DNA of 64,000 nucleotides from Ruegeria denitrificans. GTDB taxonomy: Bacteria > Pseudomonadota > Alphaproteobacteria > Rhodobacterales > Rhodobacteraceae. A program made the position numbers and the translations under genes. Shown here one piece after another: positions 1-64,000 of the stretch. Position 1 is the first letter of the stretch. Each line of letters begins with the position of its first letter. The notes beneath the pieces are model-generated. The model saw nothing but the letters and a program-made list of their open reading frames with translations. It ran no database searches and was not told the DNA's origin. The stretch is taken from positions 310,001 to 374,000 of the forward strand of contig NZ_CYUD01000001.1 in the NCBI RefSeq assembly GCF_001458295.1. The letters run 5' to 3'.

Positions 1-353
1 GCAACCGCGTGTCGATTGTTCCGATGGCCTTTTGTTTTCCCGGATATAACGAGCGCAAAGCCGATCTGCCGCCGCCGCCTATCTGCGGAAAGACATGGCA
101 TGACAGGGTGATGGAGGAACTGGGCGAGGTGCCGTTGACTGTTCTGGTCGGGGGCCATGCGCATAAATACCACCTTGGGGTGCGCACCGCCGTGACCGAC
201 ACCGTACGCAACTGGCGAGACCATGCGCCGCGTGTCTTTCCCTTGCCTCACCCGTCCTGGCGCAATACGGCATGGCTGAAGAAAAACCCGTGGTTCGAAG
301 CCGAACTGCTGCCGGTTCTGCGCGCGCGGGTGCAAGAGGTTCTGAATGACTGA
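1..353 (+). CDS. Uracil-DNA glycosylase family protein, C-terminal part (5' end outside window)
   Basis: The frame is open from the first bases of the window, so the gene starts upstream; about 116 residues are visible. They include an early VPMAFCFPGY segment and a late LPHPSWRNTAWLKKNPWFE segment, which I recognise from small uracil-DNA glycosylase superfamily proteins, where the HPSxRN part is the DNA-intercalation motif. Such enzymes remove uracil or related bases from DNA in base-excision repair. The N-terminal catalytic motif is not in the window, so the subfamily cannot be assigned. The stop overlaps the start of the next gene by 8 bases, which suggests translational coupling with the SseB-family gene. 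Confidence 0.75.
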   Translation, partial: NRVSIVPMAFCFPGYNERKADLPPPPICGKTWHDRVMEELGEVPLTVLVGGHAHKYHLGVRTAVTDTVRNWRDHAPRVFPLPHPSWRNTAWLKKNPWFEAELLPVLRARVQEVLND

Positions 354-1134
354 CACTACAGCCTTGGATGCCGCCCATGCCGCGATGGAGGCCAACCCGC
401 AGGATGACGCTGTACGCCTGCGGTTCTTTGAACGCCTCGCGGATTGTGAGCTGTTTTTGTTGCTGGCTGAAGAGGCGCACGGCGAGAATATCTCGCCTGA
501 ATTGTTCGACGTGGCCGATGGCCGATTCGTGCTGGCCTTTGATCGCCACGATCGTTTAGCCCAATTCGCCGACCGGCCTGTGCCTTATGTGGCGCTGTCG
601 GGGCGGGTGCTGTCGTCGATGCTGGCGGGGCAGGGAATCGGTTTAGGCCTGAATCTTGAGGTCGCGCCGTCGTCGATGCTGATCCCGACTGAGGCGTTGG
701 GTTGGCTTGCCACCACCTTGGAGCATACGCCGGAAGAGGTGCAGCAACGCCTGGCCGAGTTTCTGCCTCCAAAAGGCTTGCCGGATGATCTGTTGAAAGC
801 CCTGGATGCGAAACTGGCCACAGCTGTGGGCCTGGCCGAAGCCGCGTTTCTGGTCGGGACCAAGACAGAAGAGGGCGGCATGGGCCACCTTCTGGGTTTT
901 GTCGGCGCGGTCGAGGGGGCTGAACCCGCCTTGGCCAAAGCCGCGTCCGAAGCGTTGACCTTTTCCGGGGTCGAGGCAGGAGCGATGGATGTCGGGTTCT
1001 TTGGCCCGCATGACATCGCGTCGGCTGCGTTGGCACGGGTCGGATTGCGTTTCGACCTTCCGCAGCCCGAGGCGCGGATCATCGAACAAGTGACACCGGG
1101 TAGCGACCCGGACAGGCCGCCGATCCTGAAATAA
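346..1134 (+). CDS. SseB family protein
   Basis: The product is 262 residues. The N-terminal half matches the SseB domain pattern: an acidic start, a CELFLLLAEEA-like strand, FVLAFDRHDRLAQFA, then a PYVALSGRVLSSMLAGQGIGLGLN-like segment. The C-terminal half resembles the SseB C-terminal domain (EEVQQRLAEFLPPKGLPDDLL onward). SseB proteins have been linked to serine sensitivity in E. coli, but their biochemical role is not known, so no function is assigned. No signal peptide or membrane segment is visible. The ATG lies inside the last codons of the glycosylase-family gene, so the two are probably one transcript. Confidence 0.75.
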   Translation: MTDTTALDAAHAAMEANPQDDAVRLRFFERLADCELFLLLAEEAHGENISPELFDVADGRFVLAFDRHDRLAQFADRPVPYVALSGRVLSSMLAGQGIGLGLNLEVAPSSMLIPTEALGWLATTLEHTPEEVQQRLAEFLPPKGLPDDLLKALDAKLATAVGLAEAAFLVGTKTEEGGMGHLLGFVGAVEGAEPALAKAASEALTFSGVEAGAMDVGFFGPHDIASAALARVGLRFDLPQPEARIIEQVTPGSDPDRPPILK

Positions 1135-1147
1135 AACTCCGGTGCCG

Positions 1148-1172
1148 CCCCGCGATCCAATGAACCGCGGGG
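1148..1172. terminator. Hairpin between convergent genes
   Basis: CCCCGCG (1148-1154) pairs with CGCGGGG (1166-1172) across an 11-base loop, in the 46-base gap between the sseB-type gene and the convergent yghU stop. There is no clean T-run on either side, so termination is only likely. Confidence 0.4.
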
Positions 1173-1180
1173 TATTGGAA

Positions 1181-2059
1181 TTATTCTGCTGCCGCTTCCA
1201 GCTTGTCCTGTGTTCGCGTCTCAAAGTCGCTGGCGTCGTGGCGTTCATGTAGCTGCGTATGCGGCTCACCGAACGAGCGATTGACCATACGTCCACGCTG
1301 AACCGCTGGGCGCGCGTCGATCGTCTTGGCCCACCGCATCACGTTCTTATAGGATTCGGCATCCAGAAACTCGGCTGCGCTATACAGACGGCCCAGAACC
1401 AGCTGACCATACCAGGGCCAGATGGCCATGTCGGCGATGCTATAATCTTCGCCTGCAATATAGGTGTTGTCGGCCAATTGCCGATCCAGCACGTCCAGCT
1501 GCCGTTTGGCCTCCATCGCAAAACGATTGATCGGGTATTCCCATTTTTCGGGCGCGTAGGCGTAGAAATGGCCAAAGCCGCCGCCTAGATACGGCGCGCT
1601 GCCCATCTGCCAGAACACCCAGTTCATGACTTCGGTCCGTTCCTGGCCTGACTTGGGTAGGAAGGCGTCGAACTTCTCGGCTAGGTGAAGCAGGATCGAG
1701 GCGCTTTCGAACACGCGCACTGGTTCATCGCCTGAACGGTCCCACAGCGCCGGGATTTTTGAGTTCGGATTGGCATCGACAAAGCCCGAGCTGAACTGGT
1801 CGCCCTCACCGATATTAACCAGCCATGCATTATACTCGGCGTCTTCGTGACCCAGCGCCAACAGCTCTTCCAGCATTACCGTGACTTTGACACCGTTCGG
1901 GGTTGCCAGCGAATACAGCTGCAGCGGATGCTTTCCGACCGGCAGGTCTTTGTCATGGGTCGCCCCGGCAATGGGTCGATTGATATTGGCAAAAGTGCCG
2001 CCGCTTTCGCTGTCCCACGTCCAGACTGCGGGGGGCGTGTATGGGGATTGCTCGCTCAT
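1181..2059 (-). CDS. yghU: YghU-type glutathione S-transferase / disulfide-bond oxidoreductase
   Basis: The product is 292 residues, the usual length for the YghU (Nu-class) glutathione transferase group. The N-terminal YTPPAVWTWDSESGGTFANI extension and the LYSLATPNGVKVTVMLEE active-site region are typical; the thioredoxin-like domain (about residues 45-130) is followed by an all-helical C-terminal domain. E. coli YghU binds two glutathione molecules and has disulfide reductase and organic peroxide activity. The protein is cytoplasmic by its lack of a signal. The ATG at 2059 follows a purine-rich stretch. The neighbours do not add to the functional call. Confidence 0.85.
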   Translation of the reverse strand: MSEQSPYTPPAVWTWDSESGGTFANINRPIAGATHDKDLPVGKHPLQLYSLATPNGVKVTVMLEELLALGHEDAEYNAWLVNIGEGDQFSSGFVDANPNSKIPALWDRSGDEPVRVFESASILLHLAEKFDAFLPKSGQERTEVMNWVFWQMGSAPYLGGGFGHFYAYAPEKWEYPINRFAMEAKRQLDVLDRQLADNTYIAGEDYSIADMAIWPWYGQLVLGRLYSAAEFLDAESYKNVMRWAKTIDARPAVQRGRMVNRSFGEPHTQLHERHDASDFETRTQDKLEAAAE

Positions 2060-2289
2060 CTGCTATCTTTCTCAGCAAAGTTCGGGTGAATTTGTGTCCG
2101 CATCCACAGGTAATGTTGCAAAGCCCTGAGTCCAACCCCGGATGTTACGGCAATTTTGTAACAAACGGGATTGAACCTCTCACGAATCTTCATTCGATGT
2201 CACAGCGGCGCGAGCAGGACTGCCCATCGGGGCGAAAATATCTATTCTCTCACCAAGTGCCCAACCCCGAGGACAAAAGGATTGACTAC

Positions 2290-2808
2290 ATGAAACGCTT
2301 TGCCATGACTTTCGTGACCGCTTTGACACTTGCTATGCCTGCCTTCGCTGGTGATCAGTATGTAGACGGCACCGGATACGCCGTGTCAGGTTATGACGTT
2401 GTTGCCTATCGCAGTCTGGATCAGGTGCCGGCTGGTCAGGCCCAGCCCAAAGCCGTACGCGGCCACTCCAACTTCACTGCAGAGTATAACGGGGCCACCT
2501 GGGCCTTTTCGACGGAAGAGAATCGCGATAAGTTCTTGAAAAACCCCGCTTATTATGTTCCGGCTTATGACGGACACTGCGCCTATGGCGTTTCGCGCGG
2601 TGGTAAGGTTCCGGCGAACCCGAACCTGTGGCGGATTGTCGATGACAAGCTGTACCTGAACATCACAGACGTTGTTGTTGGCTTTTTCGAAGAGGATATC
2701 CCCGGCAACATCAATCTGGCCGAAGGCAACTGGCCGGGAATCGAAGGTGATGGCGCATCGAACAGCGTCATTCCGAAATTCACTTCGGAAGGTCCGGTCG
2801 CAAACTAA
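2290..2808 (+). CDS. Exported YHS-domain protein
   Basis: I start this gene at ATG 2290, giving 172 residues. The frame is open further upstream, but only the 2290 start creates a clean signal peptide (MKRFAMTFVTALTLAMPAFA, then GDQYVDG). The mature protein carries a YHS-type domain: AVSGYDVVAYRSLDQ, FTAEYNGATWAFSTEENRDKFLKNPAYYVPAYDGHCAYGVSRG. YHS domains are thought to bind metal, and in roseobacters such periplasmic proteins are common, but the exact function is unknown. About 230 bases upstream are gene-free apart from a likely promoter. A strong terminator follows the stop by 22 bases. Confidence 0.8.
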   Translation: MKRFAMTFVTALTLAMPAFAGDQYVDGTGYAVSGYDVVAYRSLDQVPAGQAQPKAVRGHSNFTAEYNGATWAFSTEENRDKFLKNPAYYVPAYDGHCAYGVSRGGKVPANPNLWRIVDDKLYLNITDVVVGFFEEDIPGNINLAEGNWPGIEGDGASNSVIPKFTSEGPVAN

Positions 2809-2830
2809 AAAAAACCACTAACCCAAGTCA

Positions 2831-2859
2831 AACCCGGCCCACACCAGGCCGGGTTTTTT
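2831..2859 (+). terminator. Rho-independent terminator of the YHS gene
   Basis: AACCCGGCC (2831-2839) pairs perfectly with GGCCGGGTT (2847-2855), followed by a run of T to 2859. The downstream gene is convergent. Confidence 0.85.
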
Positions 2860-2862
2860 GCG

Positions 2863-3510
2863 TCAGCTAGCCAACCAAAAATCATCCCGCATTTGCTGAT
2901 CTGCGTCGAATTTTATTCGAACGCTTTTGGCACCGGGGAATTTGCTCTCTATGATCGTGTTGGGAACCAAAACTTCACCGGAACCCGCATTATTTGATTG
3001 GAAGCTCAGCATTTCGGTTTCCGTTCGCCGGGCTGATGACAGAACCGAAGTCGGTAGTGCGATCCGGTTTGACCCCTCACACACTGGTGTCGAAACGAAA
3101 TAGGTCAGGTGACGACCGTAGAAGCCTACAGCGTCAGGGACATGGTCCGCTTCGATGGCGTTCTTCTCGTTTGGTTTTTCACCATCCGAGCTATGCGTCA
3201 GCGCCGTGTTCAGCAAAACACGGCAGGCGTCGATATCTGCACTTTCTAGTTCTATGACGCGCTTGCGCAACTTCGGCCTGCGCGGCCCCGTCGTTGACCG
3301 GCCCTTGGTGGTCAGGCCTTCGCGTCGCAGAAAATCGTAAGCCTCTTTCGCGCGGGCAAATTGCGTACAATCACCGTTTCTGTGATCTGGGTGTGCATGA
3401 AACGCAATGTGACGCCAAGCGTCGCGGATATCGTCAGATCCGGCGTTTTGATCCAATCCCAACGCCTCAAGTGCGTCCGCACGGGCATTTATCTTTTCAA
3501 CAGGCTCCAT
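2863..3510 (-). CDS. J-domain (DnaJ-like) protein
   Basis: The product is 215 residues. The N-terminal 65 residues form a J domain: LEALGLDQNAGSDDIRDAWRHIAF, the diagnostic HPD triad at residues 40-42, then FARAKEAYDFLRR. J domains stimulate the ATPase of DnaK-type Hsp70 chaperones. The remaining 150 residues have no zinc-finger or DnaJ C-terminal substrate-binding repeats, so this is a specialised J protein rather than DnaJ itself, and its client is unknown. No membrane segment is visible. It stands alone, between a convergent YHS gene and metF on the same strand. Confidence 0.75.
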   Translation of the reverse strand: MEPVEKINARADALEALGLDQNAGSDDIRDAWRHIAFHAHPDHRNGDCTQFARAKEAYDFLRREGLTTKGRSTTGPRRPKLRKRVIELESADIDACRVLLNTALTHSSDGEKPNEKNAIEADHVPDAVGFYGRHLTYFVSTPVCEGSNRIALPTSVLSSARRTETEMLSFQSNNAGSGEVLVPNTIIESKFPGAKSVRIKFDADQQMRDDFWLAS

Positions 3511-3658
3511 ACCAAATTTACTCGTTAAACAAACACTACAGTCTCAGTGTGAGAAGCCTCACGAATTTGTCAAACTTTAGCAAAAATTTATCGCTATCTG
3601 AGGGACAGTTGGCAGGGGGATGCCTTATTGTTCACAACTAGGTTGTGCCTTTAACCAC

Positions 3659-3692
3659 GAAAAAAGCCCGGAGCCTTGGCAGGGTCCGGGCT
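3659..3692 (-). terminator. Terminator of metF
   Basis: Read on the minus strand, AGCCCGGA (3692-3685) pairs with TCCGGGCT (3672-3665) and runs into six T residues. It lies 22 bases past the metF stop. Confidence 0.85.
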
Positions 3693-3714
3693 AAGTGACC
3701 AATCAGGGATTAAC

Positions 3715-4581
3715 TCACGCGACGTTCTGCAATTCGGCCTTCGGGGTAATACCCAGTGCAAAACATACGTCGCGCGTCAGTTCAGGCCGATTCAGGGTAT
3801 AGAAATGCAGCTTGTCCACGCCTTCGTCGATCAGGTCCGAACACAGTTCGGTACACAAAGCGGTGGCAAGCAAATCCTCACGATCATCGCGAATCGCCTT
3901 TTCAAAGGCGTTTTCGACCCAGTCGGGAATATGTGCGCCGCAGCGGCGCGCAAAGTTACGGGCACCTTTCCAATTCTCGATGGGCAGGATGCCGGGCACG
4001 ATCGGCTTGTCGATCCCGGCCTTTCCGCAGGCATCGCGGAAACGGAGAAAAGTCTCGGCCTCGAAGAAGAACTGCGTCAGGGCTTCGTCCGCACCCGCAT
4101 CCAGCTTGGCCTTGAGCCAGTCAATATCGGCCGAAAAGTCCTGCGCCTCGGGGTGTTTGTCGGGATAGGCGCCGACGCGGATGCTGAACATTTCGGTTTC
4201 GGCCAGAGCTTCGATCAACTCGACCGAGTTTGCGAACCCTTCGGGATGCGGCGCGAACCGATCCTGTCCTTTGGGCGGGTCACCCCGCAGGGCGACAATG
4301 TCCTGAACCCCGGCACGCGAGAATGTATCGGCGATTTCCAACGTCTCTTGGCGCGAGGCATCAACGCAGGTCAAGTGCGCGGCCACTTGCAGGCCGGACG
4401 ACTTGTGTAGGGTGGATACAGCATCGCGGGTCAATTCGCGAGTGGTGCCGCCCGCCCCATAGGTGACCGAGACAAAGCGCGGTTCAAGCGGGGCTAGGGT
4501 TTGAACAGTATCCCACAGGCGGAATGAGGCCTCGAGTGTTTGCGGCGGGAAAAACTCGAATGAAATCTCTGGTGTCGTCAT
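3715..4581 (-). CDS. metF: Methylenetetrahydrofolate reductase
   Basis: MetF reduces 5,10-methylene-THF to 5-methyl-THF with a flavin cofactor, supplying the methyl group for methionine synthesis. The product is 288 residues from ATG 4581, matching the usual 290-300. It starts with the hallmark ISFEFFPPQT, followed by FVSVTYGAGGTTR, HLTCVDASR, ALRGDPPKG and the DEALTQFFFEAETF and PGILPI motifs of the TIM barrel. I prefer 4581 to an upstream ATG at 4662 because it has a GAGG ribosome site and begins at the conserved N-terminus. It is divergent from a MetR-like regulator, with 79 bases between the two starts. Confidence 0.93.
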   Translation of the reverse strand: MTTPEISFEFFPPQTLEASFRLWDTVQTLAPLEPRFVSVTYGAGGTTRELTRDAVSTLHKSSGLQVAAHLTCVDASRQETLEIADTFSRAGVQDIVALRGDPPKGQDRFAPHPEGFANSVELIEALAETEMFSIRVGAYPDKHPEAQDFSADIDWLKAKLDAGADEALTQFFFEAETFLRFRDACGKAGIDKPIVPGILPIENWKGARNFARRCGAHIPDWVENAFEKAIRDDREDLLATALCTELCSDLIDEGVDKLHFYTLNRPELTRDVCFALGITPKAELQNVA

Positions 4582-4617
4582 GTCTGCCTCACAATTCCTA
4601 TTTGTGGTCCTTGTGCC

Positions 4618-4641
4618 AGTTTGTAGATTGTGAGACAAACT
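4618..4641. promoter_or_regulatory. Inverted repeat in the metF-metR spacer
   Basis: AGTTTGT (4618-4624) and ACAAACT (4635-4641) are perfect inverted arms around a 10-base spacer. A dyad of this size between a LysR-type gene and its divergent target is the expected form of a MetR site, although it is not the enterobacterial TGAA-N5-TTCA consensus. Confidence 0.4.
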
Positions 4642-4660
4642 CATATTACTCAAGAACAAC

Positions 4661-5581
4661 ATGAGTCACACAACAATGCACATTGAATTCCGGCACCTGC
4701 GCACGATCAAGGCCATCCATGAATGCGGCGGTTTGGCCCGTGCGGCGGATCAGTTGAACATCACCCAATCCGCGCTGAGTCATCAGATCAAAGGGCTGGA
4801 GGATCAGGCCGGGGTTGAGCTGTTCCTGCGTCGGTCCAAGCCGATGAAACTGTCTGCGGCAGGGTTGCGCCTGTTGCGTTTGGCTGAACAGATTTTGCCG
4901 CAAATCGAGGCCACACAACAGGAATTTTCCTCTTTGCGCGATGGGCGCACGGGGCGGATGCACATCGCCATCGAATGCCACGCCTGTTTCGAGTGGCTAT
5001 TCCCGGTGCTTGAATCCTTCCGCAAATCCTGGGGCGATGTGGATGTCGATATTCGCCCGGGTCTGGCCTTTGACGCCTTGCCTGCCCTGCAGAAGGAAGA
5101 GGTCGATCTGGTGGTGTCGTCTGACCCCGAGGACCTGCCGGGTATCGAATTCATCGAACTGTTCGACTATGACGCGGTTTTTGTCGCGTCGTCCGCGCAC
5201 CCCCTCGCACAGAAAGAGTTCATCGAAGCCGAGGATTTCCGAGGGCAAACCCTGATTACGTATCCGGTTGAACGCACGCGGCTGGATGTGTTTAGCCAGT
5301 TGCTGATCCAGGCCCGCGTCGAACCGGCAGCGATCCGACAGGTAGAACTGACGGCGGTGATCCTGTTGCTGGTGGCGTCGAACAGGGGCGTTGCGGCGTT
5401 GCCCGACTGGGTCGTGCGTGAGGTGAAGTACAATTCCGACTATGTGACCCGCCCGCTGACCAAAGACGGAATTACCCGTACATTATACGCGGCAGTGCGC
5501 ACCGAGGATCTTGAAAAACCTTTTGTACAGGAGCTAATCGAACTGGCGGGAACAGAGGCGCGCAAGCTGCAGGAGCAATAG
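4661..5581 (+). CDS. metR: LysR-family regulator, MetR-like
   Basis: The product is 306 residues, the standard LysR length. A winged helix-turn-helix occupies the first 65 residues (LRTIKAIHECGGLARAADQL, then ITQSALSHQIKGLED), followed by a periplasmic-binding-protein-like effector domain. The effector domain has MetR-like features (AIECHACFEWLFPVLESFR, IRPGLAFDALPALQ, LVVSSDPEDLPG, LLVASNRGVAALPDWV). MetR uses homocysteine as co-effector to control methionine genes. The position divergent to metF supports that role. A second in-frame ATG at 4676 would remove five residues; neither start has a strong ribosome site. Confidence 0.82.
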   Translation: MSHTTMHIEFRHLRTIKAIHECGGLARAADQLNITQSALSHQIKGLEDQAGVELFLRRSKPMKLSAAGLRLLRLAEQILPQIEATQQEFSSLRDGRTGRMHIAIECHACFEWLFPVLESFRKSWGDVDVDIRPGLAFDALPALQKEEVDLVVSSDPEDLPGIEFIELFDYDAVFVASSAHPLAQKEFIEAEDFRGQTLITYPVERTRLDVFSQLLIQARVEPAAIRQVELTAVILLLVASNRGVAALPDWVVREVKYNSDYVTRPLTKDGITRTLYAAVRTEDLEKPFVQELIELAGTEARKLQEQ

Positions 5582-5677
5582 GTCAAAAACGCTGGTCTGC
5601 TATGCGCATCATTCCTCTTGGCAAGGGCGCGTTGCACCAGTATACGCGCGGTTTGACCGGACAGGAGCCTTTGGACA

Positions 5678-6463
5678 ATGGTTGGCAGTGCAAACCTCAA
5701 CATCATGATCAAAGCCGCGCGCAAGGCGGGGCGTTCTTTGGTCAAGGATTTTCGTGAAGTCGAGAACCTTCAGGTGTCGATGAAAGGCGCGGGTGACTTT
5801 GTTTCCAAGGCCGATATTGCCGCCGAGGCAATCCTGAAAGAAGAACTGCTGGGCGCGCGCCCGACCTATGGTTGGCTGGCCGAAGAAGGTGGCGCCATAG
5901 ACGGTGAAGATCCTACCCGCCGTTGGATCGTAGATCCGCTGGACGGCACTACCAACTTCTTGCACGGGTTGCCGCACTGGGCAGTATCAATTGCGCTGGA
6001 ACACAAGGGCAAGATCGTGGCCGGTGTGATCTATGACGCCGCCAAGGATGAGATGTTCTTTGCAGAAAAAGGCGAGGGCGCATGGATGAACGACACCCGT
6101 ATCCGCGTCTCGGGCCGTCATCGCATGATCGAGTCGATCTTTTCGACCGGCCTGCCATTCGGGGGACGCTCGGACCTGCCTGCCACGCTGCAGGATCTGG
6201 CCCGCTTGATGCCTGCCTGCGCCGGAGTGCGCCGCTGGGGCGCTGCGGCGCTGGACATGGCCTATGTGGCCGCCGGCCGATATGAAGGGTTCTGGGAGCG
6301 TCGTCTGAACGCCTGGGACGTGGCCGCAGGGATCATCATCGTGAAAGAGGCAGGTGGCTTTGTGCAGCCGTTGAACCCCGAAGGCAATGTATTGGCAGAT
6401 GGAGAAGTGATCTGCGCCAATGAGCCGATCTTTGACACATTCGCCAAGGTGATCCGGGCCTGA
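5678..6463 (+). CDS. suhB: Inositol monophosphatase family protein (SuhB-like)
   Basis: The product is 261 residues. It has the two family signatures: motif A around residues 83-97 (WIVDPLDGTTNFLHG, with D86 and D89) and motif B around 213-227 (WDVAAGIIIVKEAGG, with D214), plus E70 in the EEGG loop. These acidic residues bind the Mg2+ ions used to hydrolyse inositol-1-phosphate and related sugar phosphates. SuhB proteins also act in rRNA transcription complexes in some bacteria, which cannot be judged here. An AGGAG ribosome site precedes the ATG. It is a single gene closed by a strong terminator. Confidence 0.85.
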   Translation: MVGSANLNIMIKAARKAGRSLVKDFREVENLQVSMKGAGDFVSKADIAAEAILKEELLGARPTYGWLAEEGGAIDGEDPTRRWIVDPLDGTTNFLHGLPHWAVSIALEHKGKIVAGVIYDAAKDEMFFAEKGEGAWMNDTRIRVSGRHRMIESIFSTGLPFGGRSDLPATLQDLARLMPACAGVRRWGAAALDMAYVAAGRYEGFWERRLNAWDVAAGIIIVKEAGGFVQPLNPEGNVLADGEVICANEPIFDTFAKVIRA

Positions 6464-6496
6464 CGTCGCAGTCCCGAGCAGCCTGATACGGCAATG

Positions 6497-6529
6497 ATCG
6501 CGCGCCCACTAATCGGGCGCGCGATTTTG
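6497..6529 (+). terminator. Terminator of the inositol monophosphatase gene
   Basis: ATCGCGCGCCC (6497-6507) pairs perfectly with GGGCGCGCGAT (6515-6525), followed by TTTTGTTT. It separates suhB from the convergent bhc operon and probably insulates both. Confidence 0.85.
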
Positions 6530-6531
6530 TT

Positions 6532-7497
6532 TCAAAAGTCGACTTCGATGGCGATGCCTTGCTTGACGGCAAGGTCGACAACGGCGCTGGCAACCGCCAG
6601 ATCCTGAAGCCCGACGCCTGTCCCATCGAACAGCGTCACCTCGTCATCGGAATTGCGGCCCGCATGGGTGCCGTTGATGACTGCGCCAATCTGGTGAATG
6701 TCAGCTTCGGCCTTGTCGCCCGCAGCCACGGCATGCTGGCTTTCACCCAATGTGATCGCCTGCGCGACCTCATCGGTAAAGACACTGGCGCGTATGACCA
6801 GATCGGCACCTACTTCTTGCTTTCCGACGGTATCGGTTCCCATACAGGCCACGTGTGTCCCGTCAGAAACGTGTTCGGACAGCAATGTCGGCTCAAAGGA
6901 CGAAGTGATGGTGACGATCACGTCAGCCTCGGTCAGGCCCGGCAGTTCTACCGCTTCAAAGGGCAGTCCGGCCTCGTTTGCAACCTTTTCGATATTGGGC
7001 AGCATTTCGGGGTGCAGGTTCCAACCGATGACTTTTTCAAAGTCACGTTGTTCCAGCGCCGCGCGCAGTTGGAATGTGGCCTGATGGCCAGCACCCACCA
7101 TTCCAATCACTTTGGCGTCCTTACGGGCCAGATGATTGATCGAAACCGAAGACGCCGCAGCGGTGCGCAGCGCGGTCAGCAGATTGCCCCCGACGATGGC
7201 CTTCACGCGCCCGGTATCAGGATCGAACAGAAACACGGTTGATTGGTGATTGATCAACCCATGTGTTTCCAGATTGTTCGGCCAGTATCCCCCAGCCTTC
7301 AGGCCCAGCGTCATTCCAGCGCGATCAAACCCGCCTTTAAAGCCATACAGGGCATCGGCGTGACCGATGGCTTCGCGCACAACCGGAAAGTTGTATGCAT
7401 CCCCAGAGGCCATCGCAGCAAATACCTGCTCGACGGCACTGTAACTTTCCTTTCGACCCAGCAGAGCGCCGATTTCCTTTTCGGGAACGATGATCAT
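6532..7497 (-). CDS. bhcD: Iminosuccinate reductase (ornithine cyclodeaminase/mu-crystallin fold)
   Basis: BhcD reduces iminosuccinate to L-aspartate with NADH, the third step of the beta-hydroxyaspartate cycle. The product is 321 residues of the ornithine cyclodeaminase/mu-crystallin family: an N-terminal oligomerisation part with GMTLGLKAGGYWPNN, then a Rossmann domain with IGMVGAGHQATFQLRAAL near residues 130-147 and the ADVIVTITSS strand. The ATG at 7497 begins the conserved MIIVPEKEI; the frame extends 13 residues upstream without support. By homology alone it would be called ornithine cyclodeaminase or an alanine-type dehydrogenase; the intact bhcABC genes beside it make BhcD the better call. 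It is last in the operon, 86 bases after bhcC, with a hairpin in between. Confidence 0.9.
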   Translation of the reverse strand: MIIVPEKEIGALLGRKESYSAVEQVFAAMASGDAYNFPVVREAIGHADALYGFKGGFDRAGMTLGLKAGGYWPNNLETHGLINHQSTVFLFDPDTGRVKAIVGGNLLTALRTAAASSVSINHLARKDAKVIGMVGAGHQATFQLRAALEQRDFEKVIGWNLHPEMLPNIEKVANEAGLPFEAVELPGLTEADVIVTITSSFEPTLLSEHVSDGTHVACMGTDTVGKQEVGADLVIRASVFTDEVAQAITLGESQHAVAAGDKAEADIHQIGAVINGTHAGRNSDDEVTLFDGTGVGLQDLAVASAVVDLAVKQGIAIEVDF

Positions 7498-7537
7498 CGT
7501 TTGTGCCTTTCTTTGATATTTTTGGGCCACATGCAAA

Positions 7538-7564
7538 ACGGGGCGGGTCGAAACACCGCCCCGT
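7538..7564 (-). terminator. Terminator-like hairpin between bhcC and bhcD
   Basis: On the minus strand ACGGGGCGG pairs perfectly over 9 bp with CCGCCCCGT around a 9-base loop, followed by TTTTGC. It sits inside the operon, so it may be a partial terminator or an mRNA-stabilising element that sets bhcD lower than bhcABC. Confidence 0.6.
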
Positions 7565-7583
7565 CAGTCAATTAATGGGTCTG

Positions 7584-8747
7584 CTAGTAAGCTTTTCCGC
7601 GGGCCGAGACCGGCCAGAGGGCTTCAACCTTGCCGTTACGCACCCCAACATACCAGTCATGGACGTTCGCTGTCGGGTCGCAGTGCCCCGGAACCAGGCG
7701 CAGTTTGTCGTTCACTTTTAGCGCACCGTTCGGATCGGCGATCACGCCATGTTCGTCCGAACACTTGATGTACTCGACATCGTCGCGCCCATAGATAAAG
7801 GGCAGTCCGCTATCGACCGATTGCGCCTTGAGGCCCGCATCGACGATGGCCTTGTCGGCCTTGGCGTGGCTCATCACGCTTGTCAGGATGAAGAATGAGT
7901 TTTCCCATTCGCCCTGGTCGATCCGATTGCCTTCTTCGTCTAGGATACGACCGTAATCTGCATCCATGAACGCGTAGGACCCACACTGCAGTTCGTTGTA
8001 AACGCCCGAGTTGGATTCGAACTGATACGAACCGGTGCCACCACCCGATACCAGTTCTGGCTCAATCCCGACGGATTTCAGGCCCTTGACCGCGTTGTCG
8101 ACCATTTCGATGGCAACATCCAGTTTGGCCTTGCGGTCCTCGAATTTATCCATGTGTTGCATGGCGCCCTGATAGGCCTGAATACCCAGGAACTTTAGGT
8201 TGTCTGCTGCTTCGACCGCCTGAGCAATCGCGACGACATCCTGCGTGGTCGTCACGCCACAGCGGCCCGCGCCGCAATCGATTTCAATAAAGACGCTGAG
8301 TTCCGTGCCATGCTTAACGGCTGCGGCCGAAAGATCAGCAACATTGTCGATATCATCGACGCAGACAATGATGTGCGAGCCTAGCTTGGGCAGGCGGGCT
8401 AGACGGTCAATCTTGGCCGGGTCGCGTACCTGGTTCGAGACCAGAACATCCTTGATGCCGCCGCGCACAAAAACCTCGGCCTCGGACACTTTCTGACAGC
8501 ATACGCCGACGGAACCGCCCAGCTTTTCCTGCAGCTTGGCGACATCGACCGATTTGTGCATCTTGCCGTGGACGCGGTGGCGCATGCCATGATCCTTGGC
8601 ATAATCACCCATTTTCTTGATGTTCCGCTCCAGCGCGTCCAGATCAAGGATCAGGCAGGGGGTCTGAATCTCAGACTCGTCCATGCCAATGGCGGCAGGG
8701 ATGTCAAAGCCGACTTCGAAATCGTCCAAATTCACGGGTTTGTTCAT
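7584..8747 (-). CDS. bhcC: Beta-hydroxyaspartate aldolase (D-threonine-aldolase-like, PLP)
   Basis: BhcC condenses glycine with glyoxylate to beta-hydroxyaspartate, the carbon-joining step of the cycle. The product is 387 residues of the D-threonine aldolase/DSD1 family: an alanine-racemase-type barrel with QTPCLILDLDALERNI near the start, HRVHGKMHKS near residues 57-66 carrying the likely PLP lysine (K62), FIEIDCGAGRCG, and VSGGGTGSYQFE. The C-terminal PGHCDPTANVHDW provides the His/Asp pair expected to bind the divalent metal. The GGAGGAG ribosome site and a 13-base gap after bhcB support co-transcription. Without its context it would be called D-threonine aldolase. Confidence 0.9.
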   Translation of the reverse strand: MNKPVNLDDFEVGFDIPAAIGMDESEIQTPCLILDLDALERNIKKMGDYAKDHGMRHRVHGKMHKSVDVAKLQEKLGGSVGVCCQKVSEAEVFVRGGIKDVLVSNQVRDPAKIDRLARLPKLGSHIIVCVDDIDNVADLSAAAVKHGTELSVFIEIDCGAGRCGVTTTQDVVAIAQAVEAADNLKFLGIQAYQGAMQHMDKFEDRKAKLDVAIEMVDNAVKGLKSVGIEPELVSGGGTGSYQFESNSGVYNELQCGSYAFMDADYGRILDEEGNRIDQGEWENSFFILTSVMSHAKADKAIVDAGLKAQSVDSGLPFIYGRDDVEYIKCSDEHGVIADPNGALKVNDKLRLVPGHCDPTANVHDWYVGVRNGKVEALWPVSARGKAY

Positions 8748-8760
8748 TTCTTACTCCTCC

Positions 8761-9735
8761 TCAGCCCTTGATCCAGGGCAGTTTATCCAAATCCACGTTG
8801 CCGCCGGTAATGATCACGCCAACGCGTTTGCCTTTGAACACCTCGGGGTTTTTCAGGATGGTGGCCAACGGCACGGCGCTGCTGGGCTCCATCACGACAC
8901 GCAGGTATTTCCAGGTCAGTTTCATCGCATCGACAATCTCCTGCTCGGATGCGGTGAAAATGTCGGTGACGTTCTTCGAGACAAAGTGCCAAGTGTTTTC
9001 CTTGAGAGGAACCAACAACCCATCGGCAACTGTTTTGGGGGCATCGTCGGCGATGATGTGCCCGGCTTTGAACGACCGATAGGCGTCGTCGGCTTGTTCG
9101 GGTTCGGCCGCGTAAATAGCGGTTTGAGGGGCCAGGTTTGACACGGTCAGGCAAGTGCCTGACACCATTCCACCACCCCCGATAGGCGCGATAACCGCAT
9201 CTACTCCACCCGTCTGTTCCAGCAATTCGGCAGAACAGGTCGCCTGTCCGGCGATGACCCGTGGGTCATTGTACGGATGCACAAACTCACCACCGGTCCG
9301 CGCCTGAACTTCGGCAAAAGTGGCCTCGCGGGACGACGTTGACGGCTCGCATTCGGTGATTGTACCGCCAAACCGGCGCACGGCATCTTTTTTGGCCTGC
9401 GGAGCGGTGCGGGGCATGACCACGTTGCAGGGAATACCGCGCCGACCAGCAGCATAAGACAGCGACAAGGCATGGTTGCCGCTGGAATGCGTGCACACCC
9501 CTTTTTCGGCCATCTCATCGCTTAGCCCAAATACTGCGTTGCAGGCCCCGCGTACTTTGAAGGCCCCGGCCTCCTGGAAGTTTTCGCACTTAAAGAACAA
9601 CTGTGCACCGGTCAGCTCGTCCAGATAATCAGAACGCATCACCGGGGTGCGGTTGATGTGAGGCCGAATCCGCTCGTGCGCTTCGCGCATATCGTCCAGC
9701 GTCAGGCGATCTGCCGTGGTTTGTGCGTCCAACAT
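8761..9735 (-). CDS. bhcB: Beta-hydroxyaspartate dehydratase (threonine-dehydratase-like, PLP)
   Basis: BhcB removes water from beta-hydroxyaspartate to give iminosuccinate. The product is 324 residues with a fold-type II PLP domain: GAFKVRGACNA with the Schiff-base lysine at about residue 60, the substrate loop SSGNHA near 88-93, and the phosphate-binding glycine loop GGGGMVSG near 186-193. The C-terminal ITGGNVDLDKL is typical of the serine/threonine dehydratase and serine racemase group. There is no regulatory ACT domain, unlike IlvA. An AAGGAGGAG ribosome site precedes ATG 9735; a TTG just before it is not needed. The gene starts 11 bases after the bhcA stop. Confidence 0.92.
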   Translation of the reverse strand: MLDAQTTADRLTLDDMREAHERIRPHINRTPVMRSDYLDELTGAQLFFKCENFQEAGAFKVRGACNAVFGLSDEMAEKGVCTHSSGNHALSLSYAAGRRGIPCNVVMPRTAPQAKKDAVRRFGGTITECEPSTSSREATFAEVQARTGGEFVHPYNDPRVIAGQATCSAELLEQTGGVDAVIAPIGGGGMVSGTCLTVSNLAPQTAIYAAEPEQADDAYRSFKAGHIIADDAPKTVADGLLVPLKENTWHFVSKNVTDIFTASEQEIVDAMKLTWKYLRVVMEPSSAVPLATILKNPEVFKGKRVGVIITGGNVDLDKLPWIKG

Positions 9736-9746
9736 CAAGCTCCTCC

Positions 9747-10937
9747 TTAAGCTGCGGATTGCATTGGCGTGGCACTGCTGGTGCGGAAGTATTCCTGCGC
9801 TGCCGCAACACCGCTGCCCAGTTTGATCGGATAGTCCAGATCAGCCATCGCCATTTCGATTGTGGCCAGACCGGACAGAACCATTACATCCGTCAGGCTG
9901 CCAAGATGGCCGATACGGAAGGCTTTGCCGTTCATTTCACCCAATCCGATACCGAAGCTTACACCATAAGCGTTGAAAGCATGATCGGTCAGCGCATTAC
10001 TGTCAAAGCCATCAGGTACGTAAATCGCACTGACCGTATCGGAATACAGCTCGGGCGATTGCGCCACCAACTCCAGTCCCCAGGCAGCGGTGGCCTTGCG
10101 GACCCCTTCGGCCAGACGGAAATGGCGGGCATATACGTTGTTCAGCCCTTCTTCGAACAGCATCTTCAGGCTTTCGCGCATACCATAGATCAGCTGCAGC
10201 GGTGGGGTATAGGGGAACCCGCCCGACGCATTTGCGTTCATCATATCGCGGAAGTCAAAGAAGGTGCGCGGCAATTGGGCCGTTTCCATTGCGGCCAGTG
10301 CCTTGGGACTGACGCACAGGATTGCCATGCCAGTTGCCAGCATGAAGCCCTTTTGCGAGCCCGAAACCGCAATGTCGACGCCCCAGCCATCAAACTCGAA
10401 CGGCATCGAGGCCAGCGAGCTGACGCAATCCACAAACAGCATTGCCGGATGATCGCTGGCATCCATTGCCCCACGAACAGCACCGATATCCGAGCGTACG
10501 CCGGTCGCCGTCTCGTTATGTGTAACCAGAACTGCCCTAATCTTATGCTCTTTGTCTGCGGCAAGAGCTTCAGCGAATTTATCTGCGGGCGCACCGCTGC
10601 CCCAGGGGCATTCGATGATGCGTACATCCAGACCGTGCCGCTGGCACAGGTCGATCCAGCGATGGCTGAACATGCCATAACGCGCAACCAGTACGCTGTC
10701 GCCTGGGCTGAGCGTATTGGTCACCGATGCCTCCCAGCCGCCGGTTCCGCTGGCGGGGAAAGTGATGATTTTTCCTTCTTTGGTTCCAAACACCTTTTTG
10801 GTGTCCTCCAGAACCGGAGAGAAGGTTTCGACAAAATCAGGTGCGCGGTGGTCCTGTGTCTGGACCTGCATCGCCAAGCGCAAGCGATCCGGGATATTGG
10901 TAGGGCCGGGTATAAATACCGGGTTTTGATTGGACAT
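9747..10937 (-). CDS. bhcA: Aspartate-glyoxylate aminotransferase
   Basis: BhcA transfers the amino group of L-aspartate to glyoxylate, releasing oxaloacetate and regenerating glycine for BhcC, so it closes the cycle. The product is 396 residues of the class V aminotransferase group that includes serine-glyoxylate aminotransferase: FIPGPTNIPDRLRLAM at the start, TFPASGTGGWEASVTNTLSPGD for cofactor binding, FVDCVSSLASMPFEFDGWGVDIAVSGSQKGF with the PLP lysine near residue 196, and RIGHLG near the C-terminus. ATG 10937 has a GGAGG site 7 bases upstream and begins at the conserved MSNQNPVFIPG. It is the first gene of the operon, divergent from bhcR. Confidence 0.92.
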   Translation of the reverse strand: MSNQNPVFIPGPTNIPDRLRLAMQVQTQDHRAPDFVETFSPVLEDTKKVFGTKEGKIITFPASGTGGWEASVTNTLSPGDSVLVARYGMFSHRWIDLCQRHGLDVRIIECPWGSGAPADKFAEALAADKEHKIRAVLVTHNETATGVRSDIGAVRGAMDASDHPAMLFVDCVSSLASMPFEFDGWGVDIAVSGSQKGFMLATGMAILCVSPKALAAMETAQLPRTFFDFRDMMNANASGGFPYTPPLQLIYGMRESLKMLFEEGLNNVYARHFRLAEGVRKATAAWGLELVAQSPELYSDTVSAIYVPDGFDSNALTDHAFNAYGVSFGIGLGEMNGKAFRIGHLGSLTDVMVLSGLATIEMAMADLDYPIKLGSGVAAAQEYFRTSSATPMQSAA

Positions 10938-10997
10938 GACTAAATCCTCCGATTTGCAGTTAAGTGTCGTTGAAAATGCTGTTCCGTGCAATTTTCT

Positions 10998-11012
10998 TGA
11001 AAAATATTTTCA
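10998..11012. promoter_or_regulatory. Candidate BhcR operator in the bhcA-bhcR spacer
   Basis: TGAAAAATATTTTCA is a near-perfect palindrome with 6-bp arms TGAAAA/TTTTCA and a 3-base centre. Its 15-bp size fits IclR-family operators. It lies 61 bases upstream of the bhcA start in the 190-base AT-rich divergent spacer. Binding is inferred only from position and symmetry. Confidence 0.5.
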
Positions 11013-11127
11013 TTTTATGAATTAAATAAATAGTCCATTGAAAAAGCGTGATTTTTTGTTTTTCATTTTCGATGCCGAGGAATTAAGATGGAAAAAACTG
11101 CGCCAGGTCGAAAAGGAGAAGCCAGGG

Positions 11128-11955
11128 ATGGAAACCCAAAAAAGGCCGCGTGGCAGGCCCAAATCGTTGTTCAAGGAAAGCTCGGCGGGGACCATGCAGT
11201 CGCTGGATCGGGCACTGGTCGTTCTGACCGCCGTGGCGCGAATGGAACGAGCTGCGTTAAGTGATCTTGCGCGTGAGGTGGATGTGCCCACGGCCACGAC
11301 GCACCGCATTCTGGCGACGTTGCAGAAACATGGCTTTGCCGCCTTTGACGACGAGCGGCAGGAATGGATGATCGGGATTGAGGCATACCGAACCGGTGCC
11401 TCGTTCCTGCGTCGCAACAGTGTGATTGAGATTGGGCGACCGATCCTGCGACGTCTGATGCAGGACAGCGGCGAGACCGCCAATCTGGCTGTGCCGGACG
11501 GGGCCGAGGTGGTCTTTGTCGGGCAGGTTGAAGCACAAAACCCGATACGGGCTTTTTTCCCACCGGGTGCACGGACACCGATGTATGCGTCTGGCACGGG
11601 TAAGGCGATTCTAGCTGCGATGAGCGAGTCTGCGGCAAGCAAAGTGTTGGCGGCCGAAGCTGTTCGCTTTACTTCACATACGTTGCTGCCAGGCGAGGGG
11701 TTGCGCGAGGATCTGGCAAATACACGTTCTCGTGGCTGGTCGCATGATCACGAAGAACGGTACGAGGGCATGTCCTGCATCGGCGCAGCGATCTACAACG
11801 ACCGGGGTGAACCCTGCGCCGGGATTTCCGTATCCGGGCCGTCTGTGCGGTTCATTGCCGATCGGGCAATGGAGCTGGGCGCATTGGTTCGGGATGCGGC
11901 GGAAGAGATCACGCAACTCAGTGGGGGTCGATTGCCGAAACCGTCCGAGGAATAG
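11128..11955 (+). CDS. bhcR: IclR-family regulator of the beta-hydroxyaspartate cycle
   Basis: The product is 275 residues from ATG 11128, which has AAGGAG about 10 bases upstream; the frame also runs open to 11038 but without a start signal. An arginine-rich tail (KRPRGRPKS) precedes a winged helix-turn-helix (SLDRALVVLTAVARMERAALSDLAREVDVPTATTHRILATL), then the IclR effector domain (GRPILRRLMQDSGETANLAV, PMYASGTGKAILAAM, GISVSGP). In Paracoccus denitrificans the equivalent BhcR senses glyoxylate and controls bhcABCD. The divergent arrangement here is the same. The predicted effector is therefore glyoxylate, by analogy. Confidence 0.9.
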   Translation: METQKRPRGRPKSLFKESSAGTMQSLDRALVVLTAVARMERAALSDLAREVDVPTATTHRILATLQKHGFAAFDDERQEWMIGIEAYRTGASFLRRNSVIEIGRPILRRLMQDSGETANLAVPDGAEVVFVGQVEAQNPIRAFFPPGARTPMYASGTGKAILAAMSESAASKVLAAEAVRFTSHTLLPGEGLREDLANTRSRGWSHDHEERYEGMSCIGAAIYNDRGEPCAGISVSGPSVRFIADRAMELGALVRDAAEEITQLSGGRLPKPSEE

Positions 11956-11958
11956 CGT

Positions 11959-12702
11959 CTATTTGCGTGGAACTCGGGGAATACGGGAATGTGACAGTTT
12001 GTATTTGTGCTCGGGGTGGGGCGGGTGGCCATGGGTGCGGCCCCAACATGCAGGCCCACCCCGTATCAGCCACAGCGGGATGCACAGGATCAGGCCAACG
12101 AAAAAGCCACCAGTATGGGCCCAATAGGCAACTCCGCCTTCATCCGGGGTGCTGGCAAGGCTGCCCATGAACTGAAGGCCCAGCCAAATGCCCAGCATGA
12201 TAAAAGCAGGTATGGTGAAAATCCGGAAATAGACGATCAGGATCAGCAGAACATCCACGCGCGCCTTGGGGAACAGCAAAAGATAGCCGCCCATCACCCC
12301 GGCAATCGCACCCGAGGCTCCGATGGTCGGCACAACCGAGCCCGGCGCGGTGGCAACGTGGATCAGGCCTGCCCCGACACCGGCCAAAATATAGAACAGC
12401 AGGAAGGGCAGGTGCCCCATCTCATCTTCAAGGTTATCTCCGAATATCCAGAGAAACAGCATGTTGCCTGCCAGATGCATCCATCCGCCGTGCAGAAACA
12501 TCGAGGTCACAAGGGTTTCGAACGCAAACCCGTCAGTGATCCGCGCCGGGATGATGGCATAGTCGAAATACAACCTATTGATTAGTGGCGCGTTATCCAT
12601 GATCCCCACATAGCTGAAGAAAATCATGATATTGGCTGCCATCAGCAGATAAACGACATAGGGCGTGCGCCCCGAAGGGTTGTGGTCACGGATCGGAAAC
12701 AT
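11959..12702 (-). CDS. Rhomboid family intramembrane serine protease
   Basis: Rhomboids cut substrate transmembrane segments within the membrane. The product is 247 residues with about six membrane helices. The catalytic serine is in GASGA (S130) and the catalytic histidine in AYWAHTGGF (H196); the conserved HLAGN pattern in the second helix region is at residues 76-80. A histidine- and proline-rich cytoplasmic tail ends the protein. The start MFPIRDHNPSGRTPYV is typical for the family in Rhodobacteraceae, yet no Shine-Dalgarno precedes the ATG; a 10-bp hairpin sits directly upstream. The stop is 3 bases from the convergent bhcR stop. Confidence 0.88.
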   Translation of the reverse strand: MFPIRDHNPSGRTPYVVYLLMAANIMIFFSYVGIMDNAPLINRLYFDYAIIPARITDGFAFETLVTSMFLHGGWMHLAGNMLFLWIFGDNLEDEMGHLPFLLFYILAGVGAGLIHVATAPGSVVPTIGASGAIAGVMGGYLLLFPKARVDVLLILIVYFRIFTIPAFIMLGIWLGLQFMGSLASTPDEGGVAYWAHTGGFFVGLILCIPLWLIRGGPACWGRTHGHPPHPEHKYKLSHSRIPRVPRK

Positions 12703-12707
12703 GGGGG

Positions 12708-12735
12708 GACGCTGGGCTTTTCCCGGCCCAGCGTC
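12708..12735 (-). other. Strong hairpin directly before the rhomboid start codon
   Basis: GACGCTGGGC pairs perfectly over 10 bp with GCCCAGCGTC around an 8-base loop, in the 42-base gap between the putA stop and the rhomboid ATG. It is followed by CCCCC and no T-run, so it is not a classical terminator; it may affect translation of the rhomboid gene or protect the putA mRNA end. Confidence 0.5.
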
Positions 12736-12744
12736 AAGGTACGG

Positions 12745-15700
12745 TTACGCCGCACCTCCCAACAGGGCGGCGTTGCCACCGGCGGCTGTGGTATCGACGC
12801 AGACGTGATGCTCACCCAGAACCCGTGCCCTGTCGGGTCGACCGGGGATCAGCGGCAGGATCGGGCCATCGCGGCGGGCCAGATGGCGTTCGATCTCGCG
12901 TGCGGTTTCGTCGTCGCCCCACCACAGAACCCCGGAGAAGCCGGTGATGTTTTCCAGCCTGTGTAGGTCCATCATGCCGGTCGACAGGATTGCAGTGCCA
13001 CCCAGTGCCACAACTGCTTCGGCCTGCGCTTGCGCGGCTTCGGGCCCTGGTCCCATGCACAACAAGGGCGCGCGGGGGATTTCACTCAGCCGATTGGATT
13101 CGCCGGTCGGGCCGGGTAGGGACTGGGTGCGAATGGCAGCAGGTTTGCCTTGCGGCTCGGGAAACTCGCTCATGGTGCTACTCCAACCCGCGGCGCTGTA
13201 TTGGCGATCCGGCGCACAGAAACGTGTCATATAGTTTGGACCACCTGCCTTGGGCCCCGTGCCCGACAAACCTTCGCCGCCAAAAGGCTGAGAGCCTACG
13301 ATCGCTCCGATCTGGTTGCGGTTGACATAGATGTTGCCCGCGTGAACAGCCTCGGTGATATGCTGCACCCGGTCGTCGATGCGGGTGTGCAGGCCAAAGG
13401 TCAGCCCGTAGCCCGTGGCATTGATATCGGCGATGACCTGATCAATCTCAGCAGCCTTGAACCGCACGACATGCAGGACCGGGCCAAACACTTCACGCTC
13501 CAGTGCGCTGATACCGGGGATTTCGATCAGGGTCGGGGCGATGAATGTCCCTTCGGGCGGTGTGCTCAGTTCCTTCAGCACCCGACCTTCCGCGCGTGCT
13601 TGTCCAATGTGATCCGCAATGCCCTGCAGCGCGCCGTGATCAATCACCGGTCCGCAGTCGGTCGACAAAAGCCAGGGGTCGCCGATCTGCAAAGCCTTTA
13701 TCGCGCCGGTCAGCATGGTCAGCAAATCGTCGGCGATATCCTCTTGCACGTAAAGGCACCGCAGGGCCGAGCATCGCTGCCCTGCAGATTGAAAGGCGCT
13801 TTCAATGATGGATTGCACGGCCTGTTCGGGCAGGGCGGTGCTGTCAACGATCATGGCATTCAGCCCGCCGGTTTCCGCGATCAAAGGCGTGCCCGGTTTC
13901 AGGTTTTCTGCCATGGCCGCGCGGATTTTCTGCGCGGTGGCGGTCGATCCGGTGAAAGCTACCCCCGACACGCGTGGGTCCGAGGTCAGCGCCGCCCCGA
14001 CAGACGGTCCGCCGGGCAACAGTTGCAGCACATCGCGTGGTACCCCAGCCTCGTGCAGCAATTGCACTGCCCGGTGCGCGACCAATGGCGTTTGCGGCGC
14101 GGGTTTCGCCAGAACGGCGTTACCGGTGGCCAGAGCTGCAGAAATCTGTCCGGTGAATATCGCCAGTGGAAAGTTCCACGGGCTAATGCAGGTGAACGTG
14201 CCCGCCGGATTAGCGGCCGGAATGTTTGCCGCGTAATAGCGCAGAAAATCGACCGCTTCGCGCAGTTCGGCCACCGCATCGGGGATGGATTTTCCTGCTT
14301 CACGGGCCAGCAGGGCGAAAAGCTCGCCATAATGGGCTTCGTACAGATCAGCCGCCGCGTTCAATATCTGCGCGCGTTGCGCAGCCGGAGCATTCCACGA
14401 GGATGCCGAGGCCAAAGCAAGTTCGACATCCTGAGCGCTGGCCGGGGCGACTGCGCCCGGATGGTCTTGTGGATGCGCCGGATTGGTGACGGGTTCGTCA
14501 GTGTCGGGGTGCGCGTCGTCGGACAACAGCGGCTGCGCGTACCAGTGATGAGCGCGAAACGCATCGCGAGCGGCATCAATCCGGTCAAGCGTCGGCGTAT
14601 GTTGCAGATCGAACCCTTTAGAATTTGGGCGTTCGGGTTGAAACATTTCGGGCCCGGTTGGCAGCGGCGGCTTGGGCTCTTGAATACTGTCAAATGGGTC
14701 CGAGGCGACCTCCTCGGGCGGGACATTTTCATCAACGATCTGGTTCACGAAGGAGGAGTTCGCGCCATTCTCAAGCAGGCGCCGAACCAGATAGGCCAGA
14801 AGATCGCGATGCGCCCCGACCGGAGCGTAAATCCGGCAGCGCGTGTTGCTTTGATCCCGAACGATCTGGTGCAGAGTTTCACCCATTCCGTGCAGGCGCT
14901 GAAACTCGAAGGGTTGCGTGTCGGCCATATTCAGGATTGCGCTAACCGTATGGGCGTTGTGGGTTGCGAATTGCGGGTAAATCCGGTCGGTCATGTCCAG
15001 CAGCTTGCGGGCGTTGGAGATGTACGAGATATCGGTCGCGTCCTTGCGCGTGAATACTGGGAACCCGTCGACACCTTCGACCTGCGCGCGCTTGACCTCG
15101 GTATCCCAATAGGCCCCCTTAACCAGTCGGACCATCAGCTTGCGGTCGTGGCGTTCGGCCATTTCATAGAGCGTGTCCAGCACGATCCCGGCGCGTGGGC
15201 CATAAGCTTGAACCACGATGCCGAAACCGTCCCAACCGGCCAGCGCGGGTTCGGCCATCACCGCCTCGATCACCTGCAGGGACAGCGAGAGCCGGTCGGC
15301 TTCTTCGGCGTCAACGTTCAGGCCCATGCCAGCGGCTTTGGCCAACAGGCACAGGGCGCGCAGGCGGGGAACAAGCTCTTCCATCACGCGGCGTTCCTGC
15401 GCCAGTTCATAGCGCGGGTGCAGGGCTGATAGCTTCACCGATATCCCGGGGTTGGCGCGGATATCATCATGAGTGCAGGCATCGGCGATGGCCGCGATGG
15501 CACGTGAATAGGACAGGTGATAGCGGGCGGCGTCAGCCTCGGTGCGCGCCGCCTCGCCCAGCATGTCGTAAGAATAGGTGTAGCCTTTTGCCTCCATCCC
15601 GGCGGCACGGTCCATGGCGGAATGGATGGTCTCGCCCAGAACAAATTGACGGCCCATTTCTTTCATCGCACGACCCACGGCGGTGCGGATCACCGGCTCT

Positions 15701-16146
15701 CCCAATCGCTTGATGGCCCCGCGCAGGGCTCCGACGGGTGACGCTTTGCCTTCGTCCAGAACCTTGCCGGTCAGCATCAACGCCCAAGTTGACGCATTCA
15801 CCAGCGAGGATGAGGACTGCCCCAGATGTTTGCCCCAATCCGACGGCGCGATCTTGTCCTCGATCAGTGCGTCGATGGTATCGGCATCCGGGACACGCAG
15901 CAGCGCTTCGGCTAAACACATCAGCGCGATGCCTTCGTCGGTGGACAGGCCGTATTCGGCCAAAAACACCTCCATCATGCCGGGCGAAGTGCTGGACCGG
16001 ATGTCACGCACCAATTGCGCCGCGGCTGCACAGATCGCTGTGCGGTCGATCTGGGACAGGCCGGCCTGTTCGATCAGGTTATCCAGAATTGCGGATTGAT
16101 CGGCATAGGTCTGGCCGTCGATAAGGGTGCGCAGGCTGTGTGTCAT
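12745..16146 (-). CDS. putA: Bifunctional proline dehydrogenase / glutamate-semialdehyde dehydrogenase
   Basis: PutA oxidises proline to glutamate in two steps at the inner face of the membrane. The product is 1133 residues. An N-terminal helical arm leads to the FAD-binding proline dehydrogenase barrel (about 165-470: ISVKLSALHPRYE, GLNVDAEEADRL, LVKGAYWDTEVKRAQ, FATHNAHT, RLLENGANSSF). The aldehyde dehydrogenase follows (about 500-980: CISPWNFPLAIFTGQ, AFTGST, AETGGLNAMIVD, catalytic cysteine near residue 792 in SAGQRCSALR). About 130 extra C-terminal residues match longer PutA types. No ribbon-helix-helix DNA-binding domain is present at the N-terminus, so PutA is not its own repressor; the divergent Lrp-type gene takes that role. 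Confidence 0.95.
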   Translation of the reverse strand: MTHSLRTLIDGQTYADQSAILDNLIEQAGLSQIDRTAICAAAAQLVRDIRSSTSPGMMEVFLAEYGLSTDEGIALMCLAEALLRVPDADTIDALIEDKIAPSDWGKHLGQSSSSLVNASTWALMLTGKVLDEGKASPVGALRGAIKRLGEPVIRTAVGRAMKEMGRQFVLGETIHSAMDRAAGMEAKGYTYSYDMLGEAARTEADAARYHLSYSRAIAAIADACTHDDIRANPGISVKLSALHPRYELAQERRVMEELVPRLRALCLLAKAAGMGLNVDAEEADRLSLSLQVIEAVMAEPALAGWDGFGIVVQAYGPRAGIVLDTLYEMAERHDRKLMVRLVKGAYWDTEVKRAQVEGVDGFPVFTRKDATDISYISNARKLLDMTDRIYPQFATHNAHTVSAILNMADTQPFEFQRLHGMGETLHQIVRDQSNTRCRIYAPVGAHRDLLAYLVRRLLENGANSSFVNQIVDENVPPEEVASDPFDSIQEPKPPLPTGPEMFQPERPNSKGFDLQHTPTLDRIDAARDAFRAHHWYAQPLLSDDAHPDTDEPVTNPAHPQDHPGAVAPASAQDVELALASASSWNAPAAQRAQILNAAADLYEAHYGELFALLAREAGKSIPDAVAELREAVDFLRYYAANIPAANPAGTFTCISPWNFPLAIFTGQISAALATGNAVLAKPAPQTPLVAHRAVQLLHEAGVPRDVLQLLPGGPSVGAALTSDPRVSGVAFTGSTATAQKIRAAMAENLKPGTPLIAETGGLNAMIVDSTALPEQAVQSIIESAFQSAGQRCSALRCLYVQEDIADDLLTMLTGAIKALQIGDPWLLSTDCGPVIDHGALQGIADHIGQARAEGRVLKELSTPPEGTFIAPTLIEIPGISALEREVFGPVLHVVRFKAAEIDQVIADINATGYGLTFGLHTRIDDRVQHITEAVHAGNIYVNRNQIGAIVGSQPFGGEGLSGTGPKAGGPNYMTRFCAPDRQYSAAGWSSTMSEFPEPQGKPAAIRTQSLPGPTGESNRLSEIPRAPLLCMGPGPEAAQAQAEAVVALGGTAILSTGMMDLHRLENITGFSGVLWWGDDETAREIERHLARRDGPILPLIPGRPDRARVLGEHHVCVDTTAAGGNAALLGGAA

Positions 16147-16193
16147 GTATCCTCCGGGCTTTTGGGCAGTATACAGTCGATTTTTCAGGACAA

Positions 16194-16222
16194 TCGCCTT
16201 ATTTTCTAAAATCAGAAGGCGA
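16194..16222. promoter_or_regulatory. Dyad in the putA-putR spacer
   Basis: TCGCCTT (16194-16200) and AAGGCGA (16216-16222) are perfect inverted arms 15 bases apart, with a smaller palindrome ATTTTCTAAAAT (16201-16212) nested between them. It lies between divergent starts and is a plausible PutR (Lrp-type) binding site. Confidence 0.4.
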
Positions 16223-16248
16223 ATGATCTGAAATATTGAGGCTTAAAG

Positions 16249-16737
16249 ATGCAAAAAGGAAACCCCGATCTGGATCGGTTCGACCGGTCGATCCTGGCGA
16301 TTCTGGCCGAAGACGGGCGTATCTCGGTCGCCGACCTTGCGCGGCGTATTGGTTTGTCGAAATCCCCTACACAATCACGTGTGAAAAGACTTGAGGCCGA
16401 AGGCATCATCACCGGATACCGCGCCCTGCTGGACCCCATCCGCCTCGGTCTGGATCATGTTGCATTTGTTGAAGTGCGCCTGACAGACACGCGTGAGAAG
16501 GCCTTGGCCGAGTTCAATGCAGCGGTGCGCAAAGTGGCTGAGATCGAGCAAGCCCATATGATTGCGTCGAATTTCGACTATTTGCTGAAAATCCGCACCG
16601 GCTCGATGTCGGAATACCGCGCGGTGCTGGCCGAGAAAATCTCATCCTTGCCGCATGTGGCCAACACGTCGACTTTCGTCGCGATGGAGGCGGTGAAAGA
16701 GACGGGCGTATCCGGTGCGATTGACGGAATGGGTTGA
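16249..16737 (+). CDS. putR: Lrp/AsnC-family regulator, PutR-type
   Basis: The product is 162 residues with an N-terminal helix-turn-helix (LDRFDRSILAILAEDGRISVADLARRIGLSKSPTQSRVKRLEAEGII) and a C-terminal AsnC/Lrp ligand-binding domain (HVAFVEVRLTDT, AHMIASNFDYLLKIRT). Lrp-type PutR proteins of alphaproteobacteria activate putA in response to proline, and the gene is divergent from putA with about 100 bases between starts. A GAGG ribosome site precedes ATG 16249. The ligand is inferred from the neighbourhood. Confidence 0.88.
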   Translation: MQKGNPDLDRFDRSILAILAEDGRISVADLARRIGLSKSPTQSRVKRLEAEGIITGYRALLDPIRLGLDHVAFVEVRLTDTREKALAEFNAAVRKVAEIEQAHMIASNFDYLLKIRTGSMSEYRAVLAEKISSLPHVANTSTFVAMEAVKETGVSGAIDGMG

Positions 16738-16767
16738 CGAAACCCCAGCATGCGTCACCATTGGTGC

Positions 16768-17331
16768 ATGAAACAGATCGCCTTTGCCTCCGTCCTTTTC
16801 ATTTCCTCCACCGCTGCGAATGCACAGGACTGCCCTGTCGCGCCGGATCACAGCGCAGGTGTCAGCGGCGTCATTGCACAAATCCAGCAGGCCGAAAACG
16901 AGCAGGCTGCCCGCGCCCTGTCGAACCAATTGTGGGAGTTCTGGACCGACGCGCCGGATGAAAGTGCGCAAGCGGCGTTAGACCGGGGAATGGCGCGTCT
17001 CAGAGCTGCGGACCTGTACGGCGCGATTGAGGATTTCGACAAGCTGGTCGCCTATTGCCCGTCTTATGCCGAGGGGTACAACCAGCGCGCTTTCGCAAAC
17101 TATTTGCGGCATGATTTTCAGGCCGCGTTGCCCGATCTGGACAAGGCGATCGAACTGTCGCCAAACCACGTGGGCGCCATAAGCGGGCGTGCCCTGACTC
17201 TATTGGGCCTGCATAGGATGGATGATGCACGCAAAGCTTTGAATCAGGCGCTCGAACTGAACCCGTGGTTGTCGGAACGCCATCTTCTGGCGCCCGGCGG
17301 GCCACTGGCGCCTCCGGGTGAGGATATCTGA
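16768..17331 (+). CDS. Exported tetratricopeptide-repeat protein
   Basis: From ATG 16768 the product is 187 residues. The first 20 residues form a signal peptide (MKQIAFASVLFISSTAANAQ). The mature part contains two to three TPR units (ALDRGMARLRAADLYGAIEDFDKLVAYCPSYAEGYNQRAFANYL, then DLDKAIELSPNHVGAISGRALTLLGL, then ARKALNQALELNPW). TPRs make protein-protein contacts; no catalytic motif is seen, so it is probably a periplasmic scaffold of unknown partner. An ATG at 16750 would place charged residues before the signal and is less likely. The gene begins just after putR. Confidence 0.72.
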   Translation: MKQIAFASVLFISSTAANAQDCPVAPDHSAGVSGVIAQIQQAENEQAARALSNQLWEFWTDAPDESAQAALDRGMARLRAADLYGAIEDFDKLVAYCPSYAEGYNQRAFANYLRHDFQAALPDLDKAIELSPNHVGAISGRALTLLGLHRMDDARKALNQALELNPWLSERHLLAPGGPLAPPGEDI

Positions 17332-17376
17332 CAAAGCGCCCCCGACCTTAAAGACAAGGATCGTTTTCTATCGTGC

Positions 17377-19266
17377 TTAACCGACCAGACCATTATCGGT
17401 GCGCTTGATCGCAATGACCGATGATCTTGGCGTACCCCCATCGGGCCAGTTGCTGCCCGGATGCTGGATGCCAACAAACATGGTGCGCAGGTCGGTGGAC
17501 CAGGCCAGACCGGTGACCTCACAGCCATTAGGACCGGTCATGAACCGCGCGATCTCGCCGGTCACCGAATCCCCAACCAGCATTTGGTTGTTGCCGTTGC
17601 CAGCAAAATCACCCTCGTTATTGTCCTTACCGTCTGTCTGAATCCAGATCAGGCCGGTCGAGTCGATGACCATTCCATCGGGTGAATTGAACAGGTTGCC
17701 CTCATTTATATTTGGCGAACCCGCGCGGTCATCGGAATGCACTGTCGGATTGCCCGCCATAACGTACAGATCCCAGTCGAACGCCTCGGCGGCATGGTCG
17801 TCATTCGCCGGACGCCAGCGCACGATCTGACCGTATTTGTTTGCCTCACGTGGGTTGGCGGCGTTGATCGGAGTGTCATCACCGCCGGCATTCGGCTTGA
17901 CGCCGCGGTTTTTGTTGTTGGTCAGGCAGCAATAGGCTTCGACCGCAACTGGGCTCGACGCTACCCATTCGGGGCGATCCATGGTGGTGCCGCCAGCAGC
18001 AGAAGCCGCCATGCGGGTAAAGATCCGGATTTCAGGATCATCCATACCGGTGGTTTCCGGTGTCAGGGGCAGCCATTCGCCAGTTGCGTCTTCGCCGAAC
18101 TTGGCAACGTAAAGCGTGCCGTCATTCAATAGGCTCTCGGTCTCAGCCCCCGGTTGGTAGGTGCCGTTCGAAACGAACTTGTACAGATACTCGCCACGCT
18201 CATCATCGCCCATATAGACAACCACGCGACCATCTGCGGCCAGCGTCACCTCGGCGTTTTCGTGTTTGAAGCGGCCCAGACCGGTGTGTTTGATCGGTGT
18301 GCTGTCCGGCTTGGTCGGGTCGACTTCCACAATCCAACCCGCGCGGTGCGGCTCATTGGGGTTTTTCGAGGTGTCAAAGCGTGGGTCGAACAGCTCATAC
18401 CCGTTCCAGCTTTCGGCTTTGACGCCATAGCGATTGAAGCCGTCGGCGACCTTCTGGTCGTAGCTGGCGTTTTCGTCAGACGATCCGAAATAGCCGTTAA
18501 AGTTTTCTTCGCAGGTCAGGTAGGTACCCCAAGGCGTCTTGCCCGCACCGCAATTGTTCATAGTACCCAGCGAGGTCGTGCCGGTTGGATCAGCTTCGGT
18601 CTTCAGCAGGTCATGACCCGCTGCAGGACCGACGAACTTCATGGGCGTGTTATGGTGGACGCGGCGGTTGAAAGGACTGTCTTTGATAACCGACCAGCCG
18701 TTGGGGGTTTCGGTGATTTCCATCACGGTCACACCCTGTATGTTCTGCAACTTCAGAACGTCGTCCACGTTGGCGGGCACGCCCTCCTGGGCAGCAGGCA
18801 AGTTGATCTTGCGGTTTGGGTATTCGTGGTTGATCGCGATCAGTTCGTGACCCTGAAACGAGAAGGTCTCCATCCCGTCGGTGTTCTCGCCAAAGACACG
18901 ATCCGATTTCTGAACCGGGCCACCGTCAGTCAGGTCGTACCCATCGGCGTCAGAAAACAGCGGATCGCCCCAGCGCATCAGCGTCTTCCATTCGTACCCT
19001 TCCGGCACGTGAACGGTGCCATCGGTCTGGGCGGCAATCGGAGTAAAGGCGAAGCGGGAAGCAGTGACAGCGTGGGCAGCAGTCGACCCCATCAGGCCCG
19101 CGCCCATGGCCGCTGCGCCTGAACCAAACGCCAGAACGCCACCCAGGAAACCACGGCGCGAGATGGCGCGTTCAACCACGCGGTCAAAATCATTTTCTTC
19201 GGGGCGGGGGAAATGCAGCTCATCCCAGTCATCGGCGGACAGGGTGGTGGGATCAACATCTTTCAT
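17377..19266 (-). CDS. phoX: PhoX-family alkaline phosphatase, Tat-exported
   Basis: PhoX releases phosphate from phosphomonoesters outside the cytoplasm using Ca2+ and Fe. The product is 629 residues. A twin-arginine signal (SRRGFLGGVLAFGSGAAAMG, arginines near 37-38) precedes the DUF839/PhoX beta-propeller domain. Motifs seen include NHEYPN, NCGAGKTPWGTYLTCEENFNGYFG, GRFKHENAEV and AYCCLTNN. Marine roseobacters commonly use PhoX as their main phosphatase. A sequence matching a Pho box lies 55 bases upstream, so induction by phosphate starvation through PhoB is likely. An AGGAG site precedes the ATG. Some DUF839 proteins are not proven phosphatases, so the substrate is inferred. Confidence 0.85.
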   Translation of the reverse strand: MKDVDPTTLSADDWDELHFPRPEENDFDRVVERAISRRGFLGGVLAFGSGAAAMGAGLMGSTAAHAVTASRFAFTPIAAQTDGTVHVPEGYEWKTLMRWGDPLFSDADGYDLTDGGPVQKSDRVFGENTDGMETFSFQGHELIAINHEYPNRKINLPAAQEGVPANVDDVLKLQNIQGVTVMEITETPNGWSVIKDSPFNRRVHHNTPMKFVGPAAGHDLLKTEADPTGTTSLGTMNNCGAGKTPWGTYLTCEENFNGYFGSSDENASYDQKVADGFNRYGVKAESWNGYELFDPRFDTSKNPNEPHRAGWIVEVDPTKPDSTPIKHTGLGRFKHENAEVTLAADGRVVVYMGDDERGEYLYKFVSNGTYQPGAETESLLNDGTLYVAKFGEDATGEWLPLTPETTGMDDPEIRIFTRMAASAAGGTTMDRPEWVASSPVAVEAYCCLTNNKNRGVKPNAGGDDTPINAANPREANKYGQIVRWRPANDDHAAEAFDWDLYVMAGNPTVHSDDRAGSPNINEGNLFNSPDGMVIDSTGLIWIQTDGKDNNEGDFAGNGNNQMLVGDSVTGEIARFMTGPNGCEVTGLAWSTDLRTMFVGIQHPGSNWPDGGTPRSSVIAIKRTDNGLVG

Positions 19267-19320
19267 GAATGGCTCCTAGCTGTCAGAATATAGCAGATGA
19301 AATACATTTAGGAGGTCTTT

Positions 19321-19338
19321 GTGACAGGTTGATAACAA
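19321..19338 (-). promoter_or_regulatory. Pho box upstream of phoX
   Basis: Read on the minus strand, TTGTTAT-CAAC-CTGTCAC has the PhoB-site layout of two 7-base half-sites 11 bases apart (consensus CTGTCAT-N4-CTGTCAY): 5 of 7 and 7 of 7 matches. A TAAATG that could be the -10 lies 10 bases downstream, the usual spacing for PhoB-activated promoters. Confidence 0.6.
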
Positions 19339-19450
19339 CCCAGTTAAAAGGGTCATCCCATCCTTCAAGGTTATGAGAGAGATGAAAAGGGCGAACGTCT
19401 TATTCGCAGGGGATTGCGGGTATCAGCGAGCCCATGCAACCCTACGACAT

Positions 19451-20446
19451 TCAGCGCAAACGTTGACCGTCTGCATCAAACCGATACGCCTTTTCGGCGG
19501 CGTAGGTGAACCGCAATTCCTGACCTTCGGAAATGGCGTGCTGGCCGAACAGTCGCGCGGTCACGGATTGGTCGTGTACTTTGGCGATGACGTTTGTATC
19601 CCCACCTAATTTCTCCACGTGGCTGACACGCGCAGCCAGCGGGCCATCGTCAGCCAGAAACAGATCCTCGGGGCGGATGCCGATGGTGTTCTGACCGCCA
19701 TCGCCCAGCAAGCCTTCGGGTAGGAAATTCATGGAAGGAGAGCCCAGAAACCCGGCCACGAACTGGTTTGCAGGGTTGTTATACAATTCCATCGGGCTGC
19801 CGATCTGTTCCACCCTCCCGTCGCGCAGCACGACGATCTTGTCGGCCAGCGTCATCGCCTCGGTCTGGTCATGGGTGACATAGATCATCGAGGCATCCAG
19901 CGCGCGGTGTAGGTTGGCGATCTCGATCCGCGTATTCATCCGCAGGGCGGCGTCCAGATTGGACAGCGGTTCGTCAAACAAGAATAACTTGGGTTTACGA
20001 ACAATAGCCCGCCCAATCGCTACGCGCTGCCGCTGACCGCCCGACAGTTCAGACGGATAGCGATCCAGATAGGGTTCGAGGTTCAGCATCCGGCTGGCAA
20101 TGGAGACACGTTCTTCGATCATCGCTTTCGACTGTTTCTCTTGCTTCAGCGCAAGGGTCATGTTTCCGCGCACGCTGAGATGCGGATAAAGCGCATAACT
20201 CTGGAACACCATCGCAATGCCTCGTTTGGAAGGGGGTACCAAATTGACCTGTTGGCCGCCGATGTTGATCTCGCCCGAGGACGCATCCTCAAGCCCTGCA
20301 ATCACACGCAACAAGGTGGACTTGCCGCAGCCCGAAGGGCCGACGAAGACGACAAACTCGCCTTCTTCTACCTCAAGCGTGATGTCTTTGAGGACATGCA
20401 CATTGCCGAAGGACTTGTTCACATTGCTCAGCATTAGGGCGGTCAT
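19451..20446 (-). CDS. Sugar ABC transporter ATP-binding protein (UgpC/MsmK type)
   Basis: This is the energy subunit of a CUT1-family sugar importer. The product is 331 residues. Walker A is GPSGCGKST near residues 37-45, the signature ELSGGQRQR is near 134, Walker B is LFLFDEPLSNLDA, and the switch histidine is in VTHDQTEAM. A C-terminal OB-fold (TOBE) domain with IGIRPEDL follows, typical of MalK, UgpC and MsmK. It is the last gene of a minus-strand operon with two permeases, a binding protein and a Gfo/Idh enzyme; its ATG overlaps the preceding stop as ATGA. Confidence 0.92.
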   Translation of the reverse strand: MTALMLSNVNKSFGNVHVLKDITLEVEEGEFVVFVGPSGCGKSTLLRVIAGLEDASSGEINIGGQQVNLVPPSKRGIAMVFQSYALYPHLSVRGNMTLALKQEKQSKAMIEERVSIASRMLNLEPYLDRYPSELSGGQRQRVAIGRAIVRKPKLFLFDEPLSNLDAALRMNTRIEIANLHRALDASMIYVTHDQTEAMTLADKIVVLRDGRVEQIGSPMELYNNPANQFVAGFLGSPSMNFLPEGLLGDGGQNTIGIRPEDLFLADDGPLAARVSHVEKLGGDTNVIAKVHDQSVTARLFGQHAISEGQELRFTYAAEKAYRFDADGQRLR

Positions 20447-21477
20447 TTTGCGGGCTCCTCAAGGGAAACGGGCTGGCCAGTGCGGATGCTTTCATCCGCG
20501 GCCAGACAAATGGCGAGGGATTGAACGGCGTCGTTCATGTGGCGCGTCATATCGATGTCTTCAGCGATAGCGCGCAGCATATAGGCTTGCTCAGCGTCAC
20601 ATAGTTCCTGGTGGCCGGGCTCGTCGGGCATCTCGACAGTGCGGTCGCCGCCTGGCGTATGGATCAGCAACCCGCCGACCTTGGTGTGCCCGTCGATATC
20701 GGACGAAGCCCCCTTGTTGCCGTCGGTGATCGAAACCGATCCGTTGGGCGACACGATATCTTTCACGAAAAAGGCCGTTTCAGACATCATCGGGCCCCAG
20801 CCGGCTTCGTACCAGCCGACCGAGCCATCAGCGAACATCACCTGAAACTGGCCATAATTATACATGCCTTCGGCGATCTCATCGGAAAGGCGCAAGCCCA
20901 TTCCGTGGACACGAATGGGGCGTGCGTCAGTGATCTGGCACATCACGTCGACATAGTGCACACCGCAATCGACGATAGGCGAGGTTGTCTGCATCAGGGC
21001 CTTATGCGTCTCCCATTCCGCGCCCGAGGATTGCTGGTTCAGATTCAGGCGGAACACATAGGGTCCCCCCAGATTGCGGGATTCAGAGATCAGTTGCACC
21101 CATGACGGGTGATGGCGCAGGATGTACCCGACCACCAACTTGCGGTTCAGCCGCGTTGCTGTCTCGACCACGCGCCGAGCGTCGGCGACGTTGGTGGCCA
21201 GTGGCTTTTCAACGAACACATGCGCCCCCGCCTCCATCGCGGCACAGGCATAGTCTGCGTGGCTGTCGGAATAGGTGGCGACTACGACGAGATCGGGTTT
21301 GGTCTCTGCCAGCGCAGTTTCGAAATCCGAATAAGCCGGGTAGTCTGAAAGCTCTGGGTGCTCCACTCGACCGGATCGGTTCACCAGCCCAACAATCTGC
21401 GCGTCCGGATGGTAGTGATGGGCCAACGCATGGCTCAGCCCCATATTGCCCAGGCCTGCGATCAGAACACGGGTCAT
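20443..21477 (-). CDS. Gfo/Idh/MocA-family oxidoreductase
   Basis: The product is 344 residues from ATG 21477. A Rossmann NAD(P)-binding domain opens the protein (TRVLIAGLGNMGLSHALAHHYH) and contains the family motif VEKPLATN; the C-terminal domain follows from about residue 130. These enzymes oxidise or reduce sugars, inositols or sugar acids. An upstream extension of the frame to 21585 lies inside the permease gene and is not supported. The ATG overlaps the permease stop as ATGA, so it is tightly coupled to the sugar importer and probably acts on the imported sugar, possibly an amino-sugar derivative. The exact substrate is unknown. Confidence 0.83.
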   Translation of the reverse strand: MTRVLIAGLGNMGLSHALAHHYHPDAQIVGLVNRSGRVEHPELSDYPAYSDFETALAETKPDLVVVATYSDSHADYACAAMEAGAHVFVEKPLATNVADARRVVETATRLNRKLVVGYILRHHPSWVQLISESRNLGGPYVFRLNLNQQSSGAEWETHKALMQTTSPIVDCGVHYVDVMCQITDARPIRVHGMGLRLSDEIAEGMYNYGQFQVMFADGSVGWYEAGWGPMMSETAFFVKDIVSPNGSVSITDGNKGASSDIDGHTKVGGLLIHTPGGDRTVEMPDEPGHQELCDAEQAYMLRAIAEDIDMTRHMNDAVQSLAICLAADESIRTGQPVSLEEPAK

Positions 21478-22313
21478 TTGACAGCTCCGGATGTAATGCC
21501 GCGGATCAGCTGGCGTGAGAAGATAACGTAGAGCACCAGCACCGGCAGGATTGCCATCGACAGCGCCGACAAGACCGCGTTCCAATCAGTGACGAACTGG
21601 CCGATAAAGACTTGGCTACCCAGCGTCAGCGTTTTGGTTTCTTCAGCCGGAGCAAGGATCAGCGGGAACCACAAGTCGTTCCAGATTGGGATCATGTTGA
21701 ACACGGCCACGGTCGCCATGGCTGGGCGGACCAGCGGAAGCACCAGCCGGAAAAAGATTGTGTATTCCGACAGCCCGTCGATGCGCCCCGCGTTCTTAAG
21801 ATCATCACTGACTTGCCGCATGAATTCGGACAGGATGAACACCGCCAAAGGTAACCCCTGCGCTGTATAAACAAGGATCAGCGCCCAGAGCGTATTCACC
21901 AGCCCCGTCGCCACCATCATCTCAAGGATCGCCACAGTGCCGATGCGGATCGGGATCATGATTCCCAACGCCAGATACAGCCCCATAAGCAGGTTGCCCC
22001 TGAACTGGTATTCAGACAGCGCATAGGCAGCCATGGCGCCAAATAACAGGACAAAGAACAGTGACGCGACCGTGACGATCATCGAGTTCTGGAAATAGAG
22101 GAAGAAATCCCCCTGCTTCATGACCGTCTCGTATCCGATCAGCGAGAAACTGTCGGCGCTGGGCAGGGCCAGGGGTTCGCGAAAGATAGCTCGACGGGTT
22201 TTGAAGCTGTTGATCAGAATGACAAAGACCGGGAACAGGGCGATCAGCGTATACAGGATCAACGCTCCGTGCATTGCAGCGGTGTTGAAGGGATTTTGGC
22301 GCGCTTTGTTCAT
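21474..22313 (-). CDS. Sugar ABC transporter permease (MalG type)
   Basis: The product is 279 residues from ATG 22313, with six predicted membrane helices and the inner-membrane permease EAA-like loop (AGRIDGLSEYTIFFRLVLPLVRPA). The start MNKARQNPFNTAAMHGALILYTLIALFPVFVILINSFK is typical of the second CUT1 permease. The frame is open 48 residues further upstream, but that part overlaps the other permease. It pairs with the permease gene at 22324-23238, from which it is separated by 10 bases. Confidence 0.9.
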   Translation of the reverse strand: MNKARQNPFNTAAMHGALILYTLIALFPVFVILINSFKTRRAIFREPLALPSADSFSLIGYETVMKQGDFFLYFQNSMIVTVASLFFVLLFGAMAAYALSEYQFRGNLLMGLYLALGIMIPIRIGTVAILEMMVATGLVNTLWALILVYTAQGLPLAVFILSEFMRQVSDDLKNAGRIDGLSEYTIFFRLVLPLVRPAMATVAVFNMIPIWNDLWFPLILAPAEETKTLTLGSQVFIGQFVTDWNAVLSALSMAILPVLVLYVIFSRQLIRGITSGAVK

Positions 22314-22323
22314 CGCTGGGCCC

Positions 22324-23238
22324 TCACAGTTGATACCGGCGCATCCGGGTCTGGATGCCGAACAGATAGATGCAGACACCGACCAGGATGATGGCAAACA
22401 TGGCCCCGGCAATGGCCGATCCCATATGCGGGTCGCCCAGTTGCAGCTGAAAACCAAAGAAGGTGCGGTACATGAACGTGCCCAGAATGTCGGTTGAGAA
22501 ATCCGGCCCGGCTAACGCGCCCTGTGCAGCATAGATCAGGTCGAACGCGTTGAAGTTTCCGACAAAAGTCAGGATCGAGATGATCCCGATTGATGGCAGG
22601 ATCAGCGGCAACTTGATCTTCCAGAAGGCCGAGGCCCCGGTGATACCGTCGATCTCGCCCGCCTCAAGGATTTCTTCCGGAATGGTCAGCAAGGCGGCAT
22701 AGATGAGCATCATCGGGATGCCCACGAATTGCCAGACCGAGATCAGCGCCAGCGTGGTCAGTGCGTATTCCTCTTTTCCCAGCCATGGAGCGAACAGGGA
22801 TTTCAGCCCAATTGCGTCCAGCATGGAAGGCGCGATGCCCCAGATCGGTGACAGGATCAGTTTCCAGGCAAAGCCGACGATCACAAAGCTCAGGATCGTA
22901 GGGATGAAGATCGCCGACCTATACAGCGCCGCAAATCGCAGGCGTGGGTGGCTGAGCAGCGCGGCCAGAGCGATGCCAATGGGGTTCTGAACCAGCATGT
23001 GGATCAGGAAAAACCAGAAATTATTCCCCAACGCATTCCAGAACTGTTCAGACCAGATCGGGTCAAAGAACAGTGTTTGAAAATTCTGCAATCCGACAAA
23101 TACGCGGGTCTGGTCGATCTCGGTGTACAGCGCCAGACGTAGCGTGTTGAACAGCGGAAAGATCATAACTGCGGTATAGACAAGCACGGCGGGTGCCAGA
23201 AACACGACGATATGCCAGCGTAAGCGGGGGCGGTTCAT
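22324..23238 (-). CDS. Sugar ABC transporter permease (MalF/UgpA type)
   Basis: The product is 304 residues with six predicted membrane helices (first near 10-30: IVVFLAPAVLVYTAVMIFPL). The EAA loop reads LEAGEIDGITGASAFWKIKLPLILPS. It forms the channel with the second permease. It follows the solute-binding protein gene after a 65-base gap that holds a very stable hairpin, which may lower permease expression relative to the binding protein. Confidence 0.9.
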   Translation of the reverse strand: MNRPRLRWHIVVFLAPAVLVYTAVMIFPLFNTLRLALYTEIDQTRVFVGLQNFQTLFFDPIWSEQFWNALGNNFWFFLIHMLVQNPIGIALAALLSHPRLRFAALYRSAIFIPTILSFVIVGFAWKLILSPIWGIAPSMLDAIGLKSLFAPWLGKEEYALTTLALISVWQFVGIPMMLIYAALLTIPEEILEAGEIDGITGASAFWKIKLPLILPSIGIISILTFVGNFNAFDLIYAAQGALAGPDFSTDILGTFMYRTFFGFQLQLGDPHMGSAIAGAMFAIILVGVCIYLFGIQTRMRRYQL

Positions 23239-23266
23239 TGGGCAGCTTTCAATGGGGTGTCGGGTT

Positions 23267-23294
23267 TACCCGGGCGATCATTGTCGCCCGGGTA
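23267..23294 (-). other. Intra-operon hairpin after the binding-protein gene
   Basis: TACCCGGGCGA pairs perfectly over 11 bp with TCGCCCGGGTA around a 6-base loop. No T-run follows. Hairpins in this place often protect the 3' end of the upstream binding-protein mRNA, giving it excess over the permeases. Confidence 0.6.
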
Positions 23295-23303
23295 TGCCAT
23301 GGT

Positions 23304-24557
23304 TTACTGATGCGGCGCGTACCAGGAGGCGAGGCCTTCCTGCAGTTCTGCACCCAGTTCCTCGGGGGATTTGGCACCTTTGATTGCGGCAACCGATGCG
23401 CCCCAGGTTTCATTCTCAAGGTTTGGCGTGCCGCGCGACAGGATTTGATAGGTCGAGCGAATGGTTGATTCACACTCGTTGCGCCAGCCTACGATTTCCT
23501 TGGCCAATGGGTCCTGCAATTCGACCGGGGTATCAGACAGTGGGAAGAAACCGGGCAGGGCATTGCCAAAGATTTCGGCAAATTCGGGGCTTGCGACCCA
23601 GGCCAAGAAAGTCTCAGCGGCCTCGGGGTGTTCAGTCGCGGCGTTCATGCCAATGCCGATATCGGTGTGGTCCGAAATATAACAGGTGTCGCCCGCGTTG
23701 CGGACTGGCGGTTTGAATGCCCCCATCTCGAAGTCGGCCTGTGTATTAAAGCCCGAGATTTCCCATGACCCTGCGGGATAGATCGCCGCCCGACCCAGTG
23801 TGAAGATGTTCTGACTGTCGGGATAGGTCTGTGCCTCATACCCGTCGCCCAGATACTCGCCCCAACGGGCCAATGTGGCATAGGGGGCGGTCCAGGCCTC
23901 ATCGGTTAGCTTTTGCTCACCCGCGATCAGGGCCTGACGGCCTTCCTCACCCTTCCAGTAGTTCGGCCCGATGTTGTTGTAACCCATGGTGGCCGCTTCC
24001 CACTGGTCGTTGGTGCCCATCGCCATAGGGATATACGTACCGTCTTCCCGGATTTTGTCGAGCGCGGCAAAGAATTCATCCTCGGTCGTTGGGACCTCAA
24101 GGCCAAGTTCAGCAAAAGCGTCCTTGTTGTAAATGAAGCCATGAATTACAGAAGCCATCGGAACGCAGAATGTGACCGCGCCATCATCCGTCTGCCAGGC
24201 CGATTTCGCCACGTCCGAGAAGTTGCTCATTGCATCGACCCCGGACAAATCGCTCAGGTGTCCAGCGTCATACAGCGCCAAAGAGGCATCAAAGGGGCGG
24301 CAGGTAATCAGGTCACCGGCTGACCCGGCATCCAGCTTCGAGTTCAGAACGGCGTTGTACTCTGCTGGTGCAGACGGGGTGAAGTCAATCTTAATGCCCG
24401 GATGCTGCGCTTCGAACGCGGGAATGATCTGGTCCTGCCACAAGGTTAAGTCGTCATTACGCCAGCTCTCGATGGTCAGGGTTACGTCTTCGGCATATGC
24501 GGTTGTGGCCATCAGAGTCGTGCCCAGTAAAGCCAGTTTCAGTCTTGTGTGTTTCAT
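23304..24557 (-). CDS. Sugar ABC transporter substrate-binding protein
   Basis: The product is 417 residues, a family 1 extracellular solute-binding protein. A signal peptide (MKHTRLKLALLGTTLMATTAYA) precedes VTLTIESWRNDDLTLWQDQIIPAFEAQHPGIKI, the standard family start. There is no lipobox, as expected for a free periplasmic protein. It is the receptor of the importer encoded at 19451-23238. Because murQ lies upstream and nag genes are divergent, the ligand is probably N-acetylglucosamine, MurNAc or an oligomer of them; this is inferred. A GGGAGAGAG site precedes the ATG. Confidence 0.9.
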   Translation of the reverse strand: MKHTRLKLALLGTTLMATTAYAEDVTLTIESWRNDDLTLWQDQIIPAFEAQHPGIKIDFTPSAPAEYNAVLNSKLDAGSAGDLITCRPFDASLALYDAGHLSDLSGVDAMSNFSDVAKSAWQTDDGAVTFCVPMASVIHGFIYNKDAFAELGLEVPTTEDEFFAALDKIREDGTYIPMAMGTNDQWEAATMGYNNIGPNYWKGEEGRQALIAGEQKLTDEAWTAPYATLARWGEYLGDGYEAQTYPDSQNIFTLGRAAIYPAGSWEISGFNTQADFEMGAFKPPVRNAGDTCYISDHTDIGIGMNAATEHPEAAETFLAWVASPEFAEIFGNALPGFFPLSDTPVELQDPLAKEIVGWRNECESTIRSTYQILSRGTPNLENETWGASVAAIKGAKSPEELGAELQEGLASWYAPHQ

Positions 24558-24580
24558 TTCTCTCTCCCGTTATGTGGTTG

Positions 24581-25465
24581 TTAATCTTTGGCCAATGCTG
24601 CGGTCAGAACTCCGTTCGTGGCCTGCAGACGCGCGTCAGCTTGCGCCAGAGACAGGTCTTGTGCAGCAATCAGGATGGCGGGCTTTACATCGCCATGTGC
24701 GATGTCCAGCGCGTGTTGCGCAGTCTTTGTATCGACGTCAGCAATGCGGGCGACGATCCCTGCGGCGCGACCCCGCAGCTTGTCATTGTCAGCGCGCAGA
24801 TTGACCATCATTCCGCCGTGCACATGGCCAAGCTCGACCGCCATAAGCGATGACAGCATGTTCAGCGCAATCTTCTGCGCTGTTCCCGCGCCCATGCGGG
24901 TAGAGCCCGAGATCAGCTCGGGCGGTGTGGTCAGAAGGATGGGAATGTCGGCACCCGTCAGCAGAGGGCTGCCCGCGTTATTGGCGATGCTGATCACGGT
25001 TGCGCCCTTGGCCAGGGCAATGTCCATTGCGGACACTGTGTAGGGCGTAGATCCGCTGGCTGAAACCGCAATCACTGTGTCTTTGGTCTGGAGGCCGCCC
25101 AACGCGAGCTCTAACCCTTCGGTTGCATCTTCGGCCCCGCCGGGCATTTCGACCCCGGTGGGCAGGCCGCCTGCCATGTGAATGCGCAGTTGGGCAGGTG
25201 AGATCGAGAATGTGCCGCCCAACTCTTGTGCGTCGGCGGCGGCCATCAGACCAGACGACCCGGCGGCCACAAAATGCAACACGCCCTCTGCCCGAATGGT
25301 CTTTGCCATCGCCCCGGCCCCCCGGACGATGTTGTCCTCAGCGTTACGGACGGCTGTGGCTGCGGCAATCTGACCTTCGATCAGCGCACGAGCTGAAGCA
25401 GCCAGGTCGCCTTGGGTCAGGCGTGCAGCATCAGGATGCAACTTTTCGGTCGACGGCAGCGTCAA
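24581..25465 (-). CDS. murQ: N-acetylmuramic acid 6-phosphate etherase
   Basis: MurQ removes the lactyl ether from MurNAc-6-phosphate to give GlcNAc-6-phosphate, which NagA can then use. The product is 294 residues, as in E. coli (298). The SIS domain contains AAGSSGLMAAADAQELGGTF; E81 and E112 (GGAEDATE) align with the catalytic Glu83 and Glu114 of the E. coli enzyme. SASGSTPYTVSAM and the C-terminal HGDVKPAILIAA helical tail are also family-like. The start is TTG 25465, with GGAGG about 7 bases upstream; an ATG further up is out of frame. It is first in the minus-strand operon with the importer. A related SIS etherase of different specificity cannot be excluded. Confidence 0.82.
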   Translation of the reverse strand: MTLPSTEKLHPDAARLTQGDLAASARALIEGQIAAATAVRNAEDNIVRGAGAMAKTIRAEGVLHFVAAGSSGLMAAADAQELGGTFSISPAQLRIHMAGGLPTGVEMPGGAEDATEGLELALGGLQTKDTVIAVSASGSTPYTVSAMDIALAKGATVISIANNAGSPLLTGADIPILLTTPPELISGSTRMGAGTAQKIALNMLSSLMAVELGHVHGGMMVNLRADNDKLRGRAAGIVARIADVDTKTAQHALDIAHGDVKPAILIAAQDLSLAQADARLQATNGVLTAALAKD

Positions 25466-25492
25466 GAGAATCCTCCCATGTGTTCTCTATAC

Positions 25493-25510
25493 AATACCTA
25501 TCTAATACCA
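25493..25510 (-). promoter_or_regulatory. NagQ-type tandem box, murQ side
   Basis: On the minus strand TGGTATT-AGAT-AGGTATT is a direct repeat of seven bases with a 4-base spacer, 28 bases before the murQ start. It matches the NagQ-box layout I recall for GlcNAc regulons (TGGTATT-N4-TGGTATT). The mirror-image copy is at 25614-25631. Confidence 0.65.
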
Positions 25511-25613
25511 CTTGTCTAGAATTTTATTTCTGAATGAGATTTTCCAGCCAGTTTCACTGACTTAGGAGGAAATTGGCCAATTTTCTCCGAATAGGGTCTT
25601 CCTTAAAACTAAA

Positions 25614-25631
25614 AGGTATTATAATGGTATT
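25614..25631 (+). promoter_or_regulatory. NagQ-type tandem box with embedded -10, nagK side
   Basis: AGGTATT-ATAA-TGGTATT has the same direct-repeat layout as the box at 25493-25510. A perfect TATAAT (25620-25625) lies inside it, so a bound repressor would cover the core promoter. Transcription would be expected to start near 25632, only a few bases before ATG 25635. Confidence 0.65.
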
Positions 25632-25634
25632 GCT

Positions 25635-26510
25635 ATGATTGAGTCTCATAATAATGCTGTGCTGGCCGTAGATGGGGGCGGAACACGGTGTCGTGTCGCC
25701 TGTGAATTAAGGGGCGTGGTCCGTTGTGTCGAAACCGGTGCCGCCAATGTTTCGACCGATTTCGACAGTGCGTTGACGCAGATTCGGGCGGGGTTAGATC
25801 ACTTGTCGGGTCAGGTCGGTCTGACGACTGATAACCTGCGCGAACTGCCGGCATTCATCGGTTTGGCAGGCGTCACTGATGCCGGGATTGCCGCACGTTT
25901 ACGGGATGCGCTGAGCCTGACTTGCGCGCGGGTCGAGGATGACCGACCCGCTGCCGTTCGGGGGGCGTTGGGTGCACAGGACGGTTTGATCGCTCATTGC
26001 GGCACCGGGTCGTTCCTTGCTGTGCAGGTGGATGGTGTGATGCGGTTTGCCGGAGGATGGGGGGCGATTCTGGGGGACGAAGCCTCGGCCCAATGGGTTG
26101 GACGCAGAGCTTTGGCCGAAACGCTGTGCGCTTTTGATGACACGCAGATTAAGACGGGTCTGACGCAAAAACTTTTGGCTGACCTTCAAGGTCCCGCTGG
26201 CATTGTGCGGTTTGCTGGCACGGCGACGCCCGCCCAGTTCGGGGCGCTGGCGCCTGTCGTGACGTCTGCCGCGAAGACGGGTGATGAAGTAGCCACCTAT
26301 ATCATGCGGGCCGGTGCAAGTTACATTACAGAAACCGCTAAAAGATTGGGTTGGCACGCTGGCCGAGCGATCTGTCTTACAGGTGGGATTGCCGGGCAGT
26401 ATGCGGGCTATCTGCCTGATGACATGCAAGCGGCCATTCGCCCGCCACAGGCTGAACCGCTGACCGGGGCATTGGCCCTGGCGAAGGAGATCCGACATGA
26501 GCATCTCTGA
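25635..26510 (+). CDS. nagK: N-acetylglucosamine kinase-like protein (BadF/BadG family)
   Basis: The product is 291 residues of the ASKHA-fold BadF/BadG/BcrA family. It has the phosphate-1 loop VDGGGTRCRVA, phosphate-2 loop HCGTGSF (about residues 117-123) and adenosine motif CLTGGIAGQYAG. This family contains N-acetylglucosamine and N-acetylmuramic acid kinases, and the gene opens an operon with NagQ-type regulator, nagB-II and nagA, so it probably phosphorylates GlcNAc or MurNAc at C6. No Shine-Dalgarno is visible at a normal distance; the promoter -10 is so close that the mRNA may be nearly leaderless. The stop overlaps the next gene by 14 bases. Confidence 0.78.
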   Translation: MIESHNNAVLAVDGGGTRCRVACELRGVVRCVETGAANVSTDFDSALTQIRAGLDHLSGQVGLTTDNLRELPAFIGLAGVTDAGIAARLRDALSLTCARVEDDRPAAVRGALGAQDGLIAHCGTGSFLAVQVDGVMRFAGGWGAILGDEASAQWVGRRALAETLCAFDDTQIKTGLTQKLLADLQGPAGIVRFAGTATPAQFGALAPVVTSAAKTGDEVATYIMRAGASYITETAKRLGWHAGRAICLTGGIAGQYAGYLPDDMQAAIRPPQAEPLTGALALAKEIRHEHL

Positions 26511-27246
26511 CTTTCTGCGCGCCGATCTGTGGCTGAGCCCGGACAAAGGCCCGCGCTATGTTCAGCTCAGGCACAGGCTGCAAGAGGGGATCGACACCGG
26601 CGTTCTGCCTCCGAATTCTTCACTGCCGTCGGAACGCGAACTGGTTGAAATCACTGACTTGTCGCGTGTCACAGTCCGCAAGGCAATTCAGGAACTGGTG
26701 CAGGAAGGCGTGATCGAGCAACGTCAGGGATCCGGCTCCTTCATTCGCGAACGCGTTGCGCGGGTCGAACAATCACTGACCCATTTGACTTCATTCACCG
26801 AAGACATGTCGAGCCGTGGTATGCAAACCACCTCGAAATGGCTTGAGCGCGGTGTCTTTGCGCCGACGCCCGAGGAAATCGAAGCGTTAAGCCTGAAAGA
26901 GGGCGAACAGATTTCGCGCATCTACCGTTTGCGCGAGGCCGATGGTCGCCCGCTGGCGCTGGAACGCGCCGCGCTGCCGTTGGACATCCTGCCGAACCCG
27001 ATCGAGGTGACTACTTCGCTCTATGAGGTGCTGGATGGGCTGGGGCGGCGGCCTGTGCGTGCGGTTCAGAAGATATCGGCCCTCAACCTTGCGGCGCGCG
27101 AGGCCGAGTTGCTGGAGGTGCCCGAAGGGGCCGCCGGGCTGAATATCGAACGCGTTTCATTCCTTAAAAACGGGCGGGTCGCCGAACTGACCCGGTCCCT
27201 CTATCGGGGCGACACCTATGACTTTGTCGCCGAGTTGCGGTTATAG
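26497..27246 (+). CDS. nagQ: GntR-family regulator (HutC/UTRA type), probable NagQ
   Basis: The product is 249 residues. The GntR winged helix (about 20-85) reads GPRYVQLRHRLQEGIDTGVLPPNSSLPSERELVEITDLSRVTVRKAIQELVQEGVIEQRQGSGSFI, and a UTRA effector domain follows (SRIYRLREADGRPLALERAALP, ... VSFLKNGRVAELTRSLYRGDTYDF). HutC-subfamily GntR proteins such as NagR, NagQ and DasR sense amino-sugar phosphates. Two tandem boxes of the NagQ form flank the divergent spacer, which supports this assignment. The effector is probably GlcNAc-6-P or GlcN-6-P. A GAAGGAG site precedes ATG 26497. Confidence 0.78.
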   Translation: MSISDFLRADLWLSPDKGPRYVQLRHRLQEGIDTGVLPPNSSLPSERELVEITDLSRVTVRKAIQELVQEGVIEQRQGSGSFIRERVARVEQSLTHLTSFTEDMSSRGMQTTSKWLERGVFAPTPEEIEALSLKEGEQISRIYRLREADGRPLALERAALPLDILPNPIEVTTSLYEVLDGLGRRPVRAVQKISALNLAAREAELLEVPEGAAGLNIERVSFLKNGRVAELTRSLYRGDTYDFVAELRL

Positions 27247-27264
27247 CCGGAAAGGCAAGTAAGC

Positions 27265-28293
27265 ATGTCAGAACACAGTTCGAAAATGCGTCAGGAGGTT
27301 TTGGAAATCCCCGACGCCGTTGACCGATTGCTGAGCCAGGGTGCGGCCAATATTCAGGAGGCGGCTGCACGCGTGAAAGAGGCTGGCCCCGGGTTCCTGA
27401 TCACAGTGGCGCGGGGGTCGTCCGATCACGCCTGCACCTATCTGAAATACGCCGCTGAATTGATGTTGAACCTCCCCGTCGCTTCGGTCGGGCCGTCGGT
27501 TCGTTCGATCTATGGGGCCGATCTTCGTGCGACCGGGGCGCTGTGTCTGTCCGTGTCGCAGTCGGGCCAAAGTCCGGACATTGTGGGGATGAGCCGTTCG
27601 CTGAAATCCTCGGGCGGGGTAACAGTGGCGATCACCAACAACACCGCCTCGCGCCTTGCGGATGTGACGGATGCGGTATTGCCGCTGCATGCGGGGCCGG
27701 AACTGAGCGTGGCTGCAACCAAGACATTCGTAACGTCGCTGGTGGCAGGGTTGTGGCTGTTGGCTGAGATTAAAGGGGATGAAGCTCTGACCACCGCGAT
27801 CCGAGCCTTGCCGGGTCATCTGGCGCAGGCCGCGCAATGCGATTGGTCGGCGGCGGCTGATGCCATTACTGGTCGATCACTGTTCACGCTGGGCCGGGGT
27901 CCGTCTTTTGCGATGTCGAATGAGGCTGCGCTGAAGATCAAGGAAACATGTCAGATTCACGCCGAAAGCTATTCGGCGGCTGAAGTTTTGCATGGTCCGG
28001 TCTCAATCGTTGAACAGGGGTTTCCCGCTATCGTGTTTGCAGCCGCAGACGCCGCCGAACAGACAACGGCCGAGGCTGCCGATGCGCTGGCGGGCAAGGG
28101 TGCGGCTGTTTTCGCGGCGACCGATAAGGTCACTAAGGCACATAGCTTGCCGGTAACTCGCACCGATCACTGGCTGACCGACCCCATTGCCGCTATCACT
28201 TCGTTTTACAGCATGGTCGAGGCCGTCGCGCAGGCACGCGGGATTGATCCTGACACGCCGCGCCATCTGAGAAAGGTGACAGAGACGGTATGA
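27265..28293 (+). CDS. nagB-II: SIS-domain glucosamine-6-phosphate deaminase (NagB-II)
   Basis: The product is 342 residues made of two SIS domains, like the isomerase half of GlmS but without the glutaminase domain. Seen motifs are ARGSSDHACTYLKYAAE, SVSQSGQSPDIVGMSRSLK, AATKTFVTSLVAG, GRGPSFAMSNEAALKIKETCQIHAESYSAAEVLHGPVS and the C-terminal HLRKVTETV. NagB-II converts glucosamine-6-phosphate to fructose-6-phosphate plus ammonia and replaces classical NagB in many proteobacteria. The tail matches GlmS-type sugar isomerases, so a GlmS-like reaction is the alternative. The TGA overlaps the nagA ATG. Confidence 0.85.
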   Translation: MSEHSSKMRQEVLEIPDAVDRLLSQGAANIQEAAARVKEAGPGFLITVARGSSDHACTYLKYAAELMLNLPVASVGPSVRSIYGADLRATGALCLSVSQSGQSPDIVGMSRSLKSSGGVTVAITNNTASRLADVTDAVLPLHAGPELSVAATKTFVTSLVAGLWLLAEIKGDEALTTAIRALPGHLAQAAQCDWSAAADAITGRSLFTLGRGPSFAMSNEAALKIKETCQIHAESYSAAEVLHGPVSIVEQGFPAIVFAAADAAEQTTAEAADALAGKGAAVFAATDKVTKAHSLPVTRTDHWLTDPIAAITSFYSMVEAVAQARGIDPDTPRHLRKVTETV

Positions 28294-29420
28294 TCTCGGA
28301 ATCCAAGACATATCTCAACGGTGCCATGTTTGATGGCACGCGCCTGCTTTGCAATTATGCCATGACCTTTCGTCAGGGCGCTCTGGCCGCGCTTGAACCT
28401 GAAGGGGCTGCAAGATCCGAAGGGCAGGTCGTCGACCTGAACGGAGATATTCTGTGCCCTGGTTACGTCGACCTGCAGGTGAATGGCGGCGGTGGCGTGA
28501 TGTTTAACGATGATCCAACCGTCGACACGATTCATAAGATCACTGAGGCGCATCACCGTCTTGGCGTAGTATCCTTGTTGCCGACGTTGATTACTGACAC
28601 GCCCGAGAAAACCAAGGCAGCCATCGCCGCCGCGATTCAGGCCGTTCGTGCAGGGGTTCCGGGTGTGGCAGGGTTGCACCTTGAGGGACCGCACCTGTCG
28701 GTGGCACGCAAGGGGGCGCATGACGGGGCATTGATCCGCCCGATGAAGGACGCGGATCTCGCCGCGTTGATTGCGGCTGCAAGCGAGTTGCCTTGCCTGA
28801 AGGTGACCCTTGCGCCCGAATCCGTGTCTGAGCAACAGGTGCAGGCCTTGTCTGACGCAGGGGTTTTGGTGTCGCTGGGTCATAGTGGTGCAAACTTTGA
28901 GACGTGTCAGCGTTATGCTGCGGCGGGCGCACGTTGTGTTACACACCTGTTCAACGCCATGAGCCAGCTGGGCAGCCGCGAACCCGGTCTGGTCGGGGCG
29001 GCGTTGGCAACTGGCCAGCTGTCGGCGGGATTGATCGCCGACGGCATCCATGTTCATCCCGAAACGATCCGCGCGGCCTGGGCCGCCAAAACCGCGCCTG
29101 GCCAGATCTTTCTGGTCAGCGATGCGATGGCGGTCGCAGGCACCGATCAGTCCGCATTTAAACTGGAGGGCCGCAGGATTACGCGGACGGACGGCCGTCT
29201 GACGCTTGAGGATGGAACGCTGGCCGGGGCTGATCTGGATCTGACAACTGCGATAGGAACTTTGGTCAATCGGGCTGGCGTGCCGCTTCAGGATGCGTTG
29301 GCGGCTGCTACAACCTATCCGGCGATTCTGATTGGTCAACCGGTCGCGCAACCGCTGCGCGCCGAGTCGATGATCCGCATTTCAGCGGACCTCGATTCCT
29401 GTTCGTGGCTTTGCGAATAG
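28290..29420 (+). CDS. nagA: N-acetylglucosamine-6-phosphate deacetylase
   Basis: NagA hydrolyses GlcNAc-6-phosphate to glucosamine-6-phosphate and acetate. The product is 376 residues of the amidohydrolase superfamily: an early PGYVDLQVNGGGGVMFND, the metal-binding HLEGPHLSVARKGAHD, SLGHSGANFETC, THLFNAMSQLGSREPG, and the catalytic aspartate in FLVSDAMAVAGTD. The ATG overlaps the previous stop (ATGA), so deaminase and deacetylase are translationally coupled. Together with the kinase and NagB-II it completes the route from GlcNAc to fructose-6-phosphate. Confidence 0.93.
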   Translation: MISESKTYLNGAMFDGTRLLCNYAMTFRQGALAALEPEGAARSEGQVVDLNGDILCPGYVDLQVNGGGGVMFNDDPTVDTIHKITEAHHRLGVVSLLPTLITDTPEKTKAAIAAAIQAVRAGVPGVAGLHLEGPHLSVARKGAHDGALIRPMKDADLAALIAAASELPCLKVTLAPESVSEQQVQALSDAGVLVSLGHSGANFETCQRYAAAGARCVTHLFNAMSQLGSREPGLVGAALATGQLSAGLIADGIHVHPETIRAAWAAKTAPGQIFLVSDAMAVAGTDQSAFKLEGRRITRTDGRLTLEDGTLAGADLDLTTAIGTLVNRAGVPLQDALAAATTYPAILIGQPVAQPLRAESMIRISADLDSCSWLCE

Positions 29421-29493
29421 GATTGAAGAAAAGCTGCCTGTCACCTTCGCCAAAACCGAGTGACAGAAATTGATTTCCACCGTCGAACGGCGC

Positions 29494-29522
29494 TTGACGG
29501 CACCAGACGCATCCCTTAAACC
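29494..29522 (+). promoter_or_regulatory. Possible promoter of tRNA-Gly
   Basis: TTGACG (29494-29499) is 17 bases from TAAACC (29517-29522), which would start transcription about 5 bases before the tRNA. The -35 is good, the -10 weak. Confidence 0.35.
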
Positions 29523-29534
29523 GACCAGCGCTGA

Positions 29535-29609
<75 letters not shown>

Positions 29610-29737
29610 AATCAGCCCCATAATTCTGCGTCAAATAGCCCTGACCGGTGGCCTATTCGTGATGCCCTGCTTGACCCCACCGTCCGCTGCCGCCAAGAAG
29701 CGATCACGAGAATGAGAACATGAATTAAGGGCCACGC

Positions 29738-31558
29738 ATGGCAAAAACCGCCCCAGCCAGTCCAGCACAGCAACCTGCACCCGGTGCCAGTGAAGAGCGC
29801 GCCCGGTCCAAGAAAATTGGCGTCCTGGCGTCACTGTGGCCTTTCATGCGCCCCTATCGGACGTTGATGGCCGGGGCGATTCTGGCGCTGGTTCTGACGG
29901 CCAGCATGACCCTTGCGCTGCCACTGGCCGTGCGCCGTGTGGTCGACAATTTCCGCATCGAAGACGGTGAGCTGTTAGAGTGGTACTTTCTGGCCGCACT
30001 GGGCATCGCCGGGGTTCTGGCCGTGGGCACTGGCCTACGCTATGCGCTTGTCACCCGGCTGGGCGAACGCGTCGTGGCCGATATTCGCGAGGCCGTGTTC
30101 GACCGCGTCATCGGTATGAGCCCCGAATTCTACGAACGGATCATGACCGGCGAGGTCCTGAGCCGGATTACCACTGACACGACGCTTATTCAGTCAGTGC
30201 TGGGCTCGTCCGTTTCCATAGCGTTGCGCAACATGTTGTTGTTCTTCGGTGGGTTGGTGTTGATGCTGCTAACATCGGCTAAGCTGACGGGGCTAGTTTT
30301 GCTGTTGATCCCGGTCGTGGTAGTGCCGATTCTGGTATTGGGGCGTCGTCTGCGGGTGATCAGCCGCGAAAACCAGGATTGGATCGCAGCCTCGTCCGGT
30401 AACGCGGGTGAAGCGCTGAGCGCGGTGCAAACGGTGCAAGCCTTTACCCATGAACAGGCCAGCCGCAAACAGTTCGCGGATATGACTGAAACCTCCTATG
30501 CCGTCTCGCTGCGCCGTATTCAGACCCGTGCGGTTCTGACGGTGATTGTTATCTTTCTGGTGTTTTCGGGCATTGTCGGCGTTCTTTGGATGGGCGCAAA
30601 TGACGTTCGAAACGGCGTGATGACCGAAGGCGTTCTGATCCAATTCGTGATCTATTCGATCATCATGGCCGGGTCCGTGGCCGCTCTGTCTGAAATCTGG
30701 AGCGAACTGCAACGCGCCGCAGGAGCAACCGAGCGGCTGGTGGAACTGTTGAATGTACAGGACACCGTTACCGATCCGACGAATCCCAAGGCGCTGCCCA
30801 TGCCGGTTCGGGGAGAGATTCGTTTCGACGACGTGACCTTCCGCTATCCATCACGCCCCGATGTTGTGACACTGGAACATCTGTCATTGCAGGTAAAACC
30901 CGGCGAGACGGTGGCTTTTGTCGGCCCCTCGGGGGCAGGCAAAACGACCGTCATCCAGTTGATCCTGCGATTTTACGATCCGGTTTCGGGTCGGGTCAGC
31001 ATAGATGGCGTCGACCTGCGTGATATCGACCGAGCTGATTTCCGTCGGTATATGGCTCTGGTTCCGCAGGACCCGACCATCTTTGCCGCCTCGGCCCGTG
31101 AAAACATCCGCTTTGGCCGTCTGGATGCCACTGATGCCGAGGTTGAGGCCGCCGCCCGTGCCGCCGCCGCGCATGAATTCATCTCGGCCCTGCCTGAAGG
31201 CTATGACAGTTTCGTTGGTGAACGCGGCGTTATGCTGTCGGGTGGGCAAAAACAACGTATCGCTATTGCCCGTGCGATCCTGCGGGACGCGCCGGTACTG
31301 CTGCTGGACGAGGCGACCTCGGCACTGGATGCCGAAAGCGAGCGCGCCGTGCAGGGGGCCGTCGATCAAATGCGGGCCGGGCGCACCACGCTGATCGTGG
31401 CGCACCGGCTGGCGACTGTCAAAAAGGCTGACCGGATTGTGGTGATGGAGGCTGGCCGGATCGTGGCGCAGGGCACCCATGACGATCTGGTGGCACAAGA
31501 CGGTCTGTATGCCAGATTGGCGCGTCTGCAGTTTACTGACGGCATGGCGGCTGAATAA
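29738..31558 (+). CDS. ABC exporter, MsbA-like (fused permease and ATPase)
   Basis: The product is 606 residues. Six membrane helices fill about residues 38-320, starting with FMRPYRTLMAGAILALVLTASMTLALPLAVRRVVDNF. The ATPase domain has Walker A GPSGAGKTT (about 396-404), signature LSGGQKQR (500-507), Walker B LLLDEATSALDAESE and a switch histidine in VAHRLATV. It acts as a homodimer in the inner membrane. Proteobacterial half-exporters of this type resemble MsbA but are widespread as multidrug or lipid exporters, so the cargo is unknown. The gene is single and has no strong ribosome site. Confidence 0.88.
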   Translation: MAKTAPASPAQQPAPGASEERARSKKIGVLASLWPFMRPYRTLMAGAILALVLTASMTLALPLAVRRVVDNFRIEDGELLEWYFLAALGIAGVLAVGTGLRYALVTRLGERVVADIREAVFDRVIGMSPEFYERIMTGEVLSRITTDTTLIQSVLGSSVSIALRNMLLFFGGLVLMLLTSAKLTGLVLLLIPVVVVPILVLGRRLRVISRENQDWIAASSGNAGEALSAVQTVQAFTHEQASRKQFADMTETSYAVSLRRIQTRAVLTVIVIFLVFSGIVGVLWMGANDVRNGVMTEGVLIQFVIYSIIMAGSVAALSEIWSELQRAAGATERLVELLNVQDTVTDPTNPKALPMPVRGEIRFDDVTFRYPSRPDVVTLEHLSLQVKPGETVAFVGPSGAGKTTVIQLILRFYDPVSGRVSIDGVDLRDIDRADFRRYMALVPQDPTIFAASARENIRFGRLDATDAEVEAAARAAAAHEFISALPEGYDSFVGERGVMLSGGQKQRIAIARAILRDAPVLLLDEATSALDAESERAVQGAVDQMRAGRTTLIVAHRLATVKKADRIVVMEAGRIVAQGTHDDLVAQDGLYARLARLQFTDGMAAE

Positions 31559-31715
31559 CGTGACGCTGGGGCAGGGCAATTCGCTCCGCAGCGTAATTCT
31601 ACCTCTTTCCGGGCTTCGCAGCTAAGCCCTTCCTTGATCATGCACGGTTTTGCTTCCATCTTGGCGGTGGATACATAACCCGTGCCGGACACGGGAGAGA
31701 TAAGGGAGGAGCCAC

Positions 31716-33605
31716 ATGGCCTTTGTGGGTTTGGAAGACAAGGCAAGGATGGAGCAGGAAATGCCGTGGGAGGACCGCGATGTTCCGGTCACCTTCCATC
31801 AGTTGCTGTCGCGCACGGCAAGCAAGTTTCCCAACAGCAATGCGATCAGCTTTCAGCTGTTGTCCGGGCCGACCGACAGGGCCGAAACGCTGACGTGGTC
31901 GGAACTGCTGGGTAAAGTCAATCAGGCCGCAAACCTGTTCCGCTCGCTGGGGATCGGGGAAAAGGACGTCGTGGCCTACGTGCTGCCCAACAGTAACGAG
32001 ACGTTGGTCACCATGATGGGGGGGGCGGTTGCAGGCATCGTGAACCCGATCAACCCGTTGCTTGAGCCCGAGCAAATCGCTGCGATCCTGCGCGAAACCG
32101 GTGCCAAGGTCGTGGTCACGCTGAAATCTTTCCCCAAGGCCGATGTGGCGCAAAAGGTCGAAGAGGCCGTGCGTCATGCGCCTAACGTCAAAACTATTCT
32201 TGAGATCGACCTCAACCGCTATTTGACGCCGCCAAAATCCTGGCTGGTCCCGTTCTTGCGCCCCAAAATGGGCGACAAGGAACATCTTGCCCACGCGGAC
32301 TATAAGAACTTCAATCAAGAGCTGGCCAAACAGCCTACGACCCTGACGTTCGAGGACAGCACCGAAGATCGAGTTGCCTGCTATTTTCACACTGGCGGCA
32401 CGACCGGAATGCCCAAGGTAGCGCAGCATAAATATTCGGGCCTGATCTATAATGGCTGGCTTGGGAACACACTGCTGTTCTCGGATGAAGACGTGATCAT
32501 GTGCCCGTTGCCGATGTTCCATGTCTTTGCTGTGCATGTGATTGTTATGGCTGCGGTGTCCTCGGGCGCGCATGTAGTCTTCCCAACCCCTGCCGGGTAT
32601 CGGGGCGATGGCGTGTTCGACAATTTCTGGAAGCTGATCGAACGCTGGAAGGTCAGTTTTATCATCACCGTCCCCACCGCGATTGCCGCCAAGATGCAAC
32701 GCCCGGTGGATGCCGATATCTCAAGCGTGAAAACGGCGTTTTCGGGTTCGGCCCCGCTGCCCGTTGAACTGTTCCGCCGGTTCGAAGAGGCAACCGGTGT
32801 TACCATTGTCGAAGGCTATGGCCTGACCGAGGCGACCTGTCTGGTGTCGTGCAACCCGGTGGATGGGGAAAAGAAGATCGGGTCGATCGGGATTCCATTC
32901 CCGTATACGGATGTGAAGATCCTACAAGATGGCCCCGATGGGCCCAAGGAATGCGGCGCGGATGCGATTGGCGAGATCTGCATTTCAAACCCGGGTGTCT
33001 ATGCAGGAAACACCTACACCGAGGCCGACAAAAACGTGAACCTGTACCATTTCGAAAAGTACCTGCGCACCGGTGATCTGGGCCGGTTCGACGAGGATGG
33101 GTATCTGTGGATCACGGGCCGCGCCAAGGACCTGATCATTCGCGGTGGCCACAACATCGACCCTGCAGAAATCGAAGAGGCCTTGCTGGGCCACGCCGCG
33201 GTTGCCTTTGCGGGCGCCATTGGTCAGCCCGACGCGCACTCGGGCGAGGTGCCCTGCGCCTTTGTCGAACTGGTCGACGGGGCCAGTGTGACCGAGAAGG
33301 AGCTGATGGAGTACTGCGGCGTGCATGTCCACGAACGTGCGGCAAGGCCCAAGCACATGACCATTCTGGACGAGTTGCCGAAGACCGCCGTGGGCAAGGT
33401 CTTCAAACCCGAATTGCGCAAACAGGCGATCACCCGCATTTATAACGGCGCGCTGGAAGAGGCCGGCCTAGACGCGCGTGTCGTGTCTGTGCTGGACGAC
33501 AAAAAGCGCGGGCTTGTCGCGCAGCTTGACGCGAACGGCTGCTCGGACGACGATGTTGGTAAGGTGCTGGGATCGTTTACCCGGCCGTGGGAATGGGCTG
33601 CCTGA
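31716..33605 (+). CDS. Acyl-CoA synthetase (AMP-forming)
   Basis: The product is 629 residues of the adenylate-forming ligase superfamily. Motifs include the phosphate-binding loop ACYFHTGGTTGMPKVAQHKYSG (about 220-240), the YGLTEATC motif, the hinge region YLRTGDLGRFDEDGYLWITGRAKDLIIRGGHNIDPAEIEEAL, and the C-terminal catalytic lysine in PKTAVGKVFKPEL. It activates a carboxylic acid to acyl-CoA; chain length and identity cannot be read from the sequence. A GGGAGGAG site precedes the ATG. The gene is followed 12 bases later by an HSL-type hydrolase, suggesting a joint role in ester or fatty acid use. Confidence 0.88.
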   Translation: MAFVGLEDKARMEQEMPWEDRDVPVTFHQLLSRTASKFPNSNAISFQLLSGPTDRAETLTWSELLGKVNQAANLFRSLGIGEKDVVAYVLPNSNETLVTMMGGAVAGIVNPINPLLEPEQIAAILRETGAKVVVTLKSFPKADVAQKVEEAVRHAPNVKTILEIDLNRYLTPPKSWLVPFLRPKMGDKEHLAHADYKNFNQELAKQPTTLTFEDSTEDRVACYFHTGGTTGMPKVAQHKYSGLIYNGWLGNTLLFSDEDVIMCPLPMFHVFAVHVIVMAAVSSGAHVVFPTPAGYRGDGVFDNFWKLIERWKVSFIITVPTAIAAKMQRPVDADISSVKTAFSGSAPLPVELFRRFEEATGVTIVEGYGLTEATCLVSCNPVDGEKKIGSIGIPFPYTDVKILQDGPDGPKECGADAIGEICISNPGVYAGNTYTEADKNVNLYHFEKYLRTGDLGRFDEDGYLWITGRAKDLIIRGGHNIDPAEIEEALLGHAAVAFAGAIGQPDAHSGEVPCAFVELVDGASVTEKELMEYCGVHVHERAARPKHMTILDELPKTAVGKVFKPELRKQAITRIYNGALEEAGLDARVVSVLDDKKRGLVAQLDANGCSDDDVGKVLGSFTRPWEWAA

Positions 33606-33617
33606 TCGGGAGGGAAA

Positions 33618-34541
33618 ATGGATTATGAACGTCTGATCGATGAAGAAACCTGGGCGTTCATAAAACGAACGGCTGAAAGCTATCCTGATGACGCGGTTGA
33701 TCTGTCGATCGAAGATCAGCGTTGCGTTTATAACAGAATGTGTCAGGACTTTCGCCAACCCCGACCCGTTGGTCTGGATGTGCAGGACAGGTCTGCCGGA
33801 GGTGTGCCTGTCCGGGTTTACACCGCCGGAGAACCAACGCGAACCGTCGTCTATTTTCATGGCGGCGGTTTCGTCGTTGGTGGGTTGGACAGCCATGACG
33901 ATGTCTGCGCCGAACTGTGTGTGCAGACCGGATATCGGGTTGTTGCTGTGGATTATCGCCTGTGCCCTGAACATGTGCACCCGGCGCAGTTTCAGGACAG
34001 CTGGACCGCGACGAATTGGGTAGTGCAGGAATTTGGCGACCCGTTGATTCTGGCAGGGGACAGCGCAGGGGGAAATCTGGCTGCCGCCGTGGCGCAGCAT
34101 GCGCGGGGACGGCTTGAGGGGGTGCTGGGGCAGGTCCTCATCTATCCCGGTCTGGGCGGAGACACATCCGCAGGGTCATACGTCGAACATGCTCAGGCAC
34201 CGCTTTTGACGCTGGAAGAAATCCGGTTCTATGAGAAAGTGCGCTGTGGCGGGCCTGCGCCGCAGAACGACCCGACATTCGCGCCGCTGCAGGATATTGA
34301 TTTCTCGGGCCTGCCGCCGACCGTAGTGGTTACCGCCGATTGCGATCCGTTGCGCGACGATGGCCCGGCCTATTGCAGAAAGATCACCGAAACGGGTGGG
34401 CGAGCGCATTGGGTGAATGAGCCCGGCCTTGTGCATGGGTATCTGCGGGCGCGTACCTCGGTCAAACGCGCCGCAGACAGTTTCGAACGGATTTCTGTCG
34501 CCATCGAAGCATTGGGCCAGCAGATCTGGCCCTACGACTAA
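33618..34541 (+). CDS. Alpha/beta hydrolase of the hormone-sensitive-lipase family
   Basis: The product is 307 residues. It has the oxyanion motif FHGGGFVVGGLD (about 80-91) and nucleophile elbow GDSAGG with S149; the catalytic aspartate is likely in TADCDPLRDDG and the histidine in LVHGYLRA. HSL-type enzymes cleave short-chain esters or amides in the cytoplasm. It is co-directional with the acyl-CoA synthetase, so it could free the acid that the ligase activates. It ends 4 bases from a convergent phosphodiesterase gene. The substrate is unknown. Confidence 0.87.
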   Translation: MDYERLIDEETWAFIKRTAESYPDDAVDLSIEDQRCVYNRMCQDFRQPRPVGLDVQDRSAGGVPVRVYTAGEPTRTVVYFHGGGFVVGGLDSHDDVCAELCVQTGYRVVAVDYRLCPEHVHPAQFQDSWTATNWVVQEFGDPLILAGDSAGGNLAAAVAQHARGRLEGVLGQVLIYPGLGGDTSAGSYVEHAQAPLLTLEEIRFYEKVRCGGPAPQNDPTFAPLQDIDFSGLPPTVVVTADCDPLRDDGPAYCRKITETGGRAHWVNEPGLVHGYLRARTSVKRAADSFERISVAIEALGQQIWPYD

Positions 34542-34545
34542 TCCG

Positions 34546-35382
34546 TCACTTCAGGAAAGGCTTGGCTTTCATCGTCTCGGCGATTGGTGCGCCCATGCGG
34601 TTCAGAATCGTGGGCGCCAGTTGCAGCTGGTCGATCACCGTATCAGCCTCGGGGCCTTTGGCATCGCCGAAATAATACAATGCAGTTTCCTGTTGCAGCG
34701 ATCCCCGTCCGCCGTGATGGCCACGTTCGTCCTGACCATGGTCCGCGGTCACGATGACCTCATACCCCAATTGCCGCCAACGTGGGATGAAAGGGGCCAG
34801 CATTTCGTCCATGACGAAGCAGGCATGGTCCATTTCCTCGCAATCGTGATGGAATCGGTGGCCCATGCTGTCCAGCGTGCAGGTGTGCAGAATGCCGTAA
34901 TCCAACCCAAAGCGCAGGCACAGATTGGTCAGTGTGCCAAACAGATCCATGTCCGAGGGCGTCATCTGGTTCACCTGTCCATAGCCGGTCATCGAGTGGA
35001 ACCGGCCATGGTTGATCGTCTTGCTCTCAGGCTCGTCGTATTCGATGTCGCGGACATAGTCGAACGGGTGACGGTTGAAGAATTGCGACCAATAGCTGTG
35101 GGTCACGGCGCCGGTCACGCCACCCGCCTCGCGGACCTGGCTGAAGACATCCTTGTGGCTTAGACGGAAGACGTTGCTGTTGCCTGTGCAGCCATGTTCC
35201 TGCGGTGTGACGCCGGTGTGGATCGAGGCATAGCAACTGGCCGAGGTCGATGGCAGCACCGCGCGATGCTTCCAGACCTGTGCCTCGCCACTGTCGACCC
35301 AGCCTTCAAGGTTGCCGAACAGGCGGCGAAAATTGCGCCATGGAACACCGTCCAGAATGATGAGGAGGAGTTTACGGTCCAT
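34546..35382 (-). CDS. Alkaline phosphatase superfamily protein (nucleotide pyrophosphatase/phosphodiesterase type)
   Basis: The product is 278 residues. Metal-binding and active-site features of the superfamily are visible: LLLIILDGVPW at the N-terminus (Asp ligand), SASCYASIHTGVTPQEHG containing the likely nucleophile, TLDSMGHRFHHD (Asp and His ligands) and TADHGQDERGHHGG (Asp-His). It is short compared with Npp enzymes and has no signal peptide, so it may act in the cytoplasm. The physiological substrate (a phosphodiester, phosphonate or sulfate ester) is unknown. It is separated from the upstream ABC operon by a terminator. Confidence 0.78.
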   Translation of the reverse strand: MDRKLLLIILDGVPWRNFRRLFGNLEGWVDSGEAQVWKHRAVLPSTSASCYASIHTGVTPQEHGCTGNSNVFRLSHKDVFSQVREAGGVTGAVTHSYWSQFFNRHPFDYVRDIEYDEPESKTINHGRFHSMTGYGQVNQMTPSDMDLFGTLTNLCLRFGLDYGILHTCTLDSMGHRFHHDCEEMDHACFVMDEMLAPFIPRWRQLGYEVIVTADHGQDERGHHGGRGSLQQETALYYFGDAKGPEADTVIDQLQLAPTILNRMGAPIAETMKAKPFLK

Positions 35383-35463
35383 TCCCTGACCCTTTCTTAG
35401 AATCCTTCAGGCGACCCTAGGGGATTCGTTGCCTCGGGGCTGCCTGTTCCCGCCCCAAATAGC

Positions 35464-35504
35464 AAAATCCCGACACCTGCCATCAGACAAAGCGCCGGGA
35501 TTTT
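35464..35504 (-). terminator. Terminator of the peptide ABC operon
   Basis: On the minus strand AAAATCCCG (35504-35496) pairs perfectly with CGGGATTTT (35472-35464) across a 23-base loop that may itself fold. It begins 30 bases after the ATPase stop. Confidence 0.65.
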
Positions 35505-35533
35505 CAGTTTTCTTCAACCTGTCGCGAACCGGG

Positions 35534-37171
35534 TCAGTTCCCCGCACTCTCCATCTTGCGGTGGGCGACAACTTCTTCCAGCCAACCCAGATGCATTTCG
35601 GGCACCGAGCTGAGCAGCAGATCGGTATAGTCGTCAAACGGCGGGCTGAGCACCTGCGATTTCGGGCCATAACGAACCACGCGGCCCTGATACATCACCG
35701 CGATACTATCGCTGATTGCACGCACCGTTGCCAGATCGTGGGTGATGAACAGGTATGCCACATCCTCGATCTTTTGCAGGTCGAGCAACAGCTTGAGGAT
35801 GCCATCCGCCACCAGCGGATCAAGCGCCGAGGTGACCTCATCACAGATGATCATCTTGGGCTTGGCCGCCAGCGACCGCGCGATACAGACACGCTGTTTC
35901 TGACCACCGGACAGTTCCGCCGGATAGCGATCCATGAACTTTTCGCCCAGTTCGATCTCATCCAACAGTTCGATGATCCGCTTGCGCTTTTCCGCGCCGC
36001 GCATGTTGAAGTAGAACTCCAGCGGGCGACCGATGATCGTGCCGACGGTCTGGCGCGGGTTCATCGCCACGTCGGCCATCTGATAGATCATCTGCAACTC
36101 GCGCAGGTCCTCGCGGGTGCGGCCCTTCAGATCGCCACTGAGCTTGCGGCCTGAAAAGGTGATCTCACCATCGCGCGGTGGCAGAAGGCCGGTGATCACC
36201 CGCGCCAAGGTAGATTTGCCCGAGCCGGATTCGCCCACCACAGCCAGCGTCTGTCCTGGATGAAGCTCGACATTGACATTGTGCAGCACGTCGAAATTCA
36301 GCCCCTTGTAGCGCGCGGTGATGCCGTCAACGCTCAGCACCGGGTCGGGTGTAGGTTTCTTTTCTTCGTGCTCGATGGAACGGACCGAGACCAGAGCCTG
36401 AGTATATTCCTCTTGCGGGTTGTTGATGATCTGGTCGGTATTGCCATACTCGACCGTATTGCCCATCCGCAGCACCATGATGTCGTCGCTTACTTGCGCC
36501 ACAACCGCCAGGTCGTGGGTGATGTAAAGCGCGGCAACACCAGTGTCTGCGATGGCCTCTTTGATCGCCATCAGAACGTCGATCTGAGTCGTAACGTCCA
36601 GCGCTGTGGTAGGTTCGTCGAACACCACAAGATCAGGCTCGGGGCAGAGCGCCAGCGCTGTCATGCAACGTTGCAACTGACCACCCGAAACCTGGTGTGG
36701 ATAGCGCTCGCCGATATTGTCCGGATCGGGCAGACCCAGCTTGGCGAACAACTCGCGCGCACGGCCTTCGGCCTCTTTGCGGCTGAACTTTTTCTGTTCC
36801 ACCGCAGCTTCGACCACCTGATCCATGATCTTTTTCGCTGGGTTAAAAGATGCTGCGGCGGATTGGGACACATATGTAACCTCACCCCCACGCAGCTTGC
36901 GGATATCGCCATGCGACGTCTTGAGGATATCGCGGCCATTGACCCAAACCTCACCGCCGGTGATTTCCACACCGCCCCGGCCATAGGCCATCGAGGCTAG
37001 ACCGATGGTCGATTTACCGGCACCGGATTCGCCGATCAGCCCCAGGACCTTGCCGGGCGCGAGGTCAAAGCTGACCCCGTGCACGATTTCGATGTCATGG
37101 GGTTTTTCACCCGGTGGATAGACGGTCGCGCCGATTTTGAGGTCGCGGACCTTGAGAAGGGCTTCTGTCAT
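35534..37171 (-). CDS. Peptide-type ABC transporter, fused dual ATPase (DppDF-like)
   Basis: The product is 545 residues and holds two complete ATPase domains in tandem. The first has Walker A GLIGESGAGKST and signature QVSGGQLQR; the second has VVGESGSGKST and ELSGGQKQR; each has a Walker B (VVFDEPTTALDV and IICDEVTSALDP). Fused DppD-DppF proteins occur in many proteobacteria and energise the two permeases alone. Its ATG overlaps the DppC stop. It imports peptides, opines or similar solutes bound by the Tat-exported receptor upstream; the substrate cannot be told from the sequence. Confidence 0.92.
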   Translation of the reverse strand: MTEALLKVRDLKIGATVYPPGEKPHDIEIVHGVSFDLAPGKVLGLIGESGAGKSTIGLASMAYGRGGVEITGGEVWVNGRDILKTSHGDIRKLRGGEVTYVSQSAAASFNPAKKIMDQVVEAAVEQKKFSRKEAEGRARELFAKLGLPDPDNIGERYPHQVSGGQLQRCMTALALCPEPDLVVFDEPTTALDVTTQIDVLMAIKEAIADTGVAALYITHDLAVVAQVSDDIMVLRMGNTVEYGNTDQIINNPQEEYTQALVSVRSIEHEEKKPTPDPVLSVDGITARYKGLNFDVLHNVNVELHPGQTLAVVGESGSGKSTLARVITGLLPPRDGEITFSGRKLSGDLKGRTREDLRELQMIYQMADVAMNPRQTVGTIIGRPLEFYFNMRGAEKRKRIIELLDEIELGEKFMDRYPAELSGGQKQRVCIARSLAAKPKMIICDEVTSALDPLVADGILKLLLDLQKIEDVAYLFITHDLATVRAISDSIAVMYQGRVVRYGPKSQVLSPPFDDYTDLLLSSVPEMHLGWLEEVVAHRKMESAGN

Positions 37172-37983
37172 CCCCGGCCTCCTTTCAGCGATGTGGTACG
37201 GTTCAGGACCCAGTCAGCCACAAGGTTGACCGAGATCGCCAGCGTTGCGATGGCGACAGCAGGGTAGAGCGCCGCGCCGATGCCATAGACGATGCCGTCC
37301 TTGTTTTCCTTCACGATGCCGCCCCAGTCCGCCAGCGGCGGCTGAACGCCCAGACCCAGGAATGACAGGGTCGAGACAAACAGAACCATGAAGATGAACC
37401 GCAGACCCAGTTCCGCCACCAGCGGCGACAGGGCGTTGGGCAGGATTTCACGGAAGATGACCCAGACCTGGCCCTCACCACGCAGACGCGCGGCCTCGAC
37501 ATAGTCCATGACCGCGATATCCACGGCGACGGCGCGGGCCAAGCGATAGACACGAGTGGCGTCCAGCAGCCCCATGACGAGGATCAGAACGGGAATGGTC
37601 ACCGGCACCATGGCCAGAACCACCAGCGCAAAGATCAGTGTCGGGATCGACATGATCAGATCCACCATGCGCGACATGACCTGATCAGCCCAGCCACCCA
37701 GCACCGCGGCCAGAAAACCAAGGATCGAGCCGGTCACGAAGCTAAGGATCGTGGCCACCGTGGCGATAAAGATCGTCGTGCGCCCGCCATAGATCATGCG
37801 GCTAAGAAGGTCGCGGCCAATGTTGTCAGTACCCAGCCAGAATTGTGAGCTGGACGGCTCCCACACGTCGCCCACGACCTCGGCCATACCGTAAGGGGCC
37901 AGCAGAGGGGCAAGGAGGGCGATGATGAAGTACAGGGCTGTGAAGGCCAGCCCGATCATTGCAGAAATAGGGATGTTCTTCAT
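37168..37983 (-). CDS. Peptide-type ABC transporter permease (DppC-like)
   Basis: The product is 271 residues with about six membrane helices. The N-terminal GTDNIGRDLLSRMIYGGRTTI motif is diagnostic for DppC/OppC permeases, and the EAA loop reads VEAARLRGEGQVWVIFREILPNALSPL. The start overlaps the previous gene's stop and the end overlaps the ATPase start, so the four genes form a tight operon. Confidence 0.92.
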   Translation of the reverse strand: MKNIPISAMIGLAFTALYFIIALLAPLLAPYGMAEVVGDVWEPSSSQFWLGTDNIGRDLLSRMIYGGRTTIFIATVATILSFVTGSILGFLAAVLGGWADQVMSRMVDLIMSIPTLIFALVVLAMVPVTIPVLILVMGLLDATRVYRLARAVAVDIAVMDYVEAARLRGEGQVWVIFREILPNALSPLVAELGLRFIFMVLFVSTLSFLGLGVQPPLADWGGIVKENKDGIVYGIGAALYPAVAIATLAISVNLVADWVLNRTTSLKGGRG

Positions 37984-38936
37984 TTCGGATGCCTCAGCCT
38001 TGGGTTGGCCAGAATGGCAACAATGTCTGCAATCATGTTCAGCCCGATATAGATCGCGGCAAAGATGACGCCGCAGGCCAGAACCACCGGAACGTCACGC
38101 TTGGTCACGTGGTCCACAAGGTACTGCCCCATGCCGGGATAGACGAACACCACCTCAACCACGACGACGCCGACGACCAGATAGGCCAGGTTCAGCATCA
38201 CCACGTTAACGATGGGCGCGACGGCGTTCGGAAACGCGTGGCGGTAGATAACTTGAAAATTGCTCAGACCCTTCAGTTCTGCTGTTTCAACGTAGGCAGA
38301 CTGCATCACGTTCAGAATCGCGGCGCGGGTCATGCGCATCATATGCGCCAGAACAACCAGCGTCAGAACGATAACAGGCAGAGCAATTGAATTCAGCTTT
38401 TGCCAAAAGGACATGCTGTCGTTGATCATTGCCAGGGGCGAGAACAACCCTAGCTTAACGGCCACGAAATAGACCAGCACATAACCGATCAGAAACTCGG
38501 GGATCGAGATGGTTGTAAGGGTAACCGCCGAAATCAGCTTGTCCGGCCAACGGTTACGATAACGCACGGCCAACAGGCCCAAAAAGATAGCCAGCGGTAC
38601 GGAAACAACAGCGGCCCAGAAGGCCAGAAACAGCGTGTTGCCCAGACGACTGCCGATCGACTCGGCGATATCCAGTTTATTGGTCAGGGATTGTCCAAGA
38701 TCACCTTGAACAATGCCGCCCAGCCATTCGAAATAACGGGTCAGGGCGGGGCGGTTGAGGCCCATTTCCTCGCGCAGGTTTGCCAGCGCCTCGGGGGTTG
38801 CAGCTTGGCCTAGGACCGCTTGCGCAGCGTCCCCAGGAAGGGCTTCGGTGAGGCCGAATATCAGAGCCGATGCACCGAAGAGAAGCAGGAATCCCAGCGC
38901 AAGGCGCTGGGAAACCAGTTTAATGATAGGATGCAT
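37980..38936 (-). CDS. Peptide-type ABC transporter permease (DppB-like)
   Basis: The product is 318 residues. It has the DppB/OppB N-terminal pattern (a first helix followed by LPGDAAQAVLGQ and LGLNRPALTRYFEWL-type periplasmic loop, then DLGQSL) and the EAA loop TAELKGLSNFQVIYRHAFPNAVAPIV. About six helices are expected. It lies 15 bases after the receptor gene and overlaps dppC by 4 bases. Confidence 0.92.
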   Translation of the reverse strand: MHPIIKLVSQRLALGFLLLFGASALIFGLTEALPGDAAQAVLGQAATPEALANLREEMGLNRPALTRYFEWLGGIVQGDLGQSLTNKLDIAESIGSRLGNTLFLAFWAAVVSVPLAIFLGLLAVRYRNRWPDKLISAVTLTTISIPEFLIGYVLVYFVAVKLGLFSPLAMINDSMSFWQKLNSIALPVIVLTLVVLAHMMRMTRAAILNVMQSAYVETAELKGLSNFQVIYRHAFPNAVAPIVNVVMLNLAYLVVGVVVVEVVFVYPGMGQYLVDHVTKRDVPVVLACGVIFAAIYIGLNMIADIVAILANPRLRHPK

Positions 38937-38951
38937 TATCCGTGGGCCCTA

Positions 38952-40538
38952 TCAGGAGAACCACATCTTGCGGGACATGTTGCCATTCATCATCTCTTGG
39001 GTCGGATCGTTTTCCCAACCTTCCAGCTGATTAGTGACGCCTTCGACAAAGTCATTGAACATTGGGCAGATCAGGCCGCCTTGGTCACGGACCATCATGC
39101 CCATCTTGCTGTATATGTCCTTGCGCTTGTCGTTGTCCAACTCGGCGCGGGCTGCAAACAACATCTCGTCGAATTCTGGAACCTTGAAACGGGTATCGTT
39201 CCAATCGGCACTAGACAGATAAGCGGTTGAGTACATCTGATCCTGCACCGGACGGCCACCCCAATACGAGGCGCAGAAGGGCTGCACGTTCCAGACTTCG
39301 GACCAATAGCCATCGTTGGGTTCGCGCTTGATTTCCAGCGGGATACCTGCCTGTGCAGCTGTTTGCTGGAACAGCGCCGCAGCATCCACGGCACCTGGGA
39401 AGGCGCCATCTGCAACGCGCAAGATGATCGGCGAACCGTCATGGCCCGACTTCTTGTAATGCTCAGCCGCTTTCTCAAGGCTGAACTCGCGCTGAGGAAT
39501 TGATCCATCAAACAGCGGGTATGCTGCGTTCACAGGCATATCGTTGCCAACTGTGCCATACCCGCGCAGAACCTTGTCGACCAAGTCCTGACGGTCAATG
39601 GCGTGTTTAAGTGCCAGACGCAGTTCGTTGTTGTCGAACGGCGCGGTGTCGCAATGCATGATGAACACATAGTGCCCACGTCCCGCCGTCGAATGTACGG
39701 TCAGATTCGGTGCGCGACCCAGCAAGTCAGCAACCTTCGGCTCAACGCGGTTGATCGCGTGAACCTGCCCACCCTGCAGAGCAGCCGTTCTGGCGGTCGC
39801 ATCGTTGATGACAATTACTTCAACGCTGTCGAAATTTCCGAAGTCAGGGTTCCAGTGGTTTTCAAACTTCGTGTACAGGTGACGTACACCGGGCTCATCC
39901 ACTTCTACCTTGTATGGTCCAGTGCCGATACCTGCACCTGGATTTTCCATGCCGCCGTCTGGCTGAATGATCAGGTGGTAGTCTGCCATCAAGTAAGGCA
40001 AGTCGGCGTTAGGCTCGGTCAGTGTGACCTGGAAGTTGTCGCCATCGGCCTTCATCGACTCGATGCCTTTCATGATGCCCAGAGCACCAGACTTCGAATC
40101 TTCGTTTGAGTGGCGCTCCATAGTCTTCAGCACGTCTTCACTGGTCATGGTCTTGCCGTTGTGGAATTCGACGCCCTGACGCAGTTTGAAGGTCCAGACT
40201 TTGGCATCCGCGCTGCCTTCTACGCTTTCTGCCAGACGAGGTTCGATCGAGCCGTCGGGTGCAACCTCTACCAGCTGGTCACCAAATTGCTTGCCGTTCT
40301 GGAATGGCACCGAGCTTGCATAGGTTGCTGGGTCAAGCGAGTTGGTGGATTCACCGCCCTGAAGACCGAACTTCAGATCACCGCCTTTTATCGGGCCTGC
40401 CGCACGCGCGGCGTCTGCAAACATGGTGCTTGCCATCGCTGCGGTGACACCCAAAGCCGCTGCCTTCCCCATGAATTCGCGGCGGGTCAGCTTGCCCGCT
40501 GTGACCTGCTTGGTCATGTGAGTGAGTTGTTCGTTCAT
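38952..40538 (-). CDS. Peptide-type ABC transporter substrate-binding protein, Tat-exported
   Basis: The product is 528 residues of the SBP_bac_5 family. A twin-arginine signal (LTRREFMGKAAALGVTAAM, arginines near 19-20, cut probably after ARA near 47) directs it folded to the periplasm. The mature domain has the family hallmarks DGSIEPRLAESVEGSADAKVWTFKLRQGVEFHNGKTMTSEDV and QVTLTEPNADLPYLMAD. Family members bind peptides, opines, nickel or other solutes. A Shine-Dalgarno GGGAG precedes the ATG. A 16-bp near-perfect palindrome about 50 bases upstream may be an operator. Confidence 0.9.
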   Translation of the reverse strand: MNEQLTHMTKQVTAGKLTRREFMGKAAALGVTAAMASTMFADAARAAGPIKGGDLKFGLQGGESTNSLDPATYASSVPFQNGKQFGDQLVEVAPDGSIEPRLAESVEGSADAKVWTFKLRQGVEFHNGKTMTSEDVLKTMERHSNEDSKSGALGIMKGIESMKADGDNFQVTLTEPNADLPYLMADYHLIIQPDGGMENPGAGIGTGPYKVEVDEPGVRHLYTKFENHWNPDFGNFDSVEVIVINDATARTAALQGGQVHAINRVEPKVADLLGRAPNLTVHSTAGRGHYVFIMHCDTAPFDNNELRLALKHAIDRQDLVDKVLRGYGTVGNDMPVNAAYPLFDGSIPQREFSLEKAAEHYKKSGHDGSPIILRVADGAFPGAVDAAALFQQTAAQAGIPLEIKREPNDGYWSEVWNVQPFCASYWGGRPVQDQMYSTAYLSSADWNDTRFKVPEFDEMLFAARAELDNDKRKDIYSKMGMMVRDQGGLICPMFNDFVEGVTNQLEGWENDPTQEMMNGNMSRKMWFS

Positions 40539-40587
40539 TCAAAGATCTCCCAGTTGGTAGGTTTGTCGGCCCTTTACGGGCTTTTTA

Positions 40588-40603
40588 TTGACGCATGAGT
40601 CAA
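40588..40603. promoter_or_regulatory. Palindromic operator upstream of the peptide importer
   Basis: TTGACGCATGAGTCAA is symmetric at 14 of 16 positions (TTGAC-N-CATG-N-GTCAA). It lies 50 bases before the receptor gene, in a 125-base gap after the CocE-type hydrolase. The TTGAC arm could also serve as a -35. The regulator is not in the window. Confidence 0.5.
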
Positions 40604-40663
40604 AGTAGGCGCATTTCGGTTGGGCGGGCAAGGGTAAATGTCCAGCCCATTCCGGCGAATGTT

Positions 40664-42655
40664 TTATATTTGATCGCGTGAAACGGTATCCTCCACCTGC
40701 TTTGTTGATACCAAGCTTTCGCCGTCAAAGGCATTCATTTCTGCCCTGAGGTAAAATGTCGTTCGATCCGACCACATTTCGCAAGACGTTTCTGTTCTCA
40801 GATTGATACCGTTCCGGTTGATTTCCTGCGTCCAGCGACAATAGCCACGGGCCGAAAGGGGATCGTTCGGATGGATCGACCAACGCTCATAGGCTGTGCT
40901 GCCATGTGTCAAACCATGGTCGTTGTTTGTGACCAACCCAAAGTCGTCGTCGATGATCAGATGCGTTTCGCCGGTGTTCATGTCCATCTCGACCCGCCGG
41001 GAATTGTTCGGTTCGCGCAGGGTTGTCTGATCCAGCGGCGGAGCCGATTCCGGAGGTGGGAACGCGTATGAATCAGGTGTGGCCGAGCGGTGGGGCAGGT
41101 ATAGCGTGCCCTCGGTCAGATGCAGTCCAGCTCTGTCGGGGGATGGCCAGATCAACGGCCAATAAGCGCTTGAAATTGCGACCCGCAGGCGGTGCCCCTT
41201 GGGGACGCGATAGGTGATATGGTCAAGATCCAGTGCAACCTCGTAACTGGTGCCAGGTACTAGAGGTGTCGGTTCGGCGTGGCTGTCCCTATGCGACAGG
41301 TTCAGAACGCCATAGGTGATGCGGGTCGACGCGCCATCCGGGTGAAGATGGTTCAGCCGCACGGCAATCTGCGCTTGAGGCTTATCGACGCTAAGTCGCA
41401 GGCGGATGCGCGGCGCACCGACAATGTCCAGATCCTCAGCCAAAGCTGCGCCATCGAAACAGGCTGACAGCGCATCGTCGGTGCGCTGATCCCCCGGCAT
41501 GTCTGGACCCAGCCAGATGGCGCAGTATTCACCCCCCTCCATGCCGCAGGTCTGCGGTGACCGAACGCGTTGATCCAGCGGTCCGTCCTGACCCAACCCG
41601 GCATTCGACAACCCCAGCGTCATGCGGGGCAGATGAGAGGTGGCCCCATCGCTTTCGGTGATCCAGCGCCCAGGTCGTTCGCTGTACCAGCGTTGCGGGC
41701 GCACGCCGTCCATCAGATAGGCGCGATAATCGGGATCAGAATCGACGCCGGTATCCAACCCTTTTAGCCAGTGGTCCCACCAGCGCAGCGCTTCCTGCAG
41801 GAAACCGATCCGGGGTTCAGGCACTGCGAAATGAGGGTATTTGTGCACCCACGGCCCCACAATGCCTTTGACCGGGGCCTCCAGTTGCTCAACCAGCAAT
41901 GGCACAGTGTTTTTATACGCATCGCCCCAGCCGCTAACGGCCAGAGTCGCCGCCCGGATGGCACTGAAATCCTCGCAAACTGAGCCGTGCCGCCAATATT
42001 CATCCCGCCGCTGATGGCGCAGCCAGACAAGTGGTAGAAACGACTCGTTCTCCAGCCTCTCTAACCACAGCTCACGCCAGTTCGGGCGTAGGTCCGGATC
42101 CGGCGGGCGCGAGGAATAGGACCACATGGTCGCGCCCCAGCCCAGATTCTCGTTCAGCAAACAGCCACCCTTATAGTGGATATCATCCGCGTAACGGTCA
42201 GCCGTCGAACATAAGGTGATGATCGCTTTCAGCGGCTCAGGTTGCAGCGCCGCGACTTGAAGCGCGTTGAAGCCGCCCCAACTGATCCCCATCATTCCAA
42301 CCTTGCCCGTGCACCACGGTTGTTCGGCCAGCCATTGGATGGTGGCCACGGCATCGTCCAACTCTTGCTGGGTATATTCATCCTCCATCACCCCTTCGCT
42401 GTCGCCATTGCCACGCATGTCGACGCGAATGCAGGCATAGCCGCGTTCGGCGAACCACGGGTGGGTCAGTTCATCCCGCACCGAGGTGCCGTCGCGTTTG
42501 CGATAGGGTAGAAACTCCAGAATGGCGGGAACGGGGTTTTCCACGGCATCCGTGGGGCGCCAAACACGCGCGGATAGGCGACAGCCATCCGGCAATTCGA
42601 TGCCAATATCAGGAAGATCTTCGATGGTGCGTAGCGCGTTGGTGGGCGGCGTCAT
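40664..42655 (-). CDS. CocE/NonD family hydrolase (peptidase S15-like)
   Basis: The product is 663 residues, typical of X-Pro dipeptidyl-peptidase/CocE-type proteins. The alpha/beta-hydrolase domain starts with LPDGCRLSARVWRPTDAVENPVPAILEFLPYRKRDGT and contains the nucleophile elbow GISWGG (S125); a C-terminal jelly-roll domain (about 400-560) has the family pattern of strand repeats. Members cleave esters, acylated amides or X-Pro dipeptides. There is no signal peptide, so it is cytoplasmic. It is co-directional with, and 126 bases upstream of, the peptide-type importer, so it may process the imported compound. Confidence 0.87.
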   Translation of the reverse strand: MTPPTNALRTIEDLPDIGIELPDGCRLSARVWRPTDAVENPVPAILEFLPYRKRDGTSVRDELTHPWFAERGYACIRVDMRGNGDSEGVMEDEYTQQELDDAVATIQWLAEQPWCTGKVGMMGISWGGFNALQVAALQPEPLKAIITLCSTADRYADDIHYKGGCLLNENLGWGATMWSYSSRPPDPDLRPNWRELWLERLENESFLPLVWLRHQRRDEYWRHGSVCEDFSAIRAATLAVSGWGDAYKNTVPLLVEQLEAPVKGIVGPWVHKYPHFAVPEPRIGFLQEALRWWDHWLKGLDTGVDSDPDYRAYLMDGVRPQRWYSERPGRWITESDGATSHLPRMTLGLSNAGLGQDGPLDQRVRSPQTCGMEGGEYCAIWLGPDMPGDQRTDDALSACFDGAALAEDLDIVGAPRIRLRLSVDKPQAQIAVRLNHLHPDGASTRITYGVLNLSHRDSHAEPTPLVPGTSYEVALDLDHITYRVPKGHRLRVAISSAYWPLIWPSPDRAGLHLTEGTLYLPHRSATPDSYAFPPPESAPPLDQTTLREPNNSRRVEMDMNTGETHLIIDDDFGLVTNNDHGLTHGSTAYERWSIHPNDPLSARGYCRWTQEINRNGINLRTETSCEMWSDRTTFYLRAEMNAFDGESLVSTKQVEDTVSRDQI

Positions 42656-42706
42656 TAAAGTATTGTCCGGATGTTTTACATTCCGGGCAGTCCAAAAACC
42701 GTCAAA

Positions 42707-43810
42707 TCATGTGCGGATCGCGACAAGCAAATCCATCACGTTTGTTCCCGTCGGTCCCGTCACCAGCAAAGCCCCTGCGTGGTCCAGATAGCTGCCGCTG
42801 TCGGCCTGTTGTAATGCCTGCTCAGCACCGTCGCCCCATGTGGTGCCGTCGACAACCGCCCCGGCGGCTTGCGTGGGTCCGTCCGTGCCGTCGGTGCCGC
42901 CGACAACCACCGTGATACCCTCGCAACCAGCAATCTCGCGTGCCAGGGCCAAAGCCAGCGCCTGATTGCGCCCACCGCGCCCTGGGTTAGTTGGCAATAC
43001 AACAGTTGGTTCGCCACCGAAAATCATGACGCCCTTTGGCATCGCGCGGATGCGTTCGCCCAGTGCTTCGGCGATATTCAAGAAATCATCGTGCAGGCAT
43101 TCTTCATTGGCATGAACCGTCAGACCGTCAACTTGTGCCAAGTCCGCTGCGGCCGCGCGGGCATGAGCGTTTGACGCCACGATCTGAGTGGTAGCCGCAA
43201 AATCAACCGACCCCGGCAGAGCCCCAATGCCCGAGCCGACAACATTCAAGTCATCTCCGGGTACATCCGAAATGGCCAGAACAGTCACCCTGTCGCCATG
43301 AAAGTGGGAAAGCAATCCTCCCCTCTTGATCCGTGACAGCTTGCGCCGTTCCGCGTTCATCGCGGTGATGTCCAGCCCCTCGGACAGCAGCTTTATGTTC
43401 AGCTGTTCCAGATCACCCAGCGTTTTGCCCGGCACCAGATCTTCGGCCAGAGAGGATGCGCCGCCCGAAACCAGCAACAACAGATGTGAACCGGGCTTCA
43501 TTGCCTCAACCGCCTCGCGCAATGCCTGACCACCTTGAAGGCTGCGCGCGTCTGGAACGGGGTGCGAGGCCTCGATCACCGTCACATAATCGGGCAGATC
43601 ACGCCCGTGGCCATCCTTGGTGACAACCAGTGTCGGGCGCGGTCCGAAATGTTCCAGCGCCGCGCGGGCCATGGCCGCGGCGGGTTTGCCGACCGCCAAT
43701 ATTTGATCGGGCTGGGGGATGCCCTGCAAAGCCTTGCTGGTTGCGGCGTGACCACCTACGGCGTCGACCCCGGTCTGCCAGATGCGAATTGCCTGTTCTT
43801 TCCTGTCCAT
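42707..43810 (-). CDS. Glycerate 2-kinase (DUF4147/MOFRL type)
   Basis: The product is 367 residues from ATG 43810. Both family domains are present: an N-terminal DUF4147 part (VGKPAAAMARAALEHFG, VIEASHPVPDARSLQGG, LLVSGGASSLAEDLVPG) and a C-terminal MOFRL part (FGGEPTVVLPTNPGRGGRNQALALALA, GTDGTDGPTQAAGAVVDG). It phosphorylates glycerate, as part of serine, glycolate or hydroxypyruvate use. ATG 43810 overlaps the dtd stop as ATGA, so the upstream ATG at 43825 is less likely. Its role in two-carbon metabolism would fit the bhc genes but the two loci are 32 kb apart. Confidence 0.88.
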   Translation of the reverse strand: MDRKEQAIRIWQTGVDAVGGHAATSKALQGIPQPDQILAVGKPAAAMARAALEHFGPRPTLVVTKDGHGRDLPDYVTVIEASHPVPDARSLQGGQALREAVEAMKPGSHLLLLVSGGASSLAEDLVPGKTLGDLEQLNIKLLSEGLDITAMNAERRKLSRIKRGGLLSHFHGDRVTVLAISDVPGDDLNVVGSGIGALPGSVDFAATTQIVASNAHARAAAADLAQVDGLTVHANEECLHDDFLNIAEALGERIRAMPKGVMIFGGEPTVVLPTNPGRGGRNQALALALAREIAGCEGITVVVGGTDGTDGPTQAAGAVVDGTTWGDGAEQALQQADSGSYLDHAGALLVTGPTGTNVMDLLVAIRT

Positions 43811-44247
43811 CAGCTTTCCATCCAAATCGTGACGGGCCCGTCATTGACCAGCTCAACCGCCATATCGGCACCGAATTGCCCGGTCTCTACCGGCACACCA
43901 TGTGCCTGCAACCGCTGGGCAAAGACCTCATACAGATGTTTGCCGACATCCGGTGTGGCGGCCTCGGAAAATCCGGGCCTATTGCCGCGTGAGGTATCGG
44001 CGGCCAACGTAAACTGGCTGATCACCAGCGTGGACCCTTCGATATCTTTCACTGACCGGTTCATTTTACCAGCGTCATCCTTGAAGATGCGCAGCTTGGA
44101 GATTTTGGCGGCAAGCTGATCTGCCTTGGCTTCATCATCGCCCTGCATAGCGCAGACCAAGATCATCAGCCCCGGTCCGGTCTGGCCGATCATCTGACCG
44201 TCAACCGATACACTGGCCTTCGAAACTCGTTGTAGAACAGCGCGCAA
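43810..44247 (-). CDS. dtd: D-aminoacyl-tRNA deacylase
   Basis: DTD removes D-amino acids (and glycine mis-charged on tRNA-Ala) from tRNA. The product is 145 residues, the normal length. [17 protein letters not shown] opens the protein, [21 protein letters not shown] contains the catalytic-loop motif, and the Gly-cisPro motif GPVTIWME ends it. The start codon is TTG at 44247, with GGAG 8 bases upstream. It is coupled to the glycerate kinase gene. Confidence 0.93.
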
Positions 44248-44272
44248 AATCGTTCTCCGTCCGGTGTGGTTG

Positions 44273-44941
44273 TTATCCGACCCAGTTCACGATCTCACTC
44301 AGATCGGCGCGGTCGGTGCGAAAGCCGTTGGCTGGGTGATCTGTATCCGCATAACCGAAAGAAATCGCGCATAAAATCAACCGATCTTCGGGGATATCGA
44401 AATACCTGCGCAAGAACGGGCTATAGGTGGCCAGTGCAGCCTGCGGGATCGTGGCGATGCCAAGTGCCTGCGCAGCCAGTGAAAAGGCGGTGATAAACCC
44501 GCCGCAATCCAGCGCGCCATAAGCGCCAAGTTCGGTGGGGCTTGAGACAATGGCGCAATGGGGTGCCCCGAACAAAGAGAAATTCTGTATCATCTGCTGG
44601 GTCGAGGCGCTGCGGTCACCGCGTTTAACGCCGACTGCTTGATACAGAGCCCACCCGCAGGCCCGGCGGCGGTCCTGATAAACGCCGGAATAGGAAGTTG
44701 GAAATGGAATGTCCGGGCAGGGCGTGCCCGCAGCAGCCTCGGCCTGCATTGCCGCGCGAAACCGCTCGGTTTCTGCGCCGCTGGTGACCGAGACGTGCCA
44801 GGGTTGAGCGTTGCACCAGCTGGGCACGCGGGCGGCGCTGGTCAGGATTTGTTCGATCTGATCCTTGGGCACCGGGTTGGGGCGAAAGGCCCGGCAGGAA
44901 TACCGCGAGGCCAGCAACCGATTTAGATCGGATAGTGTCAC
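44273..44941 (-). CDS. Nitroreductase family protein
   Basis: The product is 222 residues of the FMN-dependent nitroreductase fold. The N-terminal [12 protein letters not shown] and [14 protein letters not shown] are the FMN-binding motifs, and [14 protein letters not shown] and the C-terminal SFGYAD are also typical. It reduces nitroaromatics or other electron-poor compounds with NAD(P)H; the natural substrate is unknown. The start is GTG 44941 with a GGGGAGAGG site upstream. It follows the SPFH/TelA operon on the same strand after 103 bases, but I see no reason to join it to that operon. Confidence 0.85.
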
Positions 44942-45044
44942 TATGGCCTCTCCCCTTAGGCGTTGACGCGGCGGAGAATGGCGTCAGAGTGACGGAAGTT
45001 CAAGCGCTAACATTCACTGATTTCATGGCTGGCGCTCAGCGTTG

Positions 45045-46133
45045 TCACTGTTGGCCGGTGGCCATCAGATACCCGACGCCGGCCGCCACAAGCAGGCCCA
45101 GAACAACGGCAACAGTGATCTTGATGGCGGACCAGGGGCGTTCTCCCTGTACGCGGCCGGTGCGCCCGTTAACGACGAAGCGATAGGTCTGGCCACGGTA
45201 CTTATAGGCCGCCATCCAGACCGGTAGCAGGATATGTTTGAAGGTAACGTCTCGCACATCCGTATCGATCCCGTGTATCCGCTGACGATCGCCGCCAATA
45301 TCAAAGCGCACTTCACGTTCGATCACTCGCGCTATGTACCCACGGGCCTCGGAGTAGCCTTCCTGCAATTCAACGGTATAGGCCTCGGCCCTGAATCCGG
45401 CCAGATATTCCGGCTGATAAGGTTCCAGCGATGGTAAGTCCCAAGGCTCCAGCGCGTCAGTATAGCTTTTGGGCAAAGACTGTGATGCCAACACCAGCAC
45501 GTCGTCGAAGAACCGCGCGACCTGTCCGGATTTTGGCGACCACCGCACCTTTGGCACCTGCTGCTGTACGCGCTTGCCGTCGCGCATGACGGTCCGGGTC
45601 TCGTAATAGACAACGCCCCGCTCACCGCGATAACTGGACTTAGTGTCCGCATCAAAGGTCCAGTAGGGCACATAAATGCCCTGCATCTTGCGGCCTTTGC
45701 GGGCGTATTCCTTTAACCCGTTGGGCGCGAACCAGAGACGACCCAGCCAGTCTCCCATTGCCTTGTGCGCCGTGCGTTCGTCCAAAGCAAAGGGCAGCAC
45801 ACCGCGCGGTTTGATATGCCGACTAACGCCGGTATCCGTTACCACGGGCGTCGCGCAGAACGGGCATTCTGCGGCGTGGGTCGCAGGATCGAACTCGACC
45901 TGAGCTGCGCAATTGGGGCAGGACAGAACACGCGTTTCCTCGATCTCGCTCTCCGGAAGTTGTTCCGCGATTGCAGCGTCGAAATCCAGCTCTTTCAGGC
46001 TGGCCCCGCCCCATGGACCAGCACCAATCGTCACGGAATGCCCGCAATGGTCGCAGGTCAGACTGCCATCACCGGGGTTGAACCGGTAATCCGCGCCACA
46101 TTGCTCGCAGGGAAATCTGTGTTCTTCACTCAT
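45045..46133 (-). CDS. Double zinc-ribbon protein with a C-terminal membrane anchor
   Basis: The product is 362 residues. Two four-cysteine zinc ribbons are at the N-terminus: C9, C12, C27, C30, and C72, C75, C90, C93. A long soluble middle part (about 100-330) contains IKPRGVLPFALDERTA and YVPYWTFDADTKSSYRGERG. One hydrophobic helix near residues 338-358 anchors the C-terminus. Such proteins are often named after replication factor Y or TFIIB zinc ribbons, but there is no helicase here. In Bacillus subtilis, YdjG (zinc ribbon plus membrane) sits with the SPFH protein YdjI and membrane-stress PspA-like YdjF; this gene occupies an equivalent place beside an SPFH gene. Function: probable membrane complex component, inferred. 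Confidence 0.72.
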   Translation of the reverse strand: MSEEHRFPCEQCGADYRFNPGDGSLTCDHCGHSVTIGAGPWGGASLKELDFDAAIAEQLPESEIEETRVLSCPNCAAQVEFDPATHAAECPFCATPVVTDTGVSRHIKPRGVLPFALDERTAHKAMGDWLGRLWFAPNGLKEYARKGRKMQGIYVPYWTFDADTKSSYRGERGVVYYETRTVMRDGKRVQQQVPKVRWSPKSGQVARFFDDVLVLASQSLPKSYTDALEPWDLPSLEPYQPEYLAGFRAEAYTVELQEGYSEARGYIARVIEREVRFDIGGDRQRIHGIDTDVRDVTFKHILLPVWMAAYKYRGQTYRFVVNGRTGRVQGERPWSAIKITVAVVLGLLVAAGVGYLMATGQQ

Positions 46134-46164
46134 CGTGCAGCCCTATGCGCCAGCGACTAAAACG

Positions 46165-47313
46165 TTACGCACCCGGCGGCGGTGGCGGCAGAATGGTGAA
46201 CAGCTGCGCCAATTCCTGCACGTCTCCAGCCTTTTTCCAACCATCCTGACCCGCAGTCCAAACGTGGGTGTCGCGGGTGATTTCTCCGTCGGTGGCCATG
46301 CGACCCATTTTGGCCTTCGAGAACGGCCCGCTGGTTTGCCCGTCCACCGCGATATGCCACACATGCTCGACCGGAGGCGGAGGGGGCGGTGCGGCATGCG
46401 CTGCCGGTTGCGGTGCGGCGGGGGCGGAACCGCCCCACGGGCCACTGGGTTGACCCGCTGCCATGTTCGACATCTGCTGTGCCATCGCCATGCCCATTCC
46501 CATGCCAAGCCCCGCGCCCATGCCGCCGCCCTGACCGGGATTGTTGGCCGCGGCGGTCATCGCCTCGGCCGCGGAATACTGGGTGAACTTACCCAGATCA
46601 CCCGCCAACCCCATCGAGGTCCGCTTGTCCAACGCTGCTTCAACTGCGGGCGGTAGAGAGATGTTTTCAATGTAGAATTCTGGCATCTCAAGTCCGTAAC
46701 CGTCCAGCACCGGAGAAACTTCAGCCGCGATCAGCTTGCCCAAATCGGCTGTGTTGGCGGCCATGTCCAGAACTGGAATGCCTGATCCGGCGATCACCCG
46801 GCTAAATTCCTGCACGATGATGTTGCGGATCTGAAAGCTGATCTCATCCATTGTGAATTCACCATCGGTGCCCACGATCTCGATCAGGAACTTCGCAGCG
46901 TCCTTCACGCGCACCGTATAGGTGCCGAAGGCCCGAATGCGGGTTGGTCCGAATTCCGGATCACGTAGCATGATCGGGTTTTTGGTGCCCCACTTCAGGT
47001 CATTGAACCGGGTCGTGTTAACGAAATAGATCTCGGACTTGAACGGAGACTGAAAGCCGTGATCCCAATGCTGCAGAGTCGTCATGATCGGCATGTTGTT
47101 GGTCTCAAGCATATAGAGACCTGGCGTGAACACATCCGCCAGCTGACCTTCGTGCACAAATACCGCCGCCTGACCCTCGCGCACGGTCAGCTTGGCGCCG
47201 TATTTGATCTCGTGCCCCTCACGCTCGAACCGCCAGACCATTGTGTCGCGGGTGTCGTCGACCCAGTGAATGACGTCGATAAATTCTCCGGTCAGAAAAT
47301 CGAAAATACCCAT
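46165..47313 (-). CDS. SPFH-domain protein with C-terminal GYF_2 domain (YdjI-like)
   Basis: The product is 382 residues. The SPFH/band-7 type region covers about 35-245 (LTVREGQAAVFVHEGQLADVFTPGLYMLETNN, RIRAFGTYTVRVKD). It is followed by a coiled or flexible Gly/Met-rich linker (about 258-285), a proline/alanine stretch, and a GYF_2 domain near 316-375 (VWHIAVDGQTSGPFSKAKMGRMATDGEITRDTHVWTAGQDGW). SPFH proteins form large rings or domains on membranes; GYF_2 domains bind proline-rich peptides or help oligomerise. The protein has no transmembrane helix. It lies between DUF2927 and zinc-ribbon genes in a co-directional operon. Names such as virion core protein come from weak matches and are misleading. 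Confidence 0.82.
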   Translation of the reverse strand: MGIFDFLTGEFIDVIHWVDDTRDTMVWRFEREGHEIKYGAKLTVREGQAAVFVHEGQLADVFTPGLYMLETNNMPIMTTLQHWDHGFQSPFKSEIYFVNTTRFNDLKWGTKNPIMLRDPEFGPTRIRAFGTYTVRVKDAAKFLIEIVGTDGEFTMDEISFQIRNIIVQEFSRVIAGSGIPVLDMAANTADLGKLIAAEVSPVLDGYGLEMPEFYIENISLPPAVEAALDKRTSMGLAGDLGKFTQYSAAEAMTAAANNPGQGGGMGAGLGMGMGMAMAQQMSNMAAGQPSGPWGGSAPAAPQPAAHAAPPPPPPVEHVWHIAVDGQTSGPFSKAKMGRMATDGEITRDTHVWTAGQDGWKKAGDVQELAQLFTILPPPPPGA

Positions 47314-47334
47314 TGGGGTCTCCTTTCCTTGGGC

Positions 47335-48330
47335 TCAGAGCTGCTGGCCCATCAATTCGCGTGCAATGATCCGCACCACAGGGCGGGCGTCTTCAGCTGT
47401 TACCCCGGGCTCAAGGCGTGGATCGTAGAGCATTGTCAAAAGTTTTTCGTCATGGCTGGTCAGCAGCGCAAACTCATCATTGTCGTTGAAAATCGAAGGC
47501 CGTGCGTTGGGGCTGTCGTTGGATAGACCCAGCCCCTGTGCGATTTCCTCGTGAATGCAGCTGCGGCGCGTCAGGTCCGGCAATTCAGCCCGGATGAGCG
47601 TCACGGCCCGCACAAATTTATACGGCGAGCTTTTGGTAGGGGACGCAAAGACAAGGCAGTCAATATTGGCACGCGGATTTGCAACTAATTCCAGTGATGG
47701 CGTGCTGATGCCGGGGATCAGTTGTTTCAAGCGTTTCACTACATAAGCGCTGTCATCCTTGCCTGCGAAGAAGACATGGAAATTGGCTTTGCGATTGACG
47801 ACCGAGATCGGATGATCCGTCAATTTGCCAAGTCGCTTTGCAAATGCCTCAACCTCGGCCGTGTCTTTTTCGCGCGCTTCGGGTGCGACGGACGGGGCGA
47901 ATTCCGTTTGAATTCGTACAGGCCCGGCCCATCGGCTAAGTTGTCCGTCCGTTCGCTGAATACGCGTTGTTACAGCGTGATCAGGGTATTCGCTGTAAAA
48001 GGCTATGGCCTCGAAATTGCGGGCCAGATCGTCGGCGTCATAGGGTGTATCCGGGCCGCCCCCATCAATGCGCAACATGTCGCGGGTCAGCAGGTCGCGT
48101 TCGACCCGCTGATAGAACCTGGCCAAGTCCTGACTGGCTGCGGATGGGGGCACATAGGCATTGGGTGCAGGGGCGGGCGCCACCGGGCGCGGTTGCGGAA
48201 CAACCGAAGACGTCAATGCTTCATCGCAATTGGCCAAAACCAAAAGTGCCATCAAGCCCAATAATGGCTTCAGATATCCCGCTACCCGCACGTCTGGCCC
48301 GCCGTCAGCCCGGTACCGCCGTTCCGGCAT
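47335..48330 (-). CDS. DUF2927 protein, probably exported
   Basis: From ATG 48330 the product is 331 residues. A hydrophobic segment (LKPLLGLMALLVLANC, about residues 20-35) looks like a signal peptide, possibly a lipoprotein signal although the -1 Asn before Cys is unusual. A proline-rich spacer follows, then the DUF2927 domain, including HVFFAGKDD, CLVFAS and RSCIHEEIAQGLGLSNDS, where HEEIAQGLG resembles a metallopeptidase-like HE motif. The frame is open to 48447, but that part lies inside telA; ATG 48330 overlaps it by only 26 bases. The function is unknown. It is in the middle of the XpaC/TelA/SPFH operon, so it may be the periplasmic part of that module. Confidence 0.7.
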   Translation of the reverse strand: MPERRYRADGGPDVRVAGYLKPLLGLMALLVLANCDEALTSSVVPQPRPVAPAPAPNAYVPPSAASQDLARFYQRVERDLLTRDMLRIDGGGPDTPYDADDLARNFEAIAFYSEYPDHAVTTRIQRTDGQLSRWAGPVRIQTEFAPSVAPEAREKDTAEVEAFAKRLGKLTDHPISVVNRKANFHVFFAGKDDSAYVVKRLKQLIPGISTPSLELVANPRANIDCLVFASPTKSSPYKFVRAVTLIRAELPDLTRRSCIHEEIAQGLGLSNDSPNARPSIFNDNDEFALLTSHDEKLLTMLYDPRLEPGVTAEDARPVVRIIARELMGQQL

Positions 48331-49495
48331 TGTCGCCGATCCCGTCCTTGCGGGCCTTGGCCGCGGCCAAGGTGTCGCGCAGTTCGGTCTCCATCTTCTG
48401 CAGTTCCTGCTCGGCAGCGGCGCGTTTGGCCTTACCTTCGTCAGCAATCGCCAGACTTTCGTTGATTGTACCGATCAGATCGGCATTGGCTTGTTTGACC
48501 GCCTCGATATCGAACACGCCGCGTTCCATTTCCTCGCGGATCATCTTGTTCGACTCACGCAGGTTAGCCGCGTTCGAGGTCAGCAATTCATTGGTCAGAT
48601 CGTTGGCATCGCGTACGGCCGAGGCCGCTTCGGCGCTGCGTTGAATGGTGACCGCCTGCGCCAGCTGGGTTTCCCACAGCGGCACGGTATTGACCAGGGT
48701 CGAGTTGATCTTGGTGACCAGCGACTTGTCATTCTCCTGCACCAAGCGGATCGAGGGCAGCGACTGCATCGTCACCTGCCGCGTCAGCTTCAGGTCATGC
48801 ACACGGCGTTCCAAATCATCCCGTGCGGCACGCATATCGCGCAGTTCCTGTGCTTTCATCACCTGTTCATCTTCGGGCGCGGCCTGAACTTCGGCCTCTT
48901 TTTGGGGGATGTCCTGACTGTCCAGTTCGGTCAGCTTTTCTTCACCTGCCGCGATATACAGCGCCAGCTCGTCGTAGAACCCAAGAGTCTTTTCATACAG
49001 CAGATCCAGCGACTTGATGTCTTTCAGCAGCGTGTGTTCATGACCCAGAAGATCGTCCGTGATCTTGTCGATCTGGCCCTGAACCTCTTCGTATTGCGCT
49101 GTGAACTTGGCGAAAGGCGCGGCCTTGCCCAGCAGTTTTTCCCACCAGCTGCGTTCGCGGCGCACATCTAATTCGCTGACCGAAAAGCCCCGGATCGAGG
49201 TGACGATATCGCGCAGGCTGTCCCCCGCGGGACCCACATCCTTGTTGCGTACATCCGCCAGCATGGCCTGGCTGATTTCCTGCAATTCCGCCTGGGCGGA
49301 CGAGCCGAAGGACACGATCGAATTGGTGTTGCCCATATCCAGCTCATCCATGCGGTTGCGGATTTCAGCGCTGACCGGATCGTCGGCCTCTTCAAGCGAG
49401 ATGACCTGATTTGTGGGTTCAGGCAACGCAACGGCTGTTACTTCCTGTACCAGCGTTTCTGCTTCGACCGCTTTGTTCTTGATCTCATCGGACAT
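48305..49495 (-). CDS. TelA/toxic-anion-resistance family protein
   Basis: The product is 396 residues from ATG 49495, with GAGAGGA upstream. It is mostly alpha-helical and coiled-coil: long charged stretches with LMAQ/L-repeat spacing, for example GPAGDSLRDIVTSIRGFSVSELDVRRERSWWEKLLG, YEEVQGQIDKITDDLLGHEHTLLKDI, and MRAARDDLERRVHDLKLTRQVTMQSLPSIRLVQ. These match the TelA family, whose members accompany tellurite and other stress operons but whose mechanism is not known. No membrane helix is seen. It partners with the XpaC-family gene 30 bases upstream, a combination conserved widely. Confidence 0.85.
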   Translation of the reverse strand: MSDEIKNKAVEAETLVQEVTAVALPEPTNQVISLEEADDPVSAEIRNRMDELDMGNTNSIVSFGSSAQAELQEISQAMLADVRNKDVGPAGDSLRDIVTSIRGFSVSELDVRRERSWWEKLLGKAAPFAKFTAQYEEVQGQIDKITDDLLGHEHTLLKDIKSLDLLYEKTLGFYDELALYIAAGEEKLTELDSQDIPQKEAEVQAAPEDEQVMKAQELRDMRAARDDLERRVHDLKLTRQVTMQSLPSIRLVQENDKSLVTKINSTLVNTVPLWETQLAQAVTIQRSAEAASAVRDANDLTNELLTSNAANLRESNKMIREEMERGVFDIEAVKQANADLIGTINESLAIADEGKAKRAAAEQELQKMETELRDTLAAAKARKDGIGDNAGTAVPG

Positions 49496-49525
49496 GGGGT
49501 AATCCTCTCTCAAAAAATGGGCCGG

Positions 49526-50440
49526 TTAGTCCAACCGGACGCCTTCGCGCTGCAGCCGTTCGCGCAACACGTCAATTTCAACCGTCAGATCGCTGCGGTC
49601 ATCCAATAGCATCTTGCGGGTGCGAGCCGCGAAATTCTGTTCCAGATCGTCCAGCAGAGCCGAATAGTCGGTCAGGGCCTGCGCATCGCGGGTTCGGGCG
49701 TAGACATCGGCAAACTTCACCGTCGCGTCACGGGCACCCTGCAGATAGACGGTCAGGTATTTGCGGGCGCCGGCCAGATCACGCGGGTCTTCCTCGACCG
49801 TGCGAAACAGATCGCGGGCGGTTTCCTGAAACCGTTCGACGCGCGCCTCGATCCGGCGGTCGCCTGCACGTTTTATAGCATCGGTCATCTCTGTCAGATG
49901 GGTTTCGGCATCTTCAACCACACGGGCCACGCGGTCTTGCTGAAAGGTGTCGACCCCCTCCATGCCCTTGTCTTTCATCGGGTCCAGACCGAAGGACACG
50001 GAATGCAGGACCGTTGCCACCACCCCGAACAGGATCGGGGCCAGCAGGCCGGCCTGAGCAGCAGTTTCGGCATCCAGGTATTCCGTCCGGTACGCGGCCA
50101 CAGCGACACCAATACCGGTCAACACGCTTGCGAAAATCTTGCGTGGAAAGGCCGGGCGTCGCGCGGTGCGACGTGCGTTAAATTCGGCCTCGGCGCGCAA
50201 ACCTTCGCGCAACAGAAAGGCAGCGGCGGTCAGCAGGCCAGCGGCGATCAGCCCGATCGTCATGCCGACTGCACCGTCGTTTAGCGACAGAAACACCAGG
50301 GGAATGGCAGGCAGAAAAAGGATATTGGCCCGTGCGCCCGCCGGTTCGACGCGTGCGCCATGAAATTGTCCGCGCTGCGGTTGGTCGTCGTCAGAGCCGC
50401 CGCCTTCGGGGCTGAATTTTCCGCCATACCGCTTAGCCAT
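49526..50440 (-). CDS. XpaC-family membrane protein (5-bromo-4-chloroindolyl phosphate hydrolysis family)
   Basis: The product is 304 residues. Two adjacent hydrophobic helices occupy about residues 38-77 (ILFLPAIPLVFLSL, MTIGLIAAGLLTAAAFLL) and another segment lies near 130-155. The C-terminal half (about 165-304) is a cytosolic helical coil typical of XpaC (DRVARVVEDAETHLTEMTDAI, DYSALLDDLEQNFAARTRKMLLDDRSDLTVEIDVLRERLQREGV). XpaC genes occur almost always with telA. Despite the old name, no phosphatase motif is visible. It probably anchors the TelA coil at the membrane; this is inference. Confidence 0.82.
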   Translation of the reverse strand: MAKRYGGKFSPEGGGSDDDQPQRGQFHGARVEPAGARANILFLPAIPLVFLSLNDGAVGMTIGLIAAGLLTAAAFLLREGLRAEAEFNARRTARRPAFPRKIFASVLTGIGVAVAAYRTEYLDAETAAQAGLLAPILFGVVATVLHSVSFGLDPMKDKGMEGVDTFQQDRVARVVEDAETHLTEMTDAIKRAGDRRIEARVERFQETARDLFRTVEEDPRDLAGARKYLTVYLQGARDATVKFADVYARTRDAQALTDYSALLDDLEQNFAARTRKMLLDDRSDLTVEIDVLRERLQREGVRLD

Positions 50441-50443
50441 GCG

Positions 50444-50533
50444 CTATAGTCCCCCCAGCACACCGGTACAGACACCGAGCATCAGCACAAGAAGGGCCGC
50501 ATAGGCCAGTTTTTGCACTCCGGTCCCTGACAT
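50444..50533 (-). CDS. 29-residue single-helix membrane peptide
   Basis: A short open frame on the minus strand starts with ATG 50533 and ends with TAG 3 bases before the xpaC start. It begins MSGTGVQKLAYAALLVLML and continues GVCTGVLGGL, forming one hydrophobic helix with a charged lysine near the N-terminus. A GGGGGA stretch lies upstream at a plausible distance for ribosome binding. It would be the first gene of the XpaC/TelA/SPFH operon. Too short for a family call; the intact frame, the helix and the spacing are the support. Confidence 0.5.
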   Translation of the reverse strand: MSGTGVQKLAYAALLVLMLGVCTGVLGGL

Positions 50534-50614
50534 GGCGTTCCCCCGTGGAATAACTTACGGAAAATTTAGGCGATGCGCGGGCTTGGCGCTAGGGGGAAGG
50601 TTGCTAAACCCGCG

Positions 50615-51424
50615 TCACTTGCGAGGTTTCTTGCCGATCGGTGGCCGTTTTCTTTGCGGACGGGCAGGGCGTTTGGGTTTGGCGTCAGGTTCGCCGTCCA
50701 ACCCCAACTGGTCCCGCATCACGCGGCGGCGGATCTCTTCAACCTCGCCGGGCTTCAGATTGCCCAGCTGGAAAGGGCCGTAAGACACCCGCAGCAGGCG
50801 GTTCACGGCATAGCCGATATCCTCTATCGCGCGGCGAATCTCGCGGTTTTTACCTTCGCGCAGGCCAATGGTCAGCCACGCATTTGCGCCTTGCTGACGG
50901 TCCAGCGACACGTCCATCGGCAGGAAACGCTCTCCGTCGATCACAAGCCCTTTGCGCAGCGGCGCAAAATCTTCGTCCTTCGGCCGCCCATTCACCCGAA
51001 CGCGGTATTTGCGCAGCCAACCAGTCGAAGGCAGTTCCAGCTTGCGTTTGATGCCGCCATCATTGGTCAGCAACAGTAACCCTTCCGAGTTCAGGTCCAG
51101 CCGTCCAACGCTCATGACGCGGGGCATGTCTTCGGGCAGGTTGTCGAAAATGGTGGCGCGGCCTTTTTCGTCGCGCGTTGTCGTCACCAGGCCGGACGGC
51201 TTGTGATACAGCCACAGGCGCGAGGGTTCAGGTTCCGACACCGGTTTGCCGTCGACGACGATCTTGTCTTTGGCGGTCACGTTCAGGGCCGGGCTGTCGA
51301 TGACCTTGCCATTCACGGCCACTCGGCCTGCTTCGATCATACGTTCAGCTTCACGGCGCGAGGCAACGCCTGCGCGGGCAAGAACTTTGGCGATCCGGTC
51401 GCCGGGAGGAGGGGTTTTGGTCAT
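50615..51424 (-). CDS. rluB: Pseudouridine synthase (RluB/RsuA family)
   Basis: The product is 269 residues from ATG 51424. An S4 RNA-binding domain (about 10-70: DRIAKVLARAGVASRREAERMIEAGRVAVNGKV) precedes the catalytic domain with the active-site aspartate in SVGRLDLNSEGLLLLTNDGG and the motif GKNREIRRAIEDIGYAVNRLLRVSYGPFQLG. A lysine/arginine-rich tail (KPKRPARPQRKRPPIGKKPRK) ends it. It modifies 23S (RluB/E) or 16S (RsuA) rRNA; length and tail favour RluB. ATG 51442 is an alternative start; both lack a strong ribosome site. It is divergent from tadA. Confidence 0.87.
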   Translation of the reverse strand: MTKTPPPGDRIAKVLARAGVASRREAERMIEAGRVAVNGKVIDSPALNVTAKDKIVVDGKPVSEPEPSRLWLYHKPSGLVTTTRDEKGRATIFDNLPEDMPRVMSVGRLDLNSEGLLLLTNDGGIKRKLELPSTGWLRKYRVRVNGRPKDEDFAPLRKGLVIDGERFLPMDVSLDRQQGANAWLTIGLREGKNREIRRAIEDIGYAVNRLLRVSYGPFQLGNLKPGEVEEIRRRVMRDQLGLDGEPDAKPKRPARPQRKRPPIGKKPRK

Positions 51425-51485
51425 CCGCAGCCCATAGCGCATCCCGCCCGCTTGCGAAAGACAGGTTTCTGATGCAGTCAGAGGC

Positions 51486-51947
51486 ATGACGTTCAAATCA
51501 CATATGGACAAGGCGCTGGTCGAGGCGCGCGCTGCCGCAGATCGCGGAGAGGTTCCGGTGGGCGCCGTGATCGTCGCACCCGACGGCCGGATCGTGGCCT
51601 CAGCAGGCAACCGGACGCGCGAGTTGAACGACCCCACCGCCCATGCCGAGATCTTGGCCCTGCGCGTGGCCTGCGCCGGGGTTCGGTCAGAACGGCTGCC
51701 GGACCATGACCTTTACGTCACGCTGGAACCCTGCGCGATGTGCGCGGCGGCTTTGGCCGCGGCGCGCATCCGGCGTATATACTATGGGGCCGCCGATCCG
51801 AAATCGGGCGGCGTGGCCCATGGTGCGCGGGTTTTCACCCATAAACAGGCGCACCATGTCCCCGAAATTTACGACGGCATCGCTGCACAAGAGGCCGCCG
51901 ATCTTCTGAAAGCCTTCTTCGCTGCACGCCGTGATTTTAAAGAGTGA
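51486..51947 (+). CDS. tadA: tRNA-specific adenosine deaminase
   Basis: TadA converts adenosine 34 of tRNA-Arg(ACG) to inosine, which lets one tRNA read three arginine codons. The product is 153 residues. The zinc and catalytic residues are present: HAE (H53, E55) and PCAMC (C83, C86). EVPVGAVIV and RIYYGAADPKSG are also typical. It uses the ATG at 51486 and overlaps the convergent UPF0173 gene by 11 bases at the stop ends. Confidence 0.92.
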   Translation: MTFKSHMDKALVEARAAADRGEVPVGAVIVAPDGRIVASAGNRTRELNDPTAHAEILALRVACAGVRSERLPDHDLYVTLEPCAMCAAALAAARIRRIYYGAADPKSGGVAHGARVFTHKQAHHVPEIYDGIAAQEAADLLKAFFAARRDFKE

Positions 51948-52629
51948 TAGGTTTCATCAACTCAGGTTCGATCACGTCCACCCCCGGCAACCCATCAATC
52001 AGCGCCTGAGCAGACTGTTCCAGAATTGGGAAGGTTTTGTAATGGCAGGGAATCACTGTCTTGAAATTGAAATACCGCTTGGCCGCATAGGCCGTGCCCT
52101 TCATGTCCATGGTGAAATGCCCGCCCGCCGACAGGATGCCGATATCGGGTTTGTAGTAATCGCCCATCCATTCCATATCGGCCATGATGTCGGTGTCCCC
52201 TGACACGTAAAGCATGTGCCCGTCCGAGGCGATCATGAAGCCGACCTCGCTGCCACCGGTCCGCAGGCCGTCCGGCGTTGAAAAGGTCGAGCTATGTGAG
52301 GCTGGAACCATGGATACCTTGACCCCGTTCAAATCCACTGTGCCGCCTTTGTTGAAACCGATGGTTTCCAGCCCTTCGGTCTCGCTCCAATACCCCATCA
52401 GGTCATATTGGCCGACCACGGGTACTTTCAGGTGCTTGGCCAGCGACACCACGTCCGCAACGTGATCGAAATGTGTGTGCGTCAGCAGAATGTGTGTCGC
52501 ACCATCCAGCGCGTTGTCATGGTGGTCCTCGGACAGCACCGGATTCCCGGTCAGCCAGGGGTCGATCAGCAGCACCTGCCCGCCGGTTTCAATGCGGAAA
52601 CTGCCGTGGCCCAGCCAGATGATATTCAT
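51937..52629 (-). CDS. UPF0173 metal-dependent hydrolase (metallo-beta-lactamase fold)
   Basis: The product is 230 residues, the standard UPF0173 length. MNIIWLGHGSFRIETGG opens the protein, the metal-binding THTHFDHVAD motif is near residues 50-60, and further ligands are in MVPASHSS and VSGDTDIM. The substrate is not known for this family. A GGAGGATTTT site precedes ATG 52629. Confidence 0.9.
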   Translation of the reverse strand: MNIIWLGHGSFRIETGGQVLLIDPWLTGNPVLSEDHHDNALDGATHILLTHTHFDHVADVVSLAKHLKVPVVGQYDLMGYWSETEGLETIGFNKGGTVDLNGVKVSMVPASHSSTFSTPDGLRTGGSEVGFMIASDGHMLYVSGDTDIMADMEWMGDYYKPDIGILSAGGHFTMDMKGTAYAAKRYFNFKTVIPCHYKTFPILEQSAQALIDGLPGVDVIEPELMKPITL

Positions 52630-52690
52630 TGAAAAAAATCCTCCTGATCATACTGTTGGCATCAACCTAGCATCGGCTATGTAAAAGTGC

Positions 52691-53347
52691 ATGGACTGGT
52701 TTCAGGAAATTGATGGCTATTGCGAGCGCCTGTCGCCCGCCTATTGGGCCGAGCCGATCAACGCCTTGACAAACGCGGCGTTTCTGATTGCGGCATTTGT
52801 GATGTGGCGGCGCGTGCGGGGGCAAGGAATGCCGCTGGCGATGGCGCTGTTGGTCATTCTGGCCACCATCGGCGTCGGCAGCTACCTGTTCCATACTCAC
52901 GCTCAGGCCTGGGCGGCCATGGCGGATGTTGTGCCGATCCTGCTGTATATTCTGGTCTATATCTTCGCCATCAACCGGGACGTCTGGCGGTTTAGACCGA
53001 TGATCGCGGCAATCGTGACGGCCCTGTTCATACCTTACGCAGCGCTGACCGTTCCCGTGTTTCAGCTTGTTCCGGGGCTGGGAGGATCAGCGGCTTACGC
53101 TCCGGTTCCGCTGCTGATCCTGATTTACGCGGTCTTGCTGCGCCACCGGGTGCCGGATACCGCGCGGGGTTTGGCCATCGGGGCGGCCATCCTGATAGCC
53201 TCGATTACCTTTCGTGCGCTCGATGCCCCCATTTGCGGGCATATGCCACTGGGCACACATTTCATGTGGCACATCCTGAACGCCGTCATGTTGGGTTGGA
53301 TGATAGAGGTCTATCGCAGGCACCTGACCCGCGCGTCTCAGACCTGA
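52691..53347 (+). CDS. Ceramidase-like (CREST superfamily) membrane protein
   Basis: The product is 218 residues with about seven hydrophobic helices. The family pattern is visible: DWFQEIDGYCERLSPAYWAEPINALTN at the start, GSYLFHTHAQAWAAMADVVPI in the middle and DAPICGHMPLGTHFMWHILNAVM near the end, giving the conserved Ser, Asp and three His that bind the catalytic zinc in alkaline ceramidases. Proteins of this fold hydrolyse amide-linked lipids. Sphingolipids are not general in Rhodobacteraceae, so an ornithine or glutamine aminolipid could be the real substrate, which is speculative. The stop overlaps the convergent DUF4202 gene by 10 bases. Confidence 0.75.
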   Translation: MDWFQEIDGYCERLSPAYWAEPINALTNAAFLIAAFVMWRRVRGQGMPLAMALLVILATIGVGSYLFHTHAQAWAAMADVVPILLYILVYIFAINRDVWRFRPMIAAIVTALFIPYAALTVPVFQLVPGLGGSAAYAPVPLLILIYAVLLRHRVPDTARGLAIGAAILIASITFRALDAPICGHMPLGTHFMWHILNAVMLGWMIEVYRRHLTRASQT

Positions 53348-53901
53348 AACGCGGTGGCCAGATGTTCCGGTAGGTCAAACTCGGAAAGAACCCGCGCCCG
53401 TCCGTCGCCGGACATCTTGCGCGCGGTTTTTTCGACAATGCGCTGAATTTTCTCGGCTGAGTGCTTTTCCGCGAAAGGCGCGAAATACCACTTGAGGAAA
53501 ACGAAACAGATAACGTCTTCCAGCGCCTGAACCTCATCATCGCGCTTGATGCCTTGTTTGCGCAGCATGCGGCCGGCAGATTCGGTCTCATCCGCGCTGT
53601 ATCCGGCCCTTTTCATCAATCCCATGACAATTTCGGCGTGATGTTCAGCCTGCGCTTTGCGCCATGTCAGATATCCGGTGCGACCTTCGGGGTATTCGCT
53701 GCGGGCCAGCTTCCAGCGTTCCACATGCTGACCGCGCGCCGCGATCTGCAACGGGTCCGAGGCATCGGGAAACAGCCTGTCTAACTCGGCGCTCATCCTT
53801 TGGCCGTATAGCAGGGCGGCGGGCTGGCCGTCTTCGATCGTGGGGTCCTGCTGGTTGGCTGCATCTATAGCATCCAGAACCGTTTGCTTGCGTGCGCTCA
53901 T
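53338..53901 (-). CDS. DUF4202 family protein
   Basis: The product is 187 residues from ATG 53901, which has GGAGCGAGAG upstream. Conserved features of this family are ARGQHVERWKLARSEYPEGRTGYLTWRKAQAEHHAEIVMGLMKRAGY (His-rich helices that resemble an HD-type fold) and LEDVICFVFLKWYFAPFAEKHSAEKIQRIVEKTARKMS. Biochemical function is unknown; the histidines suggest metal binding. The upstream ATG at 53937 adds 12 residues with no support. Confidence 0.78.
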   Translation of the reverse strand: MSARKQTVLDAIDAANQQDPTIEDGQPAALLYGQRMSAELDRLFPDASDPLQIAARGQHVERWKLARSEYPEGRTGYLTWRKAQAEHHAEIVMGLMKRAGYSADETESAGRMLRKQGIKRDDEVQALEDVICFVFLKWYFAPFAEKHSAEKIQRIVEKTARKMSGDGRARVLSEFDLPEHLATAFQV

Positions 53902-54005
53902 CTCTCGCTCCGTTAGCTTGCCGGAATTGCACTGCAACCCGGCGGATTAGTTCGCATCATCGTAGCGGTTGGTTTCAATGGATGCAGCAGGCAATTGCAT
54001 CCTGA

Positions 54006-54033
54006 CCGGGCCAGCAGGGGGATTCTGGCCCGG
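54006..54033 (-). terminator. GC-rich hairpin after the small secreted protein gene
   Basis: CCGGGCCAG (54006-54014) and CTGGCCCGG (54025-54033) pair perfectly over 9 bp. No T-run follows on the minus strand, so it might stabilise mRNA or act with Rho. Confidence 0.5.
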
Positions 54034-54047
54034 CCGCGCACGTCATC

Positions 54048-54206
54048 TTATTTGCCCAGATTGGCACTGTCCTGCGTCACCGTCTCGGATGCGGGGGCCG
54101 GAAATGAAAGGTCGGGGATCAGGGTTTGCGTGCTGGGGCCAAAGGCCATGGCGGGGGTGCTCAGAACAGTTGCGGTCAAAAGGGCTGCGGTAATGAAGGT
54201 TTTCAT
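54048..54206 (-). CDS. Small secreted protein (52 residues)
   Basis: ATG 54206 opens a 52-residue frame that ends with TAA 54048. The first 21 residues form a clear signal peptide (MKTFITAALLTATVLSTPAMA), leaving a mature peptide of about 31 residues that starts FGPSTQTLIPDLSFPAP and ends near QDSANLGK. GGAGAAAG lies 5-10 bases upstream as a ribosome site. No family is recognised and there is no cysteine. The promoter region holds a pair of inverted 9-mers that look like regulator sites, so expression is probably controlled. Confidence 0.6.
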   Translation of the reverse strand: MKTFITAALLTATVLSTPAMAFGPSTQTLIPDLSFPAPASETVTQDSANLGK

Positions 54207-54245
54207 TTTCTTTCTCCGGTTTTCGGCTGTGCCGTGCTCTATGAG

Positions 54246-54286
54246 GTGAACAGTTCAGTTCACTTTTTCAAGGCAAAAACTGAACT
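54246..54286. promoter_or_regulatory. Paired 9-mer inverted repeats upstream of the secreted-peptide gene
   Basis: AGTTCAGTT (54252-54260) and its exact reverse complement AACTGAACT (54278-54286) are 26 bases apart. The first copy sits inside GTGAAC-N6-GTTCAC (54246-54263), which is itself a perfect dyad. Such motifs resemble TetR-family operators. They lie 40-80 bases upstream of ATG 54206. Confidence 0.5.
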
Positions 54287-54434
54287 AACTAGTTTACTTT
54301 TGCGCATACTGGTTATTCAGATTTGAATGGCTGCTTGCACTCATGTGGGAAACAGGACCACATCCGCACTTCGGTGGACTTGCGACCCGGGCACCAGACA
54401 GGTAAATGCCCCCTAACGCATATGAGGTTTTCCG

Positions 54435-54722
54435 ATGTCGATTGACCAAAGCACCGCCGCCAAGGTGGCCAAACTGGCCCGGATCAAGGTCGAGGATGAC
54501 GCGCTGCCCGCGCTGGCGTCCGAGTTCAACACCATTCTTGGGTTCATCGAGCAACTGAACGAGGTCGATGTCGAAGGCGTCGAGCCGATGGTCTCGGTCG
54601 AGCCGATGCGCCTAAAGCGTCGTGAGGATGTGGTTACTGACGGCAACCAGCAGGCTAAGGTTCTGGCCAACGCCCCCGACGCGCGCGAAGGCTTTTTCGC
54701 AGTCCCCAAAGTGGTGGAGTAA
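54435..54722 (+). CDS. gatC: Glutamyl/aspartyl-tRNA amidotransferase subunit C
   Basis: GatC is the small stabilising subunit of the GatCAB complex that makes Gln-tRNA or Asn-tRNA from mis-charged Glu/Asp-tRNA. The product is 95 residues, the normal length. AAKVAKLARIKVEDDALPALASEFNTILGFIEQLNEVDVEGVEP and the C-terminal REGFFAVPKVVE are typical. A GAGG site precedes ATG 54435; gatA follows after 3 bases. Confidence 0.95.
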   Translation: MSIDQSTAAKVAKLARIKVEDDALPALASEFNTILGFIEQLNEVDVEGVEPMVSVEPMRLKRREDVVTDGNQQAKVLANAPDAREGFFAVPKVVE

Positions 54723-54725
54723 GAC

Positions 54726-56213
54726 ATGAGCGATCTGAACAAACTGGGCCTGGCCGAGGCCCGCGACGCGCTGCGCAAGGGTGATGTGACCTCGGTTGAA
54801 CTGACCGAATCCTGCCTCAAGGCCATCGACGATGCCGACGCACTGAACGCTTTTGTCCACAAAACGCCCGAGATTGCTTTGGAGCGTGCCAAGGCGGCGG
54901 ATGAGCGGATCAAGGGCGGCGACGCGCCGTCGATGTGCGGTCTGCCAATCGGCATCAAAGACCTGTTCTGCACCAAGGGCGTGCCGTCACAGGCGGCGTC
55001 AAAGATTCTGGAAGGCTTCAAGCCCGAATACGAATCCACCGTGTCCCAGCAACTGGCTGATGCGGGCGCGGTGATGCTGGGCAAGCTGAACATGGACGAA
55101 TTCGCCATGGGCTCGTCCAACGAAACCTCTGTCTATGGCAACGCGGTCAGCCCGTGGCGACGCGGCAATGACGATGCGCAGTTGACGCCGGGTGGTTCGT
55201 CCGGCGGGTCGGCGTCGGCTGTTGCCGCCGACCTGTGCCTGGCTGCAACGGGCACCGATACCGGCGGCTCGATTCGTCAGCCTGCCGCCTTTGTTGGCAT
55301 CACCGGTATCAAGCCGACCTATGGCCGCTGCTCGCGTTGGGGTATCGTGGCCTTTGCGTCCTCGCTGGATCAGGCCGGGCCAATGACCAAGAACGTACGT
55401 GATGCGGCGATCATGCTGGAAACCATGTGCGGTCACGACGCTAAGGATTCGACCAGCGCCGAACTGGCCGTGCCGAATTTCGAGGCGATGCTGACGGGTG
55501 ACATCAAGGGCAAGAAAATCGGTATTCCAAAAGAATACCGCATGGATGGCATGCCGGCCGAGATCGAAAAGCTCTGGTCCGAAGGGGCTGAGATGCTGAA
55601 AGCAGCAGGGGCTGAGATCGTCGATATCTCGCTGCCGCACACCAAATACGCGCTGCCGGCGTATTACGTGATCGCACCGGCCGAGGCATCCTCGAACCTC
55701 GCGCGCTATGACGGTGTCCGCTATGGCCGCCGCGCGCAGCTGGCGCAGGGCGACGGCATCACCGAGATGTACGAAAAGACCCGCGCCGAAGGCTTTGGCC
55801 ACGAAGTGCAGCGCCGCGTCATGGTCGGTACCTACGTGTTGTCGGCAGGCTTCTACGACGCCTACTACAACCGCGCACGCCGCGTCCGAACTCTGATCAA
55901 GAAAGACTTCGAAGATGTCTTCGCCGCAGGTGTCGACGCAATCCTGACCCCGGCAACGCCGTCGGCCGCTTTCGGCCTGGGTGAAATGACCGAGGCGGAC
56001 CCGGTTCAGATGTACCTGAACGACGTCTTCACTGTGACGGTGAACTTGGCCGGTCTGCCGGGTGTCGCGGTACCTGCTGGTCTGGACAAACAGGGCCTGC
56101 CGCTTGGCCTGCAGCTGATCGGTCGGCCGTGGGACGAGGGCGATCTGCTCAACACCGCTTATGCGCTGGAAAACGCCGCCGGGTTTGTGGCCAAGCCGGG
56201 CAAATGGTGGTAA
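54726..56213 (+). CDS. gatA: Glutamyl/aspartyl-tRNA amidotransferase subunit A
   Basis: GatA is the amidase that frees ammonia from glutamine for the GatCAB reaction. The product is 495 residues. The catalytic triad Lys-cisSer-Ser is K78 (GIKD), S158 in [14 protein letters not shown] and S182 in [14 protein letters not shown]. It is directly coupled to gatC. gatB is not within the window, as is common in alphaproteobacteria. Confidence 0.96.
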
Positions 56214-56253
56214 TCCTCGGGTCAGGCAAGACAACGAAAGACGGAGCAGCTGG

Positions 56254-56967
56254 ATGCGCTTTACGCTTCTGATCCCCGCAATTGGGTTCGCGGCCGCCTG
56301 TAATACGGTGGCCCCGATAGGTGGCACGGATTTCAACACGCCCTCCTATCAGGCGCAGCGAGAGGCGCAATTGGCGGGGCAGGGCTATACAGGTAACCCC
56401 TTGCTAGGCCCGGCCGAAGTGTCTGAGCAGCAGTTGGGTGCACCCAGCACAGTTACCCCGTTGCCAACCGGCGAAAATGCCGACCTCGCTTCGGCAACCG
56501 CAGCTGCGCTGGCGGGCACGTCAGCGCAAGGCACGGTCACACCCGCGCCGTCACCTGTTGAAGATCCCATCAATACTGCGATTTCGGACGAACAGGATTT
56601 CGGAGCGGTCTCTGATCGCCGCACCATCGAATCCGACGCTGCATTGATCGAACAGAACCGTCAGACTTATGAGGTGGTCGCGCCTACGGCTGTTCCTCAA
56701 CGTGGAACGGACGGCCAGCCCAATATTGTGCAATACGCACTGAACACGTCGAATCCGGTCGGAACCCAACTGTACAGCCGTGCCGGTTTCAATCTTCAGG
56801 CCAAGGCGCAACGCAATTGCGCACGCTATCCATCTCCGGATCAGGCGCAGATTGAGTTCCTGTCCAACGGCGGCCCGCAGCGTGACCGCAAGGGTCTTGA
56901 CCCGGATGGCGACGGCTACGCTTGTGGCTGGGACCCCAGCCCGTTCCGCAGTGCCGTCAACAACTGA
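56254..56967 (+). CDS. Lipoprotein with C-terminal Excalibur-like calcium motif
   Basis: From ATG 56254 the product is 237 residues; GGAG is about 10 bases upstream. MRFTLLIPAIGFAAAC looks like a lipoprotein signal with the cysteine at residue 16. A long low-complexity region rich in Ala, Thr and Pro follows. The C-terminus (about 200-237) has a KAQRNCARYPSPDQAQIEFLSNGGPQRDRKGLDPDGDGYACGWDP sequence that resembles the Excalibur calcium-binding motif DxDxDGxxC. Function unknown; probably anchored at the outer membrane. A longer frame begins in gatA and is not credible. The end overlaps the amidase gene. Confidence 0.75.
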   Translation: MRFTLLIPAIGFAAACNTVAPIGGTDFNTPSYQAQREAQLAGQGYTGNPLLGPAEVSEQQLGAPSTVTPLPTGENADLASATAAALAGTSAQGTVTPAPSPVEDPINTAISDEQDFGAVSDRRTIESDAALIEQNRQTYEVVAPTAVPQRGTDGQPNIVQYALNTSNPVGTQLYSRAGFNLQAKAQRNCARYPSPDQAQIEFLSNGGPQRDRKGLDPDGDGYACGWDPSPFRSAVNN

Positions 56968-57625
56968 ACCGCTGACGCCCGTCTGGCACCCGTCCCCTAA
57001 TTTTGGCGAACGCAGGGATGGGCTGACGCCATCGCTGATTGTCCTGCACTACACAGCAATGAAGGATGCTCAGGCGGCGCTGGATCGCTTGTGTGATCCG
57101 GCTCATGAAGTGTCCGCGCATTTCCTTATCGGTATGGATGGCACACTCTGGCAGATGGTGCGGGAAGAGGATCGGGCATGGCACGCCGGGGCAGGCGAGT
57201 GGCATGGTCAGAGCGATATCAATTCCCGCTCGATCGGAATTGAACTGGACAATTCTGGTGCGCACCCTTTTCCCGAGCCACAACTCGAAGTGTTGGAATC
57301 CCTTCTGCACCAGATCATGAATCGCTGGTCGATCCCCCCGGAACATGTGATCGGCCATTCCGACATGGCACCGGGCCGAAAATCCGATCCCGGTCTGCGC
57401 TTCCCTTGGCAACGGCTGGAACACATGAATCTTGCCGGGAAACGCTCGCAAAGCGGACCCGGTAATGCCCCGGCAGACAATTTCAGCGCCTTGGCACATG
57501 CAGCAGGTTACACAGCCGAGGTCGACGACGACACGCTTCTTGCCGCCGTGCGCCTCAGATATCGCCCATGGGGCAAAGGTCCGCTGGGGCCGGACGATCT
57601 TGCGCCATTGGCTAGGAAAACCTGA
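56951..57625 (+). CDS. N-acetylmuramoyl-L-alanine amidase (AmiD/AmpD family)
   Basis: Cleaves the amide between muramic acid and L-alanine in peptidoglycan or its fragments. The product is 224 residues from GTG 56951, which overlaps the lipoprotein by 17 bases; the longer frame has a poor start. Zinc ligands are H33 (IVLHYTAM), H136 (IGHSDMAPGRKSDPG) and D147 in the same segment; IGIELDN near 96-102 is the family glutamate region. There is no signal peptide, so it is a cytoplasmic AmpD-like recycling enzyme or an exported one that lost its signal in this call. It could feed MurQ and NagA with muropeptide sugars. Confidence 0.82.
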   Translation: MPSTTEPLTPVWHPSPNFGERRDGLTPSLIVLHYTAMKDAQAALDRLCDPAHEVSAHFLIGMDGTLWQMVREEDRAWHAGAGEWHGQSDINSRSIGIELDNSGAHPFPEPQLEVLESLLHQIMNRWSIPPEHVIGHSDMAPGRKSDPGLRFPWQRLEHMNLAGKRSQSGPGNAPADNFSALAHAAGYTAEVDDDTLLAAVRLRYRPWGKGPLGPDDLAPLARKT

Positions 57626-57711
57626 TCCGCTCTTCATCTGGCCAAAAATATCTTGAGGTCGAATTGGCCGCAGGCCAAGAAACGGATGGCGCCTTCACGC
57701 TCCATCTGCCC

Positions 57712-57740
57712 TTGACGCCGCCGGACCCAAAGCATACCCA
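57712..57740 (+). promoter_or_regulatory. Promoter of rnpB
   Basis: TTGACG (57712-57717) is followed after 17 bases by TACCCA (57735-57740), placing the start near 57748, which is the exact 5' end predicted from the closing helix of the RNA. Confidence 0.6.
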
Positions 57741-57747
57741 CGACCCC

Positions 57748-58163
57748 GCGCGGAGGGCCGGATGGCCGCTGGGGCGTATGCCCGAGAGGAAAGTCCGGAC
57801 TCCACAAGACAACGGTGCCGGGTAACGCCCGGGCGGGGCAACCCGACGGAAAGCGCCACAGAAATCAGACCGCCGCACCATTGCAGAGGTTCGCCTCCGG
57901 CAAAACGCGGTAAGGGTGAAACGGTGGGGTAAGAGCCCACCGCGCCGCTGGCAACAGTGGCGGCACGGCAAGCCCCACCGGGAGCAATGCCAAATAGGGT
58001 CCCCGCGCGGGCCGGTCGGCGTCAGCCGATACCGCCGCTAAGCTCGTCTTGGCCGAGAGGGACCGGGTTGGCAGCTTGAGCCGCGCAGCAATGCGCGGCC
58101 TAGAGGAATGGTCATCGAAGGGGGCTACCCCGGAACAAGATCCGGCTTACAGGCCCTCCGCGC
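57748..58163 (+). ncRNA. rnpB: RNase P RNA
   Basis: The catalytic RNA that trims tRNA 5' ends. The conserved GAGGAAAGTCCGGACTCC block is at about 57782-57800, the downstream universal ACAAGATCCGGCTTACAG is at about 58135-58152, and the ends pair in the P1 helix: GCGCGGAGGGCC (57748-57759) with GGCCCTCCGCGC (58152-58163). The length of about 416 nt fits the alphaproteobacterial A-type. GYD gene stop is 11 bases away on the other strand, so the terminator is not obvious. Confidence 0.95.
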
Positions 58164-58174
58164 ATATTCCCCGA

Positions 58175-58507
58175 TTACCGGCCCGGCGCTTTGTAAGCTC
58201 CGGTCAGTTTGGCGGCTTTTTTGGTGACGGCGACAAAGTCCTTCGCCTTCCAGGCACGCACGGTTTCAACCTTGGACACCGCGCCCGAGGCTGCAACGGC
58301 CATACCGATAGCAACTGCATCCGTGCCTTCCGGCAACTCGCTGACGACCACCACGTCATTGTCACCCGAGGTCATGTAAAACGCCACCAGTTTGCCGCCG
58401 GCTTTCTTCAGCAATGCCCTGACTGCGCCCGAGCGGTCCACGGGCTTTTTCAGCATTCCTTTGACGCCATCTTGTGAATAGGACGCGTAAGTAATGAAAA
58501 TTGGCAT
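58175..58507 (-). CDS. GYD-domain protein
   Basis: The product is 110 residues with the compact GYD domain (MPIFITYASYSQDGVKGMLKKPVDRSGAVRALLKKAGGKLVAFYMTSGDNDVVVVSELP ...). This dimeric alpha/beta fold is found in many bacteria; its function is unknown. An AGGAGG site precedes ATG 58507. It lies downstream of the DUF2182 gene with 68 bases between, so co-transcription is possible but unproven. Confidence 0.85.
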   Translation of the reverse strand: MPIFITYASYSQDGVKGMLKKPVDRSGAVRALLKKAGGKLVAFYMTSGDNDVVVVSELPEGTDAVAIGMAVAASGAVSKVETVRAWKAKDFVAVTKKAAKLTGAYKAPGR

Positions 58508-58575
58508 GTCTACCTCCTGTTAAAAGTTTATGCAGGACCCGAAAATTGGCCGGTCCTTTGGCCTTCATGCGCCTG

Positions 58576-59412
58576 TCAGGCAGTCGCAAAAAGCGGGTTG
58601 GCAACCAGCCAAATGCCCGCGACGATCAGTGCCAGACCGGTAAGCGGAACTAACCACCGCGCCCGTGGCATCAGCTTTTCCAGCGCGACATAAAGGGCGA
58701 TGCCGACGATCCAATACAGGTTCATCACACCGCCGACGAACAGCAACAGCATCAAAGCCCAGCAGCAGCCCAGGCAAAACGCGCCATGCAGTGCGCCTGT
58801 ACGAAACGCGCCATAGTTACCGGGCCGATTGTGATCGGCCAGGAACTGGGCAGGGCTACGGCAATGGCGAAGGCAGGCGGTCTTAAGGCTGGACATCTGA
58901 TACAGCCCTGCAGCGATCAGCACACAACCAGCGAAAAATTTCGAATGGATCGTCATCATCGGACCATCTGATAGACCGATGCTTTCCATCCACCACTGCG
59001 CGCCCGTCGCAATGATGCTGAACAATGCCCATGCGGCCAAATAGCCTGACAGGAAAAGCAGGCTGAGACGCGACGCCTGCGACCTGTCCGGCCCCATCCG
59101 CTTGATGGCCGTATACAACAGCACGGTGGGGGCGGCGCTGGGGGTCATCATGGCAATCATCATGACCCACCACATCAGGAAAATCAGTATGGCATAGGCC
59201 GGAGTCCAGCGAACTTCGGTTGCCATGCGCATCGGTTCGCCAATTGGCCCCGCCATCCGGGTCATGTCGATGGCGGACATGTTCATGCCGATGCCTGCAA
59301 TCGTGTACCAGAACGCGCCCAGAATGATCAGCAGAACGCAGAACAGAACGATGCTGCTGTCGCGTCGCAGCATCCGGTCTACTACGCCGGGTCGGGGAGG
59401 GGATGTGCTCAT
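58576..59412 (-). CDS. DUF2182 integral membrane protein
   Basis: The product is 278 residues with about seven membrane helices (for example IVLFCVLLIILGAFWYTIAGI, AILIFLMWWVMMIAMMTP, CLGCCWALMLLLFVGGVMNLYWI). The pattern of Met and Cys-rich segments (MWWVMMIAMM, MSSLKTACLRHC, GAFCLGCCWAL) supports the family name predicted metal-binding integral membrane protein. It is 11 bases after the DUF1326 gene, a pairing I recall as conserved. Its transport or metal role is inferred. Confidence 0.82.
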   Translation of the reverse strand: MSTSPPRPGVVDRMLRRDSSIVLFCVLLIILGAFWYTIAGIGMNMSAIDMTRMAGPIGEPMRMATEVRWTPAYAILIFLMWWVMMIAMMTPSAAPTVLLYTAIKRMGPDRSQASRLSLLFLSGYLAAWALFSIIATGAQWWMESIGLSDGPMMTIHSKFFAGCVLIAAGLYQMSSLKTACLRHCRSPAQFLADHNRPGNYGAFRTGALHGAFCLGCCWALMLLLFVGGVMNLYWIVGIALYVALEKLMPRARWLVPLTGLALIVAGIWLVANPLFATA

Positions 59413-59423
59413 GTCAGCCCCCG

Positions 59424-60059
59424 CTATGCGCCGAGGACCCCATGCCCTGAGATGTTGAGATGTGCCAGATGCGCGTGCGTCGCGTCAAAGGTCAGACTGA
59501 TTGCGCCGCCTGTTGTCTTGGCCGTCCCCGACGCCGCCTCGGCATGGCGATATTCGAATCCGTTAGGCAGTTGTATCGAAGCCCGGTGCGGCATGCCCGA
59601 AACGATATGCGGAATCGGATTGACCTCTACGTCAAACACACCTGAAACCTTGGCATATCCGGTACGCTCGTCCCGGTCCCATTTCAACTCGATCGGGGCA
59701 TACAGTGTGTCATGCTTTGTCGGGGCCATAGCGCTGTAGACGTACCACATGGTGGCCATTTCGTCGGTATCCTCACCTTTCATGATGGCCTCTATGGCGG
59801 AGCGCTGATCGGCACTAGTGCTCTCGTTAACGATCAATTGCATCTGTCCGTTGCCCTCGTGAATGGGGCCGGGCCAGTGGTACACACCTGCCGCGCGCAC
59901 TCCGGAAAGATCTGTATCGCCATAGCGCCCGGATGCGATGTCAAATACGACAACGGCCTCGCAGTTACCGTGGCTTGGAAGAACACTGAACTGGCATGGA
60001 CAACCAAAATTGCAGTTACAATTGGCCAATTCTTCGCCCTGAATTTCCCATTCCGTCAT
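59424..60059 (-). CDS. DUF1326 protein
   Basis: The product is 211 residues from ATG 60059. The N-terminal CNCNFGCPCQFSVLPSHGNC motif, with four closely spaced cysteines plus one more, is the diagnostic segment; it may bind metal. The rest is a beta-rich domain (VVFDIASGRYGDTDLSGVRAAGVYHWPGPIHEGNGQMQLIV). No signal peptide or membrane helix is visible. The gene precedes and is coupled to DUF2182. Function unknown. Confidence 0.84.
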   Translation of the reverse strand: MTEWEIQGEELANCNCNFGCPCQFSVLPSHGNCEAVVVFDIASGRYGDTDLSGVRAAGVYHWPGPIHEGNGQMQLIVNESTSADQRSAIEAIMKGEDTDEMATMWYVYSAMAPTKHDTLYAPIELKWDRDERTGYAKVSGVFDVEVNPIPHIVSGMPHRASIQLPNGFEYRHAEAASGTAKTTGGAISLTFDATHAHLAHLNISGHGVLGA

Positions 60060-60251
60060 GATAGCCCCCAAAAACATGCTTAAAACCTCTGCTGACAGAG
60101 GGTTTCGCCTGTTGCTGCCGTTTTGAAATACGAGCCTGTCGTCGGCTTCTTTGCGGGATAGAATGGCGGGACCATATCACAGAACTGTGAGCGCGCCAAA
60201 CCGAGGCAGGACGCGACGGCAGGATTTGTGCGCTTTCCAGACGGAATCCGG

Positions 60252-60279
60252 TTGACTCGGCTGCGCGACCGGGTAAAAG
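60252..60279 (+). promoter_or_regulatory. Promoter of rpmG
   Basis: TTGACT (60252-60257) and TAAAAG (60274-60279) are 16 bases apart, about 60 bases upstream of the rpmG start. A plausible housekeeping promoter. Confidence 0.45.
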
Positions 60280-60338
60280 CGCACGCTCATAGGAATTCAA
60301 CCGAAAGGCCCCTGCCTTTCCGGACGCAGGAGATAACC

Positions 60339-60506
60339 ATGGCGAAGCCGACGACAATCAAGATCCGTCTGAACTCGACCGCGGGTACGGGCCACTTCTA
60401 CGTGACCAAGAAAAACGCTCGCACCATGACCGAGAAAATGACCATTCGTAAATACGATCCGGTCGTTCGGAAACATGTCGAGTACAAGGAAGGCAAGATT
60501 AAGTAA
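60339..60506 (+). CDS. rpmG: Ribosomal protein L33
   Basis: The product is 55 residues from ATG 60339, with GGAG upstream. [34 protein letters not shown] followed by [19 protein letters not shown] is the L33 pattern. It has no zinc-binding cysteines, so it is the C-minus form. A long upstream extension of the frame is not credible. A terminator follows 26 bases after the stop. Confidence 0.96.
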
Positions 60507-60531
60507 TCTGCCGTCCAGCTTGGACAGTTTC

Positions 60532-60563
60532 AAAGGGTTCTGCCACGGCAGGACCCTTTTTCT
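60532..60563 (+). terminator. Terminator of rpmG
   Basis: AAAGGGT..CTGCC (60532-60544) pairs with GGCAG.ACCCTTT (60547-60559) around a short loop, followed by TTTTTCTTT. Confidence 0.85.
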
Positions 60564-60713
60564 TTGCGTATGCCCCGGGAGATGATGCGCAAGTGAACCC
60601 TTGTGCCGTTGCAACGAAGCATCAGCGGTTGAGGCAATCGTCCCGTCGACGGGTTGCTTTTTCAAATGGCTTGCCTCTACGCTTCAACAACTCGTTCCAA
60701 AATGTTGGCCGTC

Positions 60714-61220
60714 ATGAAAAAAATCTTGTTTTCCTCTATGATCGTTCTGGCCCTAGCGGCCTGCGAAGATCCGTATAACCGCGAGGGTGTTGGATTCACG
60801 GGTATCGATGGTGAACCCCGCACGCTTTCCGACGTACCGGGTGCGGTGGGTTTCCTGCCACCCGCGACGAATGTACCTGCTGAGCTGGCTGTTCTGCCAG
60901 AAGTGGCTGTTACGACGGATGCGACCGAGCTTGAGAAAGTCGCCAGGGTCGCCATCGAAAATGGTGGACGCAGCGATACGAGCGCGGTGGTTCTGACCGG
61001 GCAAGATACAAACCTGTTCCTCAGCACGGTCAATGTGAACGGCACCCTGTATGGTGTTCTGCGCACCGCGAATAACACTACGCGTATCGACAATCAGATC
61101 GGTGCCAACTTTGGTCGCAATGCAGAACAGTTCACTGGCTGTTTGCCCGCTGGAGACGTTTATCGCAAAGGCTCTTCCGGCAGCAGCTCTGGGTTTGCGG
61201 TGCCGCTGAACTGCAGTTAA
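60714..61220 (+). CDS. Lipoprotein of unknown function
   Basis: From ATG 60714 the product is 168 residues. The lipobox LALAAC (MKKILFSSMIVLALAAC, cysteine at residue 17) marks an outer- or inner-membrane lipoprotein. The mature part includes a short proline-rich stretch and a beta-rich domain ending with two Cys (TGCLPAG and LNCS), which could form a disulfide. No family is recognised. ATG 60702 is a possible alternative start. A terminator follows. Confidence 0.68.
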   Translation: MKKILFSSMIVLALAACEDPYNREGVGFTGIDGEPRTLSDVPGAVGFLPPATNVPAELAVLPEVAVTTDATELEKVARVAIENGGRSDTSAVVLTGQDTNLFLSTVNVNGTLYGVLRTANNTTRIDNQIGANFGRNAEQFTGCLPAGDVYRKGSSGSSSGFAVPLNCS

Positions 61221-61242
61221 GGCCCCGTTCATTCTATCTTCC

Positions 61243-61272
61243 AAGGCCTCGTCATCTGGACGGGGCCTTTCT
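61243..61272 (+). terminator. Terminator after the lipoprotein gene
   Basis: AAGGCCTCGTC (61243-61253) pairs with GACGGGGCCTT (61259-61269), all but one pair Watson-Crick, with a 5-base loop and TTTCTACTTT after it. Confidence 0.8.
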
Positions 61273-61322
61273 ACTTTGTGGCACCTGATGAGGGCTTAGC
61301 CGAACGGCGGTGACGGATGCGA

Positions 61323-61355
61323 TAAAAAGAAAAGGGCGGGTCGATTGACCCGCCC
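61323..61355 (-). terminator. Terminator of the Bax-inhibitor-1 gene
   Basis: On the minus strand GGGCGGGTC pairs perfectly with GACCCGCCC over 9 bp, followed by TTTTCTTTTT. It is 28 bases past the yccA-type stop. Confidence 0.85.
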
Positions 61356-61383
61356 TGTTTGATTGGTGCAGCGATGAGGCGCG

Positions 61384-62163
61384 TTATTCTTGCTGCCCCA
61401 TGAACATCAGTAGGAACTGGAACATGTTCAGGAACGAGATGTACAGGCTCAGCGCGCCGTCAATCGCGGCTTTGTTCAGCCATTCCTGATCACCATGGGT
61501 CGCGTGTGCAATGTAGGTGTTCTTGATGTCTTGCGTGTAGAACGCGGTCAGACCAGCAAAGATCAGCAGACCGATGGCCGAGATTGCCAGCATCATTGGG
61601 CCCGACTGCAGGAACAGGTTGATGACCATTGCAACCAGCAGGCCGATCACACCCATCATCAGGAAAGTGCCCATGCCGCTCAGGTTGCGCTTGGTGGTGT
61701 AACCAAACAGGCTCAGACCCGCGAAGGCAACGGCCGTGACCAGGAAGGTCTGCGTGATCGAATACGGTGTGAAGATCATGAAGATCGAGCTCATCGAAAT
61801 GCCCATAACGGCGGCGAAGACGAAGAAGCCCAGTTGGACTGCCGCGGCAGAGCCACGACGCATCAGAGCACCCCAGCCAAACAGCAGGAAGCCCAGCGGT
61901 GCAAACATCACAACCCATTTCAGCGGCGACAGGAACAATGTTCCACCCAAGCTGGTCAAGTAACGGTCAGCGCCGATCTGGGCCACCGCGTTGGTCGGAT
62001 CAGAGGTCACAGCAAGCCCGGCAATCGCCCACGCGGCGAGCGCCGTAATCAGCATACCCACGGACATCGTGCCGTAGACTTTGTTCATATGGGCGCGCAG
62101 GCCCTCGTCAATCTGGGCAGCGCGCGTACCGGCGGCCGTCCGGATCGTGTCAAATTGTGCCAT
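61384..62163 (-). CDS. Bax inhibitor-1/YccA family membrane protein
   Basis: The product is 259 residues from ATG 62163, with GGAGA upstream; the frame continues to 62319 without a start signal. After a soluble 25-residue N-terminus there are seven hydrophobic helices (GTMSVGMLITALAAWAIAGL, LKWVVMFAPLGFLLFGWGAL, AAVQLGFFVFAAVMGISMSSIFMIF and so on). Bacterial BI-1 proteins act as pH-sensitive cation or calcium leak channels; YccA in E. coli also modulates FtsH. The exact role here is not shown. Confidence 0.9.
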   Translation of the reverse strand: MAQFDTIRTAAGTRAAQIDEGLRAHMNKVYGTMSVGMLITALAAWAIAGLAVTSDPTNAVAQIGADRYLTSLGGTLFLSPLKWVVMFAPLGFLLFGWGALMRRGSAAAVQLGFFVFAAVMGISMSSIFMIFTPYSITQTFLVTAVAFAGLSLFGYTTKRNLSGMGTFLMMGVIGLLVAMVINLFLQSGPMMLAISAIGLLIFAGLTAFYTQDIKNTYIAHATHGDQEWLNKAAIDGALSLYISFLNMFQFLLMFMGQQE

Positions 62164-62290
62164 TAAAAGGTCTCCCTTCACATAATTCTTTTCGCGGTCC
62201 GAAACCCGGACCCCGTTCCCAGCAAATATCGGCAACTGCGGGCCGTGTTTCAAGAGTTTAGAGCGGGAAACCGGGTAAAACATGCAACAA

Positions 62291-62320
62291 AATGGCGACC
62301 TGCGTCTGCGGGCCGCCATT
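62291..62320 (-). terminator. Terminator of the DUF1127 gene
   Basis: On the minus strand AATGGCG (62320-62314) pairs with CGCCATT (62297-62291) and runs into TTGTT. It is 25 bases past the DUF1127 stop. Confidence 0.7.
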
Positions 62321-62345
62321 CAGTAGGAAAACATGAGTATCAGAA

Positions 62346-62555
62346 TCATTTTTGCCAGAATTCCGGGGCATCCCAGATGGGGCGGGCAGCTTCGGCATCG
62401 GCCTGTTCGCGGGTGATTCCGATATCTTCCAACGCTCGTGCATCCAATCTAGCAAGAGTGCAACGCTGGCGACGCAGTGAAAACGCATCCAACAACATGG
62501 TCAGGCCAAAACGGCGACGAGGCGGGCAAGGATTGTGTACTGCAATTTGGGTCAT
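62346..62555 (-). CDS. DUF1127 domain protein
   Basis: The product is 69 residues. It ends with the family motif LARLDARALEDIGITREQADAEAARPIWDAPEFWQK. DUF1127 proteins are small, arginine-rich and widespread in Rhodobacteraceae and rhizobia; some bind RNA or regulate phosphate and carbon use, but no role can be assigned here. The ATG at 62555 is used. A terminator follows. Confidence 0.82.
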   Translation of the reverse strand: MTQIAVHNPCPPRRRFGLTMLLDAFSLRRQRCTLARLDARALEDIGITREQADAEAARPIWDAPEFWQK

Positions 62556-62682
62556 AATATATGTCCTTTCATTGATCCTCGATGAGTATTCGGTCTCTCA
62601 TCAAGTTCCTTGATTTATATGGCGCAATATGACACATTTTAAAAATGAATGTTTTTGAAGTGATGCATAAGGATTCGTGAAC

Positions 62683-63564
62683 ATGCGGAATTTGGACATT
62701 ACGACATTGCGGTCGTTTGTGGCGGTGGCGGATCAGGGCGGAGTGACACGCGCCGCCGGCTTCCTGCACCTGACACAATCCGCCGTTTCGATGCAGCTGA
62801 AGCGCTTGGAAGAGCTTCTGGGGCTGGAATTACTGGATCGCAGTGGCCGAACCATCGCTCTGACCGCGTCTGGCGAGCAACTGCTGGCCTATGCCCGCCG
62901 GATGATCGCGCTGAACGATGAGGTGATCTCGAAACTCACCGATCAGGCATTTGAGGGCGAAGTCGTTCTGGGCGTGCCGCACGACATCGTTTACCCGGCG
63001 ATTCCGCGGGTTCTGCAGCGGTTCAACGTAGATTTCCCGCGGGTTCGGGTGCAGTTGATCTCCTCATACACGATGCAGTTGAAGGAAATGTTCAAGCGCG
63101 GCGAATGCGATCTGATCCTAACGACCGAAGCAAATGCGGGCGATGGGGGCGAAACCGTCGCCGAATTGCCCTTGCGTTGGATCGGTGCACCGGGCGGGTC
63201 GGCGTGGCGCAAACGTCCGATCCCCATTGCGCTTGGCCGTCGCTGCATGTTCCGGCCGCAGGTCATCGCGGCATTGGACGAGGCTGGCATCCCGTGGGAG
63301 CTGTCGGTTGAAACTGAAAACGACCGTACCATCGAGGCGACCGTCGCCGCCGACCTTGCCGTCCACGCCATGCTTGACGGAACCGAGGCCGCGCATCTGG
63401 TTCAGATCGACGATGGCGGCGTTCTGCCCGACCTGCCCGCGCACATGATCAACCTCTACGGTGGCGAAACCGGGCGTGGCCCGCTGGTCGAGGCACTGGC
63501 GGCGCTGGTCCGGCAGAATTTCCGCATGCTAGGCAGTGCGCCCCTGAAGGCCGTGGTCGGTTAA
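62683..63564 (+). CDS. LysR-family transcriptional regulator
   Basis: The product is 293 residues from ATG 62683; TAAGGA lies 9 bases upstream and GTG 62677 is an alternative. The N-terminal HTH reads LDITTLRSFVAVADQGGVTRAAGFLHLTQSAVSMQLKRLEELLG, followed by a standard effector domain (GEVVLGVPHDIVYPAIPRVLQRFNVDFPRVRVQLISS). The target is unknown; it is divergent from DUF1127 and overlaps the next, convergent gene by 4 bases at the stop. No co-inducer can be inferred. Confidence 0.85.
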   Translation: MRNLDITTLRSFVAVADQGGVTRAAGFLHLTQSAVSMQLKRLEELLGLELLDRSGRTIALTASGEQLLAYARRMIALNDEVISKLTDQAFEGEVVLGVPHDIVYPAIPRVLQRFNVDFPRVRVQLISSYTMQLKEMFKRGECDLILTTEANAGDGGETVAELPLRWIGAPGGSAWRKRPIPIALGRRCMFRPQVIAALDEAGIPWELSVETENDRTIEATVAADLAVHAMLDGTEAAHLVQIDDGGVLPDLPAHMINLYGGETGRGPLVEALAALVRQNFRMLGSAPLKAVVG

Positions 63565-64000
63565 GGGGTAATAACGACCTTGCCGGTTGCCGAGCGGTCT
63601 CGCAGCAATTGCAGACCTTTCTCGGCATCGGTCAGGGGCAGTACATGGCTGATATGCGGCTTGATCCGCCCCTCGGCACACCAGCGAAACAGCGTGTCAA
63701 AGCTGTCCCGCACGATTTGCGGTCGAAAAGTCAGGTATCCACCGATGTAAAAGCCGATCACCGTCAGATTCTTGACCAGCAGGTGATTGGCGGGAATTTG
63801 CGGTACGTCCCCGCCTGCAAAGCCGATGGGCAGCAGGCGGCCTTCGGGATTGGTGGCGCGGAAGGCCGCTTTGAACACGTCGCCGCCGATGGCGTCATAC
63901 ACAACGTCCGCTCCGCCCAGTTCCTTGACGCGTGTGCGCAAATCCTCGGACGCATCGATTAGGTGATCCGCCCCTGCTGCCTGAGCGACGGTCAGTTTGT
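63561..64000 (-). CDS. Quinone oxidoreductase-type (zinc-independent MDR) protein, C-terminal part
   Basis: The frame is open to the window edge, so the N-terminus is missing; about 146 residues are visible. They comprise the end of the NADPH-binding domain (TVAQAAGADHLIDASEDLRTRVKELGGADVVYDAIGGDVFKAAFRATNPEGRLLPIGFAGG) and the C-terminal substrate part (IGFYIGGYLTFRPQIVRDSFDTLFRWCAEGRIKPHISHVLPLTDAEKGLQLLRDRSATGKVVITP). This matches NADPH:quinone oxidoreductases of the medium-chain dehydrogenase superfamily. The catalytic specificity is not readable. It is convergent with the LysR gene. Confidence 0.8.
   Translation of the reverse strand, partial: KLTVAQAAGADHLIDASEDLRTRVKELGGADVVYDAIGGDVFKAAFRATNPEGRLLPIGFAGGDVPQIPANHLLVKNLTVIGFYIGGYLTFRPQIVRDSFDTLFRWCAEGRIKPHISHVLPLTDAEKGLQLLRDRSATGKVVITP

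Follow-up and report, generated by a model that had tools for sequence, protein, structure and literature searches.

What might six genes packed onto one strand of a Ruegeria denitrificans contig do together? Within the window, the whole 64,000-nucleotide stretch of DNA analysed here, the minus strand between positions 45045 and 50533 carries six open reading frames in the order mini-protein, XpaC, TelA, DUF2927, SPFH-GYF2 and zinc ribbon. Read 5′ to 3′ along the operon, they are spaced by 3 and 30 bases, an overlap of 26, and then 21 and 31 bases, and these coordinates confirm the same-strand arrangement with short gaps or overlaps described in the initial annotation. The flanking genes, both on the minus strand, are ordinary: upstream lies an RsuA/RluB-type pseudouridine synthase recognised by Pfam and NCBIfam (50615..51637), a type of gene that often adjoins loci with DUF2927, and downstream a nitroreductase family protein recognised by Pfam (44273..44941), whose family adjoins a portion of the DUF2927-carrying loci. 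A description of the full six-gene set as one system was not found among the papers listed in the open-licence literature. Arguing by analogy, we give about even odds (0.5) to the reading that the operon encodes a single inner-membrane scaffold for envelope maintenance, which would work like the PspA-YdjGHI system of Bacillus.

The six genes are not a chance cluster. In an order sample of 149 genomes, every one labelled as the same family (roseobacters and relatives), TelA was present in 147, with a near-full-length match in 146, and the SPFH family Band_7_1 was present at E<=1e-30 in 145. Linkage is far above chance: both proteins match in 145 genomes, and in 141 of these the SPFH match lies on the same strand directly downstream (3′) of the TelA match, at a distance of 823-4089 bases. 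The diverged TelA fragments of one genome (G085) were left out of this count. The linked unit proposed earlier thus holds within the family. The cassette genes are single copy in nearly all of these genomes and keep a constant place within the family. Loss is also shared: both genomes without TelA (G011 and G106) lack a strong SPFH match as well, and in G085 a diverged TelA-like gene is all that remains, without any SPFH match. Strict co-evolution was considered and rejected. Whole-set distance correlations among the four core proteins reach 0.91-0.95, but on 40 equal loci those within the cassette (0.64-0.74) exceed those with the RluB neighbour (0.55-0.66) by a small amount, and the whole-set values are probably driven by deep taxonomy. 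A locus with a split TelA (L106) was left out of the distance correlations, and L143, from the same genome as L032, was left out of the mini-protein, correlation and PPP/hydropathy counts.

The first gene of the operon (50444..50533) would encode a single-pass membrane mini-protein of 29 residues, MSGTGVQKLAYAALLVLMLGVCTGVLGGL, ending 3 bases 5′ of xpaC. It had no match in Pfam or NCBIfam. By its sequence it is nonetheless a real, conserved gene, because a profile built from it matches at the xpaC 5′ end in 44 loci, 30 of them outside the training set, and because its codon substitutions bear the mark of purifying selection (pN 0.24 versus pS 0.61). A second profile covers other lineages. On the broadest reading, taken up at the close, mini-proteins of about 25-50 residues may be subunits required for assembly or gating, which genome annotation overlooks.

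To our knowledge, TelA and XpaC are widespread families with no known mechanism. XpaC (304 residues, 49526..50440) matches PF10112 with E 9.7e-29 and 101.1 bits against a curated cut-off of 29.8; its hydrophobic N-terminal half probably contains several membrane segments, with the C-terminal half in the cytosol. TelA (48305..49495) matches PF05816 with E 6.8e-108 and 361.1 bits against a cut-off of 30, and has no membrane segment by hydropathy. The listed telA reading frame opens at a TTG at 49513; the ATG at 49495 was taken as the start. A sequence search of the PDB returned nothing for TelA or XpaC, and the TelA profile gave weak matches to cytochrome b562. The TelA model, middling in quality (pLDDT 76, pTM 0.55), has very long helices at residues 127-205, 208-324 and 330-384, and its structural matches are generic long helices (ClyA-type alpha-pore-forming toxins, chemoreceptors and SMC arms), the best at Z 12.3, a value no higher than the background stated for bundles of helices. 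Such matches give no support to the idea of TelA as an ESCRT-III/PspA look-alike; PspA was not among the TelA-model matches listed, which excludes nothing. Between xpaC and telA, a hairpin resembling a terminator was considered as an attenuator, and this reading was dropped because a stem with a T-rich tail occurs in just 8 of 93 loci, some of them weak or unrelated.

The SPFH protein (382 residues, 46165..47313) combines a Band_7_1 domain (PF13421, 1.8e-101) with a GYF2 domain (PF14237, 4.1e-22), and polyproline flanks the latter, with one tract before GYF2 and PPPPPGA at the C-terminus. PPP occurs at the C-terminus of 96 of 100 SPFH sequences and in the linker of 93 of 100, compared with 2 of 106 for TelA and 0 of 91 for XpaC over the last 280 residues. 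The GYF2 domain resembles a gliding motility protein (PDB 7z3c, E 1.6e-05), and its match to the GltJ family NF033761 is weak, scoring 23.6 bits where the cut-off is 450. GltJ carries a zinc ribbon and a GYF domain in a single protein, whereas here zinc ribbons and GYF2 are split over two neighbouring proteins, and the likeness implies no gliding role. The second of these neighbours is a double zinc-ribbon protein (362 residues, 45045..46133; PF11781, 1.6e-07) with eight cysteines invariant in 48 sequences and a membrane segment at its C-terminus (residues 339-357). The body of this protein matched no Pfam family, and a PDB sequence search with it gave chance-level matches only.

The fourth gene (47335..48330) encodes a DUF2927 protein (PF11150, E 8.1e-58) whose start is likely the ATG at 48330, 26 bases within telA; the listed frame opens at a TTG at 48447. 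An earlier placement of this protein beyond the cytoplasm is supported and can be refined to a probable lipoprotein, rather than a merely exported protein: in the alignment, a cysteine (Cys36) within a lipobox-like LANC is invariant in 33 of 33 sequences and is preceded by a hydrophobic stretch. The predicted fold is like that of matrixins, the metzincin catalytic domain. The best 50 matches listed for the model are all matrix metalloproteinases (MMPs) or the MMP-like karilysin, with Z of 10.5-11.6 to MMP-type catalytic domains and the best to MMP-7 (8k4z; Z 11.6, rmsd 2.9, 151 residues); Foldseek gave a best E of 1.4e-2 and none at 0.001. A PDB sequence search with the protein returned chance-level matches only, its profile returned one such match, and no paper on DUF2927 was found in the open-licence literature. 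The zinc site is degenerate, EEIAQGLGLSND, and reads EExxQ at the position of the HExxH that some relatives carry. All 33 aligned sequences have EExxQxxG followed by Asp at place 12, and HExxH is kept in 7 of 20 aligned relatives. Unlike the metalloproteinases that the model resembles, the window protein lacks HExxHxxGxxH, and a search of relatives for that motif came back empty. The exact metzincin motif was thus rejected for the relatives, in which the last His falls at place 12 (HExxHxxGxxxH), one place later than the place 11 of metzincins; the structural likeness still stands, as does the missing HExxH of the window protein. DUF2927 may thus be a family of zinc-peptidase-like proteins, with a site that looks live in some branches and dead in others.

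How far does the likeness to Bacillus go? In B. subtilis, excerpts of PMC8581546 report that the SPFH protein YdjI and the membrane proteins YdjG and YdjH are required to bring PspA to the membrane, and excerpts of related papers describe SPFH-dependent PspA recruitment and a YdjG with zinc ribbons and a membrane segment (PMC8581546, PMC9239133, PMC11237479). The R. denitrificans operon likewise places a Band_7_1 SPFH protein, a zinc-ribbon membrane protein and a helical partner that would act on membranes in one operon. The parallel to YdjI and YdjG drawn in the initial annotation survives: the SPFH protein is of the same Pfam family, which also matches in a B. subtilis control genome, and it has a zinc-ribbon membrane partner. 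Unlike PspA-YdjGHI, this operon contains XpaC-TelA, a mini-protein and a lipoprotein; PspA/IM30 (PF04012) was found neither among the six proteins nor in this genome, and the TPM domain of YdjH was not matched among the eight window proteins scanned. The SPFH C-terminus differs as well, with GYF2 and polyproline here and a zinc ribbon in the Bacillus protein, as the excerpts describe it. XpaC-TelA had been said to replace PspA. For this operon and genome, the best reading by analogy is still that XpaC-TelA stands in the place of PspA-YdjH. As a rule the statement fails: of 121 order genomes, 40 carry PspA (PF04012), and every one of these has matches to TelA and SPFH as well, so PspA and TelA/SPFH are not alternatives.

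If the operon does encode an envelope scaffold, XpaC and the mini-protein would form a seat in the membrane that receives TelA from the cytosolic side. Next to the tail-anchored zinc-ribbon protein, SPFH subunits would assemble, and their GYF2 domains would grip the polyproline tracts of neighbouring SPFH subunits, knitting the polymer. On the outer face, the lipoprotein may bind a peptide or protein and couple its own state to the scaffold. Upon damage to the membrane or cell wall, the assembly would thicken and stabilise the membrane and hold partner machines in place.

Outside the family, the unit is made of nested modules and not of one fixed set. Among the 80 loci with the closest SPFH proteins, TelA is present in 67 (57 of 65 where the flank is sufficient), in Alpha- and Gammaproteobacteria and Campylobacterota as judged by record title, and the arrangement XpaC-TelA-SPFH-zinc ribbon is found repeatedly, in different classes as well as in Campylobacterota. 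The universality of the six-gene unit outside the family was sought in phylum and class samples and not found. Of the 17 non-alpha genomes that have SPFH in an even phylum sample, 0 had TelA beside it, TelA being absent or on another contig, and one invariant set of six genes is not supported; in the class sample, TelA was not adjacent in 4 of 9 outside-family genomes with a strong SPFH match. Twenty regions were fetched. Nineteen surround an SPFH gene and come from 5 alpha genomes and 14 of the 17 non-alphas; the 20th, from G011, has no SPFH. The 19 SPFH regions contained no TelA or XpaC, and the zinc-ribbon partner was strong in 11 and weak in 3; four more have a different zinc-ribbon-like frame by eye, and one ends near a contig end. 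SPFH-zinc ribbon is the wider pair, to which mini-protein-XpaC-TelA is joined in some lineages: Rhodobacterales, some other Alpha- and Gammaproteobacteria, and Campylobacterota. DUF2927 is an addition to the set, seen in the operon slot only in alphaproteobacterial loci (33 of the 80), and its family occurs in 40 of 289 class genomes, compared with 28 for TelA; many genomes with DUF2927 lack TelA. The survey for scattered genes proposed earlier thus gave a divided answer, with the genes together within the family and XpaC-TelA apart from SPFH-zinc ribbon in sampled non-alphas.

Such a distribution could also mean that mini-protein-XpaC-TelA and SPFH-zinc ribbon are independent modules with separate functions, whose only tie is a common transcript in some lineages. 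In agreement with this are the four class genomes, the 17 non-alphas and also genome G081, where XpaC, TelA and DUF2927 are present but SPFH has no strong match. However, the recurrence of one gene order across classes and in Campylobacterota, and the 141 of 145 joined loci within the family, argue against separate functions, which we consider unlikely, if the least unlikely of the alternatives. A role in membrane protein quality control is improbable; here the SPFH assembly would enclose or steer a protease or insertase, with TelA and XpaC serving as its adaptors and the zinc-ribbon protein receiving clients. Membership of the SPFH family fits such a role, as HflKC, itself an SPFH assembly, encloses or steers FtsH, and a protease-like lipoprotein is present in this lineage. 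Lactococcus xpaC-telA also appears in the response to membrane-protein overproduction, with values of 10.3 for the XpaC-like gene and 3.44 for telA1 in the response table excerpted from a paper on that response and CesSR (PMC3139573). Against this role, profiles, Pfam scans and annotated neighbours yielded no protease or insertase among the recurrent genes of the unit, and the DUF2927 lipoprotein is without HExxH.

A related TelA comes from Rhodobacter sphaeroides, a member of the same order as R. denitrificans. Together with trgABcysK, that telA is named as a chromosomal tellurite resistance element in excerpts of a review (PMC6955997). Resistance to tellurite or other toxic oxyanions could be the real job of the operon, with TelA and XpaC limiting tellurite uptake or damage and the SPFH pair secondary. 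In 4 of 80 loci the gene directly upstream of xpaC is of the TerC family (Pfam checked for one); no TerC was found among the eight window proteins scanned. In Listeria, an lmo1967 mutant shows a 2-fold rise in sensitivity to tellurite and a 4-fold rise to nisin, and the latter points to the envelope; the same excerpts report mild bacteriocin induction of lmo1966-1967 (log2FC about 0.6) and name the pair as LiaSR-regulated (PMC12791056). Near-universal presence in the family would also be odd for a rare toxic ion, and we regard tellurite resistance as a poor candidate, on a par with quality control. Listeria lmo1966-1967 and Lactococcus llmg_1115-1116 have the same two families side by side under envelope-stress regulation, which speaks for the envelope scaffold; the excerpted descriptions of these pairs are silent on SPFH, zinc ribbons, a mini-protein and a lipoprotein (PMC12791056, PMC3139573). 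The stress regulons cited for xpaC-telA are those of Gram-positive bacteria. An anti-phage or conflict system is very improbable. GYF and zinc-ribbon proteins do occur in some conflict systems, according to excerpts of PMC7159879, but PADLOC-DB gave 0 families at E 0.1 for the five proteins from XpaC to the zinc ribbon, and a near-universal unit, rarely present in more than one copy per genome and constant in place, is unlike defence islands.

An envelope scaffold of this kind may have a wider reach. Tentatively, Proteobacteria and Campylobacterota may share an unnamed envelope-guard machine composed of a mini-protein, XpaC, TelA, an SPFH polymer whose subunits staple one another through GYF2 and polyproline, and a double zinc-ribbon protein with a tail anchor; roseobacter relatives would have gained an outer-face sensor from a dead protease-like lipoprotein. 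The mini-protein and the protease-like lipoprotein are thereby named as candidate missing subunits, and the GYF2 pocket and the polyproline tail offer contacts that can be tested at single points. In a family with tractable marine members, this near-universal operon would tie TelA and XpaC to an SPFH scaffold.

The six genes that the initial annotation placed at 45045-50533 are all found there as open reading frames on the minus strand. Read 5′ to 3′, with ATG 49495 and ATG 48330 taken as the starts of telA and the DUF2927 gene, successive genes are 3 and 30 bases apart at the first two junctions, overlap by 26 at the third, and are 21 and 31 bases apart at the last two. Pfam identifies XpaC (PF10112), TelA (PF05816), DUF2927 (PF11150), an SPFH protein with Band_7_1 and GYF_2 domains (PF13421, PF14237) and a zinc ribbon; for the leading peptide of 29 residues neither Pfam nor NCBIfam has a matching model. 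Genes for a pseudouridine synthase and a nitroreductase flank the operon, and its TelA shares 95% identity with the Ruegeria arenilitoris protein (locus L113). A terminator-like hairpin with a T-run lies at the xpaC/telA junction (49522-49538); some close relatives have the stem, mostly without the T-run. Ordinary genes of the window include a PutA-type proline dehydrogenase/aldehyde dehydrogenase (12745-16146), a PhoX phosphatase (17377-19266) and a tRNA-Gly (29535-29609).

The operon is real, conserved and modular. Conservation is clearest in the order sample, 149 genomes all labelled with a single family, of which 147 have TelA and 145 match Band_7_1 at E ≤ 1e-30. The expected neighborhood of SPFH and telA held at this level: SPFH lies less than 5 kb downstream of TelA on the same strand in 141 of the 145 genomes with both, the exceptions having the two on separate contigs (three genomes) or 14 kb apart (one). 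The spacing leaves no room for DUF2927 in 4 of the 141. Among the four genomes without SPFH, two also lack TelA, G081 retains XpaC–TelA–DUF2927 (L051), and G085 has no TelA beyond a diverged, TelA-like ORF of 302 aa, which sits between the genes for the pseudouridine synthase and the nitroreductase (L050). This short protein (about 302 aa; L050 9657-10565, at the expected operon site) also occurs in genomes G210 and G423. The full series from XpaC to the zinc ribbon was found in 16 of 20 regions taken from this sample, the incomplete ones being L050, L051, L032 (a region without the zinc ribbon) and L036 (without DUF2927).

Some of these 20 regions carry cytochrome b561-like ORFs between the SPFH and zinc-ribbon genes. 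Clustering places similar small membrane proteins in this interval at loci L093, L100, L115, L120, L144, L146, L149 and L150; Pfam confirmed the L093 copy and did not confirm that of L115. L049 has a CPCC protein inserted at the same place.

Beyond the family, the operon often separates into two modules. A scan with an SPFH alignment found at least 578 stretches encoding a relative, of which the best 80 were retained, a set that leans toward close SPFH relatives and includes many metagenome-assembled genomes (MAGs). Within these best 80 of at least 578, TelA is present in 67 loci, and 65 have enough flank to read gene order: XpaC–TelA–DUF2927–SPFH–ZnR (ZnR, zinc ribbon) in 30, XpaC–TelA–SPFH–ZnR in 26, SPFH–ZnR in seven, SPFH alone in one, and all but ZnR in one. 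Judged by record titles in the same set, the XpaC–TelA–SPFH–ZnR order comes from Gammaproteobacteria (Thiothrix, Granulosicoccus and others), Campylobacterota (Sulfurovum, Sulfurimonas) and one Geminicoccaceae MAG; SPFH–ZnR or SPFH only occurs in Bacteroidota, Planctomycetota and Gemmatimonadota records and in two gammaproteobacteria (L098, L118); and DUF2927 occurs in 33 of the 80, all labelled Rhodobacterales members or Alphaproteobacteria. TelA is found in 28 of 289 class-sample genomes; of the nine that lie outside the family and match SPFH strongly, five have TelA adjoining it. In the phylum sample (249 genomes), SPFH reaches E ≤ 1e-20 in 17 non-alphaproteobacterial genomes; TelA does so in three of these, never on the same contig. 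Here the proposed association with telA/xpaC broke down, as the regions of 14 of the 17 contain SPFH, in most cases paired with a zinc-ribbon protein, and neither TelA nor XpaC. Because of these surveys we regard SPFH–ZnR as the more widespread pair, which XpaC–TelA has joined in part of the tree. A second XpaC-like gene lies 5′ of xpaC at L116, L117, L130 and L150, the L116 copy being below the reach of Pfam. Clustering places a TerC-family gene directly 5′ of xpaC at L087, L124, L135 and L146, with a Pfam check for L135 alone.

The mini-protein belongs to the xpaC end of the operon. A profile of 14 peptides from the bacterial family was run against 37,690 small reading-frame segments from 92 loci, the window among them; all 44 matches at E < 0.01 fell at the xpaC 5′ end, 30 of them in loci outside the training set. 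One of these sits farther out, some 0.66 kb upstream of xpaC at L109, beyond an intervening ORF. A second profile, built from nine other loci, matched nine more untrained loci at E < 0.001, always at the xpaC 5′ end, and its following seven matches (down to E 0.2) had the same position. Training peptides were chosen by a hydrophobicity filter that selected nothing in 25 of 93 loci. An alignment of 19 sequences gives pN 0.24 and pS 0.61, with pN below pS in all 171 pairs. The likely topology is N-in, C-out, since basic residues come before the single membrane stretch and only a very short tail follows it. At several loci from outside the family (L080, L092, L106, L127, L139 and others) the mini-protein looks like a tiny lipoprotein, its membrane stretch being followed directly by Cys and its tail being longer.

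Proline-rich stretches are ligands of GYF domains, and for this reason we propose that GYF2 may staple SPFH subunits to one another. Of 100 SPFH sequences, 96 have the motif PPP within their last 18 residues and 93 have it in the linker, compared with 2 of 106 TelA and none of 91 XpaC sequences in their last 280 residues. The polyproline tail is kept in 9 of 11 Campylobacterota loci (29-45% GC). The window's GYF2 is similar to a domain of 7z3c. Across 48 sequences of several phyla the zinc-ribbon protein retains its eight Cys; that of the window has a single C-terminal membrane segment.

All 33 aligned DUF2927 sequences have an invariant Cys following a hydrophobic stretch and share the block C-x-H-E-E-x-x-Q-x-x-G-L. 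The predicted model (pLDDT 83, pTM 0.78) resembles a protease: all 50 structural matches listed are MMP-type catalytic domains (best 8k4z, Z 11.6, rmsd 2.9 over 151 residues), and Foldseek gave MMPs and snapalysin weakly (best E 1.4e-2, none at 0.001). Twenty DUF2927 ORFs from other places divide into ten with EExxQxxGxxND, as in the window, seven with HExxHxxGxxxH at the equivalent positions of the alignment, and three with neither. The exact metzincin motif HExxHxxGxxH was ruled out for the seven; their last His comes one place later, so the motif is zincin-like. The column of that His holds Asp in the window's protein, invariant in 33 of 33. By its sequence the window's DUF2927 falls in a branch without HExxH and is probably not an active zinc protease; members with HExxHxxGxxxH (L165, L167, L168, L169, L171), some clustered (seven PF11150 matches in genome G306), could be active zinc peptidases. 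DUF2927 is the fastest-changing subunit (median distance 0.515 versus 0.182 for TelA, 40 loci). It occurs in 40 of 289 class-sample genomes, against 28 with TelA, and is thus not confined to the operon system. The window's genome has a second gene (C2:168235-168834, a 469-aa frame; L154) with a similar degenerate site (EEIAQALGPLND), and genomes G001-G003 also have more than one match.

The suggestion that XpaC/TelA replaces PspA survives only in part. PF04012 is unmatched in the window's genome but is present in 40 of 121 order genomes, all 40 with TelA and SPFH, and XpaC–TelA is not a strict PspA substitute. The TelA model has three very long helices; its structural matches are at background level only, neither showing nor excluding a likeness to PspA.

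Direct functional evidence comes from relatives of the operon genes. In published work, xpaC-telA of Listeria and Lactococcus take part in envelope-stress responses (PMC12791056, PMC3139573), R. sphaeroides telA was named for tellurite resistance (PMC6955997), and Bacillus offers a precedent for such a scaffold (PMC8581546, PMC11237479, PMC9239133). Given these stress responses and this precedent, the operon is best read as encoding an envelope-stress scaffold, at a probability of about 0.5. Its products would assemble in an order of recruitment that we infer, with DUF2927, a probable lipoprotein, as a possible sensor. Each large protein family is already known. As the initial annotation supposed of the full set, the portions of the literature searched held no description of the combination, the mini-protein or the protease-like lipoprotein.
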